Translations under genes and position numbers: made by a program
NCBI GenBank assembly: GCA_017541205.1
Contig: JAFXZO010000048.1
Coordinates: forward strand, 1 to 51,681
Reading direction: 5' to 3'
Length of the DNA: 51,681 nucleotides
DNA from: Clostridia bacterium
Lineage (GTDB): Bacteria; Bacillota; Clostridia; Christensenellales; Aristaeellaceae
Shown: positions 1 to 51,681 of the stretch, piece after piece
Layout: every line of letters starts with the position of its first letter
Numbering within the stretch: position 1 is the first letter of the stretch
Notes under the pieces: model-generated
Told to the model about the DNA's origin: nothing
Databases searched by the model: none
What the model saw: only the letters and a program-made list of their open reading frames with translations

Positions 1-1
1 G

Positions 2-517
2 GATTCCTCTTATACCCGTCCCGAAGAAGTGGAAGAATTCGTCAAGCGCACCGGCTGCGACAGCCTGGCCATCGCCATCGGCACCAGCCACGGCGCTTAC
101 AAGTTCACCCCTGCCCAGTGCACCCGCAACGCCGAGGGCATCCTGGTTCCCCCGCCTCTGCGCTTTGACGTGCTGGAAGAGGTCTCCAAGCGCCTGCCCG
201 GTTTCCCCATCGTTCTCCACGGCTCCAGCAGCGTGCCCCAGGAATTCGTGAAGATCATCAACGATTACGGCGGAAAGATGCCCGACGCCGTCGGCATCCC
301 CGAGGAACAGCTGCGCAAGGCCGCCAAGAGCGCCGTGTGCAAGATCAACATCGACAGCGACCTGCGCCTGGCCTTCACCGCCATGATCCGCAAGCACTTC
401 GTCGAGCATCCCGATCATTTCGATCCCCGTCAGTACCTGACCGACGCCCGCGCCGCCCTGCGTGACCTGGTCCGCCATAAGCTGGTGGACGTGCTGGGCT
501 GCAACGGCAAGGCCTGA
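2..517 (+). CDS. Class II fructose-bisphosphate aldolase, 3' part only
   Basis: This is the C-terminal 171 residues of a zinc-dependent class II aldolase, which cleaves fructose-1,6-bisphosphate to DHAP and glyceraldehyde-3-phosphate in glycolysis. The reading frame is open to the left edge of the window, so the true start lies outside it; the first internal GTG at 29 is not a start. Visible family signatures are AIGTSHGAYK, with a zinc-ligand His, VLHGSSSVP, with a second zinc-ligand His and the phosphate-binding glycine/serine loop, and KINIDSDLR, the conserved Asn-Asp segment that contacts substrate. The C-terminal part (HFDPRQYLTDAR) is typical of the long bacterial form. Codon use is strongly biased to C-ending codons, as expected for a highly expressed glycolytic enzyme. 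A hairpin terminator follows within 35 bp, so the gene ends its transcription unit. Confidence 0.93.
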   Translation, partial: DSSYTRPEEVEEFVKRTGCDSLAIAIGTSHGAYKFTPAQCTRNAEGILVPPPLRFDVLEEVSKRLPGFPIVLHGSSSVPQEFVKIINDYGGKMPDAVGIPEEQLRKAAKSAVCKINIDSDLRLAFTAMIRKHFVEHPDHFDPRQYLTDARAALRDLVRHKLVDVLGCNGKA

Positions 518-551
518 TATTGATTGCAAGCCTTCCAACACCTTGAATTCC

Positions 552-585
552 AAAGCCCTCCCGCCAAACGGCCGGGAGGGCTTTT
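552..585 (+). terminator. Rho-independent terminator after the aldolase gene
   Basis: An inverted repeat AAAGCCCTCCCG / CGGGAGGGCTTTT with a short A-rich loop ends in a T run on the plus strand. The minus strand also reads stem-loop plus TTT, so it may serve the convergent coiled-coil gene that ends at 609 as well. Confidence 0.85.
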
Positions 586-608
586 CATCGCTGGAAGATC
601 GGGAAGCC

Positions 609-2093
609 TTATGCCGCGGGCGATTCCGCGGTGGCTTCTTCTTCGGAAGGCTGCTGCACGGCAGGCTCTTCCGAAGGAAATTCCGCCGAAGCGGCTTCAG
701 CGGCAGCGGGTTCTTCCGCAGCGGCTTCAGCGGCAGCGGGTTCCGCGGTGGCGGCTTCTTGTGCCGTTGGCTGTTCCGCAGCGGGCGCTTCCGCGGGCGC
801 GTACACGATGTAGGGCAGCTCATACTGTGCGGTTTCCACGCCTTCGCCGTTTAGGATCTTCACGCAGACGGTGTAAGCGCCGGGAACGAGATTCAGCTCT
901 TCCAGCTTCATCTGATCCGCGCTGTCGTATTCGGCGATCACATTCTTTTCGGCGTCCACAAGCAAAATTTTCAGCTGATAGACGGAGGCGGTATCGTACG
1001 CCTTCTGCAATTCATCGCGCTCGGCGGTCACGGCGGCGACGCTTTGGGCGAGCTCGTTCACCTGCGCTTCCAAAGCGGCGGAAGATTCGGCGGCCTTGGC
1101 CTGCAATTCATCGCGCTCGGCGGTCACGGCGGCGACGCTCTGGGTGAGCTCGTTCACCTGCGCTTCCAAAGCGGCGGAAGATTCGGCGGCCTTGGCCTGC
1201 AGCTCATCGCGCTCGGCGGTCACGGCGGCGACGCTCTGGGCGAGCTCGTTCACCTGCGCTTCCAAAGCGGCGGAAGATTCGGCGGCTTTGGATTGCAGTT
1301 CATCGCGCTCCGCGGTCAGGGCGGCCAATTGTTCCTGCAGGGCCGTGATTTCCACGGTCTGTGCCTGGGCGGCTTCCAGCGCGGCCTGCAAATGATCCCG
1401 TTCGGCGATCATGCTGTCCAAGGTTTCCTTGGCCTGCTCCAATTCCTGGGTGACCTGGGCGTTCGCTGCGGCGGCGCCTTCTTCGGCGGCCTGCTTCAAT
1501 TGGTCGCGCTCGGCGGTCACGGCGGCCAGGCTTTCCTGCATTGCGGAAAGCTCAGCCTGCGATTGAGCGATTTCCTGCTGCGCGGCGTCATTGGCGGCGG
1601 TCACTTCGGCCAACTGCGCCTGGGCGGCGGCCAGAGCCTGCGCCACCGGATCGTTTTCGCCGGGCTCGTCGCCTTTCAAGGCGTTGAGCGCTTCCTGCAT
1701 TTGCTGGATGCCGGTGGCAAGCTGGGCGGCGGCGTCATTGGCCGTTGCCTGCAGGGCGTCGCGTTCGTTTGTCATGGCGTCCAGGGCCTGTTGGACAGTC
1801 TGCGTCCTGGTTTCTGCTTCCTGTATCTTGGTTTCTGCTTCCTGCAGCTTGGTTTCCGCGTCCTGCGTTACGGACTGGATCTGCTCCTGGAGGGCGACGC
1901 GGCTGCTGTCCGCCAGCTCCTGGGCGGTCTTGGCCGCGATATCCGCTTCGCTCAGCTGGCGGGAAAGATCGGCTTTATCGGTTTCCAACTGGGTCACCTG
2001 ATCGGAAAGGGTATTGCGCTGGCCGACAAAAACGGCGACCAGCACGATTGCGATTATCAGAATAGGCAGAATGAACCAAATCGTTTTTTTCAT
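609..2093 (-). CDS. Membrane-anchored coiled-coil protein with tandem repeats
   Basis: A 494-residue protein that I do not recognise as a named family. An N-terminal hydrophobic segment (about residues 5-24, MKKTIWFILPILII...) is an uncleaved signal anchor. Residues 30-370 are almost entirely heptad-rich coiled coil, including three near-identical 32-residue repeats containing AVTAERDELQAKAAESSAAL. About residues 372-432 look like a small beta-rich domain (SVYQLKILLVDAEKNVIAEY to YELPYIVYAP). The last 60 residues are a low-complexity Ala/Glu/Pro tail. The likely topology places the rod outside the membrane. A ribosome site AAAGGAG precedes the ATG. Possible roles are an envelope spacer or cell-division/cell-wall scaffold, but nothing in the sequence fixes the function. 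The gene is convergent with the aldolase gene and codirectional with the EF-G-like gene. Confidence 0.85.
   Translation of the reverse strand: MKKTIWFILPILIIAIVLVAVFVGQRNTLSDQVTQLETDKADLSRQLSEADIAAKTAQELADSSRVALQEQIQSVTQDAETKLQEAETKIQEAETRTQTVQQALDAMTNERDALQATANDAAAQLATGIQQMQEALNALKGDEPGENDPVAQALAAAQAQLAEVTAANDAAQQEIAQSQAELSAMQESLAAVTAERDQLKQAAEEGAAAANAQVTQELEQAKETLDSMIAERDHLQAALEAAQAQTVEITALQEQLAALTAERDELQSKAAESSAALEAQVNELAQSVAAVTAERDELQAKAAESSAALEAQVNELTQSVAAVTAERDELQAKAAESSAALEAQVNELAQSVAAVTAERDELQKAYDTASVYQLKILLVDAEKNVIAEYDSADQMKLEELNLVPGAYTVCVKILNGEGVETAQYELPYIVYAPAEAPAAEQPTAQEAATAEPAAAEAAAEEPAAAEAASAEFPSEEPAVQQPSEEEATAESPAA
1011..1298 (-). repeat. Three 96-bp in-frame tandem repeats
   Basis: Units begin at 1011, 1107 and 1203, with a diverged fourth beginning at 1299. 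The period is exactly 96 bp (32 codons), so copy-number change would preserve the frame and lengthen the coiled coil. Confidence 0.9.
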
Positions 2094-2202
2094 TGATCGC
2101 TTTCTCCTTTAGCATTGTTTTCGCCTGGGGAATATCCATTATTTCGGTACGGAAAGGGTCAATTCCTGCCGATACTTTATGAAATGATTGTTAATTCCCT
2201 GT

Positions 2203-2227
2203 AAAAAATACCCGGCACAAGGCCGGG
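2203..2227 (-). terminator. Terminator after the EF-G-like gene
   Basis: Read on the minus strand, GCCCGG, a 7-nt loop and CCGGGT are followed by ATTTTTT. It lies 25 bp past the stop codon of the EF-G-like gene. Confidence 0.85.
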
Positions 2228-2252
2228 CAAAGCAGGAAGGGGCGAAAGAGAA

Positions 2253-4334
2253 TTATTCCTCTTCTTCCTCGTCCTTCTGCGCGCTTTCGATGATCTTCTT
2301 GGCAGCGTCCGCGGGCATTTCCTCATACCGTTCAAAGGTCATGGTGAAGGAGCCGCGGGCCTGGGTCATAGAGCGCAGATCCGTCGCGTACTTGAACATT
2401 TCGCCCATGGGCGCTTCGGCGGTCACGCGCTGCTGGCCGTCCACCTGATCCATGCCCATGATGCGGCCGCGCCGCTTGTTCATATCGCCCATGATATCGC
2501 CCATGTATTCATCGGGAACGAATACTTCCACGTGCATGATGGGCTCAAGGAGCACGGGGCTGGCGTCGGTGCAGCCCTTCTTATAGGCGATGCGGGCAGC
2601 GGTCTTGAACGCCATTTCAGAGGAGTCGACGGGGTGATAGGAGCCGTCGTACAGCTTGGCATGCAGGCCAACCATGGGATAGCCGGCCAAAACGCCCTTG
2701 CGGATGTTTTCACGCAGGCCCTTTTCAACGGCGGGGATAAAGTTGCGGGGCACGGCGCCGCCAACGACCGCGTCTTCAAACTCGAAGTCCACGTTGGTAT
2801 CGCCGATGGGAGAGAATTCGATCCACACATCGCCGAACTGGCCGTGGCCGCCGGACTGCTTCTTGTGGCGGCCCTGGCAGGCGACCTTCTTGCGGATGGT
2901 CTCGCGGTAGGGGATCTTGGGATCGTTCAGGTTGGCCTGTGCGCCGAACTTGCTGGCCAGCTTGTTGCGGATCACGTCCAGATGCACTTCGCCCTGGCCG
3001 GAAACGAGGGTCTCGGTGGTTTCGGTATTCTTTTCCACCTTGATGGAAGGATCTTCTTCCTGCAGGCGGGAGAGGCCGGAGAACACCTTGTCTTCTTCGC
3101 CCTGCTTGGCGGCGGAAATGGCCTTGGAAATGCAGGGAACGGGGAAATTGATCGGCTCGTACTTGATGGGAGAAGCGGCGTCGCACAGGGTATCGCCGGA
3201 ATTGGTGAACTGCAGCTTGGACAGCGCGCCCAGATCGCCGGCGTTGAGGACGGAGACGTTGGTCTGCTTTTTGCCGCGCATCATGAACAGGCCGCCGGCT
3301 TTTTCAGCCTTATCCGCGGTGGAGTTATAAAGGGCGGTTGCCGGGGTAATGGAGCCGGACATCACGCGGAACAGGCTCAGCTTGCCAACGAACGGGTCGG
3401 CCACGGTCTTATACACGAACGCGGAGAAGGGCTCGCCGTTATCGCAGGTGCGGGTGATCTTTTCGCCGTTCTTGGGGTTTTCGCCCTCGGCCTTGCTGGC
3501 CTTGGGGGAGTGCAGATACACGCTCATCATATCCAGCATCTTGGCGACGCCGATGCCCGTGAGGGCGGATACGGCCACGACGGGCACGATGGTGCCGTTC
3601 GCCATGCCGGCGCGGAAACCGGAGAGCACTTCCTCGTGGGTCAGCTCTTCGCCTTCCAGGTATTTCATCATCAGTTCATCGTCGGCGCCGGCGGCGGCTT
3701 CGGTGATTTCTTCCATGGCGGTGGAGATGGCGGAGGCCATATCGCCGGGCACGGACACTTCCTTGAGACCCTTGCCGGCGCCTTCATACGCCTTGTTTTC
3801 CAGCACGTTCACGACGCCCTTGAAGGACGCGCCCTGGCCGATGGGCAGCAGCATGGGCACGACGGAGGAGCCGAACTTGTCGCGCAGCTGATCCACAACC
3901 TTCATATAGTTGGCGTTTTCCGCGTCCATGCGGTTGATGATGAACATGCGGCAGACGTTGTTCTTCTTGGAATAGGTCCAGGCCTTTTCAGAGCCCACGT
4001 CCAGGCCGCTGACCGCGCCGACCACGATGCCGGCGGTTTCCACAACGCGGAGGGGGCCCATCATTTCGCCGATAAAATCAAAATACCCGGGCACGTCGAT
4101 CACGTTGATCTTGGTATTTTTCCATTCCACGGGGGCAACGGCGGCGCTGATGGAAATGTGGCGCTTTACTTCCTCGGGATCATAGTCCGTGGTGGCGGCG
4201 CCGTCTTCGACCTTGCCCTGCCGGTCCACGTGGCCGGCAGCATAGAGCATCGCCTCGGTCAGCGTGGTCTTGCCGTTTCCGCCGTGACCGATCAGGGTGA
4301 TATTTCGGATGTTTTCAGTAGTGTAATCTGCCAT
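2253..4334 (-). CDS. EF-G-like translational GTPase paralogue
   Basis: A 693-residue protein with the five-domain architecture and length of elongation factor G. The GTPase motifs are divergent: P-loop GHGGNGKT at residues 16-23, G3 DVPGYFDF at 80-87 and G4 NRMD at 134-137. In canonical EF-G these are AHxDAGKT, DTPGHVDF and NKMD, so the residue normally occupied by the catalytic His after DxPG is Tyr84. Domain IV is recognisable around YRETIRKKVACQGRHKKQSGGHGQFG, and domain V around ILEPIMHVEVFVPDEYMGDIMGDMNKRRGRI. This pattern is typical of the second, EF-G-like (FusA2-type) paralogue of Clostridia and Actinobacteria, whose role is unsettled, rather than the main translocase. An AGGGGGA ribosome site precedes the ATG, and the gene has its own promoter and terminator, so it is monocistronic. 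Confidence 0.9.
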   Translation of the reverse strand: MADYTTENIRNITLIGHGGNGKTTLTEAMLYAAGHVDRQGKVEDGAATTDYDPEEVKRHISISAAVAPVEWKNTKINVIDVPGYFDFIGEMMGPLRVVETAGIVVGAVSGLDVGSEKAWTYSKKNNVCRMFIINRMDAENANYMKVVDQLRDKFGSSVVPMLLPIGQGASFKGVVNVLENKAYEGAGKGLKEVSVPGDMASAISTAMEEITEAAAGADDELMMKYLEGEELTHEEVLSGFRAGMANGTIVPVVAVSALTGIGVAKMLDMMSVYLHSPKASKAEGENPKNGEKITRTCDNGEPFSAFVYKTVADPFVGKLSLFRVMSGSITPATALYNSTADKAEKAGGLFMMRGKKQTNVSVLNAGDLGALSKLQFTNSGDTLCDAASPIKYEPINFPVPCISKAISAAKQGEEDKVFSGLSRLQEEDPSIKVEKNTETTETLVSGQGEVHLDVIRNKLASKFGAQANLNDPKIPYRETIRKKVACQGRHKKQSGGHGQFGDVWIEFSPIGDTNVDFEFEDAVVGGAVPRNFIPAVEKGLRENIRKGVLAGYPMVGLHAKLYDGSYHPVDSSEMAFKTAARIAYKKGCTDASPVLLEPIMHVEVFVPDEYMGDIMGDMNKRRGRIMGMDQVDGQQRVTAEAPMGEMFKYATDLRSMTQARGSFTMTFERYEEMPADAAKKIIESAQKDEEEEE

Positions 4335-4403
4335 GTCGGTTCCCCCTATAATTCATTTGATTCCTGGTTACGTTTTTACGCGTTTAGAATCCATACCTTA
4401 TCT

Positions 4404-4432
4404 ATTCTATCAGATCACAAGGCAAAATACAA
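4404..4432 (-). promoter_or_regulatory. Promoter of the EF-G-like gene
   Basis: On the minus strand, TTGTAT, a 17-bp spacer and TAGAAT; the expected transcription start is near 4397, about 63 nt before the start codon. Confidence 0.6.
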
Positions 4433-4477
4433 GCCATTAATTCAAAAGATTTGCCAAAATCCCGGCTGAAGAATACA

Positions 4478-4530
4478 AGAAAACACCCGGCGCGCCTTCC
4501 GCGAAAAAAAACGGCGGAGGGAACGCCGGG
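4478..4530 (-). terminator. Terminator after the TerD gene
   Basis: On the minus strand, outer stem CCCGGCG/CGCCGGG (4524-4530 with 4486-4492) encloses a second stem around a T-rich loop and is followed by TGTTTTCTT. It closes the signalling/TerD transcription unit. Confidence 0.7.
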
Positions 4531-4567
4531 CGGCGTCTTCTTTGATTGCTTCCGAAAATACGGCAGG

Positions 4568-5533
4568 TCAGCGCTTCTCCATCCGGAAGGAGACGTTCTC
4601 CATTCGCTTAGGCAGCAGGGGCAGGATGCCGTAGCCCGCGCCGCCCAGGGCATGGAAATCCCAGCGGATGGCTGAAGTGGCTTTCAGCAGGGTGTGCAGC
4701 GGCAGGTTCTGCCCGACCGCGCCCTGGGTCCACACGGTGATCGCGCCGGCGGGATGCCGGGCGGCAGCCTCCCGCATGGCCCGGACAAGATCCGGGAAGC
4801 GGCCCAGGTGAGGCGGACAGGCGGGATGCGCGCCCGGCGCGATCACGCCAAGGCAGGCGCAGCGGCTGCCGTAGACCCACACCTCCCGGGGAACGGTGAG
4901 CAGCTTGGGCAAAAGATGCAGGAGGCTCACGGGAATCAGCAGGGGAGAGGCGTCCGGCGCGCTCGCCCTGGGAGCGGGGGAAATCGGAGACGGGGCTGCG
5001 GGCGCTTCCCGCTGCGGAATCGGCGCCGCAGGGGCTTCCCGCTGCGGAACCGGCGCCGTAGGCAGCTGCGCCTTATAGTGCTGCAGCAGGGCCGGCATGC
5101 CCCCGCTGAAGCCCTGGCCCACGCAGCGGATACGCCAGACGCCCTTGCGATAGAGCAGCAGGGAGACCAGGACGGTGAGCCCGGATACCTCCCCGGGCGT
5201 CAAGGTGAAGGCCATCGCTTCCTGCCCCTGGATCAGGCGGGCGGTGTGCCCGGGCAGCGCGTCCCCGGTCACGGTGAAGGCCACCAACTGCACCTCCTGC
5301 GGCAGAGCGCTCAGGCGCACCTCAAACGTGTCCCCGCGCAGGGAGAGGGCGGGCGTCTGAGGCTGCTCCCGGCAGCACAGCAGGGAAGGGACCATCAGAG
5401 TGCCCTCCGCGTTCAGCGGAAAAGCCATTAGACGGAGGCTGCCGCCTCCCTGCAGCTGGATCTCAAAGGCCTCCTCCTCCCGGATCAGGGCGGAGAGGGG
5501 AGACCGCCATTCACGGCTTGCGGCAATGGACAT
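4568..5533 (-). CDS. TerD-domain protein with unidentified C-terminal domain
   Basis: A 321-residue cytoplasmic protein. Residues about 67-155 match the TerD/TerE (CABP) family: a strand FEVRLSALPQEVQLVAFTV and the family signature WRIRCVGQGFSGGMPAL before a final helix. TerD domains are calcium-binding stress proteins linked to tellurite and phage resistance. The acidic Ca-binding segment (usually DLDA... and DAEA) is poorly conserved here, so metal binding is uncertain. A Pro/Ala linker with a duplicated PQREAPAAP unit (about 160-190) leads to a C-terminal domain of about 120 residues (REVWVYGSRCACLGV, ITVWTQGAVGQNLPL) that I do not recognise. The gene lies 16 bp downstream of an AIM24 gene on the same strand, which suggests co-expression. 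An AAGGAG ribosome site lies 11 nt before the ATG. Confidence 0.75.
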   Translation of the reverse strand: MSIAASREWRSPLSALIREEEAFEIQLQGGGSLRLMAFPLNAEGTLMVPSLLCCREQPQTPALSLRGDTFEVRLSALPQEVQLVAFTVTGDALPGHTARLIQGQEAMAFTLTPGEVSGLTVLVSLLLYRKGVWRIRCVGQGFSGGMPALLQHYKAQLPTAPVPQREAPAAPIPQREAPAAPSPISPAPRASAPDASPLLIPVSLLHLLPKLLTVPREVWVYGSRCACLGVIAPGAHPACPPHLGRFPDLVRAMREAAARHPAGAITVWTQGAVGQNLPLHTLLKATSAIRWDFHALGGAGYGILPLLPKRMENVSFRMEKR

Positions 5534-5549
5534 GGGCTGTCACGCTCCT

Positions 5550-6311
5550 TCAGGCCACCGGGGCCATGAGGATCTTGCCGGTGCCCCGGTAAACGTTCAC
5601 CAGGCCCTCCCCGGACAGGGCGGAGCTCACGAGGCTCTTGGCGGAGCGCTCCACGGTGAAGGACAGGGTCTTGCTCCAGCATACCGCCATGTTGCCGTCG
5701 ATGCGGATGGTATCGTTATCCAGGCTGATTTCGACCAGCTCGCCCCTTGGATAGCGGGACTCCAGGCATACCACGCCGCTGCCGGTCATGCACAGGTTAA
5801 ACAGGCCCTCCTTGCCCGCTACGGCCGAAGAAACGCTGCGCCGGGCGATGAGCTCCATCCCTACCTGCATTTCACAGGCCAGGAACATGCCGTCCTCCAC
5901 CACGATGGAGCCGTTCCAGGTGTTCAGATCCTCCAAAAGGATATATTTATAGGTGGGCTCCAGGGCAAGCAGGCCCTTGCCGGTGTATTCCGGCTTCACC
6001 GCAGATTCGCCGCTGGCCTTGCCCCGCAGCGCATTACCGATCAGGCCGCCCACGCCCTGGATGCCGCTGGTCATGCTTACATCGCCCAGCATCCATTGCA
6101 TGGCTCCCGCCTGCGTCCTTACGCCCCTGGTTTGGCTCAGATCGCAAAGCACCTGACGCCGCCGCACGTTCATGGCGCTGGCGAAATACTCTCTGGTCGC
6201 GTTTTCCGGCGACACGCTCAGGTCGGTGAGATACTCCAACACCTGGAACGGGCCCTTTTGCTCGGTGATGAGGATGTTGTCGTTGTCTGTGAGATTCCGG
6301 ATGCTGAACAT
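5550..6311 (-). CDS. AIM24 family protein
   Basis: A 253-residue protein of the AIM24 (DUF124) family, a beta-helix-like fold related to TRAP-like proteins; bacterial members have no settled biochemical role. Family features are the core MTGSGVVCLESRYPRGELVEISLDNDTIRIDGN with its repeated glycine-turn strands, and the glycine-rich C-terminus LVNVYRGTGKILMAPVA. The start is set at the ATG at 6311 because AGGAGG lies six bases upstream; a 15-residue longer frame upstream has no ribosome site. The gene sits between the kinase gene and the TerD gene. AIM24 and TerD genes are, to my knowledge, often neighbours, which supports a shared stress-response or membrane-associated role. Confidence 0.85.
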   Translation of the reverse strand: MFSIRNLTDNDNILITEQKGPFQVLEYLTDLSVSPENATREYFASAMNVRRRQVLCDLSQTRGVRTQAGAMQWMLGDVSMTSGIQGVGGLIGNALRGKASGESAVKPEYTGKGLLALEPTYKYILLEDLNTWNGSIVVEDGMFLACEMQVGMELIARRSVSSAVAGKEGLFNLCMTGSGVVCLESRYPRGELVEISLDNDTIRIDGNMAVCWSKTLSFTVERSAKSLVSSALSGEGLVNVYRGTGKILMAPVA

Positions 6312-6416
6312 GGTTACTCCTCCTTGATGTTGATTTTTGGCGTTATTCCGCCGCATGGATTGCCAATGCCAAGGGATACAGCTCCCTCGAAATTCGACGG
6401 CGCAAGGCCGGCCCGC

Positions 6417-10667
<4,251 letters not shown>

Positions 10668-10693
10668 GCTCACTTCCTATTTGCAGTTTCTGG

Positions 10694-13132
10694 TCAAACA
10701 ATGCTATTTGCTTTCAGCTTGCTCTTGTTCTCGTACATACGATGGTCCGCGCGTTCAAACACGGACGAAACCTGCGCGTCATTCTCGTATTTCGCCATGC
10801 CGCAGGCGATGACGATGCCGCCGCTTTTCCGCGCCGATTCGTTTCTTTGGCGCACCTGCTCGACCAATTGTTCGATGCTCAGATAATCGTTCCCCTGCGA
10901 AATGACCGCGAATTCATCCCCGCCGATGCGGTAAAAGGGGCTGTGCTTGAAGGTATCGCAGATGATTTTGCAGGCGTCCTGGACGTATTGATCCCCCGCG
11001 TTGTGTCCGGCGGTATCATTGACCTTTTTGAGGTCGTTCACGTCCAGGATCGCGATGGAAAACTCCGGAGTGCGGCGCTCCGCGATCTGGCGGTTCAGCC
11101 TTTCTTCCGCCTCCAGATAGGCGTGCCTGTTTTTCACGTGCGTCAGGGGGTCGATGTTTGCGTTGATCTGGGCCTTGGCGAGATTTTGGACGTACGTCTC
11201 CTCCTGGCGCACCTGACTGTCGATATCGATGATGCCGATGACCAGGCGTTTGTCCCCCTCTTCCTCCACCATGGCCGCCTTGAGCAGCACGTAGAGGGGC
11301 TGCCCGTTCATCATGAGGCGATAGTTCAGCGTGAAAATGCCCCGCTGCCCGATCTCTGCCAGGACGTTCTCCAGGGTAAAGATCGAAAGGAAACGGTTCA
11401 GATCGTCCGGATGGTTGAACTGGCGGGCCGCTTCCCGCGTGGTTTTGAAGAAGTCCGTGCCCTCCTTGGCCTGCGCGAAGGCGTTATAGCTTTGCGCCGC
11501 GCTGAATTCCCGATAGCGGCCGGTCTGGGGATCCACGATGTAGAGGCACAGATAATCGCCGGCAAGCGCGTGTATGCGGGCATAGGCGATCTGCTCCTCC
11601 TTCACCTGAACCGCCGCCCGCCGCTGCTGCATATGCTCGTCCACGTCCGTTACGCCCAGGATGATACAGCGCGCGTCGTCCTCCGAGCGGGAAACCTTCA
11701 TGGAATAATACCTGGGCTCGCCCTCCGTCATCATCCGGTACGTGATGACGAAGGTGCTGTTTCGATCCAGCGCCGCTTCCAGCGCCTTGCGCTTCATCGC
11801 CCGGATGACGGCTTCGCGGTCCTCCGGATGCACGCCGCTCTCCGCCTCGATCCTGAACGCCTCGAAGAAGTGCCAGCCGTGCCGCGATTCTGTCAGCGTG
11901 TCGCTGCCTTCGTCGTTGCGGTATTCCGTAAATTCCTCGGTATCGAGGTTGACGTAATAGAGCACCGAAAATCCGCGGGTCAGCGCGTGCGAAATATGGG
12001 AATAGATGATGCCGGTGCTCTTCGCCTTTTCGTAGTCTTCCTTGGTCGTCGCCTTTTCGCGCTGGACGCGCACCATGTCCGTCACATCCTGGCATATGCC
12101 CATGACGCAGAGCTGGCCCGCGAAATTGGTGTATTTCAGCTTCGTCGTCTGGAGCTGCCGCCGGTTGCCGGCGGCGTCCAGCACGTCCTCATAGAAGATG
12201 TAGGGCTCGTCCATGGAGAGGGCGATTTTGTCTTCGCCGTCGAACTGCCTGGCGGTATCGGCGTCGAAGATCTCAGAAGCGGTAAGGCCGATCACGCCCG
12301 CCGGGTCATCCTTGTTGGCGTACTTCGCGAAAGCCTGGTTGCAGGCGAGGTACACGCCGGTTTCGGCGTCCTTGGTAAAGGTCATGGCCGGCATGTTGTC
12401 CAGCAGGCAGACGATGGTATCCTTCATTTCCATGAGCTTATCGGCCTGCGCAAGATCGTGCCTGTATTTCTCGTTCGCGCTGTTGACGACGAAGGTGTGC
12501 ACCAGGCATGTGCCCAGCATATACGCGGCCGAGTAGAGCGGGAGATACGGGAACCAGAGCTGGATAAAGAGGAAAAGCGCCATGATAAGGCCGAACAGCG
12601 TCAGGGTATAGTGCCTGATTTTGCTGTTTGCCGGATGGGAACGAAGGCTGAAAACAGCATAGCACGAGATCAGAAGCAGCAGCAGGATCTGCACGACGAG
12701 AATGACATGCCGCACGGGAAGCGCACGGTATACGCATTCCGCGTTCACCGTGAACAGCACGGGGGTAAAGATGTTGGCAGCCGTAAGCAGGGCGATGCCT
12801 CCCGCGATGAGGCGTCCGGCCAGCACGAGCAGCTGCCCGTATTCGTTTTTTTCTTCCAGATAAACGGTCGTGAACTGGGACCAGAACAATACGCCCGCGG
12901 CCATCGCGGCGAAATAGACGGTCATATCGGCAAAAAGCAGCAGCGCCAGTTTTCGGGATTCAAACAAGCCCCGCAAGGCATCGACGACGTAATACGCCAG
13001 GACGGCAAACAGGAATCTCCTGTAAACCTTCCAGGCGGGTTTATCAAAGATATCCCTGGTTTTGAAGAGCAGGTTACGGTTTTCGATCAGCAAAACCATG
13101 ATGGCAAGCAGGCCGACTGCGGAATAATACAT
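10694..13132 (-). CDS. Membrane diguanylate cyclase with PAS sensors (GGDEF)
   Basis: An 812-residue protein that should make cyclic di-GMP from two GTP. About six or seven hydrophobic helices span residues 1-215. Then come a PAS domain (about 240-355), two copies of a PAS-like module (about 372-500 and 515-645) and a GGDEF domain (about 655-805). The active-site motif is intact, RIGGDEF with GGDEF at 737-741, and the metal-binding Asp of ILDVNDLKKVND is present. The allosteric RxxD I-site expected five residues before GGDEF is missing (FKHS there), so feedback inhibition by c-di-GMP is probably absent. The PAS and first PAS-like modules closely resemble those in the adjacent kinase. The gene lies between the phosphodiesterase and kinase genes on the same strand. 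Confidence 0.93.
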   Translation of the reverse strand: MYYSAVGLLAIMVLLIENRNLLFKTRDIFDKPAWKVYRRFLFAVLAYYVVDALRGLFESRKLALLLFADMTVYFAAMAAGVLFWSQFTTVYLEEKNEYGQLLVLAGRLIAGGIALLTAANIFTPVLFTVNAECVYRALPVRHVILVVQILLLLLISCYAVFSLRSHPANSKIRHYTLTLFGLIMALFLFIQLWFPYLPLYSAAYMLGTCLVHTFVVNSANEKYRHDLAQADKLMEMKDTIVCLLDNMPAMTFTKDAETGVYLACNQAFAKYANKDDPAGVIGLTASEIFDADTARQFDGEDKIALSMDEPYIFYEDVLDAAGNRRQLQTTKLKYTNFAGQLCVMGICQDVTDMVRVQREKATTKEDYEKAKSTGIIYSHISHALTRGFSVLYYVNLDTEEFTEYRNDEGSDTLTESRHGWHFFEAFRIEAESGVHPEDREAVIRAMKRKALEAALDRNSTFVITYRMMTEGEPRYYSMKVSRSEDDARCIILGVTDVDEHMQQRRAAVQVKEEQIAYARIHALAGDYLCLYIVDPQTGRYREFSAAQSYNAFAQAKEGTDFFKTTREAARQFNHPDDLNRFLSIFTLENVLAEIGQRGIFTLNYRLMMNGQPLYVLLKAAMVEEEGDKRLVIGIIDIDSQVRQEETYVQNLAKAQINANIDPLTHVKNRHAYLEAEERLNRQIAERRTPEFSIAILDVNDLKKVNDTAGHNAGDQYVQDACKIICDTFKHSPFYRIGGDEFAVISQGNDYLSIEQLVEQVRQRNESARKSGGIVIACGMAKYENDAQVSSVFERADHRMYENKSKLKANSIV

Positions 13133-13306
13133 AGCTTCAATTCCCCTACTTGAAGATGCGCAAGAGAACGCCCGTGACGGTGCGAAGCAGCGAAAGGAGG
13201 TCGGTCTTTTCAGACGCCGTTCCCGCTGCCAATCGTATCGAAAGCCGCATCTTGGGCTGTCCTCAGCGAAAGTGTTCTAATGCAATGGTCTTTCTTTCCG
13301 CTCCGC

Positions 13307-16291
13307 CTATTTTCTGTCTTTCCAGACGCGCACGCCAAGGACCAGCTTGTTTTCCTCCCCGTCCTTAAACAGAGAGGCCTTCAGCGTGACCGGCTTTGGA
13401 ACGCCGTTGATGATGTGACGGTAGTTGATGCTGAAGCTGCCATGCGCTTGGACCTGGCTCAGCACGTTTTCCCGGGTGACCTGTTCCTGGAAGCGCTGCC
13501 TGTCCTCGTCGCAGCAAAAGGTAAACGCGTCTTTCTGCAATTGCCCGAAGAAATCGTTTCCGTCTTTGCTCCCGCCGAGGCTGTCGGCATTTTCCGCGGC
13601 GCTGTATTCGATGTAGTAGCCGGTCGAAGGATCAACCGTGGACACGGTGAGATATCCGTCCGTAAGCGCCATGACCCGTATGAGCAGATCGCGTTCCTTT
13701 TGCAGCCGCTCAAAACGCTTTTTCTCCTGGATATGCGCGTCGATGATGCTGACGCCCAGGATCAGGCGGTTGCGGCCCTTCATCCGGGTGATCTTCATAT
13801 TCACGTAGATGGGCGTTCCGGTGTCGATCAGGCGGTACGTCGTCGTGAACACGCCCTGCCTGTCAATATCCCGGAGCACATTCTCTTTTGTGAATAATTC
13901 CAGGAACGGGTCCCGGTCCTCCTCATAGATTCGGGTCATCGTATCGCGCCGCGCCGATTCAAAGAAGTCCCCGCCGTGACGCTCCAGCGCCATCTCCTCG
14001 CCGCCGACCTGGGAAGTATATTCAATGAACTCATTGGTATCCAGGTCGATCAGATAAATGTTGTAGTAGTCGGCCGCGAGGGCGCCTGCGATCTCCGCAT
14101 AGGTCGGGTTTTCATCCGGTTCGGTGATGGAGAGCACGGCGATGGCATAGGATTCCTTCCCGTTCGCGGGATTCGTCCCGATTTTTCGCATGAAGGAGCG
14201 AACGATGGAGCCGTCCGCCATTTCTTCGTCCACAAACGCGCGGTTGCTGCCGGCCTTGCACTGCTCGGCCGCTTTCATGAAGCTCGAGCCAAGCCCTTCC
14301 TTCGGAACCGTGTATTCCAGATCCGGATCGGACAGATCAAATTGGAACGCCCGCTTCATGAAATCCCGGAAGGACTGGTTGCTGCGGATATATCTCACCT
14401 TGCCGCCATCGACGCTCACTTCCATGATGCCCATGGGCACCGTATCAAAGGTACTTTTGATCACGCTGTCGTCCATGTTGGCGAGGAAAGAGAGATCGTA
14501 GAGGTTGACCCTGCCCACCGTGTCGTAATAGGCGGACTCGCGCTGGTTTTCAAACCCGGCCTTGATTTCAACGGTATACTTTTCAAAAATCCGTTCAGGC
14601 GGCACGGGCTTGAGGAAGTAGTATCCCTGCAGCTTCGAGCATCCGATTTCCTGAAGGAACCTGGCCTGTTCTTCCGTTTCCACGCCCTCGCAAACGGTGT
14701 CGAGCCCAAGAGAAGTGGCCATCTTCATCATTTCGGTCAGGATGATCTTTCCGTCGTCCCCTTCGTTCAGGCGGCGTATAAAGCCCATGTCGAATTTGAT
14801 CAGATCAAACCTTACGCTTTGCAGGACCTCCAATGAGGAATACCCGCTGCCGAAATCATCCATCCAGACCTGGAATCCCTCCGCGCGGAAACGCGCGATC
14901 TGCTCCTTGATGAAGCCGAAGTCGCTTCCCACGATGCTTTCCGTGATTTCGATATTGATGAGCTTGCGGTCAACATGCGCCTCATCCACCATGGAGCAGA
15001 TCGTCTGAACAAGATCGCAGGCTTCAAAATCGGCGCGGGAAAAGTTGATCGAAATGGGAACGTTCCTGTGTCCGGCCTGTTCGTAGGCTTTCAGATCCTT
15101 CAATACCTGCTTCACCACATATAGATCCAGCTTGGGGATCAGCATGGCCTCTTCCAAAACCGGGATGAACGACGACGGCGCCAGCAGGCCGCGCACCGGG
15201 TCCTGCCACCGGGCCAGCGCCTCGACATCGCAGACCTTGCCGTTGATCGAACGGACGATGGGCTGATAATACACCCGGATCCAGCCTTCTTCGATGGCCC
15301 TGTCCAGGTTGTCGATGATTTCCTGGCGGTTTTGCTCCGCGGCCATCATATCCATGTCAAAGATCGAATAAAAGGACCCTTTGTTTTTTCTTCGGGCGTT
15401 CGCCGCCAGCCGCGCGCGGTCGCAGGCGAGGCCGATTTCCACCTGCTCGATCCGGTCCGGATAAACGCCGATCCGGATGGGAAGCGTTTTTCCTCCGTTC
15501 GCTTCGGCGAAGTCCGCGATCACGGCGTCCAGGCGTTCCGTCAATCCTGCTTCCTGGGCGAACGCGGCAAAATGATCCTGCGCGAAACGGGAGCAGCTCT
15601 CGCTGCTGAAATGCCTTGATAATATTTCCGCGGCTTCCAGGATCAGCTTATCGCCCTCCGCAAAGCCATACCTTCGATTGAAATGCTTTAAGCCGGTCAG
15701 ATCAAAGAAAAGCACCGCGGAGCCGATCCCCTGCGCCTGCATGCTTTTGCGGCCCGCCTCCGCCAGCTCATAGAAATAAGCCATGTTGGGCAGCCTTGTC
15801 TTATAGTCGTAATACATGCCCCGGTACTGGCTCTCTTCCGTCAGGAATTGGCTCAGCGTCTGGCTCAGGATGCTCCCGTAGGTTCCCTGCTCCGGCGTGA
15901 AATGCCCCTCGTAGGCGTACCAGGTCAGGCAGAGGCGCACCCCGTTCGGATAGATGCTCTTTCCATAGGCGTGCAGGATGATATAATCCAGGTCCTTCAG
16001 GGTCCGGGTACGGTAAACGATATCGTAGGGCTCGTCAAACGCGGCAAAACGATAGGCCGCGTCGGCCACCCGGGTCTTATCGTCCGGGTGGGTGGCGCGA
16101 TACATATCGTTATTCATGGCGAAATAGGCGTCTTCCAGGCTTTTGAAACCGAATTCATCGCAAAAGCCCTGGGAGAGCGCGATCGTCACGATCCGTTTGT
16201 CGATATACTGATAAATGGCGAACGGGATCGAGATGTGCTCCAATATCTCCTGCGTTTTTCGGTCAAAGCTGAATTTCTCCGTGGAAGCCAT
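13307..16291 (-). CDS. c-di-GMP phosphodiesterase, degenerate GGDEF plus EAL with sensory repeats
   Basis: A 994-residue soluble protein with an N-terminal PAS-like region (about 10-130), a GGDEF-like domain (about 155-310), an EAL domain (about 320-570), a further PAS-like segment (about 610-730), and two copies of the PAS-like module shared with its neighbours (about 740-865 and 870-994). The GGDEF motif is replaced by AQDHF (237-241), so that domain cannot cyclise GTP and may bind it as a regulator. The EAL catalytic set is complete: E357 in EAL, N416, E448, D478-D479, K499, E535 and Q555. The enzyme should therefore linearise c-di-GMP. The start is the ATG at 16291, seven bases after AGGAGG; a 35-residue upstream extension is open but has no ribosome site. 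Sensors C-terminal to the EAL domain are an unusual order. Confidence 0.92.
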   Translation of the reverse strand: MASTEKFSFDRKTQEILEHISIPFAIYQYIDKRIVTIALSQGFCDEFGFKSLEDAYFAMNNDMYRATHPDDKTRVADAAYRFAAFDEPYDIVYRTRTLKDLDYIILHAYGKSIYPNGVRLCLTWYAYEGHFTPEQGTYGSILSQTLSQFLTEESQYRGMYYDYKTRLPNMAYFYELAEAGRKSMQAQGIGSAVLFFDLTGLKHFNRRYGFAEGDKLILEAAEILSRHFSSESCSRFAQDHFAAFAQEAGLTERLDAVIADFAEANGGKTLPIRIGVYPDRIEQVEIGLACDRARLAANARRKNKGSFYSIFDMDMMAAEQNRQEIIDNLDRAIEEGWIRVYYQPIVRSINGKVCDVEALARWQDPVRGLLAPSSFIPVLEEAMLIPKLDLYVVKQVLKDLKAYEQAGHRNVPISINFSRADFEACDLVQTICSMVDEAHVDRKLINIEITESIVGSDFGFIKEQIARFRAEGFQVWMDDFGSGYSSLEVLQSVRFDLIKFDMGFIRRLNEGDDGKIILTEMMKMATSLGLDTVCEGVETEEQARFLQEIGCSKLQGYYFLKPVPPERIFEKYTVEIKAGFENQRESAYYDTVGRVNLYDLSFLANMDDSVIKSTFDTVPMGIMEVSVDGGKVRYIRSNQSFRDFMKRAFQFDLSDPDLEYTVPKEGLGSSFMKAAEQCKAGSNRAFVDEEMADGSIVRSFMRKIGTNPANGKESYAIAVLSITEPDENPTYAEIAGALAADYYNIYLIDLDTNEFIEYTSQVGGEEMALERHGGDFFESARRDTMTRIYEEDRDPFLELFTKENVLRDIDRQGVFTTTYRLIDTGTPIYVNMKITRMKGRNRLILGVSIIDAHIQEKKRFERLQKERDLLIRVMALTDGYLTVSTVDPSTGYYIEYSAAENADSLGGSKDGNDFFGQLQKDAFTFCCDEDRQRFQEQVTRENVLSQVQAHGSFSINYRHIINGVPKPVTLKASLFKDGEENKLVLGVRVWKDRK

Positions 16292-16366
16292 AGCTGCTCC
16301 TCCTGTTTCCTGCAAGATCATTTCAGCGCCGTTTCCGCCTATGCGGCCCCCTCTGCAAACGGGCGT

Positions 16367-16410
16367 TGCAATACATCGCAGAATGTAAAGCTGCAATACA
16401 TCGCAGAATG
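16367..16410. repeat. 19-bp direct repeat in the phosphodiesterase leader
   Basis: TGCAATACATCGCAGAATG occurs exactly at 16367-16385 and 16392-16410, offset by 25 bp. It lies between promoter and start codon, so it could bind a regulator or form alternative RNA structures; either is inference. Confidence 0.85.
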
Positions 16411-16474
16411 AAAATAAGAACGAAAGCGGCTCTCGTAAGCTGCTCCCTCAAACGCGTAAATTTTCCCATTTCAT

Positions 16475-16503
16475 AGTATACCATATGCGAAGAGCGAGGA
16501 CAA
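16475..16503 (-). promoter_or_regulatory. Promoter of the c-di-GMP signalling operon
   Basis: On the minus strand, TTGTCC, a 17-bp spacer and TATACT; the predicted start is near 16468. No other good promoter was seen between the phosphodiesterase, cyclase and kinase genes, so it may drive all of them. Confidence 0.6.
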
Positions 16504-16520
16504 GCATGAAATGAGGGATA

Positions 16521-16546
16521 CCAAACAATTCCAAACAATTCCAAAC
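16521..16546. repeat. Short tandem repeat CCAAACAATT
   Basis: Two and a half copies of a 10-bp unit lie directly upstream of the signalling promoter and next to the BNR terminator. The unit length is close to one helical turn, which would suit phased protein binding, but it may be neutral. Confidence 0.8.
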
Positions 16547-16577
16547 GAAAAAGGGCTGCCGCCTGTGCAGCAACCCC
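16547..16577 (-). terminator. Terminator of the glycan-utilisation operon
   Basis: On the minus strand, GGGTTGCTGC, a short loop and GGCAGCCC are followed by TTTTT, about 50 bp past the stop codon of the last BNR gene. Confidence 0.85.
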
Positions 16578-16629
16578 TCATGTTAAAATATCGATTACGC
16601 GCAAAATCGGGCGCGTCCATGCGATCCCC

Positions 16630-17673
16630 TTAATCGGCAATCCTCACGGTGAGATGCTCAATGGCGGTATGCCGGTGCATGTAGATCACGTGCAGCAGGC
16701 CGTTTTTGTCCCGGCACATGGCGGGCTGGCATTTGTTGCCCGGGGCGGGGGCAAGGTCGATCAGCTTTTCCCAGGTCTGCCCTTCGTCCCGGGAGCAGGC
16801 CAGGGACAGGGGGCTGCGCTCATGCCAGTCCGCAACGGGCGTGTCGTTATACGCCATCAGGATGGTGCGGTCGTCCCAGGAAATGGCGTCGATCTTGGAT
16901 TCGTTGTTGACGATGGCGGTGGGCCGGGGCGCGGTCCAGGTCTTGCCGCCGTCTTTGCTCTCGGCGGTATAGCTGGTCAGCGATTGAATGCCCGCGCCCC
17001 AGCCGGTATTTCCGGGGCAGGTGCGGGTAAACATGCGGATGACGCCGCCCGGCCGCAGCACCAGGGCAGGCTCGCGGATCAGATTCCCGTCCCGGGCGGA
17101 CAGCAGGGGGCCTTTTTCCCAGGTTTCCCCGTCGTCATGGGAAATATACACGCGGACGGCCCCGAAATATTTGTCTTTCAGCTCGCTGCTGGTGGAGGCC
17201 AAAATGATATCGCCGTTTGGCAGCAGCACGCTGTCGTTGGAGGCGTGGCCGGAGGAAATGCCCGCGGGGCGGGCAGGCTCCCAGGTGAAGCCGCCGTCCT
17301 TCGTTTTGCGCGTCCACAATTCGTCCCGGCCGTTGCACCAGGTGGCGAAGTTCACTTCCGTATCCAGGAATTTGGCGAACAGCAAGATGATTTCGCCCTT
17401 TCGATTCCTGATGAACACCGGATCATGGCAGCAATAACGGATATCGCAGCCCACGGCGTCCGGCTCCGACCATTTTTCCGCGCCCGGGGCCAGGATGGAT
17501 ACCCAATCCTTGGCGTCCCGGCCCATGGGGTCGCCGTTCCATTGCAGAAAACCGCCGTTCCACACGGCCACCAGGTTTCCGTTGTCCGCCAGGGTCAGGC
17601 TGGGCATATGGTAACACTGGCGCTCGTCAAACCATTCCACGACCCATTTGCGGTTCACGATTTCGGCTTTCAT
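16630..17673 (-). CDS. Sialidase-like BNR/Asp-box protein
   Basis: A 347-residue six-bladed beta-propeller-type protein of the sialidase (BNR) superfamily. Four Asp-box motifs (S/TxDxGxTW) are visible: TKDGGFTW, SHDDGETW, SKDGGKTW and SRDEGQTW. The N-terminal YHMPSL stands where true GH33 sialidases have the FRIP arginine motif, so the first arginine of the catalytic triad is not obvious and substrate is uncertain. There is no signal peptide, which implies action in the cytoplasm on an imported oligosaccharide. The start is the ATG at 17673, preceded by GGAGG; the longer frame to 17880 overlaps the previous gene out of frame. It is the last gene of a ten-gene operon, 17 bp after the GH-like gene. 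Confidence 0.8.
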   Translation of the reverse strand: MKAEIVNRKWVVEWFDERQCYHMPSLTLADNGNLVAVWNGGFLQWNGDPMGRDAKDWVSILAPGAEKWSEPDAVGCDIRYCCHDPVFIRNRKGEIILLFAKFLDTEVNFATWCNGRDELWTRKTKDGGFTWEPARPAGISSGHASNDSVLLPNGDIILASTSSELKDKYFGAVRVYISHDDGETWEKGPLLSARDGNLIREPALVLRPGGVIRMFTRTCPGNTGWGAGIQSLTSYTAESKDGGKTWTAPRPTAIVNNESKIDAISWDDRTILMAYNDTPVADWHERSPLSLACSRDEGQTWEKLIDLAPAPGNKCQPAMCRDKNGLLHVIYMHRHTAIEHLTVRIAD

Positions 17674-17690
17674 GGCGTTTATCCTCCGTT

Positions 17691-19706
17691 TTATTTTTCC
17701 AATCGAATGAGCATGGCCTCCATGCTGGGCAGGAATACGTTCAGGCGCTGTCCGATACGCATTTCCACCTGCGCCCCGGCCGCGGACGCGTCCCAGGAAA
17801 GGCTTTTTTTGATGGCCCAGGGCAGGCGCAGCGGCGCGTTCTCCGCGTCGTCCAGCGATCCGTTGACCAGATAGACCCACCGCGCGTCCGCTGTTTCAAA
17901 GCAATAAGGGATCAGGTACGGGGCGCTTTCCGTCATGGGCACGGCGGCGCCGGCGCAAAGGAGCATATCCTGCAATATTTCCTGCCGGGCGGCGCTGAGC
18001 AGCATGGGCGGCAAAGCCATCACATCCTCCATATGCCCGAAGGGGAAGATCATCACCCTGCCGTTTGCCAGCGTCTGCCCGGGGGCAGTCCTGCGGCGGA
18101 AGGAATCGAAAAACGAAGTAAATTCCCGCATTTCCGCCTCTGGCGCATAATCGACGCAGACCGCGTCGCTGGCGGAAATGACGGCGGAGGCCCTCACGTG
18201 CTCCCGGCCTCTGTATTCCGTTCCCGGCAGGCTTTCTTCATAGGTGTATTCCCCGCCGTTTTGCGGCATCCAGCGCAGGGAACGGATGCCGGCCAGACGC
18301 CCAAGGCCCAGGTCCAGCAGCGTTTCCGCCGCGTCGCCGTTCAAAAGCACCCGGTTTTTGCGAAACAGGCTTTCGATCTGTTCTTCGGTGTAATTGCGCA
18401 GAACCTGGCCGGCCACGGCCACGGTTTCATTCGCCATATCAGGATCGGTTGTATAAGCAAAGGGGATGCCCAGGGCGGGAAGCAGCCCGCCGAAAAAAGC
18501 GTCCTGGGGATACAGTTCCTCCATGCTTTGGCCTTTTGAGGTATGCAGGGTATAGCTGCTGCGCGGGCTCACCAGCACCCGGACGCCCAGGCGCTTTCCC
18601 CGGAACGCGCCGGTTTTTTGCATCCGGTTCAGGAAGGGCTTGGTTTGACGCAGCATGGCTTCATAGCCGTCCGCTTCCACGATGCCGTTGCCGTTTAGAT
18701 CATAAAGATCCAGCGTCATGCCGCGCAGGTTCATGGGGAGGGCGGAAAGCAGCTGGAAGCGGGTAAACCTGCGGGATTTGGACAAGAGAGAATAGGGATA
18801 ATTTTCCAGCTCGGGATAGATCTCCGTTCCCTCGGGCAGCAGCGATGCGCACAGCATGGAGACCGTATGGAACCTTGTCAGATAGCTGCCGGGGGCCATT
18901 TCCTGGTATGCCGGGAGATGCACCCGGCAAACGGGGGGCTGCCCCGCGGCCAGGGTGGAAAGCAGCGCGCGCCAGTCCCGCCCTTCCGCGGCGTGGATCT
19001 GGGGAACGCTGCTCATGAGGCCGATCTTTACCGCAGGATTGACCTGACGCACCGCGTCCGCGATGGCCTGAGCGGCGGAAAGCATGGTGTCCCGGGCCGT
19101 ATCCAGCCAGATCTTCCGGTAGGGATGCGGCTGCCCGGGCCTAAGGACGCCGGAAACGAATTCCTCCCGGCTCAGCGTCTTTCCGGCTTTTCGGCTGTAC
19201 AGGCGCATGTGCTCATCGCAAAAGCACCCGCCCCAGATCAACGGGTCATGGTTGTGCAGGCGAAAATCATCCTCCACCCACAGGATGGAAGCGTCCAGCG
19301 CCGCGTACCGGGCGTAAAGGCCGCCGATATAGCGCTGCCATTCTGCGCACAGCGGGCAGATGCACAGCTTGGCTTCGTTGCCGAAGGGGTCCACCATGCG
19401 CCGAAAGGGCTGACGGGCGGGCAGCGCCTTTCCCAGATCCGCGTGCATCACGCTGTGCCACTGGTTCACGGAGAGGGAAATGCCCTTGCGCGACAGCCGC
19501 TTCGCCAGGGAGCGCATCAAACGCAGCCAGATTTCCTGCTCCTCGTAGGTCATGTGGCCCGTGTTCAGCTCCTCCACGTTGGCGAACACGCATACGTCGT
19601 CGATCTTCGCTTCTTCGCAAAGGCGCATGAGCGCCTCCGTCTCCCGCACGTCGTTAAAGCCGGGATCGCAGCAAAAGCGGAAAATGTATTGAAAGGAATC
19701 CTTCAT
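17691..19706 (-). CDS. Glycoside-hydrolase-like protein, GH42-type architecture
   Basis: A 671-residue protein that I cannot place in a numbered family. The N-terminal about 390 residues look like a (beta/alpha)8 barrel. They include a CPLC pair, ILWVEDDFRLHNH, with acidic residues in a position typical of a barrel active site, and a second Cys pair CFCDEH, so metal binding is possible. Residues about 390-520 resemble the glutamine-amidotransferase-like trimerisation domain of GH42 beta-galactosidases (VLLNGDAAETLLDLGLG). A beta-rich C-terminus ends MRIGQRLNVFLPSMEAMLIRLEK. There is no signal peptide. Its ATG immediately follows the stop codon of the esterase gene, so translation is probably coupled. 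The role in glycan breakdown is inferred from fold resemblance and operon position. Confidence 0.6.
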   Translation of the reverse strand: MKDSFQYIFRFCCDPGFNDVRETEALMRLCEEAKIDDVCVFANVEELNTGHMTYEEQEIWLRLMRSLAKRLSRKGISLSVNQWHSVMHADLGKALPARQPFRRMVDPFGNEAKLCICPLCAEWQRYIGGLYARYAALDASILWVEDDFRLHNHDPLIWGGCFCDEHMRLYSRKAGKTLSREEFVSGVLRPGQPHPYRKIWLDTARDTMLSAAQAIADAVRQVNPAVKIGLMSSVPQIHAAEGRDWRALLSTLAAGQPPVCRVHLPAYQEMAPGSYLTRFHTVSMLCASLLPEGTEIYPELENYPYSLLSKSRRFTRFQLLSALPMNLRGMTLDLYDLNGNGIVEADGYEAMLRQTKPFLNRMQKTGAFRGKRLGVRVLVSPRSSYTLHTSKGQSMEELYPQDAFFGGLLPALGIPFAYTTDPDMANETVAVAGQVLRNYTEEQIESLFRKNRVLLNGDAAETLLDLGLGRLAGIRSLRWMPQNGGEYTYEESLPGTEYRGREHVRASAVISASDAVCVDYAPEAEMREFTSFFDSFRRRTAPGQTLANGRVMIFPFGHMEDVMALPPMLLSAARQEILQDMLLCAGAAVPMTESAPYLIPYCFETADARWVYLVNGSLDDAENAPLRLPWAIKKSLSWDASAAGAQVEMRIGQRLNVFLPSMEAMLIRLEK

Positions 19707-21116
19707 TCAGGCCTCCGTGACGGGGAAATCGTACCAGGACAGGATGGGCAGCCGCATGCAGTCGCAGGGGATGGCCGCGCCGGGATCCATGCGCCACATG
19801 CCATGCACCCGGGCGTTTTTGCCAAGCGGCCGGGCAAAGGTGACGGTGAGGAAATCGCTGCCCGTGGTATAGGACGCGGGGCGGATCAGGCCCTGATCGT
19901 CCTCCGCGTCGATGGGCAGGCGATCCGCCGTTACGTCGTAGGGGTTCAGCCAGTTGCGGACGCGGGAGAACCGGAGCGTAACCGTGTCCGGCGCGGTTTT
20001 TTGGGCGCTTTCGATCTCCGGGGCCATCCAGTCGTAGTGTTTTCCGAAATACGCTGTTAAAACCGCGCGGGCGCAGCGTTCGCCGATCACCAGGTTGCCC
20101 TGGGCGGAATTGTGGATAAAATCGTAGAGCGCCACGTCCGTAGAGGGCAGGAGCAGCACGTTTTTCATGGTATGCCAGGCTTCGCGCTGGGCCTGGCGCA
20201 CGATGGCCCACTGCCTGTCCAGATGCTCCGTCGTTTCCGTCATGCAGCGGTTGATCTGCACGGTGACGAAGGGAAGCTCCGGGCTTTGAAGCGCCGCGCG
20301 CACGGCGTCCACAAACGCTCCAAAGCGGGCGAGATAGGTTTCGGCGCTGTCCTCAAAGCCCTCGGCTTCCCCCTGGATCCACAGAACCGCCTTGGGGCGG
20401 AGGGCGTAAGCCCTCAGCATGGCCAGCATGTTATCCAGCAGCGCCCCGTTTTCCTCCGGGTTCCACCACCTGAGCGGCGCGCCGCCGTAGGCGCAGGGCA
20501 CAAGGCCGATGGGATAGCCAAGCTCCCTCGCCAGGCGCTTGGCAAAGTGCAGCCAGGGGCTGTGGCCGGGATTGTGGTTTTCATAATGGCCCATGTACAC
20601 GGCGTTTGTGGTTTCGCCGAGGGGATGGGCGGCAAGATCCCATTCTCCGCTGGCGCGCAGCACATGCACCAGCGGATCCGGCATATCCTCCACCGGGCCC
20701 TTGGCCCTTCCCGCCGCGTTGCTCTGGCCGGCGATCACGTACACGTCGCCCACGCCGATGTGGTGGATCATATCGCCCCGGGTGCAGGAAAGGCCGTCCC
20801 AGCCTTCATATTCCATGTAGGTTTCCACACGGTACAGCCCGCCCGCCGGCACGTGGGGGAAGGTGATTTCCCATTTGGTGCCGAAAAAAACGCACATCGT
20901 CCAGGGAATGATGTCCTCTCCCGTCGCTTCCAGGGCGATCCGGGCTTTGACGGCGGTGACGGGCCGATCGACGGGCTGAAATTCCAGCGGCAGTTCCTGG
21001 GTCAGGCGCACGGGATGGCATTCGCCCTTCAGGCAGATCGACGCTGTGCCGTCCGCCTCCTGCTGGAAAATCTGCCAGGGCCGCGGGCCGGCGGTGATCA
21101 TAACGCCGTATTTCAT
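19707..21116 (-). CDS. Sialate O-acetylesterase-like SGNH hydrolase
   Basis: A 469-residue esterase of the carbohydrate-esterase/SASA family, which removes O-acetyl groups from sialic acid or other sugars. The nucleophile motif VIAGQSNAAG (Ser132), the block III motif WIQGEAEG (Gln248-Glu250) and the DxxH pair Asp332-His335 in DFIHNS are all present, so it should be active. N- and C-terminal beta-rich segments flank the SGNH core, as in SASA proteins. No signal peptide is present, unlike many periplasmic or extracellular relatives, consistent with intracellular deacetylation of an imported glycan. AAGGAG lies seven bases before the ATG. It is read 12 bp after the upstream BNR gene and directly abuts the GH-like gene. 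Confidence 0.85.
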   Translation of the reverse strand: MKYGVMITAGPRPWQIFQQEADGTASICLKGECHPVRLTQELPLEFQPVDRPVTAVKARIALEATGEDIIPWTMCVFFGTKWEITFPHVPAGGLYRVETYMEYEGWDGLSCTRGDMIHHIGVGDVYVIAGQSNAAGRAKGPVEDMPDPLVHVLRASGEWDLAAHPLGETTNAVYMGHYENHNPGHSPWLHFAKRLARELGYPIGLVPCAYGGAPLRWWNPEENGALLDNMLAMLRAYALRPKAVLWIQGEAEGFEDSAETYLARFGAFVDAVRAALQSPELPFVTVQINRCMTETTEHLDRQWAIVRQAQREAWHTMKNVLLLPSTDVALYDFIHNSAQGNLVIGERCARAVLTAYFGKHYDWMAPEIESAQKTAPDTVTLRFSRVRNWLNPYDVTADRLPIDAEDDQGLIRPASYTTGSDFLTVTFARPLGKNARVHGMWRMDPGAAIPCDCMRLPILSWYDFPVTEA

Positions 21117-21128
21117 CGCTTTTTCTCC

Positions 21129-22925
21129 TTATACATATTCATCCCCGGTCAGCATGGGGCGCACGTCGTTCAGGGGCCGGGGGGCGTGGACCGAACGAAT
21201 CCAGCGCAGCCCGCCGTGTTCGTCCTTTTGCAGCGCGCCGCAGGCGATCAGCCTTTCCGCCGCGGCCTTGGGCAGCAGCCCCTCGGGCAGCGTTTCCCGG
21301 CCCAGCGCGGTTTTCAGCTGATGGAGCGCGTCCGGGAAATCCCGCAGGAAAGCGGGGGACAAGTACAGCGTGCCTTCGGCAAAATATCCGTCGTAGGGAT
21401 AGGGAACGCCCCGGACCGGGGTCAGGGCCATCACCGTCATGGACGGGCCCTCGCAGGGGGCGATATCCGCATCGCCTGCCCAGCTTACGTTCACCTGGTA
21501 GGCTTGATGGATATCCGCTTTTCCATCGAACATGTCTGCCCGCGCCCGGGCTGTGCCCTGATGATCCGTTTCCGCATCCACAAAGAAGGGAGAATCCGCG
21601 AGCGGCAGCGTATTCACCCTCCCGTCTTCCGTCCAGAAGGGCAGGAAGCGGAAGCGGAGCGTTTTTCCGGCCGCGCTTTTGCCGTGACAGGTCAGCGTGG
21701 CCTCGAAGGCGTTCAGGTATTGCGTCTTTTCTTCATTCATGCGCCGATGCAGCGTCAGCTTCGCCCCCGCGGGCAGATGAGCGGCGCAGTCGGGCCTGAG
21801 CCTTTGGCCCCAAATGCACATATCCCGCTGGCCGAACCCGTTGTCGCCGCCGATATGGCCAAAGACGCCTTTGAAGCCGCCGGGCAGGTTCAGCATCACG
21901 GGCTGATAGAGCTTCGGCACGTCCGCGTCCGGCTCCGTCCGCACCCAGTTTTCGCCAAGATCCGAAGAGAGCGCATAGCCCAGGTTGCGCCGGTAGCCCA
22001 GGATGCAGGATGTCTGATCGTCCCAGACCAGCGTTTCCGGAATGAAGCCGCCCTGGGGATTTGCCTTTGGATCCCTCGGCGCGCCCTGCCCGATGGGCAA
22101 AAGCGGACCGTTGATCCAGCCGTCCTCCGTGCGGCGCACGAATTGACGCCCCGCGGGCGTGCCCTGCACATCCCCGGCGATGAACAGGAGCGTTCCGTCT
22201 TCCGGCTCGCACACGTCGTATTCATGGGCACCGATGCCGGGCAGGATGTAATGGGGCGGGGAAAATGTTTTTCCGTCCCGGGTGGTGATAAAACAGGCCT
22301 GGATGCGGTTGAGGGGCGTTTCCCCGGGAAAGCAGGTGTGCCGCGTGGCCCGGTCCTGTCCCTCGCCCCAGGGCGAGCCCTGGAGGCTGAGCAAAAGGAG
22401 GATGGCGCCGTCTCTTAAGGTCCGCACCCGCCACATATAGGGCATATTGCCCCGGAGGATGCGTTTTTCCTCCGTCCAGGTGCTGCCGCCGTCTTTGCTT
22501 TCCTGCACCCTCAGCCAATCCGCCCAGGCGGTGCCCTCGTCGTTGCGCCGGGGCACATCAAAGCCGATCAAACGCCCGTCGGGCAGCGCCGCGCAGCAGT
22601 AGGCGCTCCGGGCGCGAAGGCAGCGGCCTGTTTCCGTGAAGCGCAGCCCGTCCCGGGAACGCAGGAACACGCGGTACGCAGTCTGATCCTTCGCGCCGCA
22701 TTCCACAGAGCCGTAAGAGACCGGAACGCAGGCAGCTTCCGCCATTTCCAGACGCGCCTTCTGCGGGCAGGGATGCGCCTGGCGCAGCGTTTCGTCAAAG
22801 GACAGGCCCACGTCCCCGTCCGGATAGGCAAAAACGGTGGCCCAGGCCACAAAGCCGGGACGCACCGAAGGAAGATAGACAGGTTGAGCCTCAAAGGGCC
22901 CCTGCCAAGGAAAAAGATCGGTCAT
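21129..22925 (-). CDS. Larger BNR-repeat (sialidase-like) protein
   Basis: A 598-residue protein with a sialidase-superfamily propeller. Asp-box sequences ESKDGGSTW and SSDLGENW are clear, with further degenerate blades such as ITTRDGKTFSPP. The first about 380 residues form the propeller. The remaining about 215 residues form an extra region with a beta-rich part (AKLTLHRRMNEEK...) and a C-terminal part (YFAEGTLYLSPAFLRDFPDALHQLKTALGRE) that I do not recognise. There is no signal peptide. The start is the ATG at 22925, four bases after TAGGAGG; the frame is open for 117 more codons upstream, but that stretch overlaps the aldo/keto reductase gene. The first half could hydrolyse or only bind a sialic-acid-like sugar. 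The gene starts 8 bp after the reductase stop. Confidence 0.75.
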   Translation of the reverse strand: MTDLFPWQGPFEAQPVYLPSVRPGFVAWATVFAYPDGDVGLSFDETLRQAHPCPQKARLEMAEAACVPVSYGSVECGAKDQTAYRVFLRSRDGLRFTETGRCLRARSAYCCAALPDGRLIGFDVPRRNDEGTAWADWLRVQESKDGGSTWTEEKRILRGNMPYMWRVRTLRDGAILLLLSLQGSPWGEGQDRATRHTCFPGETPLNRIQACFITTRDGKTFSPPHYILPGIGAHEYDVCEPEDGTLLFIAGDVQGTPAGRQFVRRTEDGWINGPLLPIGQGAPRDPKANPQGGFIPETLVWDDQTSCILGYRRNLGYALSSDLGENWVRTEPDADVPKLYQPVMLNLPGGFKGVFGHIGGDNGFGQRDMCIWGQRLRPDCAAHLPAGAKLTLHRRMNEEKTQYLNAFEATLTCHGKSAAGKTLRFRFLPFWTEDGRVNTLPLADSPFFVDAETDHQGTARARADMFDGKADIHQAYQVNVSWAGDADIAPCEGPSMTVMALTPVRGVPYPYDGYFAEGTLYLSPAFLRDFPDALHQLKTALGRETLPEGLLPKAAAERLIACGALQKDEHGGLRWIRSVHAPRPLNDVRPMLTGDEYV

Positions 22926-22933
22926 ACAACCTC

Positions 22934-23848
22934 CTAAGCCAGCGCTTCCGCCGCCTCCCTGAGCTGTTCTTCCCGCTTGACGCCGATCAGCGCGCTGACC
23001 ACGCCTTGCTGCCTGAGCGCCCAGGAAAGGGCGTACTGGGTCATGGTGACGCCTGCTTTCAGCGCTTCCGCCCGGGCGTTTTCCACAATCCGCCAATCCG
23101 CGTCGGTCATGGGCTTCATCCAGCCGGGCTTTTCGGCCATGCGGCTGCCGGAGGGAGCGGCGGTTTCCTTCGCATACTTGCCCGTCAGATAACCGCCGTG
23201 CAGCACCTGATAGGGCACGACGCCCAGACCGTTTTCCGCGCAAAGGGGCAGCATATCCAGGCAGGGCCCTTGGCAAAGCAGGCTCATCTGCGGCTGGCAG
23301 AGCACGGGCGCGGCCACGTTTTCTTCTTTCGCGGCGAGGAGGAGCGCTTTGAGCTGCTCCGCCGTATAATTGCTCACCGCCCAGGCGCGGATGAGGCCTT
23401 CCTTCATTTCCTCGCCCATGGCGCGGGCAATCAGATGCGGCGGAGTGTCCGGGTCATACCGATGCAGATAGTACACGTCCACATAGTCCGTTTGCAGGCG
23501 ATGGAGGCTCCGGCGCAGCTGAACGCGGATGGCTTCGGGGCCGGTCATATCGTCTTCCGGGGCCGGGCCGACCTTCATGCCCAGCTTGGTGGCGATGATA
23601 AAGTCGCCGCGGCGGCCCTTGACGGCCCTTCCCACGATCTCCTCCGCCACGCCGCCGGCGCTGCCCGCGCTGCGGCTGTAGCCTTCGTACATGTTGGCCG
23701 TATCGATAAAGTTGACGCCGTATGCGTCCAGGGCCAGCCGGGTCAGAGAAACGGCCTCCTGGGCCGGAACGGGCGTGCCGAAGGTCATGGTGCCAAGGCA
23801 CAGGCGGCTCACCCGCATCGGCGTGCCGGGAATCATCGTATATTGCAT
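22934..23848 (-). CDS. Aldo/keto reductase
   Basis: A 304-residue NAD(P)H-dependent oxidoreductase of the AKR superfamily. The catalytic tetrad is visible: Asp49 and Tyr54 in FIDTANMYEG, Lys88 in ATKLG and His129 in YYLHRYD. The cofactor phosphate-binding region near the C-terminus (VSALIGVKREEQLREA) is also conserved. Such enzymes reduce sugar aldehydes or ketones, or oxidise sugars in the opposite direction. Its place between a lyase gene and a BNR gene suggests it handles the released sugar or the aldehyde product of the lyase, but the substrate cannot be read from sequence. AAAGGAGG precedes the ATG. Confidence 0.9.
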   Translation of the reverse strand: MQYTMIPGTPMRVSRLCLGTMTFGTPVPAQEAVSLTRLALDAYGVNFIDTANMYEGYSRSAGSAGGVAEEIVGRAVKGRRGDFIIATKLGMKVGPAPEDDMTGPEAIRVQLRRSLHRLQTDYVDVYYLHRYDPDTPPHLIARAMGEEMKEGLIRAWAVSNYTAEQLKALLLAAKEENVAAPVLCQPQMSLLCQGPCLDMLPLCAENGLGVVPYQVLHGGYLTGKYAKETAAPSGSRMAEKPGWMKPMTDADWRIVENARAEALKAGVTMTQYALSWALRQQGVVSALIGVKREEQLREAAEALA

Positions 23849-23869
23849 GCCGCGCGTCCTCCTTTCATT

Positions 23870-24769
23870 TTACAGGGCTTTCGCCATGGCGTCAAGCTCG
23901 TCCAGCCGTTCCAGCAGATCGGAAAGGACGTTTTTTGGCACCTTGCCGGGCTCCCAGGAGCTGGGCCTGCGGAAGCAGCGGGCGGCGAAGCCTTTGTCGC
24001 GCATCAATTCCTCGAACGTATCGATGATACCGTACTCCCAGCCCACGGAAAGGAACGCGGTAAACGCGCCGCACAGCGGCCGCGCTTCTTCCGCTTTGCC
24101 TGCGCGCACCAGCTCCCAAACCTTGAGATACAGCCGGGGCAGCAGGTTTTCCCAGGTGCCGATGCAGCCGTCCGCGCCGTAGAGCAGGCCGGGCAGCAGC
24201 ATTTCATCAAACCCGGAATAGATGATTTTTTCCGGATATTGCAGTTTCGCCTGCCGGAGCAGAAATACGTTCCAATCGCTGAGCTTGAGGCCCGCCACCC
24301 CGGGAATATCCAGCAGCCGCTTCATTTCGTTCATGCCTGCCGTCATGCCGGTGACACCGGGAATATAGTAGACGAACACGGGCGCGCCGGTGGCCGCCAG
24401 CGCCCGGTAATACTGAACGATCTGATCCCAGCCCTTGCGGGGCGGGATGCTGGCAACGGCGTCAGCCCCGTTCTTCATGGCGTGCTCCGCAAGGGCGACG
24501 GCCTGGCGCGCGGTGGTCTGTCCCACATGGACGATGGCGCATTTGCCCTGCTTTTTCATTTCGGGCAGCAGCAATTCCGCCGTGCGTTCCCTTTCCTGCT
24601 GGGTGAGGCTTCCGCCGTCCCCGGTGCCGCCGTTGATATACAGGCCGTGAATGGGCGCTTTAAGCAGATGCGCGCAGAACCGCATCAAGGCATCCTCATC
24701 CACGCCGTCCCGCTCGCTGCAGGGATTGATGATGGGCACAACGACGCCCTGAAATTTCTTCATATCCAT
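23870..24769 (-). CDS. DapA/NanA-family Schiff-base lyase
   Basis: A 299-residue class I aldolase of the dihydrodipicolinate synthase / N-acetylneuraminate lyase family. The Schiff-base lysine is Lys162 in GLKLSDWN, and the active-site tyrosine lies in VFVYYIPG (134-135). The pyruvate-carboxylate-binding loop reads NGGTGDGG rather than the usual GGTTGE or GGSTGE. Members cleave or form 2-keto-3-deoxy sugar acids with pyruvate, for example sialic acid to ManNAc. Next to sialidase-like and sialate-esterase-like genes, a sialic-acid-type or other 2-keto-3-deoxy acid lyase is the best guess. No nanE or nanK homologue is in the window, so a standard sialic acid pathway is not complete here. GGAGG precedes the start. 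Confidence 0.85.
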   Translation of the reverse strand: MDMKKFQGVVVPIINPCSERDGVDEDALMRFCAHLLKAPIHGLYINGGTGDGGSLTQQERERTAELLLPEMKKQGKCAIVHVGQTTARQAVALAEHAMKNGADAVASIPPRKGWDQIVQYYRALAATGAPVFVYYIPGVTGMTAGMNEMKRLLDIPGVAGLKLSDWNVFLLRQAKLQYPEKIIYSGFDEMLLPGLLYGADGCIGTWENLLPRLYLKVWELVRAGKAEEARPLCGAFTAFLSVGWEYGIIDTFEELMRDKGFAARCFRRPSSWEPGKVPKNVLSDLLERLDELDAMAKAL

Positions 24770-24881
24770 TGGTTTGTATCCTCCGGCATAATCAACGTCC
24801 TGTCAAAGAAGGCCGGAAGCGCAGCGATCCAACGGCCGCTGCCCTTCCGACCGTTTGTTTCTTTTATTCCGCGGCGTTCCT

Positions 24882-26114
24882 TCAGCCCCGCAGCTCCGCC
24901 ACGGCAGCCTTCAGGCCTTCGCACATGATGCGCATGCTCTCCTCGTCGATGCCGCACCACCAGGGGAAGGAGAAGCTGTTGTCCCACCAGGCGTCCAGCA
25001 CCGGGCAGTCATAGGCGCCCATGCCTTTCTTCTGGAACAGGGGATAGCGGTACAGGGGATAATACTGAACGATGCAGCGCACGCCGTATTTCTGCGTCAT
25101 CAGGTCCAGCAGGTCGTCCCTGGTTTTGCCGCTCCTGCTGCCGTCGTAATGCATGATGTACTGGTGGACCACGTACCGGCCGCCCGGCACGATGGCGGGG
25201 AAGGAGATTTCCGGCACATCCCTGAGCCATTCCCGGATCCGGCGGTCCTGCTCGATCAGGATCTCGTTATTGCCGATCACGGATTTGAGCTGTACGGAGC
25301 CCAAGGCGCACTGGGCTTCGCCGATGCAGAAATTCTGCGGCCAGCGATCCTCCAAGAACTCGTCCACATTGCTCATGGCCGGCTTCCAGAAGCGCTCCCG
25401 AGGACCCTGGAAAGCGCACAGGCCGTTATGCCGGATGCCCGGCACCCGATGGGCGATCTCGTCGTCCCGGCACACGAACATGCCGCCCTCGCCCAGGGTG
25501 GTCATGGTCTTGGCGGCGTGGAAGCTGAAGCAGCCGAAATCGCCGAAGGTGCCCACGTGCTGGCCGTCGATGCGGCAGTCCAGTGCCTGGGCGCAGTCCT
25601 CCACCACCTTGACGCCGTGCCGGCGGGCGATGGATACGATGCGCTTCATATCGCAGGGAATGCCCAGCAGATGAACGGCGACCACGGCCTTGGTCTTCTC
25701 GGTGATCTTTTTTTCAAAATCGTCGGGATCGATGGTCCAGGTATCCTTATTGATATCCGCCCATACGATCTTCGCGCCCAGGTCGCCGAAGGGGATGGCG
25801 GAGGCGCAGTAGGTATAGGCGGGGATAATCACCTCATCCCCGGGCCGGATATGGCAGAAGATCGCCGCAAGCTTGAGGGCGTTGGTGCAGGTGTTGACGC
25901 CAAACGCGTATTTCGCGCCGACAAACGCGGCGAAATCCTTTTCAAACTGTTCCAGGTATTTGCCCTGGGTCTGGCCCTCCGCGTTGCGCATCACGCTGAC
26001 CACCGCCTGGATCTCTTCCTCGGTGTAGGGATGCTGCATCTGCGGGAAAATCACCTTATAGCCGTCCACCCTGCCGCGGCCGGAGGGATCGGAGAGTTTG
26101 GCTTCCTGAGGCAT
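24882..26114 (-). CDS. DegT/DnrJ/EryC1/StrS-family aminotransferase
   Basis: A 410-residue PLP-dependent sugar aminotransferase or dehydratase. The PLP lysine is Lys202 in FHAAKTMTTLGEGGM, and the ring-nitrogen Asp is Asp173 in VVEDCAQALD. The fold-type I substrate region HQYIMHYDGSR and the C-terminal VQYYPLYRYPLF are also family-typical. These enzymes transaminate keto-sugars during amino-sugar synthesis, so finding one inside an apparent catabolic operon is unexpected; it may run in the deaminating direction on an imported amino sugar. AAGGAGG precedes the ATG. It is the first gene after an internal terminator, so its expression should depend on readthrough from the transporter genes. Confidence 0.9.
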   Translation of the reverse strand: MPQEAKLSDPSGRGRVDGYKVIFPQMQHPYTEEEIQAVVSVMRNAEGQTQGKYLEQFEKDFAAFVGAKYAFGVNTCTNALKLAAIFCHIRPGDEVIIPAYTYCASAIPFGDLGAKIVWADINKDTWTIDPDDFEKKITEKTKAVVAVHLLGIPCDMKRIVSIARRHGVKVVEDCAQALDCRIDGQHVGTFGDFGCFSFHAAKTMTTLGEGGMFVCRDDEIAHRVPGIRHNGLCAFQGPRERFWKPAMSNVDEFLEDRWPQNFCIGEAQCALGSVQLKSVIGNNEILIEQDRRIREWLRDVPEISFPAIVPGGRYVVHQYIMHYDGSRSGKTRDDLLDLMTQKYGVRCIVQYYPLYRYPLFQKKGMGAYDCPVLDAWWDNSFSFPWWCGIDEESMRIMCEGLKAAVAELRG

Positions 26115-26188
26115 TGTAATTTCCTCCTTGTTTTTTTCCTTGTTTTTCTTCGTGCGCCTCTTCCGGCGTCCTGCCGCAGGAGGGGGCG

Positions 26189-26219
26189 TAAAAGGAAGAG
26201 GGAGTTTTCTCCCTCTTCC
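26189..26219 (-). terminator. Internal attenuating terminator after the binding-protein gene
   Basis: GGAAGAGGGAG, TTTT and CTCCCTCTTCC form a perfect hairpin at 26194-26219, followed on the minus strand by TTTTAC. No promoter was seen between it and the aminotransferase gene, so it probably sets a higher level for the transporter than for the enzymes. Confidence 0.85.
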
Positions 26220-26240
26220 GGTAAGAATGCGCGGTCTGCC

Positions 26241-27896
26241 TTATTCGGCGCGGGCGGCGGCGATGGCGTCGTTCACCATCTGCTCCAGCTTCAGGGCGCC
26301 GGCGGCTTCATATTCCGCCTGATACTTGGCCCAGCCGGTTTCGATGTCCATCTGGCCGCCGATCATCTGGGTCAGGTACTGGTTGGTGATTTCCGCCAGC
26401 TTGGCGCGGATATCGGCAGCTTCGGCGGGCAGCTGGATGCGGGTGTAGTACTGCGGCAGGTCAACCACCAGATCGCCCACGAACTGAGAAGTAACGCTCA
26501 TGGAATAGGCGACCAGGGAAGCGTATTCCGCATCCTGCCAATGCCAGCTGTTGTCGATGGGATGGGTGGAAGCGTCCCACCAATCGCGGTTGGTGAAGTC
26601 CACTTCGTATTCGCCGCCGGCGAACATCGGGGCGAACCACACATACTTGCAGCGGCCGTCGTTGTAGCCATAGGCGGAGTTGACGCTGTTCCAGAATTCG
26701 GAGCCCTGATCCTCGCGGTATTCATAGTTCGTGGTGTTATGGATCAGATCTTGGCCGGCGGCGGAAGCCAGATATTCGATGAGATCCAGCACCCGGTCCG
26801 GATAATCGCAGCTGGTGGGCACGAAGTAGTGGTAGCTCACCCAGTTGAGCAGGGAGTACACGTCGCCGTATTTGCCGTCCACGGTCAGCGCGGTGCCCAG
26901 CACCAGTTCATCGGTGGAAGCATCGGGATGGGCTTCCTTCCAGGGGCGGTTGAAGAAATCGGCGAACTGGGTGGGGAAGCCGAAGCCGAAGTCCGCGGCG
27001 CCGATCTTGCCGGCAGCGAAATCGGAATAGGCGTCGTCAAAGTCGCCCTTGATGCCCAGGTTCTTGTCCAGGCCGCCGGCGGCGTACAAATCAGCCAGCA
27101 GCTTAATGACTTCCTTGGATTCCTCGCTGGTGGTCTTGAGCTCCCACTTTTCATTTTCCGTTCCAAGCTCGCCGGTCTGCACAAAGCCGGTCCAGGCATC
27201 GCCCGTGGGGGCCATGATGCTGGTGCCCATGGGCACGGCGAAGGTGAAGTTGAAGTAGGTCCAGTCGGTCAGCTTGCTGTTGCGGGGCCAATAACCTACA
27301 TAGCCTTTTTCAGCGCAGGCTTTCATAAAGGCCGTGAATTCATCCAGGGTAGCGGGCACTTTGCCTTCGTTCACTTCGTCCAGGATGGCCTTGTTGTAGG
27401 CAGGCACGCCGCCGTAGATGGGGCTGGCGAAGGAGAAGATGGAATAGAAGGCGTAGGCCTTTTCGGGGTCGCCGGTATAGAGCTTATTGTAGGCCTTGTA
27501 TTCCGGGGCGTTCATGATCTTATACAGGGTGGGATAGCGATCCGGTTCGGCATTCACGATGGCCGCCAGGTCATACACCAGTTCTTCTTCCACATACTTC
27601 TGGATCTTTTCGGTTTCGCCAAAGGAGCAGAAAAGCTCGGCGGCGCCGCCGGTGTACAGCTCGGTTTCCATGCGCTCAATGAAGCCGTCGGTGCCGGTGT
27701 CGTATTCCAGTTCAATATTCACCGCTTCTTCAATGGCCTTTTTGATGGGGTCGTTTTCCATGCCCTCCACATCATCCGTGCTGTTGCCGAACTGGGCGAA
27801 GCGGATGGTCACCTTCTGGCGTCCTTCCGCCATGGCGGGCAGCGCCAGCGACAGGGTCATCACCAGCGCGATGAGAATCAACAGGGCTTTTTTCAT
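26241..27896 (-). CDS. Sugar ABC transporter, extracellular solute-binding protein
   Basis: A 551-residue family 1-type binding protein that captures an oligosaccharide outside the cell. It has a signal peptide (MKKALLILIALVMTLSLALP) with probable cleavage after AMA. No lipobox cysteine is present, unlike most Gram-positive binding proteins, so how it is retained at the membrane is unclear. The length and the pairing with two permeases match the LplA/YtcQ group, which usually bind large or complex glycans. The gene lies directly downstream of the two permease genes and is followed by a perfect terminator hairpin. Confidence 0.92.
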   Translation of the reverse strand: MKKALLILIALVMTLSLALPAMAEGRQKVTIRFAQFGNSTDDVEGMENDPIKKAIEEAVNIELEYDTGTDGFIERMETELYTGGAAELFCSFGETEKIQKYVEEELVYDLAAIVNAEPDRYPTLYKIMNAPEYKAYNKLYTGDPEKAYAFYSIFSFASPIYGGVPAYNKAILDEVNEGKVPATLDEFTAFMKACAEKGYVGYWPRNSKLTDWTYFNFTFAVPMGTSIMAPTGDAWTGFVQTGELGTENEKWELKTTSEESKEVIKLLADLYAAGGLDKNLGIKGDFDDAYSDFAAGKIGAADFGFGFPTQFADFFNRPWKEAHPDASTDELVLGTALTVDGKYGDVYSLLNWVSYHYFVPTSCDYPDRVLDLIEYLASAAGQDLIHNTTNYEYREDQGSEFWNSVNSAYGYNDGRCKYVWFAPMFAGGEYEVDFTNRDWWDASTHPIDNSWHWQDAEYASLVAYSMSVTSQFVGDLVVDLPQYYTRIQLPAEAADIRAKLAEITNQYLTQMIGGQMDIETGWAKYQAEYEAAGALKLEQMVNDAIAAARAE

Positions 27897-27953
27897 GATG
27901 GGATCCTCCTTTATATTTTTCTTACTCCGCCTTGGCGGAGACAGAATCGTGGG

Positions 27954-28880
27954 TCATTCCTTCACCGCGCCCAGGGTGATGCCGCTGGTGAAGTACCTTT
28001 GCAGGAAGGGATATACGCACATGATGGGCAACATGGCGCAGATGATGGTGGACATGCGCAGCGCCATGGGAGGCGGAGGCTGGCTGCCCAGGCTCATCGC
28101 GCCCTTGCGCACCTGGTTCATCATGGTCTGGTCCACCAGCATACGGCGCAGGATCCAGGCGAAAGGCTGCAGGTTCGTTTTGTTGCCGATGAACATCATG
28201 TAGCTGTAATAATCGTTCCAGTTGATGACGGCGATGAACAGCGCGATGGCCGCCAGCATGCTGCGGCTGATGGGCGTGACCACCCGGAAAAAGGTGCCCA
28301 CTTCCGTGCAGCCGTCCAGCAGCGCCGCCTCTTCCAGCGATTTGGGGATCGAGTAGGAATAGTAATTGCGCATGATGATGAAATAGGTGATGTTCAGCAT
28401 CCCGGGCAGCACCATCACCCAATAGCTGCGGATCAGCCCCAGATCCTTATACAGCATGTACTGGGGGATCAGGCCGCCGGAGAAAAACAGGTTGAACACC
28501 ACCAGGGCGTTGACGACCTTCATGCCCTTGACGTGGGTTTTGCTCACGCCGTAGGCCATGGCCGCCGTCACCAGCACGCTGGATACCGTGGAAAGCACAG
28601 TCTTGGAGGCGGAGATCCACATGCTGTTGATAAAGGAGCGGGTGGAAAAAATGGCGCGGTAGTACTGCAGATCCACCCCGCCGGAGGGCCATAGCATCAG
28701 CCCGCCCTTGACAAATTCGCTGTACGGGGTCACCGACGCCACCAGCACGTACCACATGGGGTATACGCACAGCAGCGCGAAGATGGTAACGAACAGAAAT
28801 ACGAATACATCGTAGAAATTGAAGCCGAGCCTTTGCAGCATGGACACCCGCCCGTGGCTTTCCTGGGTTTTTTCCATCAT
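27954..28880 (-). CDS. Sugar ABC transporter permease, MalG/YtcP type
   Basis: A 308-residue inner-membrane permease with six predicted helices. The EAA loop that docks the ATPase is visible at SLEEAALLDGCTEVGTFFRVVTP. It is the second permease of the heterodimer. No ATP-binding subunit gene is found in the operon or the window; transporters of this group normally share one multitask ATPase (MsmX type) encoded elsewhere. It starts 16 bp after the first permease gene. Confidence 0.93.
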   Translation of the reverse strand: MMEKTQESHGRVSMLQRLGFNFYDVFVFLFVTIFALLCVYPMWYVLVASVTPYSEFVKGGLMLWPSGGVDLQYYRAIFSTRSFINSMWISASKTVLSTVSSVLVTAAMAYGVSKTHVKGMKVVNALVVFNLFFSGGLIPQYMLYKDLGLIRSYWVMVLPGMLNITYFIIMRNYYSYSIPKSLEEAALLDGCTEVGTFFRVVTPISRSMLAAIALFIAVINWNDYYSYMMFIGNKTNLQPFAWILRRMLVDQTMMNQVRKGAMSLGSQPPPPMALRMSTIICAMLPIMCVYPFLQRYFTSGITLGAVKE

Positions 28881-28896
28881 TTCCTGCCGCCCCCTC

Positions 28897-29871
28897 TCAG
28901 AAGATGCCCTGCACGTCCAGCTTGGAAACGTATTTGTTGGTGATGCCGACTACGACCAGGCCCATCAGGTTCATGATGAGGTTCATGGCGGTGGAAAGCT
29001 CGAAATCTGTTCCGCCGCCGCCAAGGCTGATGCGGTAAATATAGGTGGAAAGCACGTCGCCGGTGGACAAAACGTAGTTGTTGTACAGGTTATATACCTG
29101 GTCGAAGTTGGAGAGGAACAGGCCGGCCAATTGCAGAATCAGCATGATGACCACGCTGGGCAGGATGCGGGGAAAGGTGATATGGATAAGGGCGTCCTTG
29201 CGGTTGGCCCCGTCGATGGCCGCGCTTTCGTAAAGGGCGGGATCGATGCCGGCAATGGCGGCCAGATAGACGATGGTGGAATAACCGGAGGTTTTGATGA
29301 TGCTGCTGATCACCAGGATGCCGCGGAACAGCTCGGGGCGCTTGAGAAAATCAATGGGCTGGCCCCCCGCCATGGCGATCAGCTGGTTCACCAGGCCGCC
29401 GGAATCCGCCGTGCCGGGAGATTCCAGGAATACCTGCACCAGGCCCGAGAAGATGACCCAGGAAAGGAAGTAGGGCAGGTATACGCAGGTCTGCATCACG
29501 GATTTGTATTTCCTGAATTTCAGCTCGTTGAGCATCAGCGCCAGAAATACGTTGAACGTGAAGCCGAAGATCAGGTGATAGATGTTGATGATGATGGTGT
29601 TCGTGAAGGCCCGGACGAAGCTCGGATCGGCGATCATCCTCTGGAAATTGTCCAGGCCGATCCATTGGCTGCCCCACACGCCCGCTTTGGGCGAATACTT
29701 CTTGAACGCCAGCTGAATGCCGTACATGGGGCCGTAATCAAAGATCACCATGGAGATGAAGCCCGGTAAAATCAGCATATACAGGAACCAGTATTTCTTG
29801 ATATACGTGATGAAGCCTGTTTTCCGTTTATTCAAAACGGGCTGCGCAATGGCGCTTGTCTTCTGGGACAT
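28897..29871 (-). CDS. Sugar ABC transporter permease, LplB type
   Basis: A 324-residue permease with six predicted helices and the LplB-like start region YWFLYMLILPGFISMVIFDYGPM. The EAA loop is LYESAAIDGANRKDALIHITFP. It is the first gene of the ten-gene operon. The start is taken as the ATG at 29871, about ten bases after GGGAG; a TTG two codons upstream with four-base spacing is a possible alternative. A strong promoter about 160 bp upstream and a 17-bp palindrome in the leader suggest tight substrate-dependent control. Confidence 0.92.
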   Translation of the reverse strand: MSQKTSAIAQPVLNKRKTGFITYIKKYWFLYMLILPGFISMVIFDYGPMYGIQLAFKKYSPKAGVWGSQWIGLDNFQRMIADPSFVRAFTNTIIINIYHLIFGFTFNVFLALMLNELKFRKYKSVMQTCVYLPYFLSWVIFSGLVQVFLESPGTADSGGLVNQLIAMAGGQPIDFLKRPELFRGILVISSIIKTSGYSTIVYLAAIAGIDPALYESAAIDGANRKDALIHITFPRILPSVVIMLILQLAGLFLSNFDQVYNLYNNYVLSTGDVLSTYIYRISLGGGGTDFELSTAMNLIMNLMGLVVVGITNKYVSKLDVQGIF

Positions 29872-29898
29872 GCCCAAGCCACTCCCTTCTCCACGGCG

Positions 29899-29915
29899 AA
29901 ATATTAGTAATATTT
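29899..29915. promoter_or_regulatory. 17-bp perfect palindrome, probable operator
   Basis: AAATATTAGTAATATTT is perfectly palindromic around G29907. It lies in the leader of the permease operon, about 118 nt past the predicted start. Its core TATTAGTAATA recurs at 30084-30094 with the centre base changed to C. Confidence 0.6.
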
Positions 29916-29979
29916 TTGACGGCTACCTGGCGGAAACAGAGGGCTTCGGGAAAGCCCACGGAGAAATCTGCAAGACCTC

Positions 29980-30008
29980 TTGACTTTCCGATTGATTCAT
30001 GGCACAAT
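29980..30008 (+). promoter_or_regulatory. Promoter of the sugar-catabolic operon
   Basis: TTGACT, a 17-bp spacer and CACAAT on the plus strand; the predicted start is near 30015. It points towards the oppositely oriented promoter at 30032-30060. Confidence 0.5.
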
Positions 30009-30031
30009 ATGTTTGAAATCATCCCAAATTC

Positions 30032-30060
30032 ACTATATCAGTTTTATGGGGCACTGTCAA
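30032..30060 (-). promoter_or_regulatory. Strong promoter of the transporter/hydrolase operon
   Basis: On the minus strand, TTGACA, exactly 17 bp and TATAGT. The predicted start near 30025 lies right of the plus-strand start near 30015, so the two transcripts overlap at their 5' ends and the polymerases face each other. Confidence 0.8.
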
Positions 30061-30083
30061 GGGAAAAGAAAAAATTTTTATCA

Positions 30084-30094
30084 GTATTACTAAT
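30084..30094. promoter_or_regulatory. Second copy of the palindromic core
   Basis: TATTACTAATA is palindromic around C30089 and lies in the leader of the plus-strand operon, about 74 nt past the predicted start. It matches the core of the palindrome at 29899-29915. Confidence 0.5.
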
Positions 30095-30125
30095 AATTCT
30101 GTCAATCGGGGTTTTCCGGGAGGGC

Positions 30126-31274
30126 ATGGCTTTGAAGAAGATCGGATTCATTGGCTGCGGGCTGCGGTCCAGAACGATGCTGGAGGCTTTCCGCAGCCTG
30201 GAGGCGGATATCGAGGTGCGCGCCGCGGCGGACCCGGCCTGGCGGGAAATCGCCCCGCAGGTGAAGGAGGAGGCGTTTTTTGCGCATACGGCATGGTATG
30301 ACAGCGCGGAAGAGATGCTGAAGGAGGAAGGGCTGGACGGCGTTTTCATCGGCACGCGCTGTTCTTCGCATACGCATTACGCATGCCTTGTGCTGAAAGA
30401 GGGGCTGCCCCTGTTCCTGGAAAAGCCGGTGTGCGTTTCCCGGGCGCAGTACGAGCAGCTGCGGGAAGCGGCGGAGGGGAAGGAAAAAAGCGTGGTGGTT
30501 TCCTTCCCGCTGCGCGTGACGCCCATCGTGGAGGAAATGAAACGTATCGCGGACAGCGGGATCCTCGGGAAAATCATCATGGTGCAGGCCGTCAACAACG
30601 TGCCCTACGGCAGCGTGTATTACCACAGCTGGTACAGGGATCCTATGGAGACGGGCGGGCTGTTTTTGCAGAAGGCCACCCACGATGTGGATTATATCCA
30701 TTATTTGACGGGGGAAAGGCCGGTGTCCGTCTGCGCGAAAACGGCCAAATTGTATTTCAAAGGGGATCGCCCCGCGAATCTTTCCTGCCCCCAATGCCCG
30801 GAATACCATACGTGCCGGGAAAGCAGCTATACGGTCAAACACATTTATAAGGACGACGTGCAGGGCGAAGGGTGCTGCTTTGCGGCGGATACGGGCAACG
30901 AGGACGCGGCCAGCATGATCCTGCAAACGGAGAGCGGGGCGCTGATCAGCTATAACCAGGTTTTCATGGTGAAAAAGAGCGCCGCGCGCCGGGGCTGCCG
31001 CCTCATCGGCACGGAGGGCAGCGCGGAATTCGATTTCAATACCGGTGAAATACGGGAAGACCGGTATTTTACGCCCCAGACCGTGATCCATACCTTCCGC
31101 TTTCCCGCCGGGCAGCACTTCGGCGGCGATGAAGCCCTGGCCCTGGACTTTCTGAACGTCCTGAGCGGCGGGGCTGCCCGGTCCGATCTGAAAGCCGGGC
31201 TGGAAAGCGCCGCCGTATGCCTGGCGGCAAGGGAAGCGGCCGAAGCGGGCAGGTTCATGCCCATTCTTTATTGA
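30126..31274 (+). CDS. Gfo/Idh/MocA-family oxidoreductase
   Basis: A 382-residue NAD(P)-dependent sugar dehydrogenase. The Rossmann motif GFIGCG is at 7-12, the family EKP motif at 99-101 (FLEKPV), and the catalytic Lys-His pair in LFLQKATHDVDY (Lys183, His186). A cysteine cluster CPQCPEYHTC (Cys221, 224, 230) sits in the C-terminal domain and could bind a metal or be structural. Substrates of this family are inositols, amino sugars, glycosidic sugars and sugar acids; none can be assigned. The ATG at 30126 is only a few bases after GGGAGG, and a TTG at 32 with better spacing is an alternative start. It is the first gene of the plus-strand operon. Confidence 0.88.
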   Translation: MALKKIGFIGCGLRSRTMLEAFRSLEADIEVRAAADPAWREIAPQVKEEAFFAHTAWYDSAEEMLKEEGLDGVFIGTRCSSHTHYACLVLKEGLPLFLEKPVCVSRAQYEQLREAAEGKEKSVVVSFPLRVTPIVEEMKRIADSGILGKIIMVQAVNNVPYGSVYYHSWYRDPMETGGLFLQKATHDVDYIHYLTGERPVSVCAKTAKLYFKGDRPANLSCPQCPEYHTCRESSYTVKHIYKDDVQGEGCCFAADTGNEDAASMILQTESGALISYNQVFMVKKSAARRGCRLIGTEGSAEFDFNTGEIREDRYFTPQTVIHTFRFPAGQHFGGDEALALDFLNVLSGGAARSDLKAGLESAAVCLAAREAAEAGRFMPILY

Positions 31275-31294
31275 ATTGACAGGAGGTTTCCGTA

Positions 31295-32137
31295 ATGCTT
31301 GTCACGCTCCGTGAAATCCTGAAGGATACCCGGGAAAAACACTATGCCGTGGGCCTGTTCAACTGCGTGACCCTGGAAATGACGAAGGGCATCCTCATGG
31401 CGGCGGAGGAAACGCGCTCCCCGGTCATCATCGGGCCGGCCCAGATCCTTTTGCCGCCTGCCTCCCTGGAGGATTATTGCGATATGATGCTGGGCATGGC
31501 CAGGCGCGCCAGGGTGCCCGTGGCGCTGCACTTCGATCATGGGTTCGATCCCGAGCTGGTCCAAAAGGCCGTCAGCCTGGGCTTTACCTCCGTGATGTAC
31601 GATTGCAGCATGCTGCCCCTTTCGGAAAACATCCGCCGCACCCAAAGCATGGTCAAAACCGCCCACGCGGCGGGCTGCTCCCTGGAGGCGGAAATCGGCC
31701 ACGTGGGCTCGAACGACCATTCGGTGGGGGCGCAAATCGCCGATTCCGTGTATACCGACCCGCTGGAAGCCCGGCAGTTTGCCGAGGAAACCGGGTGCGA
31801 CGCCCTGGCCGTCGCCATCGGCACGGCCCACGGCGTCTACGAAACGCCGCCGACGCTCAGCTTTGGCGCGCTCAGGAAAATCCGCGATCTGTGCGAAACG
31901 CCCCTTGTGCTGCACGGCGGCAGCGGCCTGAGCGAAGAGGACTTTCGCCAGTGCGTGCGGGACGGCATTTCCAAAATCAATATTTTCACCCACAACAACC
32001 TGGTCGCCGCCCGGGCCGCAGTGGAAAACCACACGGAAAAAACGGGGGCTTTTGAACTAATGGAGAAGGTGGAGGAGGCCGTGAAGCGGGAAACCATCCG
32101 CCACATCCGCATGTTCGGCAGCGAGGGAAAAGCATGA
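31295..32137 (+). CDS. Class II ketose-bisphosphate aldolase (GatY/KbaY/Fba-like)
   Basis: A 280-residue zinc-dependent aldolase cleaving a ketose phosphate to DHAP and an aldehyde. Visible are the catalytic Asp81 and zinc His82 in ALHFDHGF, Glu133 in EAEIGHVG, zinc ligands His179 in GTAHGVYE and His207 in VLHGGSG, and NIFTHNN near the C-terminus. The length (280) fits the tagatose- or 6-phospho-sulfosugar-type group better than the longer glycolytic aldolase at the window start. AGGAGG precedes the ATG and the 3' end overlaps the kinase gene by 4 bp, so the two are translationally coupled. Its likely substrate is the phosphosugar made by that kinase. Confidence 0.9.
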   Translation: MLVTLREILKDTREKHYAVGLFNCVTLEMTKGILMAAEETRSPVIIGPAQILLPPASLEDYCDMMLGMARRARVPVALHFDHGFDPELVQKAVSLGFTSVMYDCSMLPLSENIRRTQSMVKTAHAAGCSLEAEIGHVGSNDHSVGAQIADSVYTDPLEARQFAEETGCDALAVAIGTAHGVYETPPTLSFGALRKIRDLCETPLVLHGGSGLSEEDFRQCVRDGISKINIFTHNNLVAARAAVENHTEKTGAFELMEKVEEAVKRETIRHIRMFGSEGKA

Positions 32138-33606
32138 CGCCCCGGATCGTGACCATCGACGCGGGCACCACGTCGGTGAAGGTGTGCCTGTTTTCCGCCG
32201 ATATGCGGCTGGAAAAAAAGAGCATTCAGGAATACCCGCTGCGCAAATCCGGCGTTTGGGTGGAAGCGGACGCGGAAACCTATCTGCGCGCCATTGCACG
32301 GGGCATGCGCGCGATCGGCGCCCGGGACGCGGACGTGGCCGCCGTCGGCCTCACCACCCAGGGCGAAACGATGACGGTTACGGACGCAGACGGCGTGCCT
32401 CAAATCCCCTTTCTGGTGTGGCTGGATCAGCGGGCCGGAGAGCAGGCGGAGAAGCTCAGGGCCCTTTTTCCCGACGATCCCTTTTACCGGGAAACCGGCC
32501 TGCCGGGCATTACCGGCGCAATGCCTCTGACCAAAGCCCTGTGGCTGAAGGAAAAAAGGCCCGGCCTCTTTTCCCCGGGCTGCCGGGTGCTTTTGCTGGA
32601 AGACTATCTGCTGCGCTTCATGACGGGCCGCTTCCTTACGGAAAAAACGCTGCAGACCTCCACCGGCTGGTTCAGCCTCAGAAGGGACGCTGTCTGGCCC
32701 GAAGCGCTGGCCGCCGCCGGCCTGACCACGGCAATGCTTCCCGAAGTGACGGACAGCGGCGTGCAGGCGGGCGTTCTTGGGCCCCAAGCGGCGGACAGCC
32801 TGGGGCTTCCGTCCGGGATCCCCGTTTTTACCGGCGCCATGGACCAGGTGAGCGCCGCCTACGCCATGGGCCGATTCTTCCCCGGCGCGGTGATGGAAAC
32901 CACGGGCACGGCGCTGGTGGCGGCGGCCTCGGTGCGGGGCCTGTCCCTCATGGAAAAAGCGGGCTTTCCCCATACCACGCTCTACCGGCACGTAAATGAA
33001 GGCGATTATCTGCTGCTGCCCATCGGCAACACCGGCGGCATGGCGCTGACCTGGTTCCGGGATGCATTCTGCCGGGATCTGAACGGGGATTATGCCGCGA
33101 TGAACCGCCTGGCCGAAAGCGCGCCGACCGGCGCGGAAGGGGTGCTGTTCCTGCCGTTCCTGGACGGGTCGGTGGACCCGGACGCCTGCCCTCAGGCGCG
33201 GGGCGTGTTCTTCGGCCTTTCCCTGACTTCGGAAAGGAGCCACTGCGTCCGCGCCGTGATGGAGGGCGTGGCCCATCTATTGCGCGATATGCTCAAGATC
33301 ATGGAACGGTGCGGCGCGAATGCCGGTCAGGTCTGCTCGCTGGGCGGCGGCGGGCGCAGCCCGGTGTGGGAACAGATCAAAGCGGATATCTGCGAAAAAA
33401 CATTCGTCACCCTGGACTGCGAAGAAGCCGCTTCCCTCGGCGCGGCGCTGCTGGCGGCCCGGGGCGCGGGGATCGAGGAAAGCGGAGCCTGCGTCCGCCC
33501 GCGGATCACCGCCCGTTACGCGCCTGATCCGGCCGTTGCCGGGCTGTATCGGGATGCGCATGAAAAATACACGAACCTGTACCAGGCGGTACGGCCACTG
33601 TTTTGA
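32134..33606 (+). CDS. FGGY-family carbohydrate kinase (xylulokinase-like)
   Basis: A 490-residue sugar kinase. The N-terminal ATPase-fold phosphate loop is TIDAGTTSVKV, the hinge region is VGLTTQGETM, the substrate region WLDQRAG, and the C-terminal nucleotide region GGGGRSPVWEQIKADI. The family phosphorylates ketoses and polyols such as xylulose, ribulose, rhamnulose and fuculose. Coupled to an upstream aldolase gene and followed by an isomerase-like gene, it fits an isomerase-kinase-aldolase route for a rare sugar. The ATGA overlap with the aldolase gene signals translational coupling. Confidence 0.92.
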   Translation: MTPRIVTIDAGTTSVKVCLFSADMRLEKKSIQEYPLRKSGVWVEADAETYLRAIARGMRAIGARDADVAAVGLTTQGETMTVTDADGVPQIPFLVWLDQRAGEQAEKLRALFPDDPFYRETGLPGITGAMPLTKALWLKEKRPGLFSPGCRVLLLEDYLLRFMTGRFLTEKTLQTSTGWFSLRRDAVWPEALAAAGLTTAMLPEVTDSGVQAGVLGPQAADSLGLPSGIPVFTGAMDQVSAAYAMGRFFPGAVMETTGTALVAAASVRGLSLMEKAGFPHTTLYRHVNEGDYLLLPIGNTGGMALTWFRDAFCRDLNGDYAAMNRLAESAPTGAEGVLFLPFLDGSVDPDACPQARGVFFGLSLTSERSHCVRAVMEGVAHLLRDMLKIMERCGANAGQVCSLGGGGRSPVWEQIKADICEKTFVTLDCEEAASLGAALLAARGAGIEESGACVRPRITARYAPDPAVAGLYRDAHEKYTNLYQAVRPLF

Positions 33607-33620
33607 AGGAGGGACCATCC

Positions 33621-35012
33621 ATGAATGAAAAGCCTCGTTTGGGCGTCCTGGCCCTGATGCTGGAGGGCTACGAGCCGCTGTTTCCCGGCATCACGCAGGC
33701 GCAGACGGATTATGTGCGCCAGGTCATCGCGGGCCTTGCGAAAGAGGCGGACTGCGTGTTTCCGCGCATCGCCCTGAACCGGCGGGACATCGAAGAAATG
33801 ACGCGGCAGTACAACCGGGAAGAATTGGACGGCATTCTGATTTTCCTGTGCAGCTATTCCCAGGGCCAGTACCTGGTGCGGGCCATGCAGGAAAACCGCC
33901 TGCCCCTGGCGCTTGCCCTCATCCAGCCGGACGAAACCGTGGGCGAAAACTTCGAGGAATGGGAATTGACCGTGAATCAGGGCATCCACGGCTCCCAGGA
34001 CAACGCCAACTGCCTGATGCGGGCGGGCATCTCCTGCGTCTATTTCGCGGGGAGCCGCCTGAACGGCGAGCTGAACCGCTTTGTCGCCGATTTCGGGGCC
34101 GCGGCCCGGGCCGCGCGGCTGATGAAGCGCATGCGCATCGGCGTGATCGGCAAACTGCCCGGCATGGGCGATGTGATCACGGACGACATGGCGGTGTATC
34201 GGCATTTGGGCGCTGAATTCATCTATGATTCCGTCGGCGCGGTGCAAAGCCGGTGCGCGGCGGTGACGGAGCAGGCTATCGCGGAGCGGATCGCCCTTGA
34301 GCGCACGATCTTTGAGATCGATCCCACCATGCGGCCCGGCCAGCACGAGGAAGCGGTGCGCATGTACCTGGGCATCAAACAATACCTGGAGGATATGGGC
34401 TACGACGGCTATACCCTGCATTTTGAGGAGTGCGGAGCCGACGGACGATTCACCCAGCTTCCCCTGCTCGCGGCTTCCAGCCTGATGGCGGACGGCTACG
34501 GCTACGCCGCCGAGGGCGACGCTTCCGCCGCCATGATGGTGGCCCTGATGCACTGCTTGTGCGGGGAGGCCAACTTCAGCGAAATGTATATGATGGACCT
34601 GAAGCGAGAAGCCATTTTGCTTTGTCACGCGGGGGAGGGCAACTGGAAAACCTGCCGGCAGGACAGAAAGCCTTTCCTGATGAACCGGGTGATGGCCGAG
34701 GGCGGTCTGGACAATCCGCCCACGCCCATTTTTGCGCCGCGGCCCGGCAAGGCGGCGGTGATGAGCCTGGTGCACGTGGACGGGACGCGCTTCCGCCTGG
34801 TATGCGCCAAGGGCGAAATCCTGGATGAATGCGGCCTCAAAAAGATCGATATGCCCTACATGTTCTTCCGCCCTTCCTCCGGCGTGCGCCCCTGCGTCAC
34901 TTCCTGGCTTGAAAACGGCGGTACGCATCATGAAACCGTGGTGCTGGGCGATCATGAAAACCGGATCAGGATGCTTTGCAAACTGCTGAACATTGATTAT
35001 TGCCCGGTGTAA
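33621..35012 (+). CDS. L-arabinose/L-fucose isomerase-fold protein
   Basis: A 463-residue protein resembling the AraA/FucI superfamily, which interconverts aldoses and ketoses with Mn2+. Residues expected to bind metal are conserved in order: Glu299 in YAAEGDAS, Glu321 in NFSEMYMMD and His336 in LLCHAGEG. A C-terminal HHETVVLGDH may supply the last ligand. Together they suggest a working isomerase of unknown substrate. The start is the ATG at 33621 with AAGGAGGGA six bases before it; the longer frame begins with TTG inside that site. The gene begins 14 bp after the kinase stop. Confidence 0.8.
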   Translation: MNEKPRLGVLALMLEGYEPLFPGITQAQTDYVRQVIAGLAKEADCVFPRIALNRRDIEEMTRQYNREELDGILIFLCSYSQGQYLVRAMQENRLPLALALIQPDETVGENFEEWELTVNQGIHGSQDNANCLMRAGISCVYFAGSRLNGELNRFVADFGAAARAARLMKRMRIGVIGKLPGMGDVITDDMAVYRHLGAEFIYDSVGAVQSRCAAVTEQAIAERIALERTIFEIDPTMRPGQHEEAVRMYLGIKQYLEDMGYDGYTLHFEECGADGRFTQLPLLAASSLMADGYGYAAEGDASAAMMVALMHCLCGEANFSEMYMMDLKREAILLCHAGEGNWKTCRQDRKPFLMNRVMAEGGLDNPPTPIFAPRPGKAAVMSLVHVDGTRFRLVCAKGEILDECGLKKIDMPYMFFRPSSGVRPCVTSWLENGGTHHETVVLGDHENRIRMLCKLLNIDYCPV

Positions 35013-35026
35013 GGCGGGAGGGAATC

Positions 35027-36580
35027 ATGCTGAAAAACGTACGGTTATCGCTGAAGGATCTGCTGGGCGAAAAATACGTTGCCTCCGTCTGCGCCGCCCG
35101 CGCCTTTCTGACGGGAGAAAGTGAAAAGGAGCTGCGCCGGATCGCGGAGGAAAAGATCGACTGCTGGCCGGAGGCCTTCGCCCGGCGGCAGGAAGAATTG
35201 ATGGTACAGGTGGGGGGACAGGCGGTCCCGGCCTTTGACGATACCGAGCCCGGCGCGCCCACCCACGCCTACGGCGCGGCCCAGCACGCCTTTGCGTCTC
35301 CTCTCAGCGCCCTGGGCGCGTTCCGCCTGGGCGAGGACGGGCGGCTGTATTTCGCCGGGAAAAGCGAGCATTACCAGATCCCGCTTGGCCACGCCTTCCC
35401 CGGCTATCGGCTCATCGAGAACGCCAAGCGCCTGGGCATCCCCAACGCCACCCACAACAACACCCGGGGCTTTGTGACCCGCACGCTGGAGAGGCGTTTG
35501 ATCGCTGCGGCCAACGGCGTCGCCCCGGACGATCCGGAAATGGAAACCATCCTCCGGGAAAAGAAGCCCGGCATGCTGAACACCGTCATCAACCTGGAAA
35601 CGGGCTCGTTGGCCGTGGAAGCGGCGCTCAAAATGATGCTTGCCCGCTTTTATTCCCTGGAGGGCCGGGAAAAAACTCCTTATGAGGGGAAAATTCCCGT
35701 GTTCCTGGTCATGGCCGATCACGGGGGCGGGCCCACGGGCAATTATCACGGCACCACCGTGCTGGCCCAGACCCTGCGGGGCCTGTGGCCCGAATGGTAC
35801 GAGGAATCGGAAGCCGCGGGGCTGTACCAAGTCGTTCCCGTGCCCATCAACGATCTTTCCGCCTTTGAAAAGAGCGTGCGGAAATACAACCAGGATAGCT
35901 ATAAAACGGCCGGCTTCTGCCATGAAATCATCATGATGAATTACGGCGGCATCCGCCTGGAGGAAGAGTACCTGAAAGGGGCCTACGCCCTGTGCCGGGA
36001 GACGGATACCCCCGTATTGTGCGACGAGATCCAGTCCTGCGCCTGGTACGATGGGCTCTTCCTGTTCAGGAAGTACGGCCTCACCCCGGACTTCGTATCC
36101 GTGGGCAAGGGCTTCCCGGGGGGCGAATACCCGGCCAGCAAGGTGCTTGCCAGCGGCGCTTTTGATTCTCTCAGCCAGTTTGGCGCGCTGGTGACCAACG
36201 GCCAGGAGGAATTGGCCAGCCTGGCGTATCTGATCACCATGGCGTTCATCCGGGAAAACGGCGCGGAAATCGAGGCGGCTGGGCGCTATTACCACGAAAG
36301 CCTTTCGCATCTCGCAAAAAAATACCCCGCCCTGCTGGACGGCGTGACCGGGGACGGCCAGATGAGCGCCCTTTCCTTCCGGCGCATGGACCAGGCCAAC
36401 GTATTTTGCAGATATCTGAACAATACCCTCTGTATCGACGCGAGCGCCCAGACCTATAAGAAAAGCTGCCCGCCGGTGGTGCTGACCAAGCTGCCCCTGA
36501 TCGTCTCTCCAGCCATGATGGATCAATTGATCGAACGCATGGAAGAGGCGCTCGCCTACGCGGAGAAGGAGGCGATATGA
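35027..36580 (+). CDS. Class III aminotransferase-like PLP enzyme, atypical
   Basis: A 517-residue fold-type I PLP protein. Class III hallmarks are present: INLETGSLAVEAALK (191-202, cofactor phosphate loop), Asp333 in VLCDEIQS and the PLP lysine Lys361 in SVGKGFPGGEYPAS. The region between them is longer than usual and contains ADHGGGPTGNYHGTT. The protein is about 80-100 residues longer than ordinary class III enzymes, mostly at the N-terminus. Such enzymes include aminotransferases, decarboxylases and epimerases; which this is cannot be told. Its place inside a sugar operon suggests an amino-sugar or amino-polyol substrate, perhaps paired with the DegT enzyme of the opposite operon. The start at 35027 follows GGGAGG by four bases. 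The 3' end overlaps the next gene by 4 bp. Confidence 0.75.
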   Translation: MLKNVRLSLKDLLGEKYVASVCAARAFLTGESEKELRRIAEEKIDCWPEAFARRQEELMVQVGGQAVPAFDDTEPGAPTHAYGAAQHAFASPLSALGAFRLGEDGRLYFAGKSEHYQIPLGHAFPGYRLIENAKRLGIPNATHNNTRGFVTRTLERRLIAAANGVAPDDPEMETILREKKPGMLNTVINLETGSLAVEAALKMMLARFYSLEGREKTPYEGKIPVFLVMADHGGGPTGNYHGTTVLAQTLRGLWPEWYEESEAAGLYQVVPVPINDLSAFEKSVRKYNQDSYKTAGFCHEIIMMNYGGIRLEEEYLKGAYALCRETDTPVLCDEIQSCAWYDGLFLFRKYGLTPDFVSVGKGFPGGEYPASKVLASGAFDSLSQFGALVTNGQEELASLAYLITMAFIRENGAEIEAAGRYYHESLSHLAKKYPALLDGVTGDGQMSALSFRRMDQANVFCRYLNNTLCIDASAQTYKKSCPPVVLTKLPLIVSPAMMDQLIERMEEALAYAEKEAI

Positions 36581-37737
36581 GCATGGAAAACACCGTTTCC
36601 TTCGGCGTGATCGGCTGCGGGCTGATGGGCAGGGAATTTGCTTCCGCTTCCCTTCGCTGGCTGCATTTGAAAGGCGACCTTCCCCGGCCCAGGATCATCG
36701 CCGCCTGCGACACAAACGAAGAAAACCTGAACTGGTTCCGCAAAGATCCCGATACAAAATTCTTTTACCGGGATTACCGGGATATGCTGAAAAATCCTCA
36801 GATCGAAGCGGTTTACGTCGCCGTGCCCCATTTTCTGCACGCGCGGGTGTATGGCGACGTGATCCGGGCGGGCAAGCACCTGCTCGGGGAAAAGCCCTTC
36901 GGCATGGATCAAAAGGCGTTTGAGGAAATCGAAAAGGCCATGGCGGAGCGCCCGGATGTGTTCGTCCGCTGCACCAGCGAGTTTCCCTATTACCCCGCCG
37001 TTCAGCAGATGATCGCCTGGTTCCGGGAAGGAAAATTCGGCCGGATCATCGAAGCGAAGTTTTCCATCCGCCATTCTTCCGATATGGACTTAAGCAAGCC
37101 CATCAACTGGAAGCGTACGCTGGCTGCCAACGGGGCTTACGGCTGCATGGGCGATCTTGGCATCCATGTGCAGCACCTGCCCTTCCGGCTGGGGCTCATG
37201 CCCCGGACGGTGAACGCGGTGCTGGCCAATCTGGTGAAGGAGCGCCGGGACGCCCAAACGGGCGAAATGCGGCCCTGCGAAACCTGGGACAACGCGATCC
37301 TGCTGTGTGAGGGGGAGAGCCCGGCGGGGGACCGCTTCCCCATGACCTTTGAAATGAAGCGTATGGCCCCCGGCTGCGGAAACACGGTGGAATACGAGAT
37401 CTACGGCATGGAGCTGTCCGCCGGGTTTTCAACGGATGATCCCAACGCCCTGCGATACACCGTTTCCCGGGGACAGGAGCAGGCCTGGGCCCGGCTTCCG
37501 GTAGGCCAGAAAACGCTGTATCCCGTCATCACCGGCGGCATTTTCGAGTTTGGCTTTTCCGACGCCCTTTTGCAGATGTTCGCGGCCTACATCAGCGAAC
37601 TAAAAGGCTTGCCCTGCGCCTTCCCCTGCTTTACGCCCCGGGAAGCGAAAAAAAGCCACGAGCTGCTCACCGCGGCGCTCATGGCGAATGAGGAAGGAAA
37701 AACGGTCAGGCTTTCCCAGGACGCGCCGGGCCGGTAG
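36577..37737 (+). CDS. Second Gfo/Idh/MocA-family oxidoreductase
   Basis: A 386-residue NAD(P)-dependent dehydrogenase with Rossmann motif GVIGCGLMG (10-18) and the EKP motif at 105-107 (LGEKPF). The C-terminal domain has the usual substrate region YGCMGDLGIHVQHLPF, with a His that fits the catalytic position. It is not a close copy of the first oxidoreductase of this operon, so two different redox steps are implied. It is the last gene of the operon, and its final 32 bp overlap the end of the convergent LacI gene. Confidence 0.9.
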   Translation: MSMENTVSFGVIGCGLMGREFASASLRWLHLKGDLPRPRIIAACDTNEENLNWFRKDPDTKFFYRDYRDMLKNPQIEAVYVAVPHFLHARVYGDVIRAGKHLLGEKPFGMDQKAFEEIEKAMAERPDVFVRCTSEFPYYPAVQQMIAWFREGKFGRIIEAKFSIRHSSDMDLSKPINWKRTLAANGAYGCMGDLGIHVQHLPFRLGLMPRTVNAVLANLVKERRDAQTGEMRPCETWDNAILLCEGESPAGDRFPMTFEMKRMAPGCGNTVEYEIYGMELSAGFSTDDPNALRYTVSRGQEQAWARLPVGQKTLYPVITGGIFEFGFSDALLQMFAAYISELKGLPCAFPCFTPREAKKSHELLTAALMANEEGKTVRLSQDAPGR

Positions 37738-38773
37738 AGGAACGCGCGACCAGCAGCGGCGCGTATTCGATCTTGTGCAGCAGCGGGGCGGAGCTGCCGT
37801 TCCATTGGGCCAGGATCATGTTCACGGCTTCCTGGCAGCGAAGCCGCATCTGGTGATCGATGGTGGTCAGGCCCAGGGAGGAAAGGCGCGCGGAAAAAAC
37901 GTTGTCAAAGCCGCATACGGAATAATCCTGCGGCACCCGAAGCCCGCGGGCGCGCAATTCATCCAGGATGCCGAAGGCGGTCATGTCGTTTACGCCGATG
38001 AGGGCGGTGGCGTCCGTGCCTCGATCCATCAGCTCCCCCGTTAGTTTTCGGCCTACGGAATACTCATAGGGCATATCGTCCTTCTGGTCCGCTTCGCCGG
38101 GCCCCTCCGCCGCGATCACCTCCAGCGAGTTTTCCAGCCCGTATTGGGCAAGCTGCCGCCGGATGCCGTTCAGCCGCTGGCCCCGGGCCAGGGTCAGATG
38201 GTTGAAGGGCGTGGAAATAAAGACCATTTTTCGGTGGCCCATCAGGTACAGGTGTTCGGCGATCAGGGTGCCCGCCACCTCGTTGTTGAGCTCAATGGAG
38301 CACACGCGCAGGCTGCTTTCCTTTTCTCCGATGATCACCGTGGGCACTCGGCGGGAAAGCAATTCCGCCTGGGTGGGAAAGCTGGGCAGAAACGTATAGA
38401 TGATGCCGCCCGCCAGGCTGTCCGCGAAGGTTTCCAGATATTGCTTTTCCATTTCTGTCCGGCGGTAGGTATTGCAGATCACCACCTGGAAGTTGTTTTT
38501 TTCCGCGTAATCCTCCACCATCCGGGCCAGATCGGTATAGTATTGGTTGGTCAGGGTGGGCACGAGCAGGAGCAGCATCCGCTTTTCCGCCTGCCGGGCG
38601 CGGGCTTTCGTACGGGCAGGCAGCTGATAATCCAGTTCACGGGCGGCCTGCGCCACGCGTTCCCTGGTTTCCTCGCTGACGGAGATCTTCATGCTTCCGC
38701 TCAGCACCAGGGATACCGTGGTCTGTGAAACGCCCGCCAATCTGGCCACATCCAGGGACGTCGCCTTTTTCAT
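37706..38773 (-). CDS. LacI-family transcriptional regulator
   Basis: A 355-residue repressor. The N-terminal helix-turn-helix is at residues 5-26 (TSLDVARLAGVSQTTVSLVLSG), followed by the hinge helix and a periplasmic-binding-protein-like effector domain (about 68-340; GVNDMTAFGILDELRARGLRVPQDYSVCGFDN). It probably senses a sugar or sugar phosphate from this cluster. The start is the ATG at 38773 and not the upstream ATG at 38806, because the gene's promoter -10 box (38805-38810) overlaps the latter. It is convergent with the first sugar operon and divergent from the second, so it may regulate either or both. Confidence 0.92.
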   Translation of the reverse strand: MKKATSLDVARLAGVSQTTVSLVLSGSMKISVSEETRERVAQAARELDYQLPARTKARARQAEKRMLLLLVPTLTNQYYTDLARMVEDYAEKNNFQVVICNTYRRTEMEKQYLETFADSLAGGIIYTFLPSFPTQAELLSRRVPTVIIGEKESSLRVCSIELNNEVAGTLIAEHLYLMGHRKMVFISTPFNHLTLARGQRLNGIRRQLAQYGLENSLEVIAAEGPGEADQKDDMPYEYSVGRKLTGELMDRGTDATALIGVNDMTAFGILDELRARGLRVPQDYSVCGFDNVFSARLSSLGLTTIDHQMRLRCQEAVNMILAQWNGSSAPLLHKIEYAPLLVARSSTGPARPGKA

Positions 38774-38804
38774 ATCCGTCACCGCCTGCGTTTGATTTAT
38801 CTGC

Positions 38805-38833
38805 ATCTTAAACCTTTTTCCGCGCCGTGTCAA
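38805..38833 (-). promoter_or_regulatory. Promoter of the LacI regulator gene
   Basis: On the minus strand, TTGACA, 17 bp and TAAGAT; the predicted start is near 38798. Further right, ACAGG at 38842-38846 and CCTGT at 38857-38861 form a loose inverted repeat before the kinase gene that could be an operator. I see no convincing plus-strand promoter in this 111-bp gap. Confidence 0.7.
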
Positions 38834-38884
38834 TAAAAACGACAGGATGCGCGCCGCCTGTTTCTTTGATGGGAGGGAATACCT

Positions 38885-39889
38885 ATGGACAAGGAAGTGC
38901 TGTCGGCAAATCCTGAGGGAAAAATCCTGGCGATCGGGGAGCTGCTGGTGGATTTGATCCCCGCGCGGGAGCAGATGCGTATTGAGGATACCGGCCCGGT
39001 GCTCAAAACGGCCAGCGGCTCCGCCGGCATTTTCGCCTGCGCCGCCGCCAGGCTCGGCGCGCCTGTCGGCTTTATCGGCAAGGTCGGGCGGGATCCTCTG
39101 AGCCGCATGGTCACTTTCGCCATCCAAAAGGAAAACGTGGATACCCAATGCCTGGCGGTCTCCGACGAGGGGCAGATCGGCCTGGCGTTCCTGGAATACA
39201 CGGAAAACGGAAGAAACTATCAGTATTACCGCACGGATTCCGTGGGCAGCCGCTTATGCGCCGGGGACCTGAAGGACAGCTGCTTTGCAAAGGCGTTTGC
39301 CGTACATTTTCCCGGGATGCTGCTGGAGCTGAATGAATCCATGCGGGGAGCCTGCCGGCGCGCCGCGGAGCTGGCGAAAAAATACGGCGTCGCCTTGTCC
39401 TTTGACCCGAACATACGCCAGGAAATGATCCGGGACGAACAGGCAAGGAAACGCCTGATGGATATGGTCAGCCGGGCGGACATCATCGCGCCCACCCTGG
39501 AGGAAGGAAGGAAAATCACAGGGAAAAACAGCCTGGGCGATGTGCTGCGCGCCCTGCGAGCGTTAGGCCCTCGGGTGATCGCCCTGACCATGGACAGGGA
39601 CGGCGCCGCGCTGTGCGTGGGGGAAAAGGTGATCCTGGCGGACGCGGCGTCCGTTCAGGAGGCAGACCCAACCGGCGCGGGGGACACCTTCGCCGCCGCG
39701 CTGTGCGTGGGCCTAAGGGAAGGCATGGAGCCCAAGCGTCTGGCCATGTTCTGCAATACCGCCGGGGCCCTGGCCGTCACAAAGCGCGGAGCCATCGGCA
39801 CGGCGCTGCCCAGCCGGGCGGAAGTGGACGAAATGATGCAGGCAAACCCCTGCCGGATCAGGGAAACCACGCTGCCGCAAATCGGATAA
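38885..39889 (+). CDS. PfkB-family sugar kinase (fructokinase/KDG-kinase-like)
   Basis: A 334-residue ribokinase-superfamily kinase. The C-terminal signature DPTGAGDTFAAAL begins at Asp261, with catalytic base Asp267; the N-terminal glycine-rich GSAGIFACAAARLG is also present. Phosphorylation of 2-keto-3-deoxygluconate or a ketohexose fits its place next to an HpcH/HpaI aldolase gene and a 2-hydroxyacid dehydrogenase gene. GGGAGGGAA lies six bases before the ATG. It is the first gene of a four-gene operon that diverges from the LacI gene. Confidence 0.9.
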   Translation: MDKEVLSANPEGKILAIGELLVDLIPAREQMRIEDTGPVLKTASGSAGIFACAAARLGAPVGFIGKVGRDPLSRMVTFAIQKENVDTQCLAVSDEGQIGLAFLEYTENGRNYQYYRTDSVGSRLCAGDLKDSCFAKAFAVHFPGMLLELNESMRGACRRAAELAKKYGVALSFDPNIRQEMIRDEQARKRLMDMVSRADIIAPTLEEGRKITGKNSLGDVLRALRALGPRVIALTMDRDGAALCVGEKVILADAASVQEADPTGAGDTFAAALCVGLREGMEPKRLAMFCNTAGALAVTKRGAIGTALPSRAEVDEMMQANPCRIRETTLPQIG

Positions 39890-39902
39890 GGAGGGAACCT
39901 AT

Positions 39903-40667
39903 ATGAACGCCATCAAACAGCGCCTCGGGGCCGGGGAACAGCTTCTGGGCACCATGGTCACCACCTTTCCCAGCCCCGATCTGATAAAGATCCTGCAAAA
40001 CAGCGGCTTTGACTATTGTATCGTGGACTGCGAGCACGGCTCCTTCACCACCCGGGAGGTATCCGACATGATCGGCGCGGGCCGCGGCATCGGGATGCCG
40101 GTCCTGGTGCGCATCCCGGAGATCCGGCGGGAGCACGTGCTGCACTATATGGAAATGGGGGCCGCGGGGCTGCTGCTGCCCAACACGGAAAGCGCCGATC
40201 AGGCCAGGCAGCTGGTGGATTACGCCAAGTACGCGCCCATGGGCCACCGGGGCGTTTCCCTGTCCCGCCCGCACACGGATTTTAAGAAGGTGAACGGGCC
40301 GGAATACATGCGCGCGTCCAATGAATACACGGTCATGATCTGCCAGATCGAATCCCAGGCCGGGGTCGATCACATCGAGGAAATCATGGCGGTACCCGGG
40401 ATCGACGCGGCCATGATCGGGCCCAACGACATGAGCCAGGATTTCGGCATCCTGAATCAATACGGCCATCCCCGGATGACGGCGGCCTTTGAGCGCGTCA
40501 TGGCGGCGGCAGCGGCCCAGGGCAAATGGAGCGGCGTGCACTTTGGCAGCGCGGAACCCCTCAAGCCGTGGATACAAAGGGGCATGCAGCTCAATCTGTG
40601 GAACAGCGACAGCGGCCTGCTTTCCCTGGGCGCGAAAGCGATGGCGGAATTGCGGGGAGGAAAATGA
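39903..40667 (+). CDS. HpcH/HpaI-family aldolase (2-keto-3-deoxy acid type)
   Basis: A 254-residue metal-dependent class II pyruvate aldolase resembling 2-dehydro-3-deoxyglucarate aldolase (GarL) and HpaI. Recognisable are DCEHGSFT (catalytic His region), VRIPE, LLLPNTES, the metal-ligand Glu in CQIESQAGVDHIEEI, and the second metal-site segment IGPNDMSQDFG. Products would be pyruvate plus an aldehyde such as tartronate semialdehyde or glyceraldehyde. The following dehydrogenase could reduce such an aldehyde or keto acid. The stop codon lies one base before the next start. Confidence 0.92.
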   Translation: MNAIKQRLGAGEQLLGTMVTTFPSPDLIKILQNSGFDYCIVDCEHGSFTTREVSDMIGAGRGIGMPVLVRIPEIRREHVLHYMEMGAAGLLLPNTESADQARQLVDYAKYAPMGHRGVSLSRPHTDFKKVNGPEYMRASNEYTVMICQIESQAGVDHIEEIMAVPGIDAAMIGPNDMSQDFGILNQYGHPRMTAAFERVMAAAAAQGKWSGVHFGSAEPLKPWIQRGMQLNLWNSDSGLLSLGAKAMAELRGGK

Positions 40668-40668
40668 A

Positions 40669-41643
40669 ATGGAAGAAATCAAGATCGTTGTATTGGACGG
40701 ATACACGGAAAACCCCGGCGATCTAAGCTGGGAGGGCCTGGAAGCGCTGGGCAGACTGACCGTATACGACAGGACGCCCAGCAAAGACGGAAACGGGGAG
40801 ATCCTTCTTCGGGCAAAAGGCGCGCAGATCGTAATCACCAATAAAACGCCCCTGACCGAGGCCACGCTGCGCGCCCTCATGCCGGAGCTCCGATATATCG
40901 GCGTGCTGGCAACGGGCTACAACGTGGTGGACACGGCCTGCGCCAAAGAATTGGGTGTGCCCGTTTGCAATATTCCCACCTACGGCACCACCGCCGTGGC
41001 CCAATTCACGATGGCGCTGCTAATGGAATTGTGCCATCACGTCGGAGCGCACAGCGATCGGGTGCGCCGGGGCGCGTGGAGCGATAGCGTGGATTTCTGC
41101 TTCTGGGACTATCCTTTGATCGAACTGGCCGGAAAAACCATGGGCCTGATCGGCTATGGCCGCATCGGCAAGGCGGTGGCGGCGCTGGCAAAAGCGTTCG
41201 GGATGCGGGCCGTTTTTTACGATACGTTCGCCCAGGCGGACGAAAACGCGCAAAAGGTATCCCTGGACGCGCTGTTTGCGCAAAGCGACGTGATTTCCCT
41301 GCATTGCCCCCTGTTCGCGGAAAACACGGGCATGATCGACGCTGCCGCCATCGGGAATATGAAGCCCGGGGTCATGATCCTCAACACCGCCCGGGGCCCG
41401 CTGATCAACGAACAGGATCTGGCCCGGGCGCTCGGGGAAGGCCGGGTGGCCGGCGCGGCGGTGGACGTGCTTTCGCAGGAGCCGCCCTCCCGGGACAATC
41501 CCCTGCTTTCCGCCCCCAACTGCCTGGTGACGCCCCACATCGCCTGGGCGCCCAAGGAAAGCCGGCAGCGGCTGATGGACATTGCCGTGGACAACGTGCG
41601 CGCTTTCCTGGAAGGGCGGCCCAAGAACGTGGTCAATCCGTAA
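40669..41643 (+). CDS. D-isomer-specific 2-hydroxyacid dehydrogenase
   Basis: A 324-residue NAD(P)-dependent enzyme of the glycerate/hydroxypyruvate dehydrogenase type. The nucleotide motif is GLIGYGRIGKAV. The catalytic Arg is in ILNTARGPLIN, the Glu in VLSQEPPS and the His in VTPHIAWAPKES. It interconverts a 2-keto acid and a D-2-hydroxyacid, which fits downstream processing of the neighbouring aldolase's product. The start is the ATG at 40669, with GGAGG inside the end of the aldolase gene. Confidence 0.92.
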   Translation: MEEIKIVVLDGYTENPGDLSWEGLEALGRLTVYDRTPSKDGNGEILLRAKGAQIVITNKTPLTEATLRALMPELRYIGVLATGYNVVDTACAKELGVPVCNIPTYGTTAVAQFTMALLMELCHHVGAHSDRVRRGAWSDSVDFCFWDYPLIELAGKTMGLIGYGRIGKAVAALAKAFGMRAVFYDTFAQADENAQKVSLDALFAQSDVISLHCPLFAENTGMIDAAAIGNMKPGVMILNTARGPLINEQDLARALGEGRVAGAAVDVLSQEPPSRDNPLLSAPNCLVTPHIAWAPKESRQRLMDIAVDNVRAFLEGRPKNVVNP

Positions 41644-41661
41644 AGAGCGGGGGATAACGCC

Positions 41662-42486
41662 ATGCTGTGCAGCGAAATCGAAATCCCCGTCGGAAGCATC
41701 GGCTCCGTCACGATGAAGGCTTACTGTCCGCAGCCCGATCCCGCCTGCCCGCGGCAGTTTCATCGGCCCGGCGCGGTGATCTGCCCGGGCGGCGGCTATC
41801 AGCGCAGGGACTATAACGAGGATGAGCCGGTGGCTTTGGCGCTGGCGGCCCGGGGAATCAACGCGTATGTGGTCAATTACCACGTGTCGCCCAGCCGCTT
41901 TCCCAGGCCCCAACAGGATGTGGGCGCGGCCATCCATGATCTGAAAACCCATGCGGAGGACTATTGGCAGGACCCAGAGCGCATCGTGCTGATGGGCTTT
42001 TCCTCCGGCGGGCATCTGGCCGCCAGCGTGGGCGTGATGGGAAGAGCGGCTGATATCTGGAACGAAGCCGGGCTGGACTGGCAAAGGGACGTGCGGCCAA
42101 ACGCGCTGGTGCTTTGCTATCCCGTGATCACGGCGGGCCCTTATGCGCATCGGAACAGCTTTATCCGGCTTACCGGCTCGGATGATCCAAAGGATCACGC
42201 GGCGCTTTCCCTGGAAAAGCTGGTTTCCGCCCAAACGCCGCCGACCTTTCTTTGGCACACCTGGACGGACGAAATCGTGCCGGTGCAGAATTCCCTGCTG
42301 TTCGCTTCCGCCCTGACGGAGCATCACGTGAAAACGGAACTGCATATTTATCCGGAAGGGCCGCACGGCATCAGCCTGGCCAACGACCTGACCGCCGATC
42401 CCCGCCAAAGCCCCGGCATGATCGTGCCGGACGTCCAGGGCTGGTTTGACCTCGCTGTACGATTTATCCATACACAGACTTTCTAA
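41662..42486 (+). CDS. Alpha/beta-hydrolase carbohydrate esterase
   Basis: A 274-residue serine hydrolase resembling the BD-FAE/acetyl-xylan-esterase-like group. The oxyanion segment is ICPGGGYQRRD, the nucleophile lies in MGFSSGGHLAA, the acid Asp in HTWTDEIVPVQ and the His in GPHGISLA. No signal peptide is visible, so it should act inside the cell on acylated sugars. It closes the second sugar operon and, with the sialate-esterase-like protein, makes two intracellular deacylases in the region. The gene starts 18 bp after the dehydrogenase stop. Confidence 0.88.
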   Translation: MLCSEIEIPVGSIGSVTMKAYCPQPDPACPRQFHRPGAVICPGGGYQRRDYNEDEPVALALAARGINAYVVNYHVSPSRFPRPQQDVGAAIHDLKTHAEDYWQDPERIVLMGFSSGGHLAASVGVMGRAADIWNEAGLDWQRDVRPNALVLCYPVITAGPYAHRNSFIRLTGSDDPKDHAALSLEKLVSAQTPPTFLWHTWTDEIVPVQNSLLFASALTEHHVKTELHIYPEGPHGISLANDLTADPRQSPGMIVPDVQGWFDLAVRFIHTQTF

Positions 42487-42512
42487 AAAGAAAATGGTAT
42501 ATGCACATGAAA

Positions 42513-42555
42513 AAGCCCTCCTTCCGCGGAAGACCTTCCCACAGCCGGAGGGCTT
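42513..42555 (+). terminator. Hairpin after the second sugar operon
   Basis: AAGCCCTCC (42513-42521) pairs with GGAGGGCTT (42547-42555) around a loop that can pair partly. No T run follows on the plus strand; the T run is on the minus side. It may terminate weakly. Confidence 0.5.
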
Positions 42556-42608
42556 ATGAAATGCAGGCTTCTTGGTTATTTGATGGCGAAAAGCAAAATG
42601 AAAACGCC

Positions 42609-42637
42609 TTGACAGCAGCGGCAAAAACGGATAAAAT
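42609..42637 (+). promoter_or_regulatory. Promoter of the Dlt-like operon
   Basis: TTGACA, exactly 17 bp and TAAAAT; the predicted start is near 42644. It fixes the first gene's start downstream at 42711 and excludes the 70-codon longer frame. Confidence 0.8.
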
Positions 42638-42710
42638 ACGCATGAAACTGGAAAACAGTGTATTTTTTTGTCATGAAAACCGTATGGCGGAGAAAAGAAA
42701 GGAAAGAACA

Positions 42711-44087
42711 ATGCCGTTTCTCAAACGATTCGGAGCAATAAAGCCGAAATGGAAAAATGCTTTGCGCGCGCTGCTGTTTTGTTTCGCGCTGTTTATCGTT
42801 TTCGATCATTTTCAAGGTATTTTTGTGGTGGATGCGGCCCGCGGAACGACCAATATAAGAAACTATTACAAAGAACGCCCCGACAGCCTGGATGCGGTTT
42901 ATCTTGGCGGCAGCAATGTACATGCATTTTGGCAGCCTGTTTTTGGCTGGGATGAATACGGCATCGCGGTATGGAATTTTTCAATGGACAGCATGCCGCA
43001 CGATGCGATAAAGTATTATTTGATTGAAGCAAGAAAGAAACAGCCAAACGCATTATATCTGATCAATTTGAACGTATTCAAGACAAATGGGAAAGCCCCG
43101 ACGGATTCGGCGATCCATTGGGCTGCGGATTTTTTGCCTCTGTCGCTGAACAAAATACGAATGCTCTTTGATATAACCGGCGATATGGAAGATCCGTCAG
43201 AATTCTTTTTTCCCATCATACGTTTTCATAGCCGCTGGGACAGCCTGAAGCCGTTGGCATTGGGCGCGTCGGACGTGGATTACAAATCATCGATCCAATA
43301 TTCGCCTTTTATTTCAAAATCGGAAGATCAGAGCAGCAAGTATAACATCTATGAAGAAAAATCGGAAGTTCCGCAGACGGTGCTGAACGTTTTTTACGAG
43401 CTGCTTGAATATATTGATGCAAATCACGTCAATGTCCTATTCCTGGAAGTTCCCCAGGTGCTGAGCAAACAGGAAGGGCAAAGGATAAACACCTTGGAAG
43501 CAATACTGAAGGAGCGGGGATATCCGTGCCTGGACTTAATGGATGAGACGTTTGAAATAGGGCTTAACCCGCAGACGGATTTTTATAATACTCTGCACAC
43601 AAATGTTCACGGATCAATCAAGTTTTCAGATTATCTCGGCAGATATCTGGTTGAAAACTATCATTTTTCGGATAAACGCGGACAAGCCGGATGGGAAAGC
43701 TGGGACAAGGCGGCCGAGGGATACATGAAATATTTAAGCCCGTGGACCTTGCCGTTTGAGCGGGCATATGCCAAGAGATCTGATCTTGATATCCCAAAGC
43801 TCAATAATCTAAAGATATCCGGCTGTGACATTACCGTGACCTGGAAGGAAGCCAAAGGTGCGGACGGATACCAGATCTACCGTAAATCGAATTCGGAGAA
43901 CGGAGGATACTGGCATTTGATCGCTACGGTCGATATGCAGACCTTATCGTTTGAAGACAAAGGACTGCGGGCATCCGAACAGTATACGTATACCGTTGTT
44001 CCTTTCCTGGCAGACGAGGAGAATGATTTCCTTTATGGGAGCTTCAATGTATTGGGTGTCAGCGGGAAGACAGGAGGAAGCAAGTAA
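42711..44087 (+). CDS. SGNH-like membrane protein with C-terminal FN3-like domain (DltD/AlgJ-like role)
   Basis: A 458-residue protein. A signal-anchor helix (about 17-40) is followed by an extracytoplasmic SGNH-hydrolase-like domain. The nucleophile candidate is Ser68 in YLGGSNVHAFW, and the terminal DxxH-type pair lies in TDFYNTLHTNVHG (Asp290 and His296, six apart rather than three). Residues about 364-455 form a fibronectin type III-like domain (ITVTWKEAKGADGYQIYRKS ... YTYTVVPF). The pattern is that of the SGNH partners of MBOAT acyltransferases, such as DltD and AlgJ; the FN3 domain is an addition that canonical DltD lacks. The start at 42711 has AGGAAAG before it and follows the promoter. 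Its stop overlaps the MBOAT start by one base. Codon use is more AT-rich than in the sugar operons. Confidence 0.75.
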   Translation: MPFLKRFGAIKPKWKNALRALLFCFALFIVFDHFQGIFVVDAARGTTNIRNYYKERPDSLDAVYLGGSNVHAFWQPVFGWDEYGIAVWNFSMDSMPHDAIKYYLIEARKKQPNALYLINLNVFKTNGKAPTDSAIHWAADFLPLSLNKIRMLFDITGDMEDPSEFFFPIIRFHSRWDSLKPLALGASDVDYKSSIQYSPFISKSEDQSSKYNIYEEKSEVPQTVLNVFYELLEYIDANHVNVLFLEVPQVLSKQEGQRINTLEAILKERGYPCLDLMDETFEIGLNPQTDFYNTLHTNVHGSIKFSDYLGRYLVENYHFSDKRGQAGWESWDKAAEGYMKYLSPWTLPFERAYAKRSDLDIPKLNNLKISGCDITVTWKEAKGADGYQIYRKSNSENGGYWHLIATVDMQTLSFEDKGLRASEQYTYTVVPFLADEENDFLYGSFNVLGVSGKTGGSK

Positions 44088-45685
44088 TGACGATCATTTC
44101 GTTTGAATTTCTCTTGTTCGTATTGGCCGTTGTTCTGGTTTATTATATCGTACCGAAAAAAAAACGGTGGATCGTTTTGCTTGCGGGCAGTTTCGTCTTT
44201 TATTGGCTGAACAGTAAATGGCTGGTATTTGTGCTGCTTGGAACGAGCATGACGACCTATCTGTTCGGCTTGCTGCTTCAGCGGCAGAACGAAAAAAACA
44301 AAGCGGTCCTGCAAAGCAATAAGGAATTGTCCAAAGAGGAAAAAAAGCGGCTGAAGGAGAAACAGAAGAAAAAAAACCGGCGAATACTGGCTGCCGGTAT
44401 CCTTCTGGTCCTTGGCGCGCTATTGTTCCTGAAGTATTTCAATTTCTTCGGCGATAATCTGAACGCGCTGTTCTCCGCGGCGGGGACCGGATGGACGATC
44501 CCTTATCTGAAGCTGCTGCTGCCCTTGGGCATTTCCTTTTATACTTTGCAGGCGATCGCCTATCTGGTGGATATCTATCACGGTAAAGTTCAGGCGGACC
44601 GGAATCCCGCAAAGTTTCTTCTTTTCATGTCGTTTTTCCCGCAGATTATTCAGGGCCCCATTCCGCGGCATGGTCATTTGGCCGATCAGCTTTATGAAGG
44701 GCATGCTTTTGATTATCGGCGGCTGTGCTTCGGCGCACAGCTGATGCTCTGGGGATTTATAAAGAAACTCGTGATTGCCGAGCGCCTGGCGATCCCTGTC
44801 AATTATTTGTTTGAAAATTACAGGAATTATTCAGGCCCGATCGTCTTTTTTGCGGTCGCGCTTTACGGCCTGCAGGTTTATGCCGACTTTTCCGGAGGGA
44901 TGGATATAGCTCGCGGCGTTGCCCAAATGCTGGGGATCGAGCTGGCGCTGAACTTTAAGCAGCCCTACTATTCCACCTCCATTGAAGACTTCTGGCGGCG
45001 CTGGCATATCACGATGGGCAGTTGGATGAAAGATTATGTTTTCTATCCGCTGTCATTATCCAAGGCCTTTACCAATCTGAGCAGGAAAAGCAGGAAGATC
45101 CTGGGCCAGTTTGTCGGGAAACGGCTGCCGGCGTTTCTGGCCATGTTCATCGCGTATTTCTGCGTGGGTTTCTGGCATGGGGCAAACTGGAAATGCATTG
45201 CCTACGGCGTATGGAACGGCTGTTTTATCATGTCCGGTATTTTGCTTGAAGGCGTATATCAGAAAAGCAGAGAGATATGCGGCATCAATGAATCTGCTGT
45301 TACCTGGCGGCTGTTTCGGATGCTGCGAACGTTTGTGATCGTCAGCTTTGGCAGATTTTTTTCAAGGGCGGCCGATTTGCCCACGGCGCTTGATATGTTT
45401 GGCAGGACGTTCAAGCACTGGAGGGACATTACCTTCATAACGAACGGTACGCTGCTGAAGCTCGGCCTGAACAATGCGAACTGGATTGTGCTGTCCCTGT
45501 TCGTTATCGTGTTGTTGTATGTGGATTCCCGGCACGAGAAAGGCATATCTTTCCGGGAGGTTTTTGCCCGGCAGCCGTTATTGTTCCGATGGGCGATCTA
45601 CATCGCGGCGATATTGCTCGTGCTGATCTTTGGCATCTATGGTCCGGAGTATAATGTTGCGAACTTCGTATATGAGCAATTCTAA
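44087..45685 (+). CDS. MBOAT-family O-acyltransferase (DltB/AlgI-like)
   Basis: A 532-residue polytopic membrane acyltransferase that transfers acyl groups across or at the membrane. Signatures are FFPQIIQGPIPRHG, VYADFSGGMDIARG, His307 in DFWRRWHITM and the invariant catalytic His364 in GFWHGANW. About ten or more helices are expected. It is longer than typical DltB (about 400) and nearer AlgI/PatA in length. A highly charged Lys/Glu loop at about 67-100 (KEEKKRLKEKQKKKNRR) is unusual. Co-location with ligase and carrier protein genes indicates that the donor is a carrier thioester, as for DltB, not acetyl-CoA alone. Confidence 0.92.
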   Translation: MTIISFEFLLFVLAVVLVYYIVPKKKRWIVLLAGSFVFYWLNSKWLVFVLLGTSMTTYLFGLLLQRQNEKNKAVLQSNKELSKEEKKRLKEKQKKKNRRILAAGILLVLGALLFLKYFNFFGDNLNALFSAAGTGWTIPYLKLLLPLGISFYTLQAIAYLVDIYHGKVQADRNPAKFLLFMSFFPQIIQGPIPRHGHLADQLYEGHAFDYRRLCFGAQLMLWGFIKKLVIAERLAIPVNYLFENYRNYSGPIVFFAVALYGLQVYADFSGGMDIARGVAQMLGIELALNFKQPYYSTSIEDFWRRWHITMGSWMKDYVFYPLSLSKAFTNLSRKSRKILGQFVGKRLPAFLAMFIAYFCVGFWHGANWKCIAYGVWNGCFIMSGILLEGVYQKSREICGINESAVTWRLFRMLRTFVIVSFGRFFSRAADLPTALDMFGRTFKHWRDITFITNGTLLKLGLNNANWIVLSLFVIVLLYVDSRHEKGISFREVFARQPLLFRWAIYIAAILLVLIFGIYGPEYNVANFVYEQF

Positions 45686-45704
45686 GCGGGAGGGAGAAAC
45701 CGAT

Positions 45705-47204
45705 ATGGAGATCATCAAATGGCTCAAGAACGGCGATCCTGAGAAAATCCTTTTTTCGGATGAAAACAATGCAGTCACGTATGCCGATTTTCGCGAAACC
45801 GCACAGAGGATAGGATCGGCGCTCATTTCCAGGTGCAATGTTACCCGTAAACCGATCGTTGTTTTTATTGACAGAAACATTCAAAGTATTTGCGCGCTTT
45901 TCGGCATCGTCTTCAGCGGGAATTTCTATGTGCCGGTGGACGTCAACCAGCCGACAGACCGGATCAAGACGATTTTTAGACAGATCCAGCCTGCTGCGGC
46001 AATCCGATTATCGGGCATTCCGGAAATCGAAGAAGAGGTTCGGGAATTCTGTTCTATCCTGGATTATAACGAAATATCGTCGGCGCCGATCGACAGCCAG
46101 GCTCTTTGCCGCATTCAGGAGAATGCGCTGGACACCGATCCGCTGTATGCGATCTGCACGTCGGGATCAACCGGCGTGCCGAAGGCCGTATTGATTTCCC
46201 ATCGTTCGGTTGTGGATTTTATCCCTGTCTTTGTGAACACCTTTCATTTCTCGAAAGAAGAAATCTTTGGGAATCAGGCGCCTTTTGATTTTGACGTGTC
46301 TACAAAAGATATTTATTCTGCCCTGTATTGCGGGGCGCAGATGCATATCATTCCCAGAGTGTGTTTTTCAATGCCAAAGCAGCTCATCGATTTTTTGAAC
46401 GAAAGGAAAATATCGGCCATCATTTGGGCAGTGTCCGCAGTCTGCATTCCGTCCGGATTCAATAGCTTCAAATATGATATCCCGCATCATCTGAAAAAGG
46501 TGCTCTTTTCCGGTGAACAAATGCCCATGAAACAGTTGAATATTTGGCGAAAATATATGCCTGAGGTCGAATATGTAAATCTGTACGGCCCGACAGAGAT
46601 CACCTGTAACTGCATGTATTATGTCGTGGACCGTTCTTTTGAGGACACGGAGGTTCTGCCCTTGGGAAAAGCCTTTGCGAACGAGCATGTGATGGTCATT
46701 AAAGAAGACGGCACGCCCATCAAACAGGGGGAAACAGGAGAAATCTGTGTGCGCGGCACATGCCTGGCTCTCGGATATTACAATGCGCCCGACCGGACGG
46801 CGCTTGCGTTTACGCAAACGCCCGAGCATAACAGCTACCCCGAATTGATCTATCATACCGGGGATCTGGCGTATTTGAATGAACGGAACGAATATGTGTT
46901 TGCTTCCAGAAAAGATTTCCAGATAAAGCATATGGGGCACAGGATCGAGCTGGGGGAGATCGAAACATACGCAAGCGTGATCGAAAGCATTCGCATGTGC
47001 TGCTGTATTTATGATGAAACGAAGAATAAAATCGTTCTGTTTTATGATGGGAACGCCGAGAAGAAAGAAGTTGTCAATCAGCTGAAGGAAAAGCTTCCGA
47101 AATATATGCTTCCGAACGTGTATATGCAGCTTGAGACGATGCCTTTGAATAAAAATGGGAAGATCGATCGTCAAAAACTGAGGAGCATGCTGAATCATGC
47201 ATAA
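45705..47204 (+). CDS. DltA-like amino-acid adenylating ligase
   Basis: A 499-residue adenylate-forming enzyme that should activate a small amino or carboxylic acid with ATP and load it on the carrier protein. Core motifs are in order: A3 ICTSGSTGVPKAV (150-162), A5 NLYGPTEITCN (292-302), A7 YHTGDLA, A8 HMGHRIELGEIE, and A10 Lys486 in NGKIDR. Length and sequence around APFDFDVSTKDIYSAL resemble DltA. A cysteine in WAVSAVCIP (Cys247) falls near the DltA residue linked to D-alanine selection. D-Ala is therefore possible but not proven. The start is the ATG at 45705 with GGGAGGGAG before it. The end overlaps the acetyltransferase gene by 8 bp. Confidence 0.9.
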   Translation: MEIIKWLKNGDPEKILFSDENNAVTYADFRETAQRIGSALISRCNVTRKPIVVFIDRNIQSICALFGIVFSGNFYVPVDVNQPTDRIKTIFRQIQPAAAIRLSGIPEIEEEVREFCSILDYNEISSAPIDSQALCRIQENALDTDPLYAICTSGSTGVPKAVLISHRSVVDFIPVFVNTFHFSKEEIFGNQAPFDFDVSTKDIYSALYCGAQMHIIPRVCFSMPKQLIDFLNERKISAIIWAVSAVCIPSGFNSFKYDIPHHLKKVLFSGEQMPMKQLNIWRKYMPEVEYVNLYGPTEITCNCMYYVVDRSFEDTEVLPLGKAFANEHVMVIKEDGTPIKQGETGEICVRGTCLALGYYNAPDRTALAFTQTPEHNSYPELIYHTGDLAYLNERNEYVFASRKDFQIKHMGHRIELGEIETYASVIESIRMCCCIYDETKNKIVLFYDGNAEKKEVVNQLKEKLPKYMLPNVYMQLETMPLNKNGKIDRQKLRSMLNHA

Positions 47205-48000
47205 GATCAATAGCTTTGACGAAATCGAAAGCAAGATCATATCGAAAAAAGGGATCGTCAGCAATTTCTATCTGATGCCGGAAGAAACAAAAAAGATCAT
47301 TCTGGCGGGCGAGCTGTTTGAAACAGATGCTGAAAACGGATTTGCCTGGGTGCAAAAAAAGGAAGGAAGAAATCAGTTTTTCTATCGGACGGACATAGAC
47401 AGCGCAGACGCTTATGAATGCAAATTGCCGGATGATGACCGTTATGTGGCGGAAATCATCCATCTGACCGCAGCCTCTGAAAGATACACGTCGGAAAAGT
47501 ATATTTTGAGCAATTGCGGTTTCCATTTGGTTGAGCCTGCCAGAATGATGGCCCGAAAACCTTCGTCCGTCGCATTTGTTCCTGCGGAGGACCATAGGAT
47601 CAGGCCGGCAGTGAAAGCGGACGAACGCATTGTATCCGCATTGCTGCACGAGGCTTTTGATCCGCTGACGGATGCGATTCCTACGGGAAACGAATTGAAG
47701 CAGACGATAGAAAATGGTGAAATGTGGATAGACGAGGATACGAAAGCCGATAAAATACTTGGCTGCGCCGTGTTTGAACTGTCGGGGAAGAGGGCATGGG
47801 TTCGCCATGTCACAGTTGATAAAAAGATGCGGGGGCAGGGAATAGCAAAAGAATTGCTTCTGACGTATATTTCCCGGAAAGGCCCGGCGACAGCGTATGC
47901 TTTGTGGGTGAGGGACGGCAATCAAGCCGCCATCCAATTATACAGGAAGGCGGGCTTTGAAGAGACGCCCAGGCAGATGGATATATGGGTAAAAGCGTGA
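47197..48000 (+). CDS. Double-domain GNAT N-acetyltransferase
   Basis: A 267-residue protein with two GNAT-like halves. The C-terminal half (about 133-267) has an intact acetyl-CoA motif A, VRHVTVDKKMRGQGIAKEL, with RGQGIA at 212-217, and a motif B region ALWVRDGNQAAIQLYRKAGF. The N-terminal half (about 1-120) is a degenerate GNAT-like domain ending KYILSNCGFHLVEP and probably structural. It should transfer an acetyl or other acyl group from CoA to an amine. Its 8-bp overlap with the ligase gene and position before the carrier gene tie it to this pathway. Canonical dlt operons lack such a gene. Confidence 0.88.
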   Translation: MHKINSFDEIESKIISKKGIVSNFYLMPEETKKIILAGELFETDAENGFAWVQKKEGRNQFFYRTDIDSADAYECKLPDDDRYVAEIIHLTAASERYTSEKYILSNCGFHLVEPARMMARKPSSVAFVPAEDHRIRPAVKADERIVSALLHEAFDPLTDAIPTGNELKQTIENGEMWIDEDTKADKILGCAVFELSGKRAWVRHVTVDKKMRGQGIAKELLLTYISRKGPATAYALWVRDGNQAAIQLYRKAGFEETPRQMDIWVKA

Positions 48001-48061
48001 TCAGCGTATTCTATTTCGTAAGAAATTGAATAAAAATACACTTTTGAAAGGGGAAAGGATC

Positions 48062-48295
48062 ATGAGGGAACAGCTGCTTGCTTTATTGGAGGAAATTCGC
48101 CCGGACGTGGAATTTGAAAAAGAAAAGAAACTGATCGACGACAGCATCCTGGATTCGTTCGATATTATTTCCATCGTCCAGGAAATGAACGACACTTTTG
48201 ATATTGAGATCGACGTCGAAGAACTGGTGCCGGCAAATTTCAATACGATTGAGGCGATGATCGAACTGATTGAAAAACTCCAGGCAGAAGGATGA
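48062..48295 (+). CDS. Acyl/aminoacyl carrier protein (DltC-like)
   Basis: A 77-residue acidic four-helix carrier protein. Ser32 in ILDSFDIIS is the site for 4'-phosphopantetheine; DltC has LLDSFG at the same place. It should carry the acid activated by the adjacent ligase to the MBOAT enzyme. The start is the ATG at 48062 with AAAGGGGAAAGG upstream; the longer frame at 48026 runs into that site. No phosphopantetheinyl transferase gene is in the window, so the housekeeping enzyme must serve it. It is the last gene of the operon, and a perfect hairpin follows. Confidence 0.93.
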   Translation: MREQLLALLEEIRPDVEFEKEKKLIDDSILDSFDIISIVQEMNDTFDIEIDVEELVPANFNTIEAMIELIEKLQAEG

Positions 48296-48308
48296 GATGA
48301 ATGAACAA

Positions 48309-48343
48309 ATGGCTTCATTTGCGAAAAAAGCAAATGAAGCCAT
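48309..48343 (+). terminator. Perfect 14-bp hairpin after the carrier gene
   Basis: ATGGCTTCATTTGC (48309-48322), a 7-nt A-rich loop, then its exact complement at 48330-48343. No T run follows directly (GTTTTT is 15 bp on), so it is a probable end-of-operon structure rather than a textbook terminator. Confidence 0.6.
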
Positions 48344-48495
48344 GAAATGATGCGCATCGTTTTTCATCAAAACAGTGGACATGCGTTCACCCGGGTCTTC
48401 CAAGCGAAGGTTTCCTCTGCGGAAGCGATGCCGGCAGGGCTGGGCTGAAGGCGACGGAGATCGTTCCGGCAGCGGAATGGTCTTTTTCTGTTTCG

Positions 48496-49269
48496 TCAGA
48501 TCACGATGCTGTCCCCGGCGCTCAGATAATGCAGATTCTTCATGCGCTCTTTCATGAATTGATACTGCATCGTGCCTGTGCAGTGGCCGGTATAATACGC
48601 GGCCGGATAAGCGGTCAGCGCTTTGGCGTATCCGGCCAGCGTTTCGTCCAAAGGAAGCTTGGAAAGATGGAACCCGCCGATGAGAATATCCGGGCGGAAC
48701 CAGTGCATGATGTTCAGGATGCCGCGGTGGGAGCATCCGCTGAAAAGAATTCTTTTCCCGTTTTCCTCTGCCAGCAGATACTGCTCGTGCCGGAAGTCGT
48801 CTTCCTTCATGCGTCCATCCTGGATCATGTTCAGCCCGCAGGAGCCGAAATCCATCACTTTCGGGGCGTTATGGCGCCCGTAGACCGTGATGCCTTCCGC
48901 AGCCTGCATTTCTTCGTCGATAAAAACGAGCCGATCGGGTGTTTTCAAGCTTTGGTCGAGGCCGATATACTTTTCCGTTCCGTTGTAGTGTGGCTCAAAG
49001 GCGTACCGGCTCATATACACCGGCGCGTGATCGTTTAACGCAAGGAATGTTTTCAGCCCGCCGCCGTGATCGTAATGCCCGTGGGACAGCACCGCGAAAT
49101 CCGCCGCGGTCAGGTCGATCCCAAGCGTTTCCGCGTTCCGGGCAAACAAATCCGTCTGTCCCATATCGAACAGGAATTTGCGCTCCGCCGTTTCCACAAA
49201 CAGGCTCAGGCCGTGCTCCGTGGGAAGGCCGCAGGCGGAGGTATTCTCAATCAAAGCAGTAATTTTCAT
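48496..49269 (-). CDS. MBL-fold metallo-hydrolase
   Basis: A 257-residue metallo-beta-lactamase-fold protein. The metal motif HxHxDH is at residues 63-68 (LSHGHYDHGGG), with further ligands likely at His159 or so (FRHEQYLL), in FSGCSHRGILN and in YYTGHCTGT. It resembles the group annotated as 7,8-dihydropterin-6-yl-methyl-4-(beta-D-ribofuranosyl)aminobenzene 5'-phosphate synthase-like, whose bacterial substrates are unknown. The start is the ATG at 49269 with AGGGG nine bases upstream. It follows the Cys/His-rich peptide gene by two bases and is probably in the symporter operon. Confidence 0.9.
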   Translation of the reverse strand: MKITALIENTSACGLPTEHGLSLFVETAERKFLFDMGQTDLFARNAETLGIDLTAADFAVLSHGHYDHGGGLKTFLALNDHAPVYMSRYAFEPHYNGTEKYIGLDQSLKTPDRLVFIDEEMQAAEGITVYGRHNAPKVMDFGSCGLNMIQDGRMKEDDFRHEQYLLAEENGKRILFSGCSHRGILNIMHWFRPDILIGGFHLSKLPLDETLAGYAKALTAYPAAYYTGHCTGTMQYQFMKERMKNLHYLSAGDSIVI

Positions 49270-49271
49270 GC

Positions 49272-49373
49272 TCAATTCCCCTGGCAGTGATGCTCCGCGC
49301 AGCGGCCATGGCCGCAGTCTCCGTCATGATGCTGCCCGTGATGGGTGCATTCCGGGTTCGTTTCGCACTGCAT
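49272..49373 (-). CDS. 33-residue Cys/His-rich peptide, probable metal binder
   Basis: A small frame that fills the gap between the symporter stop and the MBL start. Its 33 residues include five Cys (3, 9, 20, 25, 30) and seven His (11, 12, 15, 16, 22, 28, 29), with segments CTHHGQHHDGDCGHGRC and HHC. Such a density is far above chance and suggests a metal-binding or metal-delivery peptide, perhaps for the MBL enzyme encoded two bases downstream. It starts seven bases after the symporter stop codon. No good ribosome site is seen, so reinitiation or coupling would be needed, which is the main doubt. I know no named family for it. Confidence 0.55.
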   Translation of the reverse strand: MQCETNPECTHHGQHHDGDCGHGRCAEHHCQGN

Positions 49374-49380
49374 CCATTGA

Positions 49381-50835
49381 TCAGATTTCTTCTTTGGACG
49401 CTACGCGGTCGAACAGCATCACCACGTCCTTGCCCGGCGCCTTGCTGAGCAGGGACACGACGACAGCGGCCACGATGCCGCACAGGAAGCCCGGCACGAT
49501 TTCGTACACGCCGGTGGAGCTGAAGAGCATAAGCCACGCAATGTCCACGCCCGCGCCGACGATGATGCCCACTACGGCGCCGCTGAAGGTGAGCCTACAC
49601 CAGAACAGGCTGAGCAGGATGACCGGGCCGAAGGCCGCGCCGAACACGCCCCAGGCGTTGGACACCAGGTTCATGATGCTGCCGCTGTTGGGGTTGGAGG
49701 CGATCAGCAGGGCCACGACGGCAACGGCCAGCACCACCAGACGGCCCGCCCACAGCATTTCCTTATCGCTGGCCTTGCCCTTGCGGATGATGGGCTTATA
49801 TACATCGCTGGCAAAGGCGGAAGCGCTGGAAAGCAGCTGGCTGTCTGCGGTGGACATGGAAGCGGCCAGGATGGCGGAGAGCAGGATGCCGCTGATGACC
49901 GGCGGGAAGATTTTGCGCACCATCTGGATAAACACGGTGGAGTTATCGCTGATTTCGCCCAGGAACGCGCGCCCGATCAGGCCGGAAATGACCGCGAAGC
50001 CCAGGATGAGCACCGTCCAGGTAATGCCGATGGCGGCGCTCTTTTTGATGTCCTTATCCGAGCGCACCGCCATGAAGCGGATGATGATGTGGGGCATGCC
50101 GAAGTAACCCAGGCCCCAGCCCATGCCGCTCACGATATCCTGCCAGCTGGTGAACAGGCTCATGTAGCTGCCGTCCACCTGATCCATCGCCGAAACGCCC
50201 TGGCCGGATTGCACCAGCGCAAGCGCGAAGATAGGGGCGATCAGCAGGGCCGCCAGCATCAGCATCCCCTGGAAGAAGTCCGTCCAGGAGACGGCGGAGA
50301 AGCCGCCCAAAAAGGTGTAGGAGATGATGATGAGCGCCGCCAGGTACATGGCCACGTTCGCGTCCACGCCCACCACGGTGTTGAACAGCGTGCCGCAGGC
50401 CTTGATGCTGCTGGCCGCGTAAATGGTGTAGGCCACCAGGAAAATGACCGCGCAGATCACCTGGATGGACTTATTCTTCGACAGGAAACGGTTCGCCAGG
50501 TACTGGGGGATGGTGATGGAATCGTTCGCCACGATGGAGTACCGGCGCAGGCGCGGCGCTTCCAGGATCCAGCTCAGGGCATAGCCGATGGCCAGGCCGA
50601 TGGCGATCCACGTCTGGCCCATGCCAAAGGCGTACACCGACGCGGGCAGGCCCATCAGGGACCACGCGCTCATGTCCGACGCGCCAGCGCTCAGCGCGGA
50701 TACCCATGGGCCCATCTTCCGGCCACCCAGAAAGTAATCCTTCTCGCCGCCGCTGCGCATCCTCAGGAAGAAATAGATGCCGATACCCAGCATAAATATC
50801 AGATATACGATAAAGACTACCAGTTCAATGTTCAT
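49381..50835 (-). CDS. putP: Sodium/solute symporter, PutP-like
   Basis: A 484-residue SSF-family symporter most like the Na+/proline transporter PutP. Thirteen hydrophobic helices are expected. Recognisable are the N-terminal FLGGRKMGPWVSALSAGASDMSAWSLMGLP, the SSF core TFLGGFSAVSWTDFFQGMLML, and ILAASMSTADSQLLSSAS, with Na+ ligand serines. Length agrees with PutP (about 500). The start is the ATG at 50835, with GGAG eight bases upstream; a seven-codon extension overlaps that site. A promoter lies 50 bp upstream. Proline is likely but other substrates of the family cannot be excluded. Confidence 0.9.
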   Translation of the reverse strand: MNIELVVFIVYLIFMLGIGIYFFLRMRSGGEKDYFLGGRKMGPWVSALSAGASDMSAWSLMGLPASVYAFGMGQTWIAIGLAIGYALSWILEAPRLRRYSIVANDSITIPQYLANRFLSKNKSIQVICAVIFLVAYTIYAASSIKACGTLFNTVVGVDANVAMYLAALIIISYTFLGGFSAVSWTDFFQGMLMLAALLIAPIFALALVQSGQGVSAMDQVDGSYMSLFTSWQDIVSGMGWGLGYFGMPHIIIRFMAVRSDKDIKKSAAIGITWTVLILGFAVISGLIGRAFLGEISDNSTVFIQMVRKIFPPVISGILLSAILAASMSTADSQLLSSASAFASDVYKPIIRKGKASDKEMLWAGRLVVLAVAVVALLIASNPNSGSIMNLVSNAWGVFGAAFGPVILLSLFWCRLTFSGAVVGIIVGAGVDIAWLMLFSSTGVYEIVPGFLCGIVAAVVVSLLSKAPGKDVVMLFDRVASKEEI

Positions 50836-50883
50836 TCCTTGAGCTCCTTTCCGCAAAAAAATACTGCAATTTGCATATTATTC

Positions 50884-50911
50884 ATTATAAGGCTTTTTGC
50901 GCGGATTACAA
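50884..50911 (-). promoter_or_regulatory. Promoter of the symporter operon
   Basis: On the minus strand, TTGTAA, a 16-bp spacer and consensus TATAAT; the predicted start is about 43 nt before the symporter ATG. Confidence 0.7.
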
Positions 50912-50979
50912 GCGCAAAACAAAAAATGTACATTTTTCGTGTTTTATATTTTCTTTGGGTTTTCATCTTCATTATTTTA

Positions 50980-51008
50980 TTGAAAGTATTACCGTTTCGT
51001 GGTAAAAT
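50980..51008 (+). promoter_or_regulatory. Promoter of the repeat-protein gene
   Basis: TTGAAA, exactly 17 bp and TAAAAT on the plus strand; the predicted start is near 51015. Confidence 0.7.
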
Positions 51009-51188
51009 ATCTTCTGATAAAACGCATTTTCAAGGAGGCGTTCATAATCAGAAGCCCATCATTTGTTGAACGGAAAAAAGACGCGAATATCTGTCAGGTA
51101 ATCATTTAGTGTATCAATAATAAAACCGATCAAATCATAACCGGTCCATGGATCCAAACGAGGGAATAGACGAGTGGAGGAGAATCAA

Positions 51189-51681
51189 ATGAAAGAGAAC
51201 AAGTATGGGATCAGACGTGCGCTGGCAATCCTGCTGTGCGTTCTGTTGGTGACGAGCAATTTGGGCGTTGCGGCTTTTGCTGAAGGAGATTTGTCGGCGC
51301 CTGCTGAAACGCAGACTGAGCAGCAGGAAGCGGAAAGCAATACCCCGCCCGCCGCGAATGAAACCCAGCAGCAGGAAGCGGAAAACAATGATCCACCTGC
51401 CGCGAACGAAACCCAGCAGCAGGAAACGGAGAACAACGATCCGCCCGCCGCGAACGAAACCCAACAGCAGGAAACGGAAAGCAATACCCCGCCCGCCGCG
51501 AACGAAACCCAACAGCAGGAAACGGAGAACAATACCCCGCCTGCCGCGAACGAAACCCAACAGCAGGAAACGGAGAACAATGATCCGCCCGCCGCGAATG
51601 AAACCCAGCAGCAGGAAACAGAGAACAATGATCCGCCCGTAACGAACGAAACCCAGCAGCAGGAAACAGAGAACAATACCC
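51189..51681 (+). CDS. Secreted repeat protein, 5' end only
   Basis: An open frame running off the window after 164 codons. A Sec signal peptide is clear (MKENKYGIRRALAILLCVLL, with probable cleavage after AFA near residue 31). The mature part starts with a short Glu/Gln-rich stretch and becomes a tandem array of 16-residue units with the pattern NDPPAANETQQQETEN. This acidic, Pro-rich, disordered stalk is typical of surface proteins that hold a later domain away from the wall, but no functional domain is visible yet. GGAGG precedes the ATG. The domain content and any anchor lie beyond the window. Confidence 0.85.
   Translation, partial: MKENKYGIRRALAILLCVLLVTSNLGVAAFAEGDLSAPAETQTEQQEAESNTPPAANETQQQEAENNDPPAANETQQQETENNDPPAANETQQQETESNTPPAANETQQQETENNTPPAANETQQQETENNDPPAANETQQQETENNDPPVTNETQQQETENNT
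51339..51681 (+). repeat. 48-bp in-frame tandem repeat
   Basis: Seven complete units start at 51339 and every 48 bp after that, with the eighth beginning at 51675 and cut by the window end. Units differ at few positions (NT/ND, EAE/ETE, AA/VT). The exact 48-bp spacing allows slippage without frame loss and may complicate assembly. Confidence 0.95.

Follow-up and report, generated by a model that had tools for sequence, protein, structure and literature searches.

Canonical Dlt is the D-alanylation of teichoic acids by DltA, DltB, DltC, DltD, and DltX, the textbook Gram-positive route for tuning surface charge. What, then, is the role of an operon that resembles dlt and carries a gene for a GNAT-family acyltransferase between its ligase and carrier genes? 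Such an operon lies in the window considered here, a 51,681-nucleotide stretch from a Clostridia bacterium, and it appears to represent one form of a gut-bacterial operon family, little described so far, in which the middle, tailoring enzyme varies. The reading preferred here, given about an even chance, is a Dlt-like envelope acylation of a non-D-alanine type, with tailoring of the cargo on the carrier.

The five-gene operon is real: genes for an SGNH-like protein, an MBOAT, a DltA-like ligase, a GNAT protein, and a DltC-like carrier occupy positions 42711-48295 in that order (Table 1), as the initial annotation had placed them. Pfam cut-offs are passed for AMP-binding (1e-55), MBOAT (3e-10), GNAT (1.3e-11), and PP-binding (2.2e-5). 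The MBOAT start overlaps the stop of the SGNH-like gene by 1 nt, and the 8-nt overlap described between the ligase and GNAT genes is borne out. The proposed promoter was also located, as a consensus match; a scan of 8 kb listed 15 promoter-like sites, where shuffled sequence gave 8.2 on average. Of the hairpin said to close the operon, the perfect stem stands as anatomy; as a terminator it is weak, lacking the plus-strand T-run, and the scan scored it terminator-like on the minus strand only.

Table 1. Features of the operon and its flanking signals in the window.
Feature	Position	Strand	Basis or remark
Promoter-like site TTGACA-17-TAAAAT	42609..42637	+	11/12 consensus positions; consensus match only
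SGNH-like transferase (DltD/PatB role), 458 aa	42711..44087	+	ATG 42711; SGNH by motif only
MBOAT, 532 aa, FWHG + FVYEQF	44087..45685	+	Pfam and DltB models, motifs
Stand-alone amino-acid adenylating ligase (DltA-like), 499 aa	45705..47204	+	AMP-binding; pocket DVKILSLCNK
GNAT-family acyltransferase, 267 aa	47197..48000	+	GNAT domain in C-terminal half
DltC-like phosphopantetheine carrier, 77 aa	48062..48295	+	PP-binding; LDSFD attachment motif
Perfect 14-bp hairpin 3' of carrier gene	48309..48343	.	no T-run on plus strand

The best NCBIfam model for the ligase is that of DltA (PRK04813), at 303.4 bits for a cut-off of 476, and the DltA equivalog model TIGR01734 gives 288.7 bits, below its cut-off of 559.85; the best model for the MBOAT is DltB, at 147.4 bits for a TIGR04091 cut-off of 375; and the carrier falls under both DltC cut-offs (TIGR01688, 20.7 against 52.35 bits; PRK05087, 35.7 against 68). 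The host's own genome has no match over the DltA cut-off, and among 14 control genomes two, B. subtilis and L. lactis, have one. The comparison with a DltA pocket that the initial annotation had called for was made with the DltA-like ligase L105, which at 544.7 bits itself lies just under the TIGR01734 cut-off; the code of L105 is DLLILCLVAK, and five of the ten positions differ (236, 239, 301, 330, and 331; the position numbers, 235-517, are presumably those of the Stachelhaus scheme).

Five pocket residues, D235, K239, S301, N331, and K517, are identical in all 82 family ligases, whatever gene comes next (GNAT in 12, PLP decarboxylase in 56, carrier in 8). Invariant columns make up 79 of the 499 in these ligases, and the chance of at least five falling among the ten pocket positions is about 0.012 if drawn at random. 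D235 and K517 occur in almost all enzymes that adenylate amino acids, so the specific signal of the pocket lies in K239, S301, and N331. The invariant lysine hints at an acidic cargo, and the ligase probably handles one amino acid other than D-alanine, either Glu or Asp; the argument of the initial annotation that acetylation would cap an added positive charge presumes, by contrast, an alanine-like cargo. The acidic call draws on one lysine and on general specificity codes. DAKDLGVVDK is what we take to be the Glu code; this string had no occurrence in the open-licence literature searched, and DVKILSLCNK also has six of ten letters in common with what we take to be a Ser code. The pocket of a related ligase, L151 (DILFLAMVDK), is without this lysine. 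Asp235 normally binds the free amino group of the substrate; because the operon's ligase keeps it, loading followed by acylation is likelier than the reverse order.

Downstream of loading, the 380-position DltB model covers residues 92-424 of the 532-residue MBOAT, in agreement with the initial annotation, which had the protein about 130 residues longer than DltB. What that annotation missed is the nature of the extra length: a C-terminal extension is ordinary for PatA/AlgI-type MBOATs, as passages of PMC12148441 describe, and supplies a DltX-like shuttle. The operon's MBOAT has the catalytic-histidine motif FWHG, and its extra C-terminal stretch terminates in FVYEQF, an FXYXXF shuttle motif; of the 61 family MBOATs that reach 400 aa, 55 have the motif at the C-terminus and all 61 have its tyrosine. 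In six frames of the window the only C-terminal FXYXXF is the MBOAT's own end, and no separate DltX peptide was seen. By analogy with the mechanism described in part in PMC12148441, the MBOAT would unite the roles of DltB and DltX in one chain.

The SGNH-like protein has an N-terminal hydrophobic stretch, judged by eye, and an FN3-like C-terminal domain at about residues 370-430. Its assignment as SGNH in the initial annotation is putative, drawn from motifs and from its MBOAT partner: all seven aligned relatives, the window's protein counted among them, keep Ser68 in GxSN, Asp290, and His296/Asn298/His300/Gly301 unchanged. A model match is absent, as neither Pfam nor profile searches returned an SGNH model for it. 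The FN3-like domain, also proposed earlier, is confirmed by the family profile (3mpc Fn3-like, E 7.4e-6); the single protein scores 16.7/25 bits, under the Pfam cut-off.

The GNAT protein had been described as a double GNAT, a description that survives for its C-terminal half only. PF00583 matches residues 170-254 (45.2 bits, cut-off 20.7); the N-terminal half shows family-wide conservation, but aligning the two halves with hhalign gave 0.6% probability, a second GNAT domain was undetectable, and the double GNAT was dropped. By profile match the GNAT half resembles ordinary acetyl-CoA enzymes, and the best solved relative of the profile is RimI, a protein acetylase.

The association recurs in other genomes, as the initial annotation had proposed to check. 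Of the 80 loci retrieved with the ligase, 10 have a GNAT gene directly 3' of the ligase gene, or 12 of 82 with L003 and the window added, and in all 12 the GNAT gene overlaps the ligase gene or starts no more than 3 nt past its end (taking the frame's first start codon). The 11 other GNATs are only 16-22% identical to that of the window. When 398 sampled genomes were searched in reverse with the GNAT profile, at least two full-length matches appeared besides the window, both adjoining a related ligase, along with at least 22 further matches confined to the profile's GNAT half; the wide profile searches scored the best 6 or best 3 candidates per genome, and the counts are lower bounds. Weak opposite-strand GNAT matches at three loci (L070, L077, and L079; E ~1e-16) disappeared under stricter settings and are uncounted. 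Of the 12 GNAT loci, 10 include an MBOAT gene, the exceptions being L010 (13 kb) and the examined part of L055; no SGNH-like gene was seen in 13 kb at L143/L144.

The commonest relative, overlooked by the initial annotation, has the same ligase pocket and a DAP-decarboxylase-like gene in place of the GNAT: 56 of 80 relatives have a decarboxylase-like gene (TIGR03099/LysA-like) as the immediate 3' neighbour of the ligase gene. The two of these that were scanned gave DAP-decarboxylase-type matches, below the TIGR03099 and LysA cut-offs; the PLP gene also matches an alanine-racemase N-domain model (8e-9), and model matches favour a putative decarboxylase rather than a racemase. One such decarboxylase locus, L069, has a GNAT-family gene apart from the ligase, with no Pfam match. 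At L007 a formyltransferase gene that reaches the contig end follows the carrier gene, the ligase pocket being the same as in the window's family, and at L151 a formyltransferase lies between a related ligase and the carrier. A tree (quick method, SH-aLRT only; 6 of 93 rows, L088, L089, and L091-L094, omitted beforehand) groups the window into a clade of 13 rows with support 99, made up of nine GNAT rows including the window, the formyltransferase locus L007, and L009, L011, and L012. Three further GNAT loci, L003, L049, and L055, fall outside that clade as a second set, so the GNAT loci do not form a single clade (minimum of 5 changes; 2 required by the starred branches).

In the preferred reading, the ligase would activate one amino acid, probably acidic (Glu/Asp) and possibly through its side-chain carboxyl, and load the carrier; the GNAT would N-acetylate the carrier-bound aminoacyl group with acetyl-CoA as donor; the MBOAT would take the N-acetyl-aminoacyl group off the carrier and attach it to the tyrosine of its own FVYEQF; and the SGNH-like protein would pass the acyl group from this tyrosine to a hydroxyl of an extracellular polymer. 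The GNAT, as far as its sequence and setting go, is probably a carrier-tailoring enzyme that caps the loaded amino acid. Of the earlier interpretation, Dlt-like acylation with a tailoring acyltransferase holds up, as does the doubt about ordinary D-alanylation; other parts were unsupported or missed.

Best models that are those of DltA (303.4 bits) and DltB (147.4 bits) fit an ordinary D-alanylation operon in which the GNAT is present by chance or unrelated in role, but both scores lie well below the curated cut-offs, the pocket departs from that of L105 at half its positions, and the GNAT association recurs, which makes this reading highly improbable. An ordinary D-Ala dlt operon was accordingly rejected on cut-offs and pocket, and chance GNAT insertion on recurrence and the reverse search. 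The order of events could also be reversed, the GNAT acetylating the free amino acid in the manner of N-acetylglutamate synthase and the ligase then activating the N-acetyl amino acid. In its favour, the GNAT weakly matches models of amino-acid N-acetyltransferases (E 3.4e-4 and 1.3e-3), but the scores fall far short of the cut-offs and such matches are common across the superfamily, and the invariant pocket, which includes the amino-binding Asp, is the same where the ligase is accompanied by a decarboxylase or by no tailoring gene; acetylation before loading is unlikely.

Quite unlikely, too, is a Fem/LF-like use of the aminoacyl-carrier as donor, in which the GNAT-fold enzyme would transfer the aminoacyl group to a cytoplasmic amine, such as an amino-sugar precursor, and the MBOAT and SGNH-like protein would serve a second reaction. 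The two-part protein, whose N-terminal half has no assigned fold, would suit such an enzyme, as would L010, where ligase, GNAT, and carrier occur without an MBOAT within 13 kb, and L055, where a QueC/NAD-synthase-like gene adjoins the ligase; the MBOAT gene in 10 of 12 GNAT loci, the match of the GNAT half to ordinary acetyl-CoA enzymes, and the formyltransferase in a similar place, which is no aminoacyl transferase, speak against it. Finally, GNATs of the AcuA type switch off AMP-forming CoA ligases by acetylation, and the operon's GNAT might be a regulator that acetylates Lys486 in the ligase A10 motif (NGK) and leaves the cargo unacetylated. The conserved extra N-terminal domain is unlike AcuA's, and a formyltransferase (L151 and L007) or decarboxylase (56/80) in the same slot suits cargo chemistry better; the overlap of the ligase and GNAT genes, the protein substrate of RimI, and the acetylation of AMP-forming ligases reported in part of PMC11619455 are in favour. 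Regulation of this kind is improbable.

The host's own genome (85% complete) has no TagF-type polymerase and no match to the LtaS-like protein of L009, the latter in a search run without a positive control, so a teichoic-acid acceptor is unsupported here and was dropped as a candidate for this host. In relatives, an LtaS-like sulfatase-domain gene (L009), a TagF-like gene (L011), or a GDPD gene (L012) adjoins the ligase. The operon's GC is low, and among 28 genus-mate genomes (65-96% complete) none has a GNAT match at 1e-10 and none a close ligase relative, distant ones of 30-40% identity occurring in four; low GC together with absence from these incomplete genomes suggests recent acquisition. 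The initial annotation had let absence of the GNAT from close relatives count against its reading; the GNAT is literally absent (0/28), but so is the whole operon, not the GNAT alone. Flanking esterase and MBL genes are matched in 5 and 10 of the 28, respectively; three stretches around close MBL relatives had non-syntenic flanks and showed no empty integration site. Plasmid carriage was rejected: of 72,556 plasmid records, one matched at 1e-60, a Paenibacillus record of 2.7 Mb with 36% identity.

Taken more broadly, the operon may belong to a large family in gut Clostridia and Coriobacteriia, a proposal that we hold tentatively, at somewhat less than even chances: a DltA/DltC-like front end of fixed non-D-Ala specificity, a PatA-like MBOAT with built-in shuttle, and an exchangeable slot beside the ligase and carrier (decarboxylase, acetyltransferase, formyltransferase, or none) that diversifies the cargo. 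A description of such a family was not found in the open-licence literature. If the proposal is true, many gut bacteria have a parallel system that uses another amino acid and sets charge by swapping one enzyme, the same amino acid being shown as a cationic amine (e.g., GABA or beta-alanine esters) or in an uncharged or anionic N-acyl form; this gives a clear prediction of surface chemistry for poorly known gut species. The split between carrier-using Dlt and carrier-free MBOAT-SGNH systems, as drawn in passages of PMC12148441, would gain an intermediate.

Like canonical Dlt, the operon has a stand-alone adenylating ligase, a small carrier, an MBOAT, and an SGNH-like partner, and the logic proposed here, a relay from the carrier through the shuttle Tyr and the SGNH Ser to the polymer, is that given for Dlt in parts of PMC12148441. 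Unlike canonical Dlt, its ligase, MBOAT, and carrier miss the curated DltA, DltB, and DltC cut-offs, the pocket is another, the shuttle motif is fused to the MBOAT instead of residing on the DltX peptide, and there are an extra GNAT and an FN3-like domain on the SGNH-like protein. With PatAB and AlgI-type O-acetylation it shares an MBOAT with a conserved His (FWHG here) and a C-terminal FXYXXF and, putatively, a separate SGNH partner; those pathways, in the passages of PMC12148441 that describe them, use acyl-CoA and no carrier protein, whereas the operon encodes a ligase and carrier beside the MBOAT. The decarboxylase-like gene found 3' of the ligase gene at 56 of the 80 related loci recalls BtrK/BtrI and the exosortase-associated TIGR03098/TIGR03099 pair. 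The butirosin ligase (BtrJ family) is of another family than the operon's ligase. BtrK, of the DAP-decarboxylase clade, acts on a glutamyl-S-carrier and is a precedent for on-carrier tailoring (described in part of PMC7857480). The relatives' putative decarboxylases, of which the two scanned lie below the TIGR03099/LysA cut-offs, are likened to BtrK by published description, and the window differs from this type in having a GNAT, not a PLP decarboxylase, between ligase and carrier. An NRPS initiation module of the F-A-T kind, such as LgrA of linear gramicidin, adenylates its substrate, N-acylates it once carrier-bound, and then hands it on; the operon would resemble such modules in adenylation followed by acylation on the carrier, and L007 and L151 have a formyltransferase, but its parts are separate proteins, the window has a GNAT, and delivery would presumably be by MBOAT and SGNH-like protein rather than to peptide synthesis.

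The operon is real and recurrent. All five genes lie on the plus strand in the order and place given in the initial annotation; the SGNH-like and MBOAT genes overlap by 1 nt and the ligase and GNAT genes by 8 nt, with gaps of 19 nt between MBOAT and ligase and 61 nt between GNAT and carrier. A strong promoter-like site stands where a promoter had been proposed, and the closing hairpin has its stem, without a T-run on the operon's strand. The FN3-like end ascribed to the SGNH-like protein is borne out by a family profile; because no SGNH model in Pfam and family-profile searches matches this protein, its SGNH assignment comes from motif residues (invariant in 7/7 aligned proteins) and the MBOAT partner. 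Just 5' of the operon (42513-42555), an inverted repeat found by eye (AAGCCCTCC/GGAGGGCTT) is followed by a short T-run on the minus strand and is a possible boundary terminator.

Features of the operon and of loci in related genomes (L numbers)
Feature	Position	Strand	Remarks
SGNH-like gene	42711-44087	+	
MBOAT gene	44087-45685	+	Pfam MBOAT over cut-off
Ligase gene	45705-47204	+	Pfam AMP-binding over cut-off
GNAT gene	47197-48000	+	Pfam GNAT over cut-off
Carrier gene	48062-48295	+	Pfam PP-binding over cut-off
Promoter-like site	42609-42637		5' of operon
Hairpin, perfect 14-bp stem	48309-48343		3' of carrier gene
L007			carrier, then formyltransferase, after ligase
L009			nucleotidyltransferase-aminotransferase next to ligase; LtaS-like sulfatase-domain protein
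L011			SGNH gene next after ligase; TagF-like polymerase
L012			no recognised gene after ligase; GDPD
L032, L060			no recognised gene after ligase
L146 racemase-ligase pair	5950-8182		upstream of the pair, genes for asparagine-synthase-like, SGNH, MBOAT and carrier proteins; 182-aa gene without Pfam match next to ligase
L148	6919-9837		FkbM-type methyltransferase between distant family ligase and carrier
L151	8088-10966		formyltransferase overlaps ligase by 4 nt, then carrier; second ligase just upstream

By its sequence scores the operon is not canonical dlt: against NCBIfam models the ligase reaches 288.7 bits (559.85 required for DltA), the MBOAT 147.4 (375 for DltB) and the carrier 20.7 (52.35 for DltC). 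The window's own genome has no ligase above the DltA cut-off, and 2 of 14 control genomes have one; none of 119 sampled genomes of the phylum reaches it, the nearest ligase being L105 (544.7 bits), the DltA-like reference used here.

The operon genes have GC of 0.44-0.49 and GC3 of 0.53-0.64; for the three flanking genes measured, the values are 0.55-0.62 and 0.71-0.88. The GNAT was found at 1e-10 in 0/28 genus-mate genomes, which are MAG-like and incomplete; 4/28 have distant ligases (30-40% identity) with other pockets. Low GC together with absence from genus-mates suggests horizontal acquisition; no empty integration site was found in the genus-mate stretches compared. Genus-mate loci L152, L154 and L155 have carrier-ligase-MBOAT operons with another pocket, DNLFFCMDVK, and a second ligase-like protein lacking the amino-binding Asp; two of these loci also include an SGNH gene. 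Elsewhere in the window (6417-10673, minus strand), a 1418-aa protein matches, in one chain, an amino-acid permease, a histidine kinase and, twice, a receiver domain.

With 84,980 species represented by one genome each, a scan with the ligase yielded at least 594 candidate stretches, at least 570 of them encoding a relative. The record titles of the best 80 mostly name Lachnospiraceae and other Clostridia; Coriobacteriaceae/Atopobiaceae and two MAGs labelled Bacteroides also occur. In these 80, the gene recognised next downstream of the ligase is a DAP-decarboxylase-like PLP gene in 56 (for example L020:7482-8702), the GNAT in 10 and, in 8, the carrier; the remaining six are L007, L009, L011, L012, L032 and L060, described in the table. 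The decarboxylase arrangement is thus the majority form, and carrier, MBOAT and SGNH genes adjoin the pair in many of the 56 loci. Two decarboxylases scanned both matched TIGR03099 and LysA below cut-offs. PMC7857480 describes BtrK, which converts glutamyl-S-carrier to GABA-S-carrier, in one clade with DAP decarboxylases. The decarboxylase form suggests that the envelope bears esters of GABA or beta-alanine type.

The GNAT is fast-evolving yet remains beside the ligase. In 12/12 loci it overlaps the ligase gene or begins within 3 nt of it; the window GNAT is 16-22% identical to the other 11, against 47-57% for the ligases of the same loci. The ligase-GNAT-carrier order holds in 9 of the 10 GNAT loci of the scan (in L008 the carrier is upstream), and L003, which came from a GNAT search of 60 genomes, continues it with MBOAT and SGNH genes, as its longer stretch L158 shows. 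In the reverse direction, 398 genomes of the phylum gave at least 25 GNAT-profile matches in at least 24 genomes (1e-12), all counts being lower bounds; three matches span both parts of the profile, those of the window, G155 and G342, and in G155 and G342 a related ligase directly adjoins; the other 22 begin at position 118 of 282, the GNAT half only. The ligase was found in at least 12 of the 398 (1e-110), window included; in the other 11 the neighbour is the GNAT in two, the decarboxylase in three, the carrier in three (L147, L149, L150), a formyltransferase in one (L151, where two ligases adjoin and the carrier comes after it) and something else in two (L146, L148). The methyltransferase of L148 is perhaps a further tailoring enzyme in this slot. 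In L147 (5310-7644) an AAC(3)-type N-acetyltransferase gene (PF02522), a different kind of acyltransferase, overlaps a distant family ligase at its start.

The best solved relatives of the GNAT family are the N-acetyltransferases RimI and YpeA. The GNAT might be a regulator that acetylates the ligase, which we consider improbable; N-acylation of the cargo is favoured by the formyltransferase genes of L151, where the gene separates ligase from carrier, and L007, where it follows the carrier.

The aligned pocket reads DVKILSLCNK in the window vs DLLILCLVAK in L105. In Stachelhaus numbering, 82/82 family ligases have D at 235, K at 239, S at 301, N at 331 and K at 517, whatever the next gene; with 79 of 499 ligase columns invariant, the chance of five of ten pocket positions is about 0.012. 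D235 and K517 occur in nearly all adenylating enzymes of this kind, so K239, S301 and N331 carry the weight. One amino acid, probably not D-Ala, would serve all classes of the family; six letters of the window code also match a Ser code. Lys 239 is a hint that the substrate has an additional carboxylate, and a cargo open to either decarboxylation or N-acylation would fit an acidic amino acid attached by the carboxyl of its side chain. The lysine is kept in the more distant L146 ligase (DAKCAGLGMK), with an Asp/Glu racemase gene lying 4 nt upstream of it, and in L143/L144 (DAKLFALVDK), GNAT loci that are likewise more distant; it is missing from the pockets of the L151 ligases, which differ.

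As for the acceptor, teichoic-acid-type genes lie beside the ligase in three relatives (L009, L011, L012); TagF and a match to the L009 LtaS-like protein were not found in the window's own genome. L009:827-9366 has in a row SGNH, MBOAT, LtaS-like polymerase, ligase and the fused nucleotidyltransferase-aminotransferase.

The extra MBOAT length noted initially is real and is accounted for by a DltX-like C-terminal end, FVYEQF, the sole such C-terminus in the window's six frames; the pattern fits 55 of 61 family MBOATs (at least 400 aa, not running off the locus end), and the remaining six retain the Tyr. L014:3-5949, on a contig shared with L011, has two tandem SGNH-MBOAT pairs beside two family ligases; the two MBOATs are equal in length and score.

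PMC12148441 describes canonical Dlt as passing D-Ala from DltB to the Tyr in FXYXXF of the peptide DltX and on to DltD, and PatA-type MBOATs as bearing FXYXXF at their own C-terminus and using acyl-CoA with no carrier. The operon, whose MBOAT carries the motif itself rather than leaving it to a separate peptide, is therefore a hybrid, with a Dlt-like front end (ligase and carrier) and a back end like PatA as so described, although that type works without the carrier encoded here. It is predicted to be a Dlt-like acylation system, a known kind, in a new variant with on-carrier tailoring: the ligase would load an amino acid on the carrier and the slot enzyme would tailor it there, with substrate, acetylation target and acceptor likewise predicted.
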